From positions 1 to 36,291 of the forward strand of contig VEPM01000040.1 in the NCBI GenBank assembly GCA_012026795.1: 36,291 nt of DNA. The letters run 5' to 3'. Shown in pieces: positions 1-36,291 of the stretch (positions are counted from its first letter, which is position 1; each line of letters opens with the position of its first letter). Under the pieces are notes generated by a model. It was not told the DNA's origin. It saw only the letters and a program-made list of their open reading frames with translations, and ran no database searches. This stretch comes from Candidatus Methanoperedens sp. GTDB lineage: Archaea > Halobacteriota > Methanosarcinia > Methanosarcinales > Methanoperedenaceae. The position numbers and the translations under genes were made by a program.

Positions 1-69
1 TTGGTTTTCTCTGCTTATACCGCAAGAATAATAAGACGATACAGCAGTATTTATTTTTCATGTTTATCT

Positions 70-87
70 ATGAACCAGCAGGTTCAT
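70..87. repeat. Perfect 7-bp hairpin
   Basis: ATGAACC and GGTTCAT form a perfect 7-bp stem around the loop AGCA. There is no obvious U-tract directly after it on either strand. Its role (terminator, operator or nothing) is undetermined. Confidence 0.5.
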
Positions 88-271
88 GATTAGTTTCACC
101 CTACTAGAGTGTTTTTTGTTAGTAAATATGCGAATAATCACCAATTCCGTAACGGAAACAAAAGCAACTATTAAAATAAACTTATTTTTGCTATCTGAAA
201 ATGCCTATAGATGTTGTTTTTTTTAACTTTTTTTTAGACAGTTGCCTTTAACCAAGTAACTTTTTAGTTTT

Positions 272-318
272 TTCTGTCTCCCAGGAGATCTCTGGCCAGC
301 TTACCAGGCTAGACAGAA
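272..318. repeat. 47-bp TTCTGTC/GACAGAA element, copy A
   Basis: The outer inverted repeat is TTCTGTCT...AGACAGAA (8 bp), and inside it CCAG-GAGATCT-CTGG can form a second hairpin. It starts 18 bp beyond the MCM stop codon in the direction of transcription. Copies at 2658, 3204, 4383 and 4436 share the same ends. Copies A, D and E are all exactly 47 bp, and A and E also share CCCAGG after the left box and TA before the right box. Confidence 0.8.
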
Positions 319-335
319 TTATAAAAAAATGAGGC

Positions 336-2552
336 TTATGGTATCCTATACCCGTCCTTCACGCGATACACTTCCCGGGCCCCCTCCATGAGGATCAAGA
401 CGTGTCCTATCTGCACAGTTTCAAGGTTGGTCGTAAATGCAATATCTTCTATTCTCGCAAATCTTTCCTTCTTGCAGATCTCTTGTATTGCCCCTCTGAC
501 CTGCTTCACAAGTTCAGCCTGGCTTTTTGTCCTTCCAAAATTATATATTCCATAATCCTGGTCATCTGACAGCGTGGACAGGCTGGCTCGCATAAGCCCG
601 ATGGCATACTTCACATGCTCTTCCGTGATCTTCGCTGCTAACTCCCTTCGAGCAACGGCCCGGGCAATCCTGTTAATATTATTTACCTGCCTCGCCCCGA
701 TAACAGGATAATCAGCTGATATCGTCCTGAGTTTAAGATAATATTCTTTTATTATTTTCTGTGCGCTCGGTTCAAATTCTGGAACGGGTTTTGTCCTGGC
801 ATATATCACATATTTCTTGAACAGTTCGGGAGTAATAACTCGCGGCATGTTTTTTCTACTCGCTTTTGGGTTGCTATGCATCGAATTTATACTATCTGCA
901 ACAATGCTGTCCCTTTCTTTGTCATGAACGTCACGGACCACGAAGATCATATCGAATCTCTGATATATATAACTCGGAAGGACAGCCCCTATCTGGGATA
1001 TTACATCTTCCTTTTTCAGATATCCTCCCTTTGGATTCGCTGCTCCCAATACAGCAGCACGGGTATTGAACGGGATATCATTCTTTCCTATTTTACTGAC
1101 AAGCTGTATCTGGTCATTAAGAACGGTTACAAGGCAATTAAGATCCTTATCTTCATGCACTTTATCAAGCTCATCCAAACCCGCAACCCCCTGATCTGCC
1201 TGGCTGAAAAAACCACTCTTAACACACCATTCACCCCCTTCCTGAACTGCAACCGTGCTCAATCCCCCCCTTGTCATGTTGGTTACTTGCCCGAATTTCC
1301 CCTTCGGCGCAAGATATACCACATCTCTTATTATCTGTGATTTCGCAACACCGGGATCCCCAAACAACAGCACATGAATACTGCTTCTCTCTATCACATC
1401 ACGCGGGTCAAGGTCCCAACACCAATCAGAGAATAATGATAGGCTGCAAGCGTCCTTGATTTCAAGAGAACCATATATGTTCGGGGCTATCAATTCCAGG
1501 ATAGTTTGTCTAAGTTCAGATGGGGTTTTGGCCCACTCATCAAAAAGCTTGATCTCTTCCTCGGTAGGCGGCTCAGTGTTACTGTCATCTGCAAATTTGA
1601 TGCTGCATACTTCGATCATTTGATCAAAATAAGTTGATTTAGTTTTCGGCCCTATTACCGTTTGTCGGGTCCTCACGATACCACAAACACGGATCACTTT
1701 TGCATCCCGCTCCCAGGGTGGGCGGCACAAGCTTCCGCTGAAATGAGCTGTGATTGTTACCTGGCCGCCTCGAAGTGACTCTATCACTATCTCCTGTGCA
1801 TCCCTATACTCACTCTCAGGGGGGTCAAGAAGCTTGAATGGGCCTTTTCTTTCACAAACATCATTCTCACACAGATATGGTTCAGCATACACTCCACTTT
1901 GCGGCAGATACGTTATTTCACCACACCTAGCACATTTGAATGCGCCAATAACGAGCTCAGATTTCGGAATGATCTGTGTTGCCACCCTCCCCTCCACTTC
2001 TACAAATTTCCCAACATGCCTGGTTTTTATATCTTCTACCTGAAGCACGTTACCAGTATTAATTATACTCACAACAGGCCTGAACTCACTGTCTGCAGGA
2101 GCAATTATTTTACGAAGGGAGTTATTTAATTTATTTATAGCCTGGGTAGGTTTGTTCTCCAACATTTCTACAGCATAAGGGAACCCCTTCAACAGTGTGT
2201 TATACTCTATATCAATAAACTCGTTTTCATCATTAATACAGGTTAAGAACTCGCTCCAATAATATTTTTTGATGAAAGTCTCCATGCTTTTATCGAAATT
2301 TCCATCCGCTCTCTCTGTTCTCTGGAGAGTCTCATATCTCACTCTCCCGCTTTTTGTATATTGGAATTTTGCAGGATCATCACCAATTTTCTCAAAATAA
2401 TCAGTACGGGAAAACGTGTCATTCCACCGACTGATAGCTGTTGCTTTTTCAATCCGCAACCGGTCTGAAATGATATCTATTATTTCCGAACGCGTCCACT
2501 GCTGTTTTCCGGTGTCGCCAAGGAGGGATATGACTGTATCGTAAGTATTCAT
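336..2552 (-). CDS. mcm: MCM-family replicative DNA helicase of an integrated element
   Basis: This is a hexameric AAA+ helicase that unwinds DNA at replication forks. Visible landmarks in the 738 residues are an N-terminal OB-fold region with a zinc-binding set (Cys207, 210, 228, 233), Walker A GDPGVAKS (398-405), a Walker B region ending GLDELDK (458-464), sensor-1 Asn506 in AANP, an arginine finger at Arg532 in QRFDMIF, and a C-terminal winged helix (about 675-738). It is unusual in having about 80 extra N-terminal residues that also read like a winged helix. Walker B has LDELDK where chromosomal MCMs usually have IDEFDK. It is the last gene of a six-gene minus-strand operon next to an integrase, so I take it to be the element's own replication helicase rather than the host one. 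GGGGAG precedes the ATG. Confidence 0.95.
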   Translation of the reverse strand: MNTYDTVISLLGDTGKQQWTRSEIIDIISDRLRIEKATAISRWNDTFSRTDYFEKIGDDPAKFQYTKSGRVRYETLQRTERADGNFDKSMETFIKKYYWSEFLTCINDENEFIDIEYNTLLKGFPYAVEMLENKPTQAINKLNNSLRKIIAPADSEFRPVVSIINTGNVLQVEDIKTRHVGKFVEVEGRVATQIIPKSELVIGAFKCARCGEITYLPQSGVYAEPYLCENDVCERKGPFKLLDPPESEYRDAQEIVIESLRGGQVTITAHFSGSLCRPPWERDAKVIRVCGIVRTRQTVIGPKTKSTYFDQMIEVCSIKFADDSNTEPPTEEEIKLFDEWAKTPSELRQTILELIAPNIYGSLEIKDACSLSLFSDWCWDLDPRDVIERSSIHVLLFGDPGVAKSQIIRDVVYLAPKGKFGQVTNMTRGGLSTVAVQEGGEWCVKSGFFSQADQGVAGLDELDKVHEDKDLNCLVTVLNDQIQLVSKIGKNDIPFNTRAAVLGAANPKGGYLKKEDVISQIGAVLPSYIYQRFDMIFVVRDVHDKERDSIVADSINSMHSNPKASRKNMPRVITPELFKKYVIYARTKPVPEFEPSAQKIIKEYYLKLRTISADYPVIGARQVNNINRIARAVARRELAAKITEEHVKYAIGLMRASLSTLSDDQDYGIYNFGRTKSQAELVKQVRGAIQEICKKERFARIEDIAFTTNLETVQIGHVLILMEGAREVYRVKDGYRIP

Positions 2553-2561
2553 CTTCTCCCC

Positions 2562-3140
2562 TTACTCTTCCGGGTCTAACTCATCCTGCTCTGTATTAAC
2601 CGGGCAATCATCACTATGTGAGCACGACTCACAATCACCCTCATTCCAGCACTTATTTTCTGTCCCTCCGGATATCTGCGATCCTGCCGAGCTCACCCCA
2701 CCCCTGCGGACAGAATCACCTTTGAGTGCCTTCTCAGGATTCTTGAATAGCGGATGTAACAGGTTCTTGCAGTCTTCAAGCCTGAATACAAGGTACTCCA
2801 GGAACAGCCCAATATTAGCCTCATAATCTTTCTGCTCCATGATTAGCTGGCCCCGATACGTCTTTGCAGTGATCGTTCTCATTTCAGGTTCTTTTGGGAG
2901 AATCTTTTTCCATTCTGGTTCGTCTTTTCCGATACATTCAAGCCCACCCGTATCTTTTTCCCTGTACCATTTCGTATATTCATATGTCTTGCCGTTCTTT
3001 TCCATCCGGCTTGTCTTCTGTTTGTAAGACGCCCTTATGCTTCGGCAATCACTCATCCATTTACCGCGTGCAAATTCATTTTTGGATATCAGTTCTTCAA
3101 GAACTCTGCTGGCATTGATCACTACTATTATATTTTTCAT
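2562..3140 (-). CDS. Hypothetical protein with a Cys-rich tail
   Basis: The 192-residue protein is not recognised. Residues 1-135 are charged and look globular. A low-complexity Gly/Ser linker (about 138-163) follows, then a short Cys-rich segment of pattern C-x5-C-x2-C-x5-C that could bind zinc, and an acidic end. The linker is encoded by copy B of the TTCTGTC/GACAGAA element, read in frame. The gene lies 9 bp upstream of the MCM start and 17 bp downstream of the preceding gene, so it is in the same operon. A replication accessory role is only a guess from position. Confidence 0.75.
   Translation of the reverse strand: MKNIIVVINASRVLEELISKNEFARGKWMSDCRSIRASYKQKTSRMEKNGKTYEYTKWYREKDTGGLECIGKDEPEWKKILPKEPEMRTITAKTYRGQLIMEQKDYEANIGLFLEYLVFRLEDCKNLLHPLFKNPEKALKGDSVRRGGVSSAGSQISGGTENKCWNEGDCESCSHSDDCPVNTEQDELDPEE
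2658..2715. repeat. TTCTGTC/GACAGAA element, copy B (58 bp, inside a gene)
   Basis: It has the same boxes as the other copies but is 58 bp long, with a CCCTCCGG start where the others have YYCCAGG. It lies fully inside the 192-residue ORF on the minus strand. There it is entered in the frame GAT-TCT-GTC and encodes a Gly/Ser-rich linker. Confidence 0.75.
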
Positions 3141-3157
3141 AATCTCTCATAAAAAAA

Positions 3158-3526
3158 CTAGGCGGTAAGGGCTGTTGAGTGTGCCCCTCTCAGTTGATCG
3201 TCTTTTCTGTCTTCCATGGGAACAGCTGCAGATCTCACCGGCAGGACAGAATCATAAGCTGAAAGTCGCATGTTTCCTTTGTAATTGAAACCGATACAAA
3301 GCTTATCTGCACCAAACCACACACTGATACCATGCCTGCCACAGAAAGCAAGCAATTTCTTAAGGTCTTGGCATGTCAAAAAAAGCACGCTGTATTTATC
3401 TATTCGCTCATATTTCAGTGACACATCCTGATCGAGAGTGATACAGCTATTACATGAAAGTGCACCGCCCATCTCGTTTTCTTTCAAGAATTGTGAAAAT
3501 AATTCCCTTAACCTTTCTGTTCTCAT
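3158..3526 (-). CDS. Hypothetical element protein
   Basis: This 122-residue protein belongs to no family I recognise. It has an N-terminal amphipathic helix, then CNSC, then alternating hydrophobic strands (about 40-88). Its last 30 residues are polar and partly encoded by copy C of the repeated palindromic element. The start ATG overlaps the stop of the upstream gene as ATGA, which indicates translational coupling in the MCM operon. Confidence 0.7.
   Translation of the reverse strand: MRTERLRELFSQFLKENEMGGALSCNSCITLDQDVSLKYERIDKYSVLFLTCQDLKKLLAFCGRHGISVWFGADKLCIGFNYKGNMRLSAYDSVLPVRSAAVPMEDRKDDQLRGAHSTALTA
3204..3251. repeat. TTCTGTC/GACAGAA element, copy C (48 bp, inside a gene)
   Basis: The boxes TTCTGTC and GACAGAA are 48 bp end to end, with TTCCATGG after the left box and AGATCTCA in the middle. 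On the coding strand it is entered in the same frame as copy B (GAT-TCT-GTC, Asp-Ser-Val) and encodes part of the polar C-terminal tail of the 122-residue protein. Confidence 0.75.
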
Positions 3527-3876
3527 CTTTCCTCTTTTTTATTTTGGTTGAAAACTTCGTGTTTTTCTTCTTTATCATCTCTTTCCCCACTCTCTGCTGG
3601 TTTTATCCTGATACCATGAAACGGTATAATCTCCAAAAACCCTTCATCCCTCAAATCATAAAGTAGCTCGTCGCGTTCTTGTTTTTGTACTCTCCACCAC
3701 GATAGAATCCGTTTTACCTCCGGGAATGAGATAATCTTATTTTTGGAATATGCCCGCGTCCTCAATGCTTGTAAAAAAAACCTCCTTACGTCTTTATTAG
3801 CAGAAGGTGCAATCTTAACAGTGGGATCTGTTTTCGAGTTCTGCCCGCTGGTAACGGGCGGTACTTTCCCTATCAT
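3523..3876 (-). CDS. Hypothetical protein, possible winged-helix fold
   Basis: I choose the ATG at 3876 because it forms an ATGA overlap with the preceding stop and follows GGGGGAG; an upstream in-frame ATG at 3918 has neither. The 117-residue product has a disordered N-terminus and a central segment (about 28-90) rich in Arg and aromatic residues. Its pattern, with a WWRVQKQERDELLYDL helix followed by 'EGFLEIIPFHGIRI', suggests a winged helix. The tail is highly charged. Function is unknown; DNA binding is an inference from the pattern and from its place in a replication-type operon. Confidence 0.7.
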   Translation of the reverse strand: MIGKVPPVTSGQNSKTDPTVKIAPSANKDVRRFFLQALRTRAYSKNKIISFPEVKRILSWWRVQKQERDELLYDLRDEGFLEIIPFHGIRIKPAESGERDDKEEKHEVFNQNKKEER

Positions 3877-4028
3877 TTTTGCTCCCCCTGCTCTGCTGCC
3901 TCTATAATCTCCTTGCAAGTTTGTGATAGCAGGGGATTGTCAGACTTTGCCCATTGTTTGATCTCATCACCTTGGGCCTTCATTCGCCCCTCAGCAAAGT
4001 TAATAAAAGATAGTTTGTATTTACTCAT
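3873..4028 (-). CDS. Small hypothetical protein (51 aa)
   Basis: The ATG at 4028 lies inside the end of the ribbon-helix-helix gene (8-bp overlap), and the stop overlaps the next gene as ATGA. This is tight coupling within the operon. An upstream ATG at 4100 would add 24 residues but would sit deep inside the preceding gene. The product is charged and helical, with one Cys, and no family is recognised. Confidence 0.6.
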   Translation of the reverse strand: MSKYKLSFINFAEGRMKAQGDEIKQWAKSDNPLLSQTCKEIIEAAEQGEQK

Positions 4029-4224
4029 GCTGCATCCTTCCCGATTGATGGGTGTGGCTGCATTCCGCTGGTTCTCTTGCCAGGGTTTCAGCGGGTGCAA
4101 ATTCTTTTACTCTCTGTACTATCCAATTGCGAATTAAGGAGGTATAAGGCAACTCTTCATTTTTCGCAATTTCTTTGACCCGACCCAGGGTCTTTTCTGA
4201 AAGTTGAAGATTAACTTGTTTCAT
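4021..4224 (-). CDS. Ribbon-helix-helix transcriptional regulator
   Basis: I take the ATG at 4224, which follows AGGTGA with 8-bp spacing; the longer reading from 4299 would cover the promoter. The first 42 residues match a ribbon-helix-helix (Arc/CopG) pattern: strand MKQVNLQLS, helix EKTLGRVKEIAKNE, turn LPYTS, helix LIRNWIVQRVKEF. Such proteins bind operator DNA as dimers. It is the first gene of the operon that ends with MCM, so autoregulation of the operon is a reasonable inference. An antitoxin role is possible, but there is no recognisable toxin beside it. Confidence 0.75.
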   Translation of the reverse strand: MKQVNLQLSEKTLGRVKEIAKNEELPYTSLIRNWIVQRVKEFAPAETLAREPAECSHTHQSGRMQHE

Positions 4225-4257
4225 AGGGATTTCACCTATGCAGCATAGGTTTTTAGT

Positions 4258-4270
4258 CATATATAAAAAG
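4258..4270 (-). promoter_or_regulatory. TATA box of the MCM operon
   Basis: On the minus strand the sequence reads CTTTTTATATATG, a good archaeal TATA box, about 35-45 bp upstream of the ATG of the ribbon-helix-helix gene. It is the only strong candidate in front of the six-gene operon. Confidence 0.55.
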
Positions 4271-4382
4271 AACATAAACAAATATAACATATTATACAAA
4301 TTATACTAATTCCAAAATAAAGTATACGTCTTTTTCTGGTAAAAACATAGGGGGTTATCGGAATCAATAAAACCCCATTGAT

Positions 4383-4429
4383 TTCTGTCTTCCAGGAATC
4401 TGGAGATCTCATCTGCAGCACGGACAGAA
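4383..4429. repeat. 47-bp TTCTGTC/GACAGAA element, copy D
   Basis: The ends TTTCTGTC...GACAGAAA form an 8-bp perfect stem. It contains the TTCCAGG box and GAGATCTCA. It is followed after 6 bp by copy E in the same orientation. Confidence 0.8.
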
Positions 4430-4435
4430 AATCTA

Positions 4436-4482
4436 TTCTGTCCCCCAGGCAGCCCAGGCCTGTGATCGGGACCTAGACAGAA
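4436..4482. repeat. 47-bp TTCTGTC/GACAGAA element, copy E
   Basis: The ends ATTCTGTC...GACAGAAT form an 8-bp perfect stem when one flanking base each side is counted. The interior has CCCCCAGG and CCTAGACAGAA, closest to copy A. It lies about 60 bp beyond the 3' end of the integrase gene. Confidence 0.8.
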
Positions 4483-4544
4483 TTGGAAAAAAATACTCTG
4501 TATAATGGAGCATATAACGGAGAAAACAGAATCCATTAATAAAA

Positions 4545-5627
4545 TTATTGCTTCGCTGCCATCGCTGCCGTGATAAGCTCCATCTGACGTTTCATGGTCT
4601 CCATATCTGCTTTTTGCTTATCCATTTGTGCCTTTAGCTCACTGTTTTCCTCGGCGAGCTTCTTACTATCCTTACAGGTCTTGCATAAGCTGCCTGCCTG
4701 GATCAATCGCCCACATTCAACACATCTTGAAGCTAAGGGGTTTATTATGGTCTTGCCGTTGCCATTCTCGCCCATGCCCTTGGCGTCTCTGTATCCACTG
4801 CTCTTTAATTGCTCTCGAAGGTGAATATATGTAGAAAGCATAGCGCTATGAGGTATCCCCCAAAATCTATAAGATAATTGTGTTTCGCTTAAATTCAATC
4901 CTGCTGCGTGGGTAATGGCTGAATGCCTGAAATTATGCGGATTAACGGGTTTTGTGGTGCCTGCGAGTTTCGCTAATTTTCTCAAAATAAGTATAACTCC
5001 CATCTGGGATAAATCGAAAAATTGTTTAGAAGGATTGCATTTTAGCCATTCTTGGACATATCCATAAATTTCTAAGCAAATAACCGATCTTGAGCCAGTC
5101 TTGCATCCTTCAATATTTGGGATATGGAGCGTTACTTCCTGTTTCATATCATCCGATTCTATCATATCGATGGTTAATGACAATAGCTCACCAATCCTTA
5201 ATCCTGATTCAAACAGGGTTGCGACAATACAACGGTCTCTCTCAATAGTCGCAACATTGATGAGCTTCTTAATATCCTCCGGTGTCAAGATATCAGACGG
5301 GTTTATAGTCCGTTTCCCCTTGGATATCTGCATCCGTTTAACTTTTCTCATCATGATTGAGTACTTTTCGTTATCCGTTTCATCTAGGCAAAACTGATAA
5401 AATTGAATAAATCGCTGCTGGCATAAATGGATAGAACTATTTTTCTGGTTTTTGTCCCTCAATCCTTCAAAGTACTTCTTTAAATCCTCAATAGTTAAAT
5501 TCTCAATGGGCTTTCCAATATCGCTTTGTGCATTTTCCAAAGTCGATTTGATAACATCTAATGTGTTCTTTGTTCTTCCCTTTGAGATTAGGCTATTTTT
5601 AAATTCTTCAAGTAAATCGGATCTCAT
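4545..5627 (-). CDS. Tyrosine recombinase/integrase with zinc ribbon and coiled coil
   Basis: This 360-residue site-specific recombinase would integrate or excise the element. Residues 1-90 form a SAM-like core-binding domain. The catalytic domain shows the first Arg in ESGLRIGELLSL, the HxxR box HNFRHS, and the nucleophilic Tyr in LSTYIHL. The C-terminus adds CVECGRL...CKTC, a zinc ribbon, followed by about 40 residues of heptad-like coiled coil. That tail is seen in archaeal XerC-like integrases. The gene ends about 60 bp from copies D/E and starts about 80 bp from a direct repeat at the DUF2240 stop codon, both possible recombination sites. All catalytic residues I can place are present, so it may be active. 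Confidence 0.93.
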   Translation of the reverse strand: MRSDLLEEFKNSLISKGRTKNTLDVIKSTLENAQSDIGKPIENLTIEDLKKYFEGLRDKNQKNSSIHLCQQRFIQFYQFCLDETDNEKYSIMMRKVKRMQISKGKRTINPSDILTPEDIKKLINVATIERDRCIVATLFESGLRIGELLSLTIDMIESDDMKQEVTLHIPNIEGCKTGSRSVICLEIYGYVQEWLKCNPSKQFFDLSQMGVILILRKLAKLAGTTKPVNPHNFRHSAITHAAGLNLSETQLSYRFWGIPHSAMLSTYIHLREQLKSSGYRDAKGMGENGNGKTIINPLASRCVECGRLIQAGSLCKTCKDSKKLAEENSELKAQMDKQKADMETMKRQMELITAAMAAKQ

Positions 5628-5709
5628 TTCATCACCATTGTAACTAATGCTACCGCTTACTATTTAAAATATCCCAAGTTTTTTAAGTACTTTTACGAAG
5701 AAGACAAAA

Positions 5710-5742
5710 TAGTTAAAGCTACATAGTAGTTAAAGCTGCATA
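5710..5742. repeat. Direct repeat at the 3' end of the DUF2240 gene
   Basis: TAGTTAAAGCTACATA (5710-5725) is repeated as TAGTTAAAGCTGCATA (5727-5742), one mismatch in 16 at a 17-bp offset. It covers the DUF2240 stop codon and faces the integrase gene. A 3' gene end beside an integrase is the classic place for an attachment site, but I found no second copy at the other side of the element. Confidence 0.5.
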
Positions 5743-6201
5743 CTCCTCATCGATAAGGTCATCCACCATAATCCCGTTCTCAACTGCAATGAGAATGGCG
5801 CTGACCTCTATTGATACCTGTTTTGCAAACTCTTCCTGTTTTTTATTTATCATTGCAATTACTTTTCTCTTTTCTATTCCCGTGCCCTGTATTATCCGGT
5901 CAATTATCCTGTCGAAAATTGTTTTGTTCTCCGTAATAACGGGAGTTGTTTTGTTCTCCGCAATAACGGGTTTCCATCCGGAAGGTAACTCAATTTTTGA
6001 TATATCAAATGAAGGACGTACAAGTTCTCCTTCGCGTATTAAAAGCCCCGAATTCTGGGCATCGCTTAATATGGTCTTTGCCTGCTCAGGATTGAACCAT
6101 TTCAAATCCAGGGAGAGCGCAAGAATAAATTCCATATCTTTTAGCGTATCTTTTCCCTTTCTTTTAAAGGGCATTGATACGGTATAAGTAAGATCAGACA
6201 T
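5719..6201 (-). CDS. DUF2240 family protein
   Basis: This 160-residue protein resembles the archaeal DUF2240 family, whose function is unknown to me. The N-terminal 70 residues read as a helical, winged-helix-like unit (LSLDLKWFNPEQAKTILSDA followed by GLLIREGELVRPSFD). A variable linker contains a near-repeat (VIAENKTTP/VITENKTI), and a C-terminal helical part follows. Its start overlaps the preceding gene by 8 bp, so the two are co-transcribed. The 3' end carries a direct repeat that may be the integration point of the neighbouring element, and the last few residues could therefore differ from the ancestral protein. Confidence 0.75.
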   Translation of the reverse strand: MSDLTYTVSMPFKRKGKDTLKDMEFILALSLDLKWFNPEQAKTILSDAQNSGLLIREGELVRPSFDISKIELPSGWKPVIAENKTTPVITENKTIFDRIIDRIIQGTGIEKRKVIAMINKKQEEFAKQVSIEVSAILIAVENGIMVDDLIDEEYAALTTM

Positions 6202-6694
6202 TGCCAGCCTTTCTTTTTATCTCTTCAACAATGGTGTCAGCTATTCTTTCAGGATCAGTCCTTTCCAGGCCATCGATAAGATGTATGTTCATAGTAAGTA
6301 CCCTGTTATCAAGGTTTGTCCTTACAAGATATGTATCTCCTTTAAAAGCAACACGGTTATAGTTTGCATCAAGTACAGAATATTGCAGGTTAATTTTAAA
6401 ATCAATTGTTCCTTCCGGTGTAATATCTTTTAGCACTGGATCTAGAGTGTTCTTATTAAGAGGAACAAAATCAACGCTTTTATCTGCTATTTCAACTTCA
6501 ATGCTTCTTTTTGCCTGTATAGGAGTTGCTTTACGGTCCGGGCCATCTGTGACAAATGTACCGAACTGGCCATTCAGCCCTGCAATTGTTTTTACCAGGA
6601 AAGGGAGGTCGGCTTCGAATCTAAATTTACGTTCAAATTCCGGGTTTTGCGGGAAAAGGTGATAAGTACGTCTCATATCAGCATGTATCGTCAT
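6194..6694 (-). CDS. Conserved archaeal hypothetical protein
   Basis: The protein has 166 residues and no domain I can name. It is rich in predicted beta strands (about 20-130), ends with a charged helix (ERIADTIVEEIKRKAG), and has no signal peptide or membrane segment. It is coupled to DUF2240 by an 8-bp overlap, so the two probably act together. An alternative start at Met7 (6676) is possible. The IS element lies just upstream and may separate this gene from its original promoter. Confidence 0.7.
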   Translation of the reverse strand: MTIHADMRRTYHLFPQNPEFERKFRFEADLPFLVKTIAGLNGQFGTFVTDGPDRKATPIQAKRSIEVEIADKSVDFVPLNKNTLDPVLKDITPEGTIDFKINLQYSVLDANYNRVAFKGDTYLVRTNLDNRVLTMNIHLIDGLERTDPERIADTIVEEIKRKAGNV

Positions 6695-6753
6695 GAAATC
6701 TTAAAAGCTTATTGCTTTGCGTTACAGAAATGGGGTTCAAATGGGGAAGAAAG

Positions 6754-6774
6754 CTCCCGACTTCAGTCGTGGAG
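6754..6774 (+). repeat. Left-end hairpin of the IS element
   Basis: CTCC and CGAC pair with GTCG and GGAG around a TTCA loop with one bulged T. It is followed by ATGAATTTCCCC. Together with the right-end hairpin it defines the element. Confidence 0.8.
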
Positions 6775-6864
6775 ATGAATTTCCCCTTTGAAATAAACAC
6801 GGATTAGTTTCACCCCGCTCAGCTAAGATTCAAGACCAAAACTATCCATACGACAATATGAAAT

Positions 6865-7512
6865 ATGAATAGCAAAACTCCCTCTTTCGTACTGGAACTA
6901 CCATTAGAAACCACATCAGTACAGGAGACCGACATTTTAACACGGCTGGAAGCTGGAAGGCATTTGTATAATGCCTGTCTTGGAGAAGCTCTGAAAAGAC
7001 TTGACCTTATCAGGCAGTCCAAAGAGTACAAGAAAATCATAGTATTACCAGCAGGTAAAGAAAGAACTGAAAAATTCAGAAATTTGAATGGAGAATACGG
7101 TTTCACAGAGTATGCTCTTCATGATCATGCCGGTACGATAAGAGATAGTTGGATCAAAGAGCATATCAACAGCCATATAACACAGAAAATAGCTACAAGA
7201 GCGTTCAAAGCGGTCCAGAAAAAGGCATTCGGGAAAGCCAAAAATGTAAGGTTCAAAGGCAAGAACCAGTTCGATACCCTCGAAGGGAAAAATAACCTGA
7301 CCGGGTTAATTTTCAGGAATAATACGTTATACTGGTCGGGTCTGGAAATACCATGCATGATCGATGAAACTAATAAAGTCATCGCATACGGCTTAAAATC
7401 TGAACATAAGATCAAATACTGCCGGATCGTCAGGAGAAAGATCTATTCAAAGAACAGGTTCTATGTCCAGCTCATCCTTGAAGGAAAACCCTACCCAGAA
7501 ACCAGAACATAA
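6865..7512 (+). CDS. tnpB: TnpB N-terminal part (split by a frameshift)
   Basis: These 215 residues are the helical/WED-like N-terminal half of an IS605 OrfB (TnpB) protein, an RNA-guided nuclease that maintains IS elements. Recognisable parts are the early LEAGRHLYNACLGEALKRL motif and the strand YVQLILEGKP that normally runs directly into the RuvC domain. The frame ends 13 codons after that strand, and the RuvC domain continues in the +1 frame from 7463. The gene is therefore disrupted unless ribosomes shift frame or the halves reassemble. No A-rich slippery heptamer fits the overlap. Start ATG at 6865. Confidence 0.8.
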   Translation: MNSKTPSFVLELPLETTSVQETDILTRLEAGRHLYNACLGEALKRLDLIRQSKEYKKIIVLPAGKERTEKFRNLNGEYGFTEYALHDHAGTIRDSWIKEHINSHITQKIATRAFKAVQKKAFGKAKNVRFKGKNQFDTLEGKNNLTGLIFRNNTLYWSGLEIPCMIDETNKVIAYGLKSEHKIKYCRIVRRKIYSKNRFYVQLILEGKPYPETRT

Positions 7513-8371
7513 GATAGGTAATGAAGAAATAGGCCTGGATGTTGGTCCAGGTACAATAGCTATTGTGGGAGGTACAAAAGCTGAATTGAAACAGTTCTGC
7601 AGTGAACTTGTATCTAAACAGGAAGAGAAACGGAAACTGCAGAGGAAAATGGACAGGCAGAGACGGGCAAATAACCCCCAGAATTATAATACGAATGGAA
7701 ATGTCAAGAAGGGTAAGAAGAAATGGAAAAAATCCAATCATTATAACAAAACAAGCAGTCAGGCAGCAGAACTCGATAGGAAATTGGCTGTCCACAGAAA
7801 ATCTCTTCATGGAAAAGATATTAACGAGATCATAGCCATGGGAACGAGAATAAAGACCGAAAAAATCTCCTACAAGTCATGGCAGAAGAATTTTGGAAAA
7901 TCAGTGCTAATGAGAGCACCGTCAATGTTCATAAGTAACCTCAAAAGAAAAGCTGAGAATGCTGGAGGATACTTGAACGAATTCCCTACAAACAGCACAA
8001 AGCTGTCTCAGGTATGCCATATCTGCGGAAATGCAGTTAAAAAACCGCTCAGCCAGAGATGGCATATTTGCTGTGGTATAGAAATGCAAAGAGACCTGTA
8101 TTCAGCATTTCTGAGCAAATGTGTTGATGTGAAAAGTAACTCCCTTGATATAGCCAGGGCAAAATTGCTCTGGCCAGGTCTGGAACCAGTCCTGAACGAA
8201 GCGGTATCAAGGGCATACCAATCTGCAAATGGTGGGAAAATCCTTCCTGCCAGCTTCGGAGTAGGCCGGAGACTGAGCGGATCGCCCGTTAAACCGGAAG
8301 CGACTATAACTGAGGCTGTGGATGCTGTAATCCGAATCAATGAAGATGAGAGCCACAGAGAGGTTATATAA
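7463..8371 (+). CDS. tnpB: TnpB C-terminal part, RuvC and zinc finger (split by a frameshift)
   Basis: This carries the catalytic half of TnpB. RuvC-I Asp is in EIGLDVGPG. RuvC-II Glu is probably in TRIKTEKISYKSW. The zinc finger is CHICG...CC, and RuvC-III Asp is in MQRDLYSAFL. The usual acidic residues therefore appear intact, although the finger's last pair is CC rather than CxxC. A Lys-rich insert (KKGKKKWKKSNHYN) lies between RuvC-I and II. Homology starts about 20 codons into this frame, which overlaps the N-terminal ORF by 50 bp in another frame. An internal ATG at 7463 exists but has no clear ribosome site. Confidence 0.8.
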   Translation: MSSSSLKENPTQKPEHKIGNEEIGLDVGPGTIAIVGGTKAELKQFCSELVSKQEEKRKLQRKMDRQRRANNPQNYNTNGNVKKGKKKWKKSNHYNKTSSQAAELDRKLAVHRKSLHGKDINEIIAMGTRIKTEKISYKSWQKNFGKSVLMRAPSMFISNLKRKAENAGGYLNEFPTNSTKLSQVCHICGNAVKKPLSQRWHICCGIEMQRDLYSAFLSKCVDVKSNSLDIARAKLLWPGLEPVLNEAVSRAYQSANGGKILPASFGVGRRLSGSPVKPEATITEAVDAVIRINEDESHREVI

Positions 8372-8381
8372 ACTCTGGAAT

Positions 8382-8402
8382 CTCCTGCCTTCAGGCATGG
8401 AG
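8382..8402 (+). repeat. Right-end hairpin of the IS element
   Basis: CTCC and TGCC pair with GGCA and GGAG around TTCA with the same single bulged T as the left-end hairpin. It begins 11 bp after the tnpB stop and ends 6 bp before the thrB stop codon. It could serve as the 3' end of the TnpB guide RNA. Confidence 0.8.
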
Positions 8403-8407
8403 AGGGC

Positions 8408-9301
8408 TCAATCTATAATGGATATTCCTTTACCTATTGTGGTTATAAAAGCCTCGCTTTTTACCTGTTTTTCAGAAAAAGCCTGTATCATCGCTTCTGC
8501 AATTTTCTCTCTTTCATCCATATTGCAAACCGCTATCAATGTGGGCCCTGAACCACTGATAGTCACACCGGCTGCACCTGCCTGGATCGCACTCTGTTTG
8601 ACCTCATTGTATCCTTTTATAAGGTTTGAACGGATCTCCTCGATTACATGGTTGGCCATGCTTTCCCCGATAAGTCTTATATCATTCTTCATCATTCCGA
8701 CAACCATAGAAGCGGCATTTCCAGTATTAAATGAAATATCTTCAAGGGACAGTTTTTTTGGAAGGATAGCACGGGCATGGCGCGTGCTGACGATGATTTC
8801 GGGATGAACTGCAACTATGCCAATGTTCTCGGGGCAAAGAGAAATTATTTTATCTTTATGCACAATGACAAAACCACCATAGATAGCAGGTGCTACATTG
8901 TCGGCATGAGCAGCTCCTGATACTGCTTTTTCACCCTGTGCGGCTATTTGCACAAGTTCATTCTGTGAAAGCCCGAGTTCAAACATCTCGTTTATTCCAA
9001 ATGCCACTCCTGCCGCAGGCGCAGCACTGCTTCCAAGCCCGCTTGAAAGTGGAATATTCCTGTGTATCGTGATATTCACAGGGATCTTCATGATCGAAGC
9101 AACGATGCCTGCAATATTTCTTTGCGGGTCAGCTGGAATGAACTGGGAATCTCTTCCGAGCATTACTATTTTTGTACTATCGCTTTTTTCGATTTCAATT
9201 ATATCATAAGGAATTTCAAGTGCAATTCCGAATACATCAAAGCCTGCCCCCAGGTTAGCAGAAGTCGCAGGAACTCTTATTTTCAAATGATCTTTTGCCA
9301 T
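8408..9301 (-). CDS. thrB: Homoserine kinase
   Basis: A GHMP-family kinase that phosphorylates homoserine with ATP to O-phosphohomoserine, the step before threonine synthase. The 297 residues match ThrB along their length: motif 1 VPATSANLGAGFDVFG (10-25), the ATP-binding motif 2 PLSSGLGSSAA (about 84-94), and motif 3 GVTISGSGPTLIAV near 250. The start overlaps the stop of the upstream kinase gene as TAATG, so the two are co-translated. The right end of the IS element lies within a few bases of the thrB stop, so the insertion landed just past the gene without truncating the domain. Confidence 0.95.
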   Translation of the reverse strand: MAKDHLKIRVPATSANLGAGFDVFGIALEIPYDIIEIEKSDSTKIVMLGRDSQFIPADPQRNIAGIVASIMKIPVNITIHRNIPLSSGLGSSAAPAAGVAFGINEMFELGLSQNELVQIAAQGEKAVSGAAHADNVAPAIYGGFVIVHKDKIISLCPENIGIVAVHPEIIVSTRHARAILPKKLSLEDISFNTGNAASMVVGMMKNDIRLIGESMANHVIEEIRSNLIKGYNEVKQSAIQAGAAGVTISGSGPTLIAVCNMDEREKIAEAMIQAFSEKQVKSEAFITTIGKGISIID

Positions 9302-9783
9302 TATCTTTTATAACCAATAGTTCGAAGGAATGATCTTCTTTCTTCTTTGTCCGCTGTGCTTTCAATCCCCTTTGGTTTTTCACCATCAATGACGCCAAGT
9401 ATGCCCCGGCCCAGGTTCGTTTCAGCTATAATAACTTCCACTGGATTGGATGTAGCGCAAAAAATATTACATACTTCCTGAATACTTTTAACCGGATTCA
9501 GGACATTTATGGGGTATGCATTTCGCATGAATATTATGAAGCTATGGCCGCAGCCAAGTTCCATGGCATTACTCTGCGCCGCTTTGATAAGTTCCTCATC
9601 ATTTCCATCACTCCTTACAAGACATTTTCCCGATGCCTCGCAAAAGGCCAGGCCAAATTTAATCCCCGGGGCCGAAGTGATAAGTGCTTCGTAAAGATCC
9701 TCAGCGCTTTTTATGAAATGCGACTGGCCAAGGATCAGGTTCGTATCGGAAGGCGCCGTTATTTGTATAGATTTTAGTTCCAT
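9301..9783 (-). CDS. Adenosine-specific kinase (DUF355 family)
   Basis: The 160-residue protein matches the small adenosine-specific kinase family (Adenosine_kin/DUF355) from end to end: [70 protein letters not shown] and a C-terminal IGYKR. Family knowledge suggests adenosine binding; the physiological role is unclear. GGGAG precedes the ATG. It is followed without a gap by thrB. A TATA-like box (9819-9830) gives this two-gene operon its own promoter. Confidence 0.92.
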
Positions 9784-9818
9784 GTGTTTCTCCCATAATT
9801 ATTATTGTTTTGTTGGTA

Positions 9819-9830
9819 TTTAAATGATGC
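9819..9830 (-). promoter_or_regulatory. Probable TATA box of the kinase-thrB operon
   Basis: The minus strand reads ATCATTTAAATACC about 40 bp before the ATG of the adenosine-specific kinase gene, a fair archaeal TATA box at the right distance. Confidence 0.4.
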
Positions 9831-9931
9831 TGATTTATATAATTCCCGGATCATAAGCATGTTTATAACATTTATGCACAAAATCTATGCATAGAATTTA
9901 ATTTATGCAAAACTCAGATGAGTCAGGCAAT

Positions 9932-10375
9932 TTAAGCAAACGGATTGATTGTTTTTAGCCAGGGAACCTTTTTAAAATCCATATCATTTTCCGTATAAAT
10001 TGAAAATACATTATTCTCTCTCATTGTTGCAGCCAGTAATGCGTCCCAGTAATAGATGCCGGTTTTTGTGCTAATTCCGATAGCTGACGTAATTGTTTGG
10101 GCATTATAATTAAGGACATGCCAGCCCTGGAAATCTATGATATGCTCAATAAAGTCTTTTGCGACCTTTGCAGGTATCGGATTTGAAATCTTTTTTGTTA
10201 CAACAACATAGAACTCAGAAAGATTCTGTACAGAAACGGCAAGATCTCGTTTTCTTTTCCAGCAGTCAGCTACCAGCTCATTGCATATCTTCCTCTTTTT
10301 GGGTTCGCTTTCATCAAAAACATAGCTCAATAGGTTTGAATCGATAAGAACAAGTTCATCTCTCATAGAGTTCAT
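9932..10375 (-). CDS. vapC: PIN-domain ribonuclease toxin (VapC-like)
   Basis: The 147-residue PIN protein would be an endoribonuclease neutralised by the upstream VapB. The acidic residues of the PIN active site are visible: Asp12 in LIDSN, Glu in QNLSEFYVV, Asp in YYWDALLAATMRENN, and Asp/Glu in IYTENDMDF. It overlaps the antitoxin gene by 20 bp. The ATG at 10366 (Met4) is an alternative start. Both genes look intact, so the pair may be functional, unlike the decayed modules near 24.5 kb. Confidence 0.9.
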   Translation of the reverse strand: MNSMRDELVLIDSNLLSYVFDESEPKKRKICNELVADCWKRKRDLAVSVQNLSEFYVVVTKKISNPIPAKVAKDFIEHIIDFQGWHVLNYNAQTITSAIGISTKTGIYYWDALLAATMRENNVFSIYTENDMDFKKVPWLKTINPFA

Positions 10376-10595
10376 CCCTGTCCCTGTATAATCTCTTACC
10401 GAAATCGAATTTCAGTTCAAGGAGCTTTAATGCTTCCTGCGCTATCTTTTCCTGCCTTTTTTCATATACCCATTTTTGCATTGCTTCATTCAGAGCTTTT
10501 CCAAGGTCGCCTTTTCTGGCCCCATAAACGCTGCGGACGAGCTTTCTGAAGTCTTTTTCGACATCATCCTTGACGTTTACTGTTATCGTGCCCAT
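10356..10595 (-). CDS. vapB: VapB-type antitoxin
   Basis: This 79-residue protein starts with a ribbon-helix-helix-like strand (MGTITVNVKDDVEKDFRKLVRSVYG), has a second helix (GKALNEAMQKWVYEKRQEK), and ends in the charged tail typical of antitoxins that wrap the PIN active site. It is directly upstream of and overlapping the VapC gene. It would bind its own promoter and inhibit the toxin. An AT-rich region with TTTAAAT motifs just upstream (10618-10650) is the probable promoter. Confidence 0.8.
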   Translation of the reverse strand: MGTITVNVKDDVEKDFRKLVRSVYGARKGDLGKALNEAMQKWVYEKRQEKIAQEALKLLELKFDFGKRLYRDRDELYER

Positions 10596-10677
10596 GAATG
10601 TAAATGAGTTTTTGATGTATTTAAATGTATTGTAAATTTAAATTTAAAGTTCAAAGTTCATTTTTGCCTTTCTTGTG

Positions 10678-10701
10678 GGGCAAAATCATGGGAATTTGCC
10701 C
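10678..10701. repeat. Inverted repeat GGGCAAA-N10-TTTGCCC
   Basis: Perfect 7-bp arms lie between the end of the NrpR-like gene and the start of vapB. It could be a terminator for the former, although no clear U-tract follows, or an operator for vapBC. Confidence 0.45.
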
Positions 10702-10763
10702 TATATATGAATAAATACAGGGAAACATTAGTGTATATATTTTTAGATAGACAATCAGACGCA

Positions 10764-11513
10764 CTAAACCTTCAGTTCATCAATATGTATCATTTCTTCA
10801 ACATCAAGTAAAATCGACAACTCCTGCGTATCTATTTCAATATCGTTTTCCTGCACGAGTGCCATGGGATTCGTTCCGCCGATCACAACAATCCCAAGTT
10901 TATCCCTTCCCACCTGGATACCCAGTATGTCATTATTGGGCTCCCCGACCTCAAGGATACATGAGAATCCTGCTTCAACGAGTGAATCAAGCACCTGCTC
11001 TATCCTGTCGCGGGCCGACATGGGAGCTTCACGCAGATTTGCCAGTATCTTTCCTGTGCCAGTGCTGATCATCTGGGTTACGGATGTGAGCTCCTGGGAC
11101 ATAAAAACATCAAGAGGATCGATCGTCGTGCTATCATACGTCAAAACATCGGTAAATCTCAAAGGCGAACCCTCATGGATTTCAACGACACCCCCTAATA
11201 TTGGTTTTACAGGTATTCCGGCTTTTAGCAGCACACCATCTATGGTAATGCTGCAGGCCGTAGCTATTCCAATCTTTCCGGTTTCAATTTTAAGATTTCC
11301 AATTTTTTCTCCCGGGCGTATTATTTTAATATACGGGCTTACTGCAAGTCCGCTATGAATGGCCTGCCTGAAAAGACCAATGATTTTTTTAAAATCCGGT
11401 TCATTGACTATGGAAATATTTACGATTATTTTACCTTTTCTTTTTACCTGATCAAAGGTAACCTCATACATCATATTTTCGATCCTTGAAATTATGAACA
11501 TTAAATCGGCCAT
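10764..11513 (-). CDS. NrpR regulatory-domain protein without HTH (NrpRII-like)
   Basis: NrpR represses nitrogen-fixation and ammonia-assimilation genes in euryarchaea and is released by 2-oxoglutarate. This 249-residue protein contains one NrpR (DUF128) domain only: YEVTFDQVKRKGKIIVNISIV near the start, the central GGVVEIHEGSPLRF, and the C-terminal LGIVVIGGTNPMALVQENDIE. There is no winged helix before it. In Methanosarcina, NrpR is divided into a DNA-binding NrpRI and an HTH-less NrpRII co-repressor, and this protein fits the latter. The NrpRI partner is not in the window. The gene is divergent from the gene at 11599. Confidence 0.85.
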   Translation of the reverse strand: MADLMFIISRIENMMYEVTFDQVKRKGKIIVNISIVNEPDFKKIIGLFRQAIHSGLAVSPYIKIIRPGEKIGNLKIETGKIGIATACSITIDGVLLKAGIPVKPILGGVVEIHEGSPLRFTDVLTYDSTTIDPLDVFMSQELTSVTQMISTGTGKILANLREAPMSARDRIEQVLDSLVEAGFSCILEVGEPNNDILGIQVGRDKLGIVVIGGTNPMALVQENDIEIDTQELSILLDVEEMIHIDELKV

Positions 11514-11598
11514 ATTAATTCAGCAACCATGTATAATTACGATGAGTCATAAACATACCGAAAGATTAAGTATTTTAGACATGTAAGAAGTGGTATCT

Positions 11599-12600
11599 AT
11601 GAATAAGCAGGTAGTAATTGATATTGTTAAAAATATTTTCGCTAACCGTGGTTACAGCATAAGTTCATCTGAGATGTGCGACCTGCTTGCTGAAAAGGAT
11701 ACGGAACATTTCCTTATTAAAGTTGAAAAAGATCCTAATTATAATAATATGAGATATTTTTCAAATATGGTAAAAAGATATGGTAAGGGAATAGTAATAT
11801 CAGATTCCTTTGATGAAAAGATCCGCATGCTCGCACTTAATGATGGGCTTATATTATGGGACAGGGGGGAGCTTGAAATGCAAATCGGAAGAATGGTACT
11901 GAAAGAAGCGCTTAATAAGCATGGGGAAACGGCTGAAAATGCATATAGTATTTTTTCATCATCAATGATTCAAGAACCGATGGAAGTAAATGAACTTCAA
12001 ACAAAAGAACATTTAACAAAGGATGAAAATGAAAAAACCATAAAAGTAATGCTTCGCTGCATACCTGTAAATATAGGGAAAAAAGATGCTTTATCAATAG
12101 CTGAAGCTAAAATCGGAACGCCAAAAATCCAGACACTGAAATTTATCCCGGTCTGGTATTATAGTTATTCTTTTAACGTCCAGAAGAAATATAAATCAAA
12201 AATGGTTGACCTGACGGGTAATGGTGAAGGATACATCCATGCCATAACCGGTGAGAATTTTTTTAATAAATACAGTGATATCAGGGAAAATATCATGACA
12301 CCTACCCAGAATTATGAGATAATGCAGCCTTCTATCCAGAAAAAGGAGGCTTCGGAAAAAGCCATAAATTCCATTATCAGGGAACACACTAAGCAAGTCA
12401 GGCTGAATGAAATGATAGGTGATACCATAGTCTTTGAAAACAGGATATTTTCACCTGACTCATCTGAAATTAATCTTAAGATCAATCTATTATATGTTCC
12501 TGTCTGGGAGATAAAAGGTAAACGCGAAGTAATAGATATAAACGGCTATGACGGGCATATAATGGCAATTAAGCTCTACAACGATGCTGAACTGGTCTGA
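11599..12600 (+). CDS. Uncharacterised two-domain protein, nuclease-like N-terminus
   Basis: I use the ATG at 11599; a GTG at 11590 would add three residues. Residues 1-110 have the pattern of a restriction-endonuclease-like fold as found in Mrr-type archaeal proteins: helix, strand FLIKVEKD, GIVISDSFDEKIRMLAL and DGLILWDRGELEMQIGRMVL. I cannot place a complete PD-(D/E)xK motif. Residues 145-333 are beta-rich and contain two similar blocks, KFIPVWYYSYSFNVQ and LLYVPVWEIKGKREVI, each with a hydrophobic PVW core, which suggests a duplicated domain. The 3' end overlaps the convergent response-regulator gene by 25 bp. Function is unknown. Confidence 0.7.
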   Translation: MNKQVVIDIVKNIFANRGYSISSSEMCDLLAEKDTEHFLIKVEKDPNYNNMRYFSNMVKRYGKGIVISDSFDEKIRMLALNDGLILWDRGELEMQIGRMVLKEALNKHGETAENAYSIFSSSMIQEPMEVNELQTKEHLTKDENEKTIKVMLRCIPVNIGKKDALSIAEAKIGTPKIQTLKFIPVWYYSYSFNVQKKYKSKMVDLTGNGEGYIHAITGENFFNKYSDIRENIMTPTQNYEIMQPSIQKKEASEKAINSIIREHTKQVRLNEMIGDTIVFENRIFSPDSSEINLKINLLYVPVWEIKGKREVIDINGYDGHIMAIKLYNDAELV

Positions 12601-13385
12601 ACCTGGATAGAATTCAAAATATTCATCTCCAGATTAACAAATTCATTGATTTTTTTGTATATTGTTATTTTTCCTTCCCCTGTGGCAGAATATTTCTTCG
12701 TCCTCATGTTTCCCTTCTCGAATTCTGCATATATTATCCCGTCCTTCTTGAGCTTATATAAAGTCGTATATACAGTCCCCTGGCTCAATAAAACATTATA
12801 TTTTTTGTTAATCTCTTTAATTATCTCCAGGCCGCACATAGGTTTTTCAGACAGGAACTTTAATAATATAATCTCCAGGTGGCTTTTGACTATTTCCTCT
12901 CTACAGGCAACATTATTACAAAAGCTCACATCAAAATGATCCAGTGAATTGTTGACTTTATTTATTGAAAATATCTGCCCGGATGTATCCAGAAGTCTTA
13001 GATTATCATAGTAATGTTTTACTTTTAGTAAGGATTTCATCCTTTCACATAATATATCCATATCAAAAGGTTTGGACAGGAATTCATCTGCTCCCGCCTG
13101 AATAGCCTTTATCCTGTCAGACTTGTCCTTGAGGTTGCTAATCAATATTATCGGAATTGATATTGTTTTTTCATTGTTCTTAAGTTTCCTGCAGACTTCG
13201 TAGCCACTCATGCCCTGCATTATTATATCAAGGAGTATTAAATCCGGAAGTGATTTTTCGACCTGTTTTAATGCTTCATTTCCATTAAAAGCCTTCATTA
13301 TCTCGTAATCAGTTGAAAGAATCCCATCCAGCAGTTCGACATTTACAGGTTCATCATCCACTACAAGTATCCTGAGTTTTTCCAT
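12576..13385 (-). CDS. Response regulator, REC domain fused to a PadR-type winged helix
   Basis: The 269 residues comprise a receiver domain (1-125) with the acidic pair Asp10/Asp11, phospho-acceptor Asp53 in LLDIIMQGMSGYE, Ser83 and Lys105 (SKPF). A linker of about 40 residues follows. The C-terminal domain (about 167-245) has the PadR pattern: LEIILLKFLSEKPMCGLEIIKEINKKY, then SQGTVYTTLYKLKKDGII and an arginine/lysine wing. Archaeal receivers are often stand-alone, so a REC-PadR transcription factor is noteworthy. The histidine kinase at 15954, about 2.6 kb away, is the only kinase nearby and a plausible partner. Confidence 0.88.
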   Translation of the reverse strand: MEKLRILVVDDEPVNVELLDGILSTDYEIMKAFNGNEALKQVEKSLPDLILLDIIMQGMSGYEVCRKLKNNEKTISIPIILISNLKDKSDRIKAIQAGADEFLSKPFDMDILCERMKSLLKVKHYYDNLRLLDTSGQIFSINKVNNSLDHFDVSFCNNVACREEIVKSHLEIILLKFLSEKPMCGLEIIKEINKKYNVLLSQGTVYTTLYKLKKDGIIYAEFEKGNMRTKKYSATGEGKITIYKKINEFVNLEMNILNSIQVQTSSASL

Positions 13386-13479
13386 GATATCATTTTTCCA
13401 TTTTTTGAAAACCTATGTAAAGAGACGAATAGATTAGTTAGCAGGAGCAAATATATAATGTGATTTGTGAAAAATGTGT

Positions 13480-13523
13480 GAAAAAATAAAAAAGAAAAAG
13501 CAGCTTCCTCAGGTGATAGCTGC
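13480..13523 (-). terminator. Terminator after the chemoreceptor gene
   Basis: On the minus strand, GCAGCT pairs with AGCTGC around a 12-nt loop (13500-13523) and is followed by a T-rich run of about 20 bases. It lies 23 bp beyond the stop codon of the chemoreceptor gene and separates it from the response regulator. Confidence 0.65.
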
Positions 13524-13546
13524 TGCGGAATCGGAAGAAATGGTGT

Positions 13547-15622
13547 TTATGTTATGAAGTTCTTTAGCTGTTCATATTCTTTAGTTTTCTCATGAGCAAG
13601 TGCAGGTTTGTGCTCCGATTCTCTTACAGCTTCACCGAGATTGAACTTTGCAACTTCAGCCAGCAATTCATTTGACAGTTTTGCAAGCTCCTGGGCTGCA
13701 TTCACAAGCTGGTCCATTGAAGCAGATTGCTCTTGGGCAGCTGCTGATGTTTCTTCTGTGCCTGCTACTGATTCTTCACTAATTGCCGACACGGCCTCGA
13801 CCGAGGCTGTTACTTCTTCAACCGAGGCAGACTGTTCTTCAGCGGCCGTCGCGATTTCCTGTACCATCGTGGCAACATCTGCCGCAGCCTTGACTATCCG
13901 GTTGATGGCGCCTACAGTTTCCTCAATAGTCTTTGCCCCTTCGCCAACGGTCTTTGTGCCCTGTTCCATTGTGGTTACAGCCTGCTTTGTACCCATCTGG
14001 ATTTCTTTGATCAATCCTGTAATCTGTGTAGCTGCGCCTCTTGATTCCTCGGCAAGTTTTCGCACTTCATCGGCAACTACCGCAAAACCTTTGCCGTGTT
14101 CTCCAGCCCGTGCAGCTTCTATGGCCGCGTTCAGGGCAAGAAGGTTGGTCTGGTCTGCAATAGTGGTTATTACGCCGATAATCTCGCCAATCTGCTGGGA
14201 TTTACCGTCAAGCTGTTTTATAACCGTTGCAGAATTATCCACCGTTGACTGGATATCTGTCATCTTTTGAGCCACATCCGCTGACATCTTGCCCACTTCC
14301 TGGGCTGTTGTGCTGGCAGCTGTCGCACCTTCCGCAGCTTTCTGGGAATTCATGGCAACCTGCTGGACGCTTTCTGACATTTCCTTCATTGCACGGCTTA
14401 CTTCGACCATCTTGGATGCCTGCTGGCTCACACCTGATGCTATATCCTGGCTGGTGTTTGAGATCTGCTCTGTCGAGGCTTTCATCTCCTCACTTGATGC
14501 CGAAAGTTCCTGGGCTGTGGATGCGACATTAATAGCAGATTTTTGCACCTTTCCGAGTACGCCCTTAAGGTTCTGGGCCATGGTATGGATAGCTATAGAA
14601 AGCTGCCCGATCTCATCTTTCGAGTCACTCTTTATTTTGACTGTGAGATCACCTTCTGCGACTTTATTTGATGCGTGAAGCATCGTATCTACAGGTCTGG
14701 TGATTGCGCGGGAGACATAGATTCCAATGCCAAGTCCGGAGACTATTGCCACTATGGAAAGTATTATAACCATGGTATCAGCGGTTGAATTTGTATTTTC
14801 AATTTCGGCAAGAGCCACAACTTTATCGGTCTCAAAATCTACCAGGAATTCGGCCGTTATAGGCTCTATAGCACGGATATATGTTGTGAGTTCTTCTGTT
14901 TTAGATGCAATCTTAGCATCTATATCCACTATCCTGTCAAAAACTGTTGTATAAACGAGGAGCTTTGCATTAACATCATCTTTGATATTATCGGATAACT
15001 TGCTGGCAGAAATATCATTTTGAAATACTTTTACATTATTATGGAACGTCTTTATTGACGCATCATCTTTCCTTATAACATAATTCTTCTCATCCCGCCT
15101 GAGTTCAAGTATATCCATCCTGAGCAGATAATCATTCTGCGTCTTGAGCACGTTCTCGATCTCACGAGCCGCTAATATTTGTTGGTTCTGTAATCCTGAG
15201 CTTTCATTCAGACCTTTTTCTTTATTGAGTTCAACGACCTCAAGAAATACTTTTTGATAACCAGTTATAGCAGTTATCATTTTTACTACCATATCCTTTC
15301 TTTCCTGAGGAATATTAAGTTTCTGTATCGTCTCAGCATCTGTAGTGACATTCTTAACCGAAACTTTTACTTTATCAACATATATTAGATCTTTACTGGC
15401 AAAAAAGTCATTCTCATTACGTCTTGCTTCAAGCATGTTGACATTGATTTCAAGAGCTTTTTCTTTTGCCGTGATTTCATTAACAATTAATTTATTTGCT
15501 TCCTGGTCTATTTTACCAAGGTTAGTTATGCTTACTACAGCCACAATTATAAGCAAGATGCTGACCAGCCCGAATCCACCAACCAGTTTCCTGCTTAAAG
15601 ACATATCTCTTATACTTAACAT
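13547..15622 (-). CDS. Methyl-accepting chemotaxis protein
   Basis: I start the gene at the ATG at 15622, which follows AAGGAGA with 5-bp spacing; a frame open to 15742 has no such site. The 691-residue receptor has TM1 (about 12-32), a long helical extracytoplasmic sensor with two 'RR(N/D)E' helices that suggests a helical bimodular or four-helix-bundle domain, TM2 (about 283-305), HAMP ([21 protein letters not shown]), and a signalling domain. The hairpin tip, [19 protein letters not shown], is standard. It would relay signals to CheA via CheW, neither of which is in the window. No C-terminal CheR-docking pentapeptide is seen. The gene is divergent from the histidine kinase gene. Confidence 0.93.
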
Positions 15623-15953
15623 AAAAATCTCCTTCGTTTTTGCCTCTGGATGATTAGTATATCCAAAAAATAATTTTAGATTAATTAAACCTTTATTGTT
15701 TAAGATATGAAATACTTTTTTAACTTTCAAATTTTGAAACAAAATTTGAAAGATAAGAACCTTTATTAAACCTTATGTATATTATAAGAATGTAATGCCT
15801 ATGGACACACATTAAAAGAAGAATATACTTACCATACAATCTTCCATTGAGCCTTCCACTCAATAATAAAAAGACGTTATGTCATAGGCATTTCTGTTAA
15901 TTATATAATCGATTAGTGCAATTGGAGAAGGTGGTAATTCATGGGAAAAGGAT
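15623..15953. other. Intergenic region between divergent chemoreceptor and kinase genes
   Basis: This AT-rich region of about 330 bp contains no credible gene. It must hold the promoters of both divergent genes; TTTAGATTAATTAAACC near 15673 is a candidate TATA region for the chemoreceptor. Its most striking content is the perfect palindrome at 15724-15752. Confidence 0.55.
15724..15752. promoter_or_regulatory. 29-bp perfect palindrome, candidate operator
   Basis: The 13-base arm CTTTCAAATTTTG and its exact reverse complement flank AAA. It lies about 100 bp upstream of the chemoreceptor start and 200 bp upstream of the kinase start. It is likely a dimeric regulator site; a hairpin in RNA is the alternative. 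The nearby REC-PadR protein is a candidate binder, by proximity only. Confidence 0.6.
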
Positions 15954-17708
15954 ATGCACGATTTTAACAGAAAGGAACACAATGAAAAAATAATTCTGAA
16001 TTCTAAAGATTATTTGATCATTATCTGTTTTTCCCTTAGCGTGTTCTACTGGGTTTTTGACTCCTTTTTACATAGTTTCTGGGGCACAAATACATTTATA
16101 GGGGAACTGCTCTATCCAACTCAGGAAGAAATATTTATTCGGTCGTTTGTAATATTTATTTTCATAGCATTCACTGCTTATTCCAGATATATTATCACTG
16201 AGATCAGTCGTATTGAAGAGGAAAAGAACTACCTCCTTAAAGCCATAGCTAGCAGCACCGAAGGCATTACCATAGCAGATGAAAAAGACCGATATCTATA
16301 CGTGAATGCAGCCTATGCCAGAATATTCGGATACGCCCGGGAAGACTTTATTGGAGAAACATGGCGAAAAATCACTCCCTCTGAAATAATACCTCAAACC
16401 GAAAAGGGGCTGAAAGATACTTTGAAAAATAAGGAAATTGGTATATTCAAAGGAGAGGTCCCCGGTTTTACTAAAGATGGTGGGATAATTCCTACGGAAG
16501 TCATTGCAACAGGAATCTGGGATGAGAATGGAAATTACACAGGGCATATTTGTACAGTCAGGGATATTTCGGAAAAAAAACAGGCAGAAAATGATCTTAA
16601 AGAGAGCGAAAAAAAGTTCCGCACAATATTTGAAGGGACAGACGTCGGAATAGCACTTTTTGAATGGAACGGACGGTTCATAGCAAACAATCCTGCGTTG
16701 CAGAAGATTTTAGGTTTTGGCTCGCAAGAGCTTAACTATGATCTGATTAACGAATTAACCCAACCGGAAGATTTCAAGGCCGATTTAGAATTGTACAGAG
16801 AAATGATTGCAGGGAAACGCGATGGTTACCAGATAGAAAAACGCTTCATCAGGAAAGATGGCATAACTATCTGGGGGCTGCTGACCATTTCCCTTGTTAA
16901 GGAAGATGACAACCAGCCTCGATTCATCATTTGCATGCTGGAGGATATTACTGAGCGCAAAAATGCGGAAGGAATTCTTCTTGAAAATGAGCGTCTGATG
17001 TATTCAAATAAAGTCAAGAACGAGTTTCTGGCACACATGAGCCATGAGCTGCGAACTCCTTTGACTTCCATCATCGGATTTTCCCAGCTCCTCAAGCGCA
17101 GGATAAACGGGGAATTAAATGCAAAACAGGAGCTTTATGTGGATAACGTTATCACAAGCGGAAAGTTCCTGCTCAATCTCATAAACGATATTCTTGATCT
17201 TAGTAAGATAGAAGCGCAAAAACTGGAACTATTTATCGAACAGATATCCGTGGATGAGGTCATAGATGAGACTCTTGAAATATTGAAGGAACAGGCCGTA
17301 AGCCATAATATAAGAATGGTAAAGAATAAAGAACCCGGGCTGGATTTTATCCGGGCTGACCGGCAGAGGTTAAAACAGGTGCTTTTTAACCTGATAAGCA
17401 ATGCTTTGAAATTCAGCGAAGAAGAGGGAGGGATAGTGATAGTATCAGTCATGAAATCCGGGAACATGGCTCAATTTTCGATATCGGATACAGGGATAGG
17501 TATAAAAGATGAAGATCTTGGTAAATTGTTCCGGAAATTTGAACAGCTTGATTCCGGATACACCAGAAAGAGTAAGGGGACAGGACTCGGACTTGCGATA
17601 TCAAAGCAGCTCGTAGAACTTCATGGTGGCAAAATCACGGTAGAGAGCAAATATGGGCAGGGGAGCATATTCACATTTACTATTCCGATAAATGAAATTC
17701 TTTATTAG
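15954..17708 (+). CDS. Membrane PAS-PAS sensor histidine kinase
   Basis: The 584 residues comprise two hydrophobic segments (about 19-37 and 62-80) enclosing a short outside loop, PAS1 (about 95-205), PAS2 (about 218-335), a HisKA dimerisation helix with phospho-acceptor His364 in [10 protein letters not shown], and a HATPase_c domain with an N box ([11 protein letters not shown]), G1 DTGIGI and G2 [10 protein letters not shown]. It would autophosphorylate and pass phosphate to a receiver such as the REC-PadR protein nearby. The ATG at 15954 is preceded closely by AAGGAT. Nothing looks broken. Confidence 0.93.
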
Positions 17709-17751
17709 TTAGTAATCCTATCTTACATGAACGTTATATGAAGGTGATTTT

Positions 17752-18063
17752 ATTCAGGAGTACTCATTTAAAAGAGGTTTTTCCCCGGATATCGGGAGAA
17801 TAAGAAGCGTGCTTGAAAAAAATTTTGCGACCGGGATCAAAGAGGATAATGGAAAATTAACACTGACATATGGTGCTTTCAGCCGTTTAACCCTCTATAT
17901 TGATAATAAAAAACTGGTAGCGGATTCAGAATCAAATAAAGCAGTAAAAGATAATGAAATTCTCGATACCAATAAGCGCTACAGGGATTTTCTTGAAGAG
18001 GCCACGGGTTATACCGCTAAAGATCGCCTCAAAATGGCAAAGAAAGCAGTTCAGGGAGATTAA
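17752..18063 (+). CDS. DUF5611-type archaeal protein, probable ATT start
   Basis: The product is similar to the small archaeal DUF5611 family. The conserved stretch begins before the first standard start (GTG at 17809): the in-frame codons from 17752 read (I)QEYSFKRGFSPDIGRIRSVLEKNF, which I recall as the family's N-terminus. No ATG, GTG or TTG exists in frame between the upstream stop (17728) and 17809, while AAGGTGA ends 4 bp before the ATT at 17752. I therefore annotate 104 residues from ATT; the fallback is 84 residues from 17809. The C-terminal EEATGYTAKDR motif is clear. The next gene begins 2 bp after the stop, so the two are co-transcribed. Confidence 0.7.
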   Translation: MQEYSFKRGFSPDIGRIRSVLEKNFATGIKEDNGKLTLTYGAFSRLTLYIDNKKLVADSESNKAVKDNEILDTNKRYRDFLEEATGYTAKDRLKMAKKAVQGD

Positions 18064-18065
18064 AT

Positions 18066-18563
18066 TTGCAGGATGTCCTCAGGAGACCTGATATTCCTGC
18101 CTGCCTCAGGATATGCGCAGGCACGGATGGCTCTGTCACCGGGCTTCTTGAGGTGCTTACTGGAAAAAGCGTAAAAGTTGAAACGATTTCCCAGCGTGTT
18201 ATTAAGGCAACAAAGGAAATTGCAAGGCTTCTTGATATAGAAACAGGAGATGATGTCAATGATCGTCTTGTTACACTGAAGGTCGATGATATCGTTTATG
18301 TCCTAGCAAAATCCCTGGCGCCTGTTAAAAGGATGCCGGAAGCTGTAAGGGCCGACCTGATGCGGGCTGATATTCCCATAGGGAAGATATTGCGTGAGCA
18401 TAAACTTGAAACCAGGCGCGATATTCTTAAAATGGAAATCGTGCACAGGGATTTTTTCGGGGAGCTGCCCGTTCTTTCAAGGGAATATAAGATAATCTAT
18501 GAAAACGCTGTGCTGATGTGGATAAATGAATGTTTTCCTGTAGATGAACGATGGAAAATATGA
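18066..18563 (+). CDS. Chorismate lyase-like protein (DUF98/Rv2949c family)
   Basis: The 165-residue protein fits the DUF98 family of chorismate pyruvate-lyases. These release pyruvate from chorismate to give 4-hydroxybenzoate, which in methanogens feeds methanopterin synthesis. Family-like features are LEVLTGKSVKVETISQRV, the basic VLAKSLAPVKRMPE stretch, and the C-terminal LPVLSREYKIIYENAVLMWINECFP. The start is a TTG with GGGAG upstream; no ATG is available nearby. It follows the DUF5611 gene by 2 bp. The substrate assignment rests on family knowledge, not on residues I could check. Confidence 0.75.
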   Translation: MQDVLRRPDIPACLRICAGTDGSVTGLLEVLTGKSVKVETISQRVIKATKEIARLLDIETGDDVNDRLVTLKVDDIVYVLAKSLAPVKRMPEAVRADLMRADIPIGKILREHKLETRRDILKMEIVHRDFFGELPVLSREYKIIYENAVLMWINECFPVDERWKI

Positions 18564-18600
18564 AAGGTTTTTAAACTTTTAGTATAATGCAGGAAGTATT

Positions 18601-18882
18601 ATGATCACTAAAAAAGACCTTGAGCATATCGGGTGGCTTTCGCGCCTTGAATTAAGCGAAGAAGACAAGGAAAAATATACACCAAAGCTCAATTCTGTTC
18701 TTGATTATTTCGGGGAGCTTGATAAAGCTGATACCGAAGGTGTGGAACCTTCATATCATGTAATGCCCATGAGCAATGTTTTCAGGGAAGATGTTCCCGC
18801 ACCATCGTTGTCGCAGGAAGAAGCGCTTTCCAATGCCCCGAAATCCCAGGATGGGTTCATCAAGGCTCCAAGGATGATGTAA
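18601..18882 (+). CDS. gatC: Asp/Glu-tRNA amidotransferase subunit C
   Basis: The 93-residue GatC wraps around GatA and stabilises the GatCAB complex, which converts Asp-tRNA(Asn) and/or Glu-tRNA(Gln) to the amidated forms. Typical features are the N-terminal helix LEHIGWLSRLELSEEDKEKY, LNSVLDYFGELDKADTEGVEPSYHV, and the C-terminal FIKAPRMM. It is the first gene of gatCAB, with AGGAAG before the ATG and a TATA-like TTTTTAAAC around 18568. It abuts gatA directly. Confidence 0.93.
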   Translation: MITKKDLEHIGWLSRLELSEEDKEKYTPKLNSVLDYFGELDKADTEGVEPSYHVMPMSNVFREDVPAPSLSQEEALSNAPKSQDGFIKAPRMM

Positions 18883-20301
18883 ATGGCATCTATCAATGAA
18901 CTCATAGAAAGGATTCATGCCGATTCCTCTGAAGAAATCGTTGCTGAATATCTGGAGAAGATCGAAAAGAGCAAATTGAATGCTTTTATAACAGTAGCAA
19001 GAGAAAGCGCACTTTTACGTGCAAAGGAGATAGATTTACAGGGGCATGACGGGCCGCTTGCCGGGATACCAGTAGCGATAAAAGACAATATTTCGACAAA
19101 AGGTATTGCGACCACATGCGCCTCAAAGATACTTACAGGTTACATCCCACCATATGATGCCCATGTTATTGAAAAACTAAAGGAAGCGGGTGCGATCATC
19201 ATCGGGAAGGCGAACATGGACGAATTCGCAATGGGTTCATCCACAGAAACAAGCTTCTACGGACCTACCCTTAATCCATGGGACACGACAAGAGTCCCTG
19301 GCGGCTCATCGGGCGGAAGCGCAGCAGCAGTGGCAGGAGGCGAAGCGCCGCTTTCCCTTGGTTCGGATACTGGCGGATCAGTCCGCTGCCCGGCGTCTTT
19401 TTGCGGCGTTGTGGGATTAAAACCGACTTACGGGGTTATATCCCGCTACGGACTTATTTCATATGCCAATTCGCTTGAGCAGATAGGACCATTTGCAACA
19501 AGCGTTCGTGATGTTGCGACACTTTTTGATGTAATTGCGGGCCACGATCCCCGTGATTCCACATCAGTTGACAGGGAAACAAATTATTCATCAGCCCTTG
19601 TTAACGACGTGAAGGGATTGAAGATTGGAGTTCCTGAAGAATATTTCGGGGAAGGTACCGATAAGAATGTGGAAAAATCGGTAAGGGATGCCATCAATAC
19701 ACTTGAAGGACTTGGGGCGACCAGTGTTGAGGTCAAGATGCCGCATACAAAATATGCACTTTCTGCTTACTATATAATTGCAATGAGCGAAGCATCATCC
19801 AACCTTGCCAGGTTTGATGGGATGAGATATGGGCTTCGAACCGAGGATTCTGACTGGCATACGACATTCTCGCAGGTAAGGGCAGCAGGGTTTGGCGATG
19901 AGGTCAAGAGGCGCATCCTGCTGGGAACGTACGCTCTTTCTGCAGGGTATCATGATAAATATTACTTAAAAGCCCTGAAGATCAGGACTCTTATAAAACA
20001 GGACTTTGAGCGCGCATTCAGGGATACGGACGTCCTTATTGCACCAACGATGCCATATCCGGCATTCAAGCTCGGTGAGAAGATCGATGACCCGATATCG
20101 CTTTATCTTGCAGATGTTGATACTGTGCCAATTAATCTTGCGGGTGTTCCTTCCATATCATTGCCATGCGGCTTTTCAGGGCATCTGCCTATCGGGATGC
20201 AGGTGATAGGGAAGCATTTTGATGAAGCCGCGATTTTGCGCACAGCTTATACTTTTGAAGAAAATACGGATTTCCACACGAAGCACCCGGAGGGATCGTA
20301 A
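18883..20301 (+). CDS. gatA: Asp/Glu-tRNA amidotransferase subunit A
   Basis: GatA is the glutaminase that supplies ammonia to GatB. The 472 residues show the amidase-signature catalytic triad: Lys in VAIKDNIS, the cis-Ser in GGSSGGSAAAVAGG, and the nucleophilic Ser in SDTGGSVRCPASF. Length is normal. It begins directly after the gatC stop, and its own stop overlaps the gatB start as TAATG. Confidence 0.96.
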   Translation: MASINELIERIHADSSEEIVAEYLEKIEKSKLNAFITVARESALLRAKEIDLQGHDGPLAGIPVAIKDNISTKGIATTCASKILTGYIPPYDAHVIEKLKEAGAIIIGKANMDEFAMGSSTETSFYGPTLNPWDTTRVPGGSSGGSAAAVAGGEAPLSLGSDTGGSVRCPASFCGVVGLKPTYGVISRYGLISYANSLEQIGPFATSVRDVATLFDVIAGHDPRDSTSVDRETNYSSALVNDVKGLKIGVPEEYFGEGTDKNVEKSVRDAINTLEGLGATSVEVKMPHTKYALSAYYIIAMSEASSNLARFDGMRYGLRTEDSDWHTTFSQVRAAGFGDEVKRRILLGTYALSAGYHDKYYLKALKIRTLIKQDFERAFRDTDVLIAPTMPYPAFKLGEKIDDPISLYLADVDTVPINLAGVPSISLPCGFSGHLPIGMQVIGKHFDEAAILRTAYTFEENTDFHTKHPEGS

Positions 20302-21722
20302 TGTACGAGAATCCTGACGGCGTGATGATAGGGCTTGAAGTACATGTGCAACTGAATAAGCTAAAGACTAAGGTTTTCTGCGGATGCAGTACCGATTATC
20401 ACAACGATCCGCCAAATTCGCATGTATGCCCTGTGTGCCTCGGACTTCCGGGATCGCTGCCTGTGATAAACAAGAAAGCAGTTGAAGCAGCCATAAAAAT
20501 CGGGCTTGCCCTTAATTGCAGGGTAGAAGAGCATACGCAATTTTACAGGAAGAACTACTATTATCCTGATCTTCCCAAAGGTTTCCAGATAACGCAATAT
20601 GATTTCCCGATTTCAAGCGGGGGCTACATAATGATCGAAGGTGAAGATGGAGAGCACAGGGTTGGGATTACAAGGGCTCACATGGAAGAAGACCCTGGCC
20701 GGCTTGTGCATGAGGGCACGATCGACAAATCAAAATATACGCTTATCGATTACAACCGTTCAGGGATGGCGCTGATCGAGATAGTAAGCGAACCTGATAT
20801 GCGAAGCCCGAAAGAGGCTCGCCGGTATCTTGATAAATTGAGGAATATCCTTGAATATCTTGATATTTTTGACGGGGATCTTGAAGGTGCACTCAGGGTT
20901 GACGCCAACATTTCCATTATGGGCGGACAGCGCGCCGAGATAAAGAACATCTCATCGCATAAGGGAGCAGAACGCGCGCTCCTGTTTGAGATAGTGCGAC
21001 AGAAGAACGTGCTCAGGAGGGGCGGCGTGGTAGTCCAGGAAACGCGCCACTTTGATGAAGCGCGCGAGATCACGCTTTCCATGCGTTCCAAGGAAGAAGC
21101 ACATGATTACCGATATTTCCCCGAACCCGACCTTGTACCGCTTAAGATATCAGGCTGGGCGCCAGCTATCAAGGCAACGCTGCCAGAGCTTCCGGATGCT
21201 AGAAGAATGAGATTTGTGGAGCAATACGGCATCACTGATGACCATGCCAAGGCGCTCACATCGGAATTGAAGCTTGCAATATTTTATGAAGATGTCGCGA
21301 AAAAAACTGATCCAAAGAAAGCGGCGGTCTGGATATGCGATGTACTTAAAGGTGAATTGAACTACCGCGACCTCACAATCGAGGCTTTCAAGAAGGAGCA
21401 TATGTTATCGGTTATCGAACTTCTTGCGAGCAAGAAAATAACAGAGGACGGCGCTGTTGATATAATCAGGACGCTGCTGGATAAAGGCGGCTCGCCTGAT
21501 GAGATTGTTAAAGAGAAGGGACTCCTTAAAGTGGAAGGGGATATCGTGGCAACAGCAGCAGAAGAAGCGATCAAAGAAAATCCACAGGCTGTGGCTGATT
21601 TCAAAGCCGGGAAGGAGAAGGCGCTCAACTCGCTTGTCGGGGCGGTCATGAAGAAAACGAAAGGCAGGGCGGATGCGAGGGCGGCGAGGGAAGTGCTGCT
21701 TGGAAAGCTAAATTCTGAATAA
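20301..21722 (+). CDS. gatB: Asp/Glu-tRNA amidotransferase subunit B
   Basis: GatB binds the mischarged tRNA, activates its side-chain carboxylate with ATP and transfers ammonia. The 473 residues begin with the catalytic domain (IGLEVHVQLN, CGCSTDY...CPVCLGLPGSLPVIN zinc site, YYPDLPKGFQITQ), followed by the helical cradle and the GatB/YqeY tail (about 370-473). The DNA of this tail is partly repeated downstream at 22586-22665 and 23851-24187, so this is the intact parent-type copy. Confidence 0.96.
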   Translation: MYENPDGVMIGLEVHVQLNKLKTKVFCGCSTDYHNDPPNSHVCPVCLGLPGSLPVINKKAVEAAIKIGLALNCRVEEHTQFYRKNYYYPDLPKGFQITQYDFPISSGGYIMIEGEDGEHRVGITRAHMEEDPGRLVHEGTIDKSKYTLIDYNRSGMALIEIVSEPDMRSPKEARRYLDKLRNILEYLDIFDGDLEGALRVDANISIMGGQRAEIKNISSHKGAERALLFEIVRQKNVLRRGGVVVQETRHFDEAREITLSMRSKEEAHDYRYFPEPDLVPLKISGWAPAIKATLPELPDARRMRFVEQYGITDDHAKALTSELKLAIFYEDVAKKTDPKKAAVWICDVLKGELNYRDLTIEAFKKEHMLSVIELLASKKITEDGAVDIIRTLLDKGGSPDEIVKEKGLLKVEGDIVATAAEEAIKENPQAVADFKAGKEKALNSLVGAVMKKTKGRADARAAREVLLGKLNSE

Positions 21723-21744
21723 ATGTATATTATGCCTCAAAAAT

Positions 21745-22434
21745 TTAAGCTATAAATAGGAAGATGCCACTGTATTTATTTTTTATCATTTTTTCTATGT
21801 ATGATTGAAGTTGATTTATTTTTGAAAATATGTCGTTGAATTCCTTTTCGTTATACGAAAAGTCCCACTCGCCTCTCTTGCCTTCATTATGGGTATATAT
21901 AGATAGTTCTTTGTAAATACGAAGTATAGCATCAAAATCGTTGGATGATACTTTTCTTAATTTGTCCGTGAAGTTCAAACCACCCACATCTTCCACATTC
22001 ATCCACTTTTTTGTAAAATCCTTATCTGCGAGTGGATTAGTATCACAATAAATAGAAACAACAACAAGTTCTAACCACTTTCTTAATAATATTCTTGATG
22101 TTTTATATTTTGCAGATATGAGAAGCAAAAACATATCTTCCAAGGTATCATTTATTTCATTTAATTTGTATGGGAGGCAATCATATTTCAATTGTTCTTT
22201 ATCCAAGGGGAATGAAATTAAATGGGTATATCCTCCTATAATTCCCATTATCCTTTGACACTCATCTGGTTTTTCTTCGATGGTTTCATCCATAGACTTT
22301 TTGACACGTTCAATTTCTTTTTTTAAATCTGCATTAACGGCTTCATTTAGTTCTTTTTTATGCTGCTCATCTTCAATTTGCCAATCGATAAATTCCAGCT
22401 CTTCATCGGAAATTTGCTCCTTTTTGAAGGTCAT
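21745..22434 (-). CDS. Uncharacterised helical protein, possible HEPN-like C-terminus
   Basis: This 229-residue protein belongs to no family I can name. The first 60 residues are highly charged and probably coiled coil. The rest is helical, with KYKTSRILLRKWLELVVVSIYCD and ILRIYKELSIYTHNEGKRGEW. The spacing and the late YTH motif are reminiscent of HEPN-type proteins, but I see no secure R-x4-6-H motif. It is convergent with gatB, 23 bp after its stop, and sits in a region of transferred defence and toxin genes. It is AT-richer than gatB, which fits a foreign origin. Confidence 0.65.
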   Translation of the reverse strand: MTFKKEQISDEELEFIDWQIEDEQHKKELNEAVNADLKKEIERVKKSMDETIEEKPDECQRIMGIIGGYTHLISFPLDKEQLKYDCLPYKLNEINDTLEDMFLLLISAKYKTSRILLRKWLELVVVSIYCDTNPLADKDFTKKWMNVEDVGGLNFTDKLRKVSSNDFDAILRIYKELSIYTHNEGKRGEWDFSYNEKEFNDIFSKINQLQSYIEKMIKNKYSGIFLFIA

Positions 22435-22585
22435 TTTTTTACACCTTATAATCTTATGTATTTAAAATGCAGAAAATAATATTTAAGCATTCTCATTGCA
22501 TTGACGGCGGCCGCCGAAGTGCTCACATCTTCTTCATAAGTTCAGCCGGAGTTATTGCTGCTTACTCAACATCGGGAATAAAAGC

Positions 22586-22665
22586 AAAGAAAATCCGCAA
22601 GTTGTGGCCGATTTCATAGCCAGAAAGGATAAGGCGCTCAACTCATTGTGGGAGCTGTCCAATAA
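22586..22665 (+). pseudogene. gatB: Degenerate fragment of a gatB 3' end
   Basis: The codons from 22586 read KENPQVVADFIARKDKALNS and then, after a 1-base deletion, VGAVQ and a stop. This matches gatB residues KENPQAVADFKAGKEKALNSLVGAV. It is too short and frameshifted to work. Bases 22501-22530 (GCGGCCGCCGAAGTGCT) also resemble the extreme end of gatB, so more than one remnant may be stacked here. Nothing else recognisable lies in the gap from 22435 to 22732. Confidence 0.7.
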
Positions 22666-22732
22666 ATAAGATTCTTGAAACTCATAACATACTGTTAAAT
22701 ATTATCTTACTCATATTTCATATGGTGACAGA

Positions 22733-22882
22733 ATGCCTGTAATCCTTGAGAAATTGGTTAAAGCTCTTGAACATATAGATATTAAAGTTAAAACAAAGAG
22801 AAAAATCGCGGATAAATGGCTCGGAGTATTTGAAGGCGCTATTCCTGAAGAATTAACAAGCACAGAATATATAAAAAGCTAA
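22733..22882 (+). CDS. Small antitoxin-like protein, possibly frameshifted remnant
   Basis: This 49-codon ORF has an ATG preceded by GGTGA. It reads like a short VapB-type antitoxin, with basic helix KTKRKIADKWLGVFEGAIPEELTSTEYIKS. A one-base shift at the stop would continue as LRESCYGK, the kind of ending such antitoxins have, so a recent frameshift is likely. A 23-codon ORF (22895-22966, beginning MEKCRIFLDM, PIN-like) follows and overlaps the MNT start as TGATG. I take the whole as a decayed VapBC module whose tail now leads into the MNT gene. Confidence 0.45.
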   Translation: MPVILEKLVKALEHIDIKVKTKRKIADKWLGVFEGAIPEELTSTEYIKS

Positions 22883-22965
22883 GAGAAAGTTGCTATGGAA
22901 AAATGCAGGATATTTCTGGATATGATTGAGGATGATTTACTGAGCAAATTGCATCAGGAGATTTG

Positions 22966-23403
22966 ATGATATCGCAATTTCAAGATGAAGATGAGACATT
23001 ACAAATGTTCATAAATAGTTCTAAAAAGGTATTCGGTAATAACCTTAAGGCAATTGTTCTATTTGGTTCCCGCGCCAGCGGAATGGCAAGAAAATATTCT
23101 GATTATGATTTACTTATTATTGCTGAAAAACTTCCTTCAGACTGGCGCAAGCGTGATAATTTAGTTCTGGAACTCGATCAACACGGTATTTCTGACATAC
23201 TTCTCTACACTGAAAATGAAATGGAAGATGCAATAAATTCCGTAAATCCAATAATGATGAACATTTTTGATCACCCTATTAAAATATTACACGGAAAATC
23301 TTGTATTGATAGATTATTTCATTTATTTTCAAAAAATATTAGCGGGAACATTCTCAAATTAGGAACGAATACATGGAAAATTACTGGTGAAATTAATGTT
23401 TGA
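22966..23403 (+). CDS. MNT-type nucleotidyltransferase antitoxin
   Basis: Minimal nucleotidyltransferase of the MntA/HepT two-gene system. The GSx10DxD motif is complete: GSRASGMARKYSDYD (about 35-49), preceded by AIVLF. In characterised pairs the MNT protein adenylylates the HEPN toxin and silences it. I start at the ATG at 22966, which has AGGAG at good spacing; the TTG just before it is less likely. The 3' end overlaps the HEPN gene by 8 bp. Confidence 0.9.
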   Translation: MISQFQDEDETLQMFINSSKKVFGNNLKAIVLFGSRASGMARKYSDYDLLIIAEKLPSDWRKRDNLVLELDQHGISDILLYTENEMEDAINSVNPIMMNIFDHPIKILHGKSCIDRLFHLFSKNISGNILKLGTNTWKITGEINV

Positions 23404-23839
23404 ATTCTCAAAAATAGCCAGTGCATTCCTTACAGAATCAGAACTTGATTTGAAGTCAGCAAAACTCCTATTTGAAAATGGAATTTATAGCAGGGCGATA
23501 TATTTTGCTCATCAATCATCAGAGAAAGCGATAAAATCCTGCCTTGCTATCAGGAATATCATTTCAGGGGAACACAAGGTGACTGCATTTTTTGAAAAGG
23601 AATTCAGTAATGATTTCGATAAAAAAGTTTTTTCTGAAATTTTAAAGTATTCAAGGGAACTTGAGATCCAGGGAATAAAATCTAGATATCCTCTTTTTTC
23701 ACGTCCCGATAAACCGATATGGATTCCATCCGGAGAATATATTGAGGATGATGCAAGAGAGGCAATCAAAAAAGCTGATTTTATATTGAATTCATTGATG
23801 GAGTTTATAGTTTCTAATCTGGGGAATTATCCTGACTAA
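23396..23839 (+). CDS. HEPN-domain toxin
   Basis: HEPN proteins of this pair are RNases controlled by the MNT partner. The 147 residues show the family core SRAIYFAHQSSEKAIKSCLAIRN. A candidate catalytic R-x6-H motif follows (R53...H60 in RNIISGEH), though its position should be compared with HepT structures. The start is the ATG at 23396 with GGTGA upstream, overlapping the MNT stop; a GTG at 23387 is an alternative. The stop overlaps an ATG (TAATG) that opens the gatB fragment directly downstream. Confidence 0.88.
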   Translation: MFEFSKIASAFLTESELDLKSAKLLFENGIYSRAIYFAHQSSEKAIKSCLAIRNIISGEHKVTAFFEKEFSNDFDKKVFSEILKYSRELEIQGIKSRYPLFSRPDKPIWIPSGEYIEDDAREAIKKADFILNSLMEFIVSNLGNYPD

Positions 23840-23850
23840 TGAGGGCTTAT

Positions 23851-24187
23851 CCCTCTTTCAATAAAGAGGAGATGCAAAAAATCATCGAACTCCTTGCGAG
23901 CAAGAAAATAACAGAGGATGGCGCTGTTGATATTATCAGGACGCTTCTTGACAAAGGCGGTTCGCCTGAAGAGATAGTAAAAGAAAAAGGTCTCCTGAAA
24001 GTCGAAGGAGATATCGTTTCAATAGCCGCAGAAGAAGCCATCAAGGAAAATCCGGCTGCTGTAGCTGATTTCAAAGCCGGGAAGGAAAAGGCGCTCAACT
24101 CGCTTGTGGGGGCTGTGATGAAGAAGACGAAAGGAAGGGCGGGATGCGCGGGCGGCGCGGGAGATATTGCTGGGGAAGCTGGGGTAA
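23851..24187 (+). pseudogene. gatB: Diverged copy of the gatB C-terminal (YqeY-like) domain
   Basis: From SFNKEEMQKIIELLASKKITEDG onwards this copies gatB residues from about 360 to the end. By hand I count about 27 synonymous and 4 amino-acid-changing codon differences over about 88 codons against the intact gene, so it evolved under protein selection, as from a related species' gatB. One inserted G near 24130 throws the frame; removing it gives GRADARAAREILLGKLG and a TAA at 24185, exactly a GatB end. The open frame begins with an ATG overlapping the HEPN stop. I regard it as a relic of an insertion at gatB. Confidence 0.8.
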
Positions 24188-24200
24188 TGACGAAAATCAC

Positions 24201-24262
24201 CGCAAAGTTCGCAAAGAACGCAAAGTTTGGCAGCAAAATCTTTGCGCCCTTTGTGTTCTTTG
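24201..24262. repeat. CGCAAAG tandem and inverted repeat
   Basis: CGCAAAGTT, CGCAAAGAA and CGCAAAG follow each other with a 9-bp period. After 15 bases the complementary series CTTTGCGCC, CTTTGTGTT, CTTTG appears, so the whole can fold into a long hairpin. It directly follows the gatB relic. Confidence 0.65.
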
Positions 24263-24317
24263 GGGTGGGATTACCTCAACACGATCAGCAATATAGCTTC
24301 AAAATGCTTTTTTTTAG

Positions 24318-24422
24318 GATCAAAGGCTTGAAAGATACCAGAAACTTTTCGAAGAAGCCTTCCCAGGACAAACAGCACTCGATATATTGCATAGAAAGCC
24401 TAAAAAACATGCCAAAAAATAG
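24318..24422 (+). pseudogene. C-terminal remnant of an antitoxin
   Basis: The frame after a TAG at 24315 reads DQRLERYQKLFEEAFPGQTA and so on to a basic HAKK end. It has the look of a VapB-type tail and overlaps the ATG of the PIN fragment that follows. The N-terminal DNA-binding half is missing, so it is a truncated antitoxin. Confidence 0.45.
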
Positions 24423-24590
24423 CTTTTATATTGATAGTTGTATTTTTCTCGGAACAGTCATTAAAGATGATAATTCGAAGGCATGTAAAAGCTTCATAAG
24501 CCGTGTCGATAACGGGATTTATATTGGATATATTTCTCCTTTTGTAACCGGTGAATTGATAAATTCGATTCTATACGCGCAAGAAATTAA
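24409..24590 (+). pseudogene. N-terminal fragment of a PIN-domain toxin
   Basis: The ATG at 24409 opens NSFYIDSCIFLGTVIKDD...GYISPFVTGELINSILYAQ, which has the PIN-domain start (first Asp in YIDSC, Glu in TGELINSI). The rest of the domain is absent. The DNA then runs into the end of a minus-strand VapC remnant, so two decayed toxin genes were joined tail to tail. The end coordinate is approximate. Confidence 0.55.
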
Positions 24591-24812
24591 AGTATGGCTA
24601 ATATTAACTCTGATTGAAACTTGCCGCCCTTGCTTCATACAAGCCGGAATTATTGTAAAATGCTTTTTGTTCCGGGTAAGCAGCCAGTTTCCCTTCTCAC
24701 GAACAAAAGTAGCAGCGATAGCAACATCCTGATATTCGATCAAAAGCCCGTTCACTATGAGAAATGCATTTATTTTTCCCATTATTTCGGCAGTATCTAT
24801 TAAAATTTTCAT
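24519..24812 (-). pseudogene. VapC-like PIN toxin with internal deletion
   Basis: The 97-residue frame starts MKILIDT, like a PIN domain, then jumps to AEIMGKINAFLIVNGLLIEYQDVAIAATFVREKGNWLLTRNKKHF, which is the C-terminal third of VapC. About 60 residues including the conserved Glu appear to be missing. The last 35 or so residues are probably read-through into neighbouring DNA. It is coupled to the antitoxin remnant by an ATGA overlap. Confidence 0.6.
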
Positions 24813-25012
24813 GGTAAAATGCCTAGGGCTTTGAGCCTCTCTCTGGAGTCTTTTCTCATTTTTGTAAGCACAGTATCGAAATCCTTTGGTAGAAAGTCGC
24901 GAAACTCTTTGGTTTTTGGCAAAGTTTTTCTTACTATGATCTTTTCATTATTTAGAGACATATCAACACTATCCCCTTCTTTGATCCCCAGCGCTATAAA
25001 TATTAGTATCAA
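24809..25012 (-). pseudogene. AbrB-type antitoxin, N-terminally truncated
   Basis: GIKEGDSVDMSLNNEKIIVRKT is the second half of a SpoVT/AbrB DNA-binding domain, followed by a charged tail ending in LKALGILP. The usual N-terminal strand with the K-G-Q-I-T-I-P motif is missing and replaced by unrelated residues. It was the antitoxin of the decayed PIN gene just downstream. The gap between it and the FAD protein (25013-25244) holds short coding-like scraps but no gene I can support. Confidence 0.6.
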
Positions 25013-25244
25013 TTATGAGAGAAAAAGGATGATAGAAGGATTATTTTATTTCTCGACAAAAAATTACAAGCCGAAGAAGAAATGGATTTTATCACACGCA
25101 GTAGCAGCAAAAACTTCATTCTTTTAAAAAGTTGGTGAATTTTGTATCTCTTCCATATCAATATGGAGGCAGTAAAGAACCTGAATATCAAACAACCGGC
25201 TCGCTTTAGAAAACAATATATTGCTTGATAGCGAATTATCCATC

Positions 25245-26561
25245 GTGAAAACAGCAATATTAGGTGGTGGTCTTACAGGTATCACTCTTGCCCGCCTCCT
25301 TCGTGAAAAAGGTGAAGAGGTGACGGTTCTTGAGCGGGAACAGGTTTTTGGGGGATTATGCCGCTCCGTGATCGATTCCGGGTTCACTTTTGATACAGGG
25401 GGATCGCACATCATTTTCAGCCGTGATGCAGAAGTTCTCACATTCATGAATGATTCACTCGGAGAGAACAGCCAGCGCAATATACGCAATACAAAAATAT
25501 TCTATAAAGGACAATATATCAAATATCCCTTTGAAAACGGGTTGAACCAGCTTCCAAAGGATGATCTCTTTTTCTGTATCAATGAATTTATTAAAACCCT
25601 GATCGCCATTGAAAAAGGCGAACTTCCTCCCCCCGGGAATTTTCGTGAATGGATCATCCATACCTTCGGGAAAGGCATTGCTGAACTGTACCTGATCCCG
25701 TATAATGAAAAGATCTGGAAATTCCCGGCAGAGCAGATGTCACTGCATTGGGTTGAAGGGCGCATTCCCAGCCCCCCGGTGGAGGATGTCATAAAATCCG
25801 CTATCGGGATAGAAACCGAAGGATATACGCACCAGTCCGTTTTCACCTACCCCATAAATGGCGGGATCGAGGCGCTGGTAAGATCAATTGCATCGCCGAT
25901 TGAAAAGAGCATACGCACTGGCTTTAACGTATCTTCAGTCAGGAAAGAAGGAGATAAGTATTTAATAAGTGATGGCGATAATATTATTATTGCAGACCGC
26001 TGCATATCTACGATCCCTTTACAGAGGCTCCTGGAAAGTCTTGAAAATGTTCCGCATACAGTTCAAAAATGCTGTAATGATCTCAAGTACAACTCGGTAG
26101 CCTGTGTTTTTACCGGGGTGCGGGGAAAGCTTCCGAATATCTCATGGATGTATGTTCCTGATAAAGACCCTGGGCTGTTTAACAGGATATCATTTCCATC
26201 AAATTACAGCCATGGCGTGGCGCCAGCGGGACATTCGGCGATACTTGCAGAGATAACGTATCATGAAGGGGATGATGTGTCAAAAATGTCTGACCGGAAG
26301 ATAATTGACCATGTAATTAATGCACTTAATAATATGAATATCATTAAAGATAGGGAGGATATAGTATATACTGCCCTTAAGCGGCAAAGATTTGCGTATG
26401 TTATCTATGACCTGGATTATAAGAAAAATATCGCCATCGTAAAAGAGTTTTGCAAAAAACTCGGTATAGGACTCGTGGGACGTTTTTCGGAATTTGAATA
26501 TCTTAATATGGATGGTTGTATCAGAAATGCGATTAATTATGTGAGGAATTATGAGGGTTAA
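25245..26561 (+). CDS. FAD-dependent UGM/protoporphyrinogen-oxidase-like protein
   Basis: The flavin-binding fold is clear. The N-terminal Rossmann motif AILGGGLTGITLARLLREKGEEVTVLER is followed by GGLCRSV and TGGSHII, as in UDP-galactopyranose mutases and related amine-oxidase-like proteins, and the substrate domain contains LIPYNEKIWKFP. The GTG at 25245 sits three residues before the FAD motif. A TTG at 25221 is possible, and neither has a strong ribosome site. It overlaps the next gene by 11 bp and heads a row of glycosyltransferases, so a role in making or modifying a surface sugar is the best inference. The exact reaction is not determined. Confidence 0.85.
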   Translation: MKTAILGGGLTGITLARLLREKGEEVTVLEREQVFGGLCRSVIDSGFTFDTGGSHIIFSRDAEVLTFMNDSLGENSQRNIRNTKIFYKGQYIKYPFENGLNQLPKDDLFFCINEFIKTLIAIEKGELPPPGNFREWIIHTFGKGIAELYLIPYNEKIWKFPAEQMSLHWVEGRIPSPPVEDVIKSAIGIETEGYTHQSVFTYPINGGIEALVRSIASPIEKSIRTGFNVSSVRKEGDKYLISDGDNIIIADRCISTIPLQRLLESLENVPHTVQKCCNDLKYNSVACVFTGVRGKLPNISWMYVPDKDPGLFNRISFPSNYSHGVAPAGHSAILAEITYHEGDDVSKMSDRKIIDHVINALNNMNIIKDREDIVYTALKRQRFAYVIYDLDYKKNIAIVKEFCKKLGIGLVGRFSEFEYLNMDGCIRNAINYVRNYEG

Positions 26562-27528
26562 TATTTTTGCTGAAGATTTCCTGAATTTAAAGTATCTGGG
26601 ATGCGGGACCGCCGCAAAAACGCTGTACAGGCAGTTGGCCAGTATGCCGGATATGGAAGTGTCATGGAACTCCAGAGGCCGGGATTTTGATATAGTCCAT
26701 TATCATACTTTCGGCCCCCTGGCGCTTTTGAGCCGGCGGTACTCACAGGGAGTAAAGATACTGACTGCGCATATCACTCCCCGCCTTAATGAAGGGGGCC
26801 TGGCCTTCAGCAAGTACATCAATTATTATTATCCATACAGTTATCGAAAATTTGATCATATAATAACCTTGATTGACGGGTACAGGCACGAAGTGGAGGA
26901 AATGGCTCCTCACATTCCTACCACAACGATCCCTAACGGGGTTGACAGGAATTATTTCAAAAGGGATGAAGGCAAGCGAAAAAGCTTCAGGGAACGATAT
27001 AAAATACCTGACGGCAAAAAGGTAGTGCTTTCTGTAGGCCAGCAGACACCGCGCAAGGGAATATATGATTTTTTAGAGTTGTCAAAAATGTATCCTGAGA
27101 TGCACTGGGTATGGGTTGGAGGGTTTCCTGCAGGGCCATTTTCAAAAGACCGCTTCAAGATAGAGTGGATGAAAAAAAAATGCCAGGATAACGTAATATT
27201 CACGGGATTCATTCCTGATATTGCGGAAGCTTATAGCGGCGCCGATGTATTTTTAATGCCCTCGTATTCTGAGATGTTTGTGCTGGTGATCCTGGAAGCT
27301 CTCTCCTGTAGCCTTCCCGTGGTTGCCCGCGGGATACCGGAATTCAAAGAAATTTTTGGAGGGGCGGTCCAGTTCTTTAATAATGTTGCAGAGGCCGGGG
27401 AGCGGATTGCAGACGATGAATCATTAAAACACTATTCTCCTCGCTCACGCGACTTTACCGAGCAGTATGATATTAAAAAAGTTGCCCGGATGCATTGCGA
27501 TCTTTACAGGAAACTGATAAAATCATGA
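26551..27528 (+). CDS. GT4-family glycosyltransferase
   Basis: The 325-residue GT-B fold enzyme has an N-terminal acceptor half and a C-terminal donor half, with SVGQQTPRKGIYDFLEL starting the second Rossmann domain. The E-x7-E motif is present in SEMFVLVILEALSCSLPVVA. It would transfer a sugar from a nucleotide-sugar donor to an unknown acceptor on the cytoplasmic side. It overlaps the FAD gene upstream, and the GT2 gene downstream starts within its stop codon. Confidence 0.9.
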   Translation: MRVNIFAEDFLNLKYLGCGTAAKTLYRQLASMPDMEVSWNSRGRDFDIVHYHTFGPLALLSRRYSQGVKILTAHITPRLNEGGLAFSKYINYYYPYSYRKFDHIITLIDGYRHEVEEMAPHIPTTTIPNGVDRNYFKRDEGKRKSFRERYKIPDGKKVVLSVGQQTPRKGIYDFLELSKMYPEMHWVWVGGFPAGPFSKDRFKIEWMKKKCQDNVIFTGFIPDIAEAYSGADVFLMPSYSEMFVLVILEALSCSLPVVARGIPEFKEIFGGAVQFFNNVAEAGERIADDESLKHYSPRSRDFTEQYDIKKVARMHCDLYRKLIKS

Positions 27529-28223
27529 TATCCGTAATTGTTCCCACTTACAATGAAGAAGCTAATATTACAGCCTGTCTGAAATCCCTCTGCAACCAGA
27601 CAATCAGCAGGGATGAATATGAAATCATCGTGGTTGATGGAAATTCGAAAGACTGCACATATGAACTGGCGCAAGAATATGCTGATAAAGTCATGACCCA
27701 GACAAGCAAAAAGGTAGGAGGAGCAAGGAATGACGGAGTATTGCGTGCACGGGGAGAGATCGTTGCTACAACGGATGCAGATTGCATAATCCCTCCTGAA
27801 TGGCTTGAGATAATAAAGAATGATTTCGAATCGCATGATATTGTCCAGCTTTATGGGACTGTCTATCCGATTGAAGAAGGATTAAAACACAAAATTTCCC
27901 TTATGAGTGCAAATACTTTCTCCCGCATCGGGTATTATACCCGTGCCCTGTATTATACGCTGGGATGCAACACTGCATTTGATAAAGAAGCTTTCATCAG
28001 GGCTGGCATGTACCAGTGCATTGATGCAGGTGATGATGTTGAGATTGCACTCAGAATGCGTAAACTCGGGCGTGTGATGCTTGATGGTCGTATGAAGGTT
28101 GGATTCTCAATGCGCAGGTTCCAGCAATTCGGGATGATAAAATCGGTTTATGAATGGTTATATATAGTTGCCAGTGGGGGCGAAGCTTCAGGATATTCGT
28201 ACTCGAAACGAAATTATAAATAG
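27525..28223 (+). CDS. GT2-family glycosyltransferase
   Basis: The ATG at 27525 forms an ATGA overlap with the stop of the GT4 gene; a frame open from 27495 would overlap more and starts before the family motif. The 232 residues show ISVIVPTYNEEANITACLKSL, the nucleotide-binding VVDGNS, the metal-binding DADCIIP and a late DDVEIALRMRKLG. A hydrophobic segment near the end (YEWLYIVASGG) may touch the membrane. It likely acts in the same pathway as the two genes upstream. The 3' end overlaps the convergent PHP gene by 10 bp. Confidence 0.9.
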   Translation: MISVIVPTYNEEANITACLKSLCNQTISRDEYEIIVVDGNSKDCTYELAQEYADKVMTQTSKKVGGARNDGVLRARGEIVATTDADCIIPPEWLEIIKNDFESHDIVQLYGTVYPIEEGLKHKISLMSANTFSRIGYYTRALYYTLGCNTAFDKEAFIRAGMYQCIDAGDDVEIALRMRKLGRVMLDGRMKVGFSMRRFQQFGMIKSVYEWLYIVASGGEASGYSYSKRNYK

Positions 28224-29086
28224 CGATCATGCTGTTCTTTCCATACCCTGCGTCCTTTATGTTTCAGCACCCTGTCGCCAAGAAGGGTGCAAATAACAGG
28301 CAGTGGTGAAAATGCATATAAGAGAGAAACCAGCAAATAGGACATTTTGCGTGAATTTCTTACCCTTGATATTCCGGCAGACATAGGACAATCTACATCA
28401 TTGAACTTCATTATTGTCTTTGACGATTCAAACGCTACCCTGGCACTATATTTGACAAAATCTTTAATTGATGCAACTTCCCCACCATGAATTGTCTGCC
28501 TGTTCTTTATGGCTGTCCTGAAATCTTCCTGGGAACTGCCGTCAAATAACGTATAACCGTTTCCTATCATGAAACTTGCATGGGCATCACTTCCGCCAAG
28601 TTTTGCATGCCCATTACAGTTTTTAAGAGCTAGAGCATTGGCATATCCATCCCTGTGTAATGAATTGAACACTTCTATACCATCAAATTTCAGCTTATTC
28701 ATTTTCGTGCCCACACAGTCACAATATCCGCTATAAGGGTGTGGAGCAACAGCTATTCCATCCTGGCTGTGTATTCGTTCTATTGTTTCTTCTGCACTTA
28801 AGCCAGGTTCAATTTTGTCTTGAAGGAACAATCCCAGTATTTCACCTCCACTTGAAGAGATCTCTTCACCAACCACCACTATATCCTTATTGAATTTTTG
28901 AGCAGCAAGTGCACCTTTGATAGTGTTATGATCTGTTATGCAAAGTGCGCCAAGTCCCATTTTTTCAGCAACCTTAATGGATGTCCGGGGATTTGTCACG
29001 CTGTCCGGGAACGACAAAAATCTATATTTCGTGAAACCTGAATACATTGTGTGAGTATGTATATCACCGATACCTATTTCCTGCAT
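28214..29086 (-). CDS. PHP-domain metal-dependent phosphoesterase
   Basis: The 290 residues carry the PHP metal ligands: DIHTHT (8-13), ITDHN, GEEIS, APHPYSGY and GSDAH. The family hydrolyses phosphate esters; the substrate is unknown. A hydrophobic stretch near the end (YLLVSLLYAFSPLPVICTLLG) suggests attachment to the membrane, followed by a basic tail. It is convergent with the glycosyltransferase genes with a 10-bp overlap, so joint function is possible but not implied by an operon. Confidence 0.88.
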   Translation of the reverse strand: MQEIGIGDIHTHTMYSGFTKYRFLSFPDSVTNPRTSIKVAEKMGLGALCITDHNTIKGALAAQKFNKDIVVVGEEISSSGGEILGLFLQDKIEPGLSAEETIERIHSQDGIAVAPHPYSGYCDCVGTKMNKLKFDGIEVFNSLHRDGYANALALKNCNGHAKLGGSDAHASFMIGNGYTLFDGSSQEDFRTAIKNRQTIHGGEVASIKDFVKYSARVAFESSKTIMKFNDVDCPMSAGISRVRNSRKMSYLLVSLLYAFSPLPVICTLLGDRVLKHKGRRVWKEQHDRYL

Positions 29087-29176
29087 ATTTTGCCCCCTAC
29101 CACTATTATTGGTTTCTATAGTATAAAGTTTTTAGTGAATTGTTTTACATTTTGCATCAGTTCTCCTTTTCCTTTT

Positions 29177-30436
29177 TTATTGTTCAAATCGCAATGCATC
29201 TACCGGATTCATTTTTGCTGCATTTCTTGCAGGCATTACTCCTGAAAGCACTCCGACGACAATAGAAAATGCAAGTGCAGAGATAATAAGCTGCGGTGGG
29301 ATTACCGTGGTCATTGTCCCGCCCGGACCTATCATCGAAAGACCTATGGAAGATATTAATACCGATATCAGGGCTCCGAAAGTTATTCCTATCACTCCTC
29401 CAACCACCCCGAACAATCCTGATTCGATAAGGAAAAGTCTCATCACTTCATTATCAGTAGCACCAAGAGCCTTTAGCAGCCCGATCTGGCGTGTTCGTTC
29501 CATTACCGACATGAACATGGTATTTGCTATACCCACAGCGCCGACAAGGAGTGAGACAGCCGCAATCGCACCAAGAAAAAGTGTAATCGCCTCGGTGACA
29601 CTGCTTATCTGCTGCTGGATTGACGCAAAAGCAGTCACTGTAAAATCCCTCGTTCTTGGATTTACATGTCGGGACATCATAAGCTTTTCTTCAATATCAC
29701 TTTTCACTTTTTCTGCAAGATCCGTGTCTGCGATTTTCACTGTGATCAATGAAAACTGGTTCCTGTCCATACTTTCGGTTATAACATCCCGTGCAGAATC
29801 AGCAGGCATGTATACAGCACTATCTGTTCCCTCAAATCCACCTGATTGGACAAAGATACCCACGACCTTGAATGTTTTCCCTCCTATCGTTACAGGCCTG
29901 TTCTGCGTTATCGGCTGCAAAAAAACATTATGTGCTAAAGAATATCCTATCACTACGGCATTTGAGTCTCCTGGCTGGAGATACCTTCCGGATTCAAGTT
30001 CTGTAGTGACTATGGAACGCCAGACCGTGGTATCAACCCCGCTAACGGATACTGAAATCTTTTCAGTACCCAGTTTCATTTCAGACCGGCCTGAAACCAT
30101 TCCATATGCATTAAGCACACCAGGTACCTGTTTGATCGCATTCAGGTCTTTATCCGTAAGATTCACGGTAGAGACTCCCCCGCCTTGTGGCCCATGTCCT
30201 CCCCCCATACCAGTGGCTCGCGAATACCCCGGGGAAACCATGATCAGGTCTGCGCCAAGACTGCCAAGACTCTTTTGCACGCTTGCCTGCATCCCCGCGC
30301 CAATTGAGATTATAGCTACTATCGCCGCCACCCCAATAACTATTCCTATTATCGTAAGCCAGCTTCGCATCTTGCTTTTCCTGACATGGCTTAACGATAA
30401 CTTGAAAATATCAAAAGTCTTCATAATATATCTCAT
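29177..30436 (-). CDS. MacB/FtsX-type ABC transporter permease
   Basis: The 419 residues show the MacB layout: TM1 (about 23-48) after the SKMRSWLTIIGIVIGVAA motif, a large extracytoplasmic MacB-type domain (about 50-270) with a Gly-rich loop (ATGMGGGHGPQGGG), and three further TM segments in the FtsX core ending with the typical GVLSGVMPARNAAKMNPVDALRFE. It works with the ATPase two genes upstream in transcription. The start at 30436 gives an ATGA overlap with the preceding stop; Met5 (30424) is an alternative. A broken paralogue lies at 35522-36291. Confidence 0.93.
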   Translation of the reverse strand: MRYIMKTFDIFKLSLSHVRKSKMRSWLTIIGIVIGVAAIVAIISIGAGMQASVQKSLGSLGADLIMVSPGYSRATGMGGGHGPQGGGVSTVNLTDKDLNAIKQVPGVLNAYGMVSGRSEMKLGTEKISVSVSGVDTTVWRSIVTTELESGRYLQPGDSNAVVIGYSLAHNVFLQPITQNRPVTIGGKTFKVVGIFVQSGGFEGTDSAVYMPADSARDVITESMDRNQFSLITVKIADTDLAEKVKSDIEEKLMMSRHVNPRTRDFTVTAFASIQQQISSVTEAITLFLGAIAAVSLLVGAVGIANTMFMSVMERTRQIGLLKALGATDNEVMRLFLIESGLFGVVGGVIGITFGALISVLISSIGLSMIGPGGTMTTVIPPQLIISALAFSIVVGVLSGVMPARNAAKMNPVDALRFEQ

Positions 30437-31629
30437 TTAGGTTTTTTGAAATAGTTTGATATTTTCCCACGCTGCCAGTATATTACCAGTATGATTACTG
30501 CAACCGCCAGCCATAAGGTATAATTCGTACCGCCTGTCGTGTTCCCTGCCTGTGATCCGGGTGAGGATAATTCCACATTAAGATATCTCGGGATCCTGTG
30601 TCTCTGCCCGCTGGTGTCGGTATATTGTATCTCCAGTTCAAGACCGTTTCCTGCTCCGGCTGTTTTCGCGATCTGGAATATTGCGGACGTATAATCACCG
30701 GAATTTAAATTACCAATAACCGATGTACTGCTCCCTGTTACCGAGAAATTTTTCTGGCGCGGCAGGGTGACAGCTACTGCATTTGCAGAGCTTATCCCGA
30801 CATTGGCGACATTTAGCGAAAATGAGCCCAGGGTCTCCACGTAGCTTATTTCAAAATCGGTTATACCTGCAACGACCAGCCCGATGAGATTATCGGTTGA
30901 ATAATTGTTCTGTCCGGTGATCTTTACCGGAATATTGTATACGCCAGGATTTGCGGCTACATCTACGGCAAGGTCGAATGTTATCGATGCAACATCTCCT
31001 GATTTCATAGTACCCAGGGAAAATTGCCTTCCTCCCCCAAGTACAGAAAACGGTGTGTTCGTACTCGCAATATTTATTTCAGCAACGGCGTTTTGTACCG
31101 TACCTGTGCCAGTGTTTTTAAACGTTAGCGTTTCTGTGTTCTTGCTCCCCGGCGCCACGATACCAATCGTTGAATTTACCAGCATTATCATTGGCTTTCC
31201 CCTGATGTTCAATACCTGGTCATCCAGTTTGGTTGTGGCTCTCGCCTGTGGATTAGAGCTGTCTGTTTGCAATCCCTTATATGTAATAAAAACATTAAAA
31301 TAATAATCTCCTTCCACCACATCAGGATTTACATATATCCTGAACTTTGCAGTTCGCTGGTCGCCCCAATCATTAATAGTTCCAAGTGAATATATATCGT
31401 TAAGGAGCGTTACAGCATTAGCAGATGCGTTGTCCTTTGGCGCAAGTTCTACAGTAACATCCTCCATATAGTTCCCAAATCCCATATTCTTTATCGGTAC
31501 ATAAACATATGTCGTATCTCCGGGATACACCGGGGCGCTTTCAGTAACAAGATAATTATAGGTTGCCGATGCAGCCTGTGTTATCATTAACATCGATACG
31601 ATTATTAAAATTATATTGAATTTATTCAT
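30433..31629 (-). CDS. Exported CARDB/S-layer-type protein with C-terminal membrane anchor
   Basis: The 398 residues begin with a signal peptide (about 1-23, ending QAASA). Three or so Ig-like beta modules follow, of the CARDB or alpha-galactosidase NEW3 type, marked by repeats such as 'PGSKNTETLTFKNTGTGTV' and 'SVTGSSTSVIGNLNSGDYTS'. A Gly/Thr linker, a TM helix (about 367-384) and a basic tail complete it. It lies between ATPase and permease genes with ATGA overlaps on both sides, so it is part of the transporter and may be its extracellular partner. No enzymatic motif is seen. Confidence 0.85.
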   Translation of the reverse strand: MNKFNIILIIVSMLMITQAASATYNYLVTESAPVYPGDTTYVYVPIKNMGFGNYMEDVTVELAPKDNASANAVTLLNDIYSLGTINDWGDQRTAKFRIYVNPDVVEGDYYFNVFITYKGLQTDSSNPQARATTKLDDQVLNIRGKPMIMLVNSTIGIVAPGSKNTETLTFKNTGTGTVQNAVAEINIASTNTPFSVLGGGRQFSLGTMKSGDVASITFDLAVDVAANPGVYNIPVKITGQNNYSTDNLIGLVVAGITDFEISYVETLGSFSLNVANVGISSANAVAVTLPRQKNFSVTGSSTSVIGNLNSGDYTSAIFQIAKTAGAGNGLELEIQYTDTSGQRHRIPRYLNVELSSPGSQAGNTTGGTNYTLWLAVAVIILVIYWQRGKISNYFKKPK

Positions 31630-32303
31630 GTTCCACCTACTATTTTACCATCAAGCATTTTTACAATTCTTCCTGCAGATCCTGCAATTTTCGGGTCATG
31701 CGTTATCATAACTATAGTCAATCCCTCACTGTTTAAACGTTTGAAAACATCCATAACTTCGCCTCCTGATTTAGTATCCAGGTTCCCCGTGGGCTCATCT
31801 GCAAGGAGAATAGAAGGGCCTGTGGAGAGCGCCCTTGCGACCGCTACTCTTTGCTGCTGCCCGCCTGATAGCTGGGCAGGGAAATGGTCTCCCCGTTCGG
31901 ATAAACCCACCATTTCCAGTAATTTTCTTGAAGTGTTTTCTATTTCTACTTCAGGAAATTCATGAATCCTCATGGACAGTTGAATATTCGCAAGAGCTGT
32001 CAGGGTAGGATACAGGTTAAAAGTCTGGAATATGAACCCGATTTTTTTACCTCGCACACGCGCCAGTTCATTACTTTTGAATTCCGATATATCCCTGCCT
32101 TCGAGCAAAACTTTTCCGCGTGTGGGCATGTCAAGACAACCTATCATGTTTAACATCGTTGATTTGCCGCATCCGCTGGGGCCTGTTATGGCTACGAATT
32201 CACCCGGTTTGATGGTAAAGTCTATTCCAGCAAGTGCTGGTACGTTAAACTCACCCATTCTATAAATTTTCCACACATCATGTAATTCCATAATATTTTC
32301 CAT
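31626..32303 (-). CDS. ABC transporter ATP-binding protein (MacB/LolD type)
   Basis: The ATP-driven subunit of the export system. Visible are Walker A GPSGCGKST, the Q-loop region FIFQTFNLYP, signature LSGGQQQRVAVARAL, Walker B ILLADEPTGNLD and the switch His in ITHD. I use the ATG at 32303 (GGTGA upstream); a TTG at 32318 would add five residues and overlap the preceding gene. The 3' end overlaps the CARDB gene by 4 bp. Confidence 0.95.
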   Translation of the reverse strand: MENIMELHDVWKIYRMGEFNVPALAGIDFTIKPGEFVAITGPSGCGKSTMLNMIGCLDMPTRGKVLLEGRDISEFKSNELARVRGKKIGFIFQTFNLYPTLTALANIQLSMRIHEFPEVEIENTSRKLLEMVGLSERGDHFPAQLSGGQQQRVAVARALSTGPSILLADEPTGNLDTKSGGEVMDVFKRLNSEGLTIVMITHDPKIAGSAGRIVKMLDGKIVGGT

Positions 32304-32307
32304 CAAA

Positions 32308-32706
32308 TCACCGGTCAAGAAAACGTTGATGTCCCCAGCGCCTTGAATTCTGATCCTTATAATCGATCATCCATCCACTGGATTCCATTTTGTTTTTTTC
32401 TACTATATTTCCTGTTTCCATATCTATAAGAGCGGTCAGGGTTATATTTTCACGCTTGAGAACAACATATATAACTCTTTTTTCCCCATTCAGGGTAGAA
32501 ATTATCAGCCCGCGCTCCTGGTCAATAACACTATAATTGTTATTTCCTATTTCCTCCTTTAACCCATTCCGGGCCGCATTTATAGCAAAAGATCTTTGCT
32601 CCTCATTAATTTGGAATGTATGCGCCCCAAAATAGGTAAATCTCAGCCCTGTGGCAATAACCAGGAGGGCAATCATAATCAATGCAAATGCTTTCCATAG
32701 GTTCAT
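32308..32706 (-). CDS. Single-pass membrane protein of the ABC operon
   Basis: The 132 residues have one N-terminal TM helix (about 5-25) that could be a signal anchor. About 100 extracytoplasmic residues follow, with a beta-rich part (YSVIDQERGLIISTLNGEKRVIYVVL and LTALIDMETGNIVEKNKM) resembling a PepSY-like unit in pattern only. It lies 4 bp upstream of the ATPase start and is the first gene of the overlapping four-gene set. Family unknown. Confidence 0.7.
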   Translation of the reverse strand: MNLWKAFALIMIALLVIATGLRFTYFGAHTFQINEEQRSFAINAARNGLKEEIGNNNYSVIDQERGLIISTLNGEKRVIYVVLKRENITLTALIDMETGNIVEKNKMESSGWMIDYKDQNSRRWGHQRFLDR

Positions 32707-32850
32707 GGATTCATCAATGGCTGAAAGACCATATAAAAATACCCTGAAATTATATCTGGAATCAGTTTCAGAAAAATGAAATTAAGCCGCAGCTTCCATA
32801 ACTTCAACCGGGGTCATTACTTCTTTGTTAATGTGAAAATTTGATTCATA

Positions 32851-33387
32851 TTATTTTTTTAGAAATATCCTGTTTCCCATCCCGTTTCTATGGCGAACTA
32901 TCAATCCCCTTCTTTCGACCCTGTCAAGAAGCCTGCTTACTTTTGGCTCCGAAAAACCTGTCTTTACAATAAGTTCTCTTTGCAGTACCCCATCATTATC
33001 CAGGATATCCTGGAATAATATCTTCTCATCGCCCTCAAGAATGTTGGCTGCTAACATGGCTGTGTTTTTACTTTCCGGTATTACTGCAATATCTTCTTTT
33101 AATCCAGGTATTTCTTCATCGTTTGATCCGGGTATTTGATTTTCCTTTGAAAAGAGTATTATATAAAGAAAAGACATACCGCCAAGCCAGGCAGTTATTA
33201 TGAAAAATAACACTTCATTTATTGAAAACAAAGAAGCACTCTCTACAGGAACAACTTTACCGTCCGCCAGGATAAGCTGCACCGGACCTGTTGCCAGCAG
33301 TCTGTCGATTATTAAAAGTACGGATATAATTAATACGATTGCAGATATTAAAATACCATTCTTTCCAATATTTACTTTGAGTGCCAT
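32851..33387 (-). CDS. Membrane-tethered winged-helix regulator
   Basis: The 178 residues have two TM helices (about 11-31 and 58-80) enclosing a short outside loop, an acidic linker, and a C-terminal winged helix (about 115-178: EKILFQDILDNDGVLQRELIVKTGFSEPKVSRLLDRVERRGLIVRHRNG). This is the archaeal membrane-bound MarR-like regulator layout. It would sense something at the membrane and bind DNA directly. It lies about 145 bp upstream of the ABC operon on the same strand and is a natural candidate regulator. The reading frame stays open for 22 codons after its stop. Confidence 0.83.
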   Translation of the reverse strand: MALKVNIGKNGILISAIVLIISVLLIIDRLLATGPVQLILADGKVVPVESASLFSINEVLFFIITAWLGGMSFLYIILFSKENQIPGSNDEEIPGLKEDIAVIPESKNTAMLAANILEGDEKILFQDILDNDGVLQRELIVKTGFSEPKVSRLLDRVERRGLIVRHRNGMGNRIFLKK

Positions 33388-33488
33388 TTGAACAGGAATA
33401 AATTATTAATCTGCACTTTATAGGTTGGAATTGCTATATCTTTTTCCATATATGTTATATAAGTTAACCCGGATATTGATGAGTGAAA

Positions 33489-33800
33489 ATGAACAATGAT
33501 AACAGGGCACTATTTATCTTCGGATTCATATTTTATTTCATCGGGGATCTGGCAACGACATATATCGGCCTGAATAACGGAGTAACGGAAAAGGGATTTA
33601 TCAGAGTGATCGGAAGTCCCGGTCTTGCAGATATGGTTATCATGAAGTTAATCTTTTTCATAGCATTGTATTTTCTGATCGTGTTTCTTGAGAAACGGGA
33701 CAATCATTTATGCGGGGCTGTCCTGGGGTTGATTGCTGGTATGGGAATGACGGTTACGTGGATGAATGCTCTGACAATTCTGGAATATTTTAACAATTGA
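33489..33800 (+). CDS. Small membrane protein (DUF5658-like)
   Basis: The 103-residue protein has three to four hydrophobic helices: FIFGFIFYFIGDLATTYIGL, a central helix VIMKLIFFIALYFLIVFLE, and GAVLGLIAGMGMTVTWMNAL. The Asp in the first helix (GDLATT) is the kind of intramembrane polar residue found in DUF5658-type proteins. I use the ATG at 33489; a GTG at 33483 is an alternative. Function is unknown, and it is divergent from the winged-helix regulator. Confidence 0.7.
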   Translation: MNNDNRALFIFGFIFYFIGDLATTYIGLNNGVTEKGFIRVIGSPGLADMVIMKLIFFIALYFLIVFLEKRDNHLCGAVLGLIAGMGMTVTWMNALTILEYFNN

Positions 33801-33829
33801 TACTGAATCGACTTATTCAAACTTTGTTT

Positions 33830-34693
33830 TTAAATAAGCGGCCTTGGCTGCTTCTCATCCGGCTGTACAGGCAGTTTCATCGTATTTATCAGGATGGGAT
33901 CAGTCACTTCTTTTGCCCGCTCAAGCAGCATCTCTTTGCCGCATTGTGTTATTGCAAATATGGGGATTGCAGTACCGAACTGGGCGATAGTCTTCCCCGG
34001 TACGCAGCCACGGATCCATTTTGAAGTGCAGCCAGTGGTCATATCCACAAGGTCTATGAACTCTTTTGCTTCATCTTCAGGCATTCCTGTAGTATGGACG
34101 CCGAATGCGATCACCTGGACATTATGTTTTTTCTCAAGCGCCCTTATTTCCCGGACATCCCTGGCATTCGTTACAGAAACACCAATTTTTTTATAACCCA
34201 ATCCTATTGCTTTTTTCACGCCTGCCACCTGGTCAAGAGCAGCTGTTGCAGGGTCAAGAACAATACCATTGACTTCCTGTATCCGTTCAATAAGCTCAGG
34301 TATTGGCGTGGTCTCGGACAATCCTGAAATGCGAGACCCCATACCCTGAGCAAGTTTTGGGTTGCTCGTGATTACAGTGCCTGCACCATCGCATGCAGTC
34401 ACGCTGGTATCAATAAGACCCCGGCGCAATCCTGTCATGAAAGTCTCACTTGCCCCAAACCCTACAAATATTTCCATTTCGATAGCCCTGTCCTTCGTGA
34501 AAAGGCCGAAATCCTTTATCCTGAACTCGATATTTTCCTGTGCGGATTTTGAGGTGAATTTCTTGATCCCTCGCACCTTATCAAATATAGGGCAGTATTC
34601 TGTCTGAGGTTCACCGACTTCAACGACTTTTCCATTCTCAACAACTACCCGGGTTTTTCCGAGAGCTTCCATAACATGTCTGTCTTTTGCCAT
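33830..34693 (-). CDS. Methanogenesis marker protein 8 (DUF2099)
   Basis: Family members occur in methanogens and methanotrophic relatives, and their function was not established to my knowledge. The 287 residues match the family: DRHVMEALGKTRVVVENGKVV, YCPIFDKVRGI, ENIEFRIKDFGLFTKDR, ACDGAGTVITSNPKLAQGMGSRISGL, TPIPELIERI and GYKKIGVSVTNA, with a Cys-containing C-terminal part (TTGCTSKWIRGC). The ATG at 34693 is chosen over a TTG at 34702. It stands alone on its strand. It is one of the best signs that the host makes methane or oxidises it by reverse methanogenesis. Confidence 0.9.
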   Translation of the reverse strand: MAKDRHVMEALGKTRVVVENGKVVEVGEPQTEYCPIFDKVRGIKKFTSKSAQENIEFRIKDFGLFTKDRAIEMEIFVGFGASETFMTGLRRGLIDTSVTACDGAGTVITSNPKLAQGMGSRISGLSETTPIPELIERIQEVNGIVLDPATAALDQVAGVKKAIGLGYKKIGVSVTNARDVREIRALEKKHNVQVIAFGVHTTGMPEDEAKEFIDLVDMTTGCTSKWIRGCVPGKTIAQFGTAIPIFAITQCGKEMLLERAKEVTDPILINTMKLPVQPDEKQPRPLI

Positions 34694-34773
34694 AGATATC
34701 AATATGCTCTTGACATGTATTAATCATTAAGATACTGACAAAAAATAAGAAGTTGAGGCAAAAGATGCCTCAA

Positions 34774-35418
34774 TTATTTATTTTTTCGCCTTCCAAGAAT
34801 AGCCCAGGCAAATAATCCAACCAGAGAAACTACAATTCCGAATCCGGGAGACCTTGGTGTTGTTCTTGCGGTAGTCCCTGATGTTGGTGTTGTTGTGGTA
34901 ATTCCTGTGGTAGTTCCTGCTGTTGCTGTTTCTGTAGTAGTTCCTGTGCCAAATCCTGATGCTGGTGTTGCTGTTGCTGTAGTTACTGCTACTGTTCCCG
35001 TAGCCGTTCCTGTGCCAAATCCTGATGCTGGTGTTGCAGTGGCAGTTCTTGAAACTGTTCCTGTAACTGTTGCAGTGGCAGTTCCTGCGCCAAATCCTGT
35101 TGCTGGTGTTCCTGCGGTAGTTCCTGGTGTTGCTGCCGTGGTTGTTGTGCCAATTGTTACAGTTGCGCCCGCTGGTGCCCCTATATTTAACAATGCTGTT
35201 TTGGGATCGGTAGCATAGTTAGGCTGACTTTCAAATGATGTTCCGTAGGCTGTACGTGGTCCCCCGCTTGCACCACTAAGATGGCAAGTATCACATGACC
35301 CTGTGCCATAAATTTCCGTAAGATTTGTAAGATATTCGGGTCTTGCAAAAGTTGTCGGTGCTGCTGTAAGAATTACTATTGATACCAAAAGTAATCCAGC
35401 TAATCTTTTACTATTCAT
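34774..35418 (-). CDS. Surface monohaem c-type cytochrome with Thr-rich stalk and PGF-CTERM tail
   Basis: The 214 residues have a signal peptide (about 1-25), a single haem-binding CDTCH (42-46) in a small domain (to about 90), and a long Thr/Ala/Gly stalk (91-185). The stalk has three near-repeats around ATPASGFGTGT with spacing of 22 and 25 codons. A PGF-CTERM sorting signal follows: SPGFGIVV, a hydrophobic helix and GRRKNK. Archaeosortase would replace that tail with a lipid. The stalk is presumably O-glycosylated and displays the haem domain outside the S-layer. AGGAGG precedes the ATG strongly. An electron-transfer role is inferred from the haem motif; no distal ligand is obvious. Confidence 0.85.
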   Translation of the reverse strand: MNSKRLAGLLLVSIVILTAAPTTFARPEYLTNLTEIYGTGSCDTCHLSGASGGPRTAYGTSFESQPNYATDPKTALLNIGAPAGATVTIGTTTTAATPGTTAGTPATGFGAGTATATVTGTVSRTATATPASGFGTGTATGTVAVTTATATPASGFGTGTTTETATAGTTTGITTTTPTSGTTARTTPRSPGFGIVVSLVGLFAWAILGRRKNK

Positions 35419-35521
35419 ATATTTTCCTCCTCTTCCTCCCCAATTTCACTACTTTTAGGTTATGTAGTGGGAAGTGTTAAATAAATCGTTCTGAATCCTA
35501 TATAATCCTTCCTACTTCTTT

Positions 35522-36291
35522 CTACTCATATCTTAAGGCATCAACCGGCCTTAATTTCGATGCCTGGTAAGCAGGGATCACTCCTGCCAGTATTCCAACC
35601 GTAACTGATACTGATAACGCCATAGCTACCGAATCCAATGTAACTATTGTGGTGCCTCTTGCCATGGGAAGACCTCCCATAAGGGCAGCATGAAACCTGA
35701 AAGAATTGTTCCAAGGATTATTCCAAGGATCCCTCCGATAAGCCCGATAAAAGCTGCATTTCCTTCCTCGAGCTGACGGAGAAATCCATTTTATTCCGGG
35801 TAATATGTCTTGAAATCATAAGCTTATCCTGGATTTTCGTGATCGCTTCATCTAACTGGTTTTCATCCTTGATCTTTATCACAAGTGTATCATAGATATC
35901 AATAGTCTTTTCCGGGATCACCTGTATGCCATCTGGATAGGTATATAGACGCTATTTTGCTCTGGTCATCAAGAATTCCAACAACCCTGAAAGCGCTGCT
36001 GTTCATCATGACCATTTTATTTATCCCGACAGGCTGGTCAAAATAAGATGCTGCGAGCCTCCCTCCGATGACTATAACATTCTGGTCTGCAGAATCAAGC
36101 ATCCTGCCGGTTTTTATCTTAGTTGTAGTAATCTGTGACCAGATACCCTGATCTACTCCGATTACCGGGACCTTTCCTTTTTTGCCAAGATAGGTATAGA
36201 CATTGTCCAAAAGCTCTTTTATCTTATCAAAACTATAATTCAGCTCTTTGTCCTTGAGTTCCGCTTCGACATATGTTGCCACAAGATATGC
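35522..36291 (-). pseudogene. Broken MacB/FtsX-type permease (runs off the window)
   Basis: The minus strand carries pieces of a second permease in different frames. 35899-36282 holds part of the extracytoplasmic domain (VIVIGGRLAASYFDQPVGI, AFRVVGILDDQSKIAS). 35718-35921 continues it after a frameshift near 35935 (YDTLVIKIKDENQLDEAITKIQDKLMISRHI). 35522-35640 holds the typical C-terminus AGVIPAYQASKLRPVDALRYE. The coupling helices and two TM segments between are largely deleted. The N-terminus is outside the window. It resembles the intact permease at 29177 and is probably a decayed paralogue. Confidence 0.85.

Follow-up and report, generated by a model that had tools for sequence, protein, structure and literature searches.

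The integrative elements of Candidatus Methanoperedens carry a family of short sites, each bounded by TTCTGTC on the left and GACAGAA on the right, that lie at gene edges and coincide with points at which homology between elements breaks off. We collected 61 copies, from 7 of 31 Methanoperedens genomes and two stray contigs, and every copy is within an integrative element. The boxes are invariant, the spacing between them is quantized, and the interior is built of palindromic words and has no RNA structure. Our best explanation, which we advance with somewhat less than even confidence, is that the copies are protein-bound linker sites where gene modules have been joined or exchanged.

Five copies had been claimed in the window, i.e., the whole 36,291-nt stretch that was analyzed (contig C40 of its genome). 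All five are present, with none in the remainder of the 36 kb, and the shuffle control set by the initial annotation gave an expected 0.00 paired-box copies in 100 dinucleotide shuffles versus the five observed. Copy A (272–318; 47 bp, exact 7-bp boxes, N33) lies 17 bp past the stop codon of the MCM helicase gene of the element (336–2552, minus strand; Pfam MCM, E = 1.2e-41). Copy B (2658–2715; 58 bp, N44) is within the 3′ part of an ORF at 2562–3140, and a 58-bp copy occurs at the corresponding position in genome G007. Copy C, previously placed at 3204–3251 with a length of 48 bp, runs from 3205 to 3251; it is therefore one of four 47-bp copies rather than a class of its own, while the 58-bp length of B stands. 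It has a type II interior and lies within the 3′ part of an ORF at 3158–3526. Copies D (4383–4429) and E (4436–4482), both 47 bp, are 6 bp apart, and E is 62 bp past the stop codon of a tyrosine integrase gene (4545–5627, minus strand; Pfam Phage_integrase, E = 6.7e-12). The first gene of the operon is a CopG-like ORF (4021–4299, minus strand; Pfam score 25.7, under the 28-bit cut-off). Copies A, C and D share AGATCTC, as had been reported.

Homology of the chromosome to its relatives ends at window position 5721, and the chromosome runs from about 5720. The opposite flank of the locus is found on contig C35 (positions 6814–8309). The attR core, TTTTACGAAGAAGAC, is at 5691–5705 of the window, and attL is on C35 at the 3′ end of a gene encoding a 91-aa protein that we read as rpoL. 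Genome G018 has the empty site, with continuous sequence across the rpoL 3′ end. The presence of TTTTACGAAGAAGAC at the junctions of both C35 and C40 is the direct repeat expected from integration into a gene 3′ end; hence, the two contigs represent opposite ends of a single integration locus, or of elements integrated there in tandem. The integrated locus covers 12.5 kb or more, not counting a gap, and all 14 copies lie within it. Because the att core is the rpoL 3′ end, and no copy is at a junction, the copies are not the att core. The suggestion that they are “recombination sites” thus fails for integrase attachment; for module boundaries, it is the best supported of the three guesses in the initial annotation.

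Three further observations concern integration. The locus has two different tyrosine integrases (window 4545–5627 and L014:3987–4922), possibly reflecting tandem elements in one site. A 27-kb contig (G018:C12, BLZ2 contig 1389; L158:1–40 and the end of L159) has the same 16 bp, GATGCTCCGATGGGGA, at both termini, beside tRNA-like 3′ sequence, and represents an element that is either circular or inserted into a tRNA gene. Lastly, the G007 and G022 elements (end of L162; L163:about 9310–9340) adjoin one and the same gene at its 3′ end (...GGATGCGATATAG), which suggests a common integration site.

The genomes with real copies, among the 31 of the genus, are the window’s own, G018, G020, G007, G022, G012 and G005; recurrence in elements of six other genomes is the conservation that had been named as a check. 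In the window’s own genome, all 14 copies are in the element: 12 are exact (five on the window contig and seven on C35) and two, on C35, have one mismatch. A box pair on C28, with N36 and an interior that is not palindromic, looks like chance. In the other genomes, copies cluster on a single contig per genome; G020 has one further copy, with one box mismatch, near an integrase on C57. Copy-bearing contigs include those of Candidatus Methanoperedens BLZ2, FeB_1, LC_1 and others. Chromosomes have zero copies, and there are none in the ~16 searched genomes of other genera in the same order. A scan of genome contigs for exact boxes found real copies only in Methanoperedens and in two contigs binned as Ruminiclostridium sp. 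MnB_11, the interior pattern being absent from the remaining hits. The two contigs, VEPD01000206.1 (L191) and VEPD01000383.1 (L205), have Methanoperedens-type sites, integrases and a toxin–antitoxin module. Since they carry the sites and share modules with Methanoperedens elements, the binning is probably wrong, and they are probably misbinned archaeal mobile DNA. Box hits in IMG/VR look like chance, relatives of the window MCM are absent from IMG/VR, and BLAST of copies D and E against PLSDB plasmids and INPHARED phages gave no match. As the initial annotation had it, the copies are confined to integrated elements, which they punctuate, and a genome-wide mobile repeat is ruled out by the searches of the window’s own genome and the 31 genomes. 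The portions of the Methanoperedens literature that we covered, e.g., of PMC9674854 and PMC13079737, contain no description of such sites; the part of PMC13079737 consulted describes only short tandem repeats of 20–33 bp, in another element. Within this partial coverage, the family is previously unreported.

The two boxes are reverse complements of each other. The base inside the left box is C or T and that inside the right box is mostly G or A, giving inverted ends of 7–8 bp. The copy as a whole is not a palindrome, contrary to its first description as a “palindromic element”; its inverted repeats are the ends only, between which many short palindromes form a mosaic. A scan of 93 kb of element DNA for the next opposite box after TTCTGTC, with no spacing assumed, yielded gaps of 33 bp (39 times), 43 bp (8 times), 44 bp (twice) and 45 bp (once), and otherwise singletons. 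Sites are thus 47 bp or 57–59 bp long with fixed 7-base ends, the two spacing classes being about one helical turn apart. Gaps between neighboring copies are mostly 4–6 or 12–16 bp. One fused copy (L163:13591–13673) has two 33-bp interiors linked by GTC, as if GACAGAA, the spacer and TTCT had been deleted. The G+C content is 61% in interiors and 41% in flanks. Perfect 6-bp palindromes, including AGATCT, CTGCAG, TCCGGA, CAGCTG, GATATC and AGGCCT, number 122 in the 61 interiors, compared with 38.0 in dinucleotide shuffles (sd 6.0, max 59). GC-matched Methanoperedens 33-mers have 0.32 each, versus 1.96 for the sites. The excess holds with one representative of each of 19 subtypes (33.7 versus 10.6).

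Interiors are strongly divergent yet sort into about 19 subtypes, which recur between genomes (best-partner identity 0.73, versus 0.48 when shuffled) and are found again at corresponding places in elements. Copies from one genome resemble each other (0.412) no more closely than copies from different genomes do (0.410), which argues against recent amplification. This bears on the third original guess, a small parasitic repeat, to which we give a minor share of the probability. In a more specific form, a mobile repeat like a MITE or GC cluster, with terminal inverted repeats of 7–8 bp, would depend for its movement on an unlinked transposase with a preference for the 3′ ends of genes on plasmid-like elements. 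The copies do have such ends, are GC-rich relative to their flanks, and occur in tandem and within gene ends; moreover, their offset from the same antitoxin stop codon varies from 0 to about 20 bp in five elements. However, no two copies within an element are near-identical, none are in chromosomes, length classes are strict, decayed copies are almost absent, a target-site duplication is not obvious on inspection of the flanks, and the gene groups of the elements include no common transposase family. We therefore regard a repeat of this type as rather unlikely. Prokaryotic MITEs, Rickettsia palindromic elements and yeast mitochondrial GC clusters (PMC10969869, PMC4478555) are likewise small, GC-rich and partly palindromic repeats within AT-rich DNA, in some cases at ORF ends; the sites described here differ in being element-confined and of fixed length, without recent amplification or a hairpin.

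The symmetry of the interiors belongs to duplex DNA words rather than hairpins, since inverted repeats are enriched only with spacers of 0–2, not with loops of three or longer, and as RNA the copies fold no more stably than shuffled sequence (mean z +0.32). The copies have no match in Rfam. Together, these three results rule out an RNA hairpin or terminator. Position had made a role in the transcript, i.e., at its 3′ end, in processing or as a hairpin, worth weighing: the boxes could pair, and 28 of the 61 copies are within 100 bp of a gene 3′ end, whereas random placement gives 12.1. Random intergenic placement gives a mean of 17.1 (max 28), however, and 22 of the 61 are within 100 bp of a gene 5′ end, so that an RNA-level element is largely refuted and, in our estimate, very improbable. 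The copies belong to gene edges, with no more than a slight preference for the 3′ side. A coding element with a conserved peptide was also rejected; a frame is often open (SV...DR), but it shows neither avoidance of stops nor conservation of the peptide.

The commonest gene family shared by the elements is the tyrosine integrase, of at least two subgroups. In every repeat-bearing genome but G005, the G005 contig being only 7 kb, it adjoins copies; the G007 integrase belongs to the same element as the copies, but the contig end truncates its 3′ flank. In two cases (L191:2273 and L159:5742), the integrase stop codon is inside a copy, so the site encodes the integrase C-terminus. Copies flank a toxin–antitoxin module (DUF4258 plus an MqsA/MazE-like protein) on both sides in C35, G012 and VEPD01000206. 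Replication genes vary: elements have MCM (C40, G018, G020, G007, G012), PrimPol (G022) or a DnaA-like gene (G020). Most MCM-bearing elements carry the sites, although an MCM fragment in G023 has no copy within the 3.2 kb read. The proposal that the copies are initiator sites for the MCM system is unsupported, and MCM-specific sites or iterons are rejected, as the G022 element and, in the stretches read, the VEPD contigs have sites without an element-type MCM.

A broader alternative is that the copies bind a common partition, replication or regulatory protein, and that breakpoints fall there only because unrelated elements share the bound sequence. The boxes are invariant and lie on one helical face, the words have dyad symmetry, elements have several sites, D and E are positioned upstream of the operon, and subtypes recur at corresponding places, all of which is consistent with such a protein. 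By contrast, the copies are placed not at promoters but at the 3′ ends of genes, between converging genes and within the ends of ORFs, the elements have no replication gene in common, the interiors are too diverse for one protein, and the 7 bp in common are too short for ordinary homologous exchange. On balance, we think this explanation is probably not the right one.

The linker reading draws on where homology ends. In BLAST comparisons of elements, 12 of the 68 ends of homology blocks 100 bp or longer are at a copy on both sequences, against a mean of 0.11 and a maximum of 4 in 2000 circular shifts; in this comparison, some blocks are the copies themselves, only four high-identity blocks are informative, and the null is lenient because homology naturally fades at gene ends. 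We therefore place more weight on close pairs. From copy to copy, G018 and VEPD01000206 share the toxin–antitoxin module at 92.6% identity, yet the interiors next to it are unrelated (30% identity versus a background of 34%). On the 5′ side of the module, homology reaches the box; on the 3′ side, it ends at the stop codon, with copies 0 (G005), 9 or 12 bp further on. Homology at integrase 3′ ends likewise stops about 10 bp short of the box. Joins can thus lie away from the box. An internal 150-bp duplication of VEPD01000206 terminates at a box. Over 122 bp, the D/E pairs of C40 and C35 are 92% identical, with identity ending 2 bp past the E box, and the pair is inverted relative to the integrase between the two contigs; similarly, a type I copy next to the integrase has opposite orientations relative to it in G018 and VEPD01000206. 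We count the quantized spacing, the breakpoints at copies, the flanking of modules, the inversions, the 150-bp duplication and the adjoining integrases in favor of linker sites. Against them, we count the joins away from the box, the lenient null, the presence of more than one integrase subgroup with the same boxes, and the 33-bp spacing, which misfits the standard tyrosine-recombinase core of two arms around 6–8 bp.

We infer protein binding, recombination activity and a type of enzyme as follows. A protein would bind both inverted 7–8 bp boxes, which would have to hold one rotational phase, at 40 bp or about 51 bp center to center. The palindromic words could be contacts of dimeric DNA-binding subunits. 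The protein would probably be a recombinase, either host-encoded or common to the elements, and it would act at the sites or beside them to join modules (toxin–antitoxin, integrase and replication genes), invert them or exchange them between elements. With at least two integrase subgroups accompanying the same boxes, no integrase is clearly cognate, and a host factor, as Xer is at pdif, is at least as likely as an element integrase.

The closest known analogue is the pdif (dif) modules of Acinetobacter plasmids (PMC13141974, PMC6449649), in which short conserved sites with conserved arms and a variable middle similarly lie between genes of plasmid-like DNA, in modules that shuffle and often have toxin–antitoxin genes. 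A pdif site has distinct XerC and XerD arms around a 6-bp spacer (PMC13141974). The sites described here do not have this defining architecture (11-bp arm, 6-bp spacer and 11-bp arm; 28 bp); their boxes are 7 bp, inverted, and 33 or 43–45 bp apart around a palindromic-word interior. As with pdif, gene modules are flanked by sites (the toxin–antitoxin module in three elements) and appear to have been exchanged between replicons, with breakpoints at copies. Integron attC sites also have inverted 7-bp outer boxes, a variable middle, frequent location at gene 3′ ends and a tyrosine integrase nearby, all of which recur here. An attC site folds into one imperfect hairpin with its R and L boxes paired, whereas the interiors here have no hairpin and copies flank genes on both sides and in both orientations. 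The element integrases match general Phage_integrase/SAM families. The Borg repeats of Methanoperedens (PMC9879509) also occur on extrachromosomal DNA in this genus, but are tandem direct repeats; the sites here are dispersed, inverted at their ends and each different.

The modular evolution of archaeal plasmids is well known, and its mechanism is usually taken to be recombination, either homologous or illegitimate. A defined family of boundary sites whose geometry can be measured allows that mechanism to be tested, and fixed-length, palindrome-tiled interiors are unusual. TTCTGTC-N33/43–45-GACAGAA is a marker for Methanoperedens integrative elements in metagenomes. More speculatively, and in our view less likely than not, the sites may belong to a novel site-specific module-exchange system in archaeal mobile DNA, in which sites of fixed length would present invariant boxes on one helical face, interchangeable palindromic words would act as specificity codes, and a putative enzyme would recombine the sites and so shuffle modules among integrative elements.
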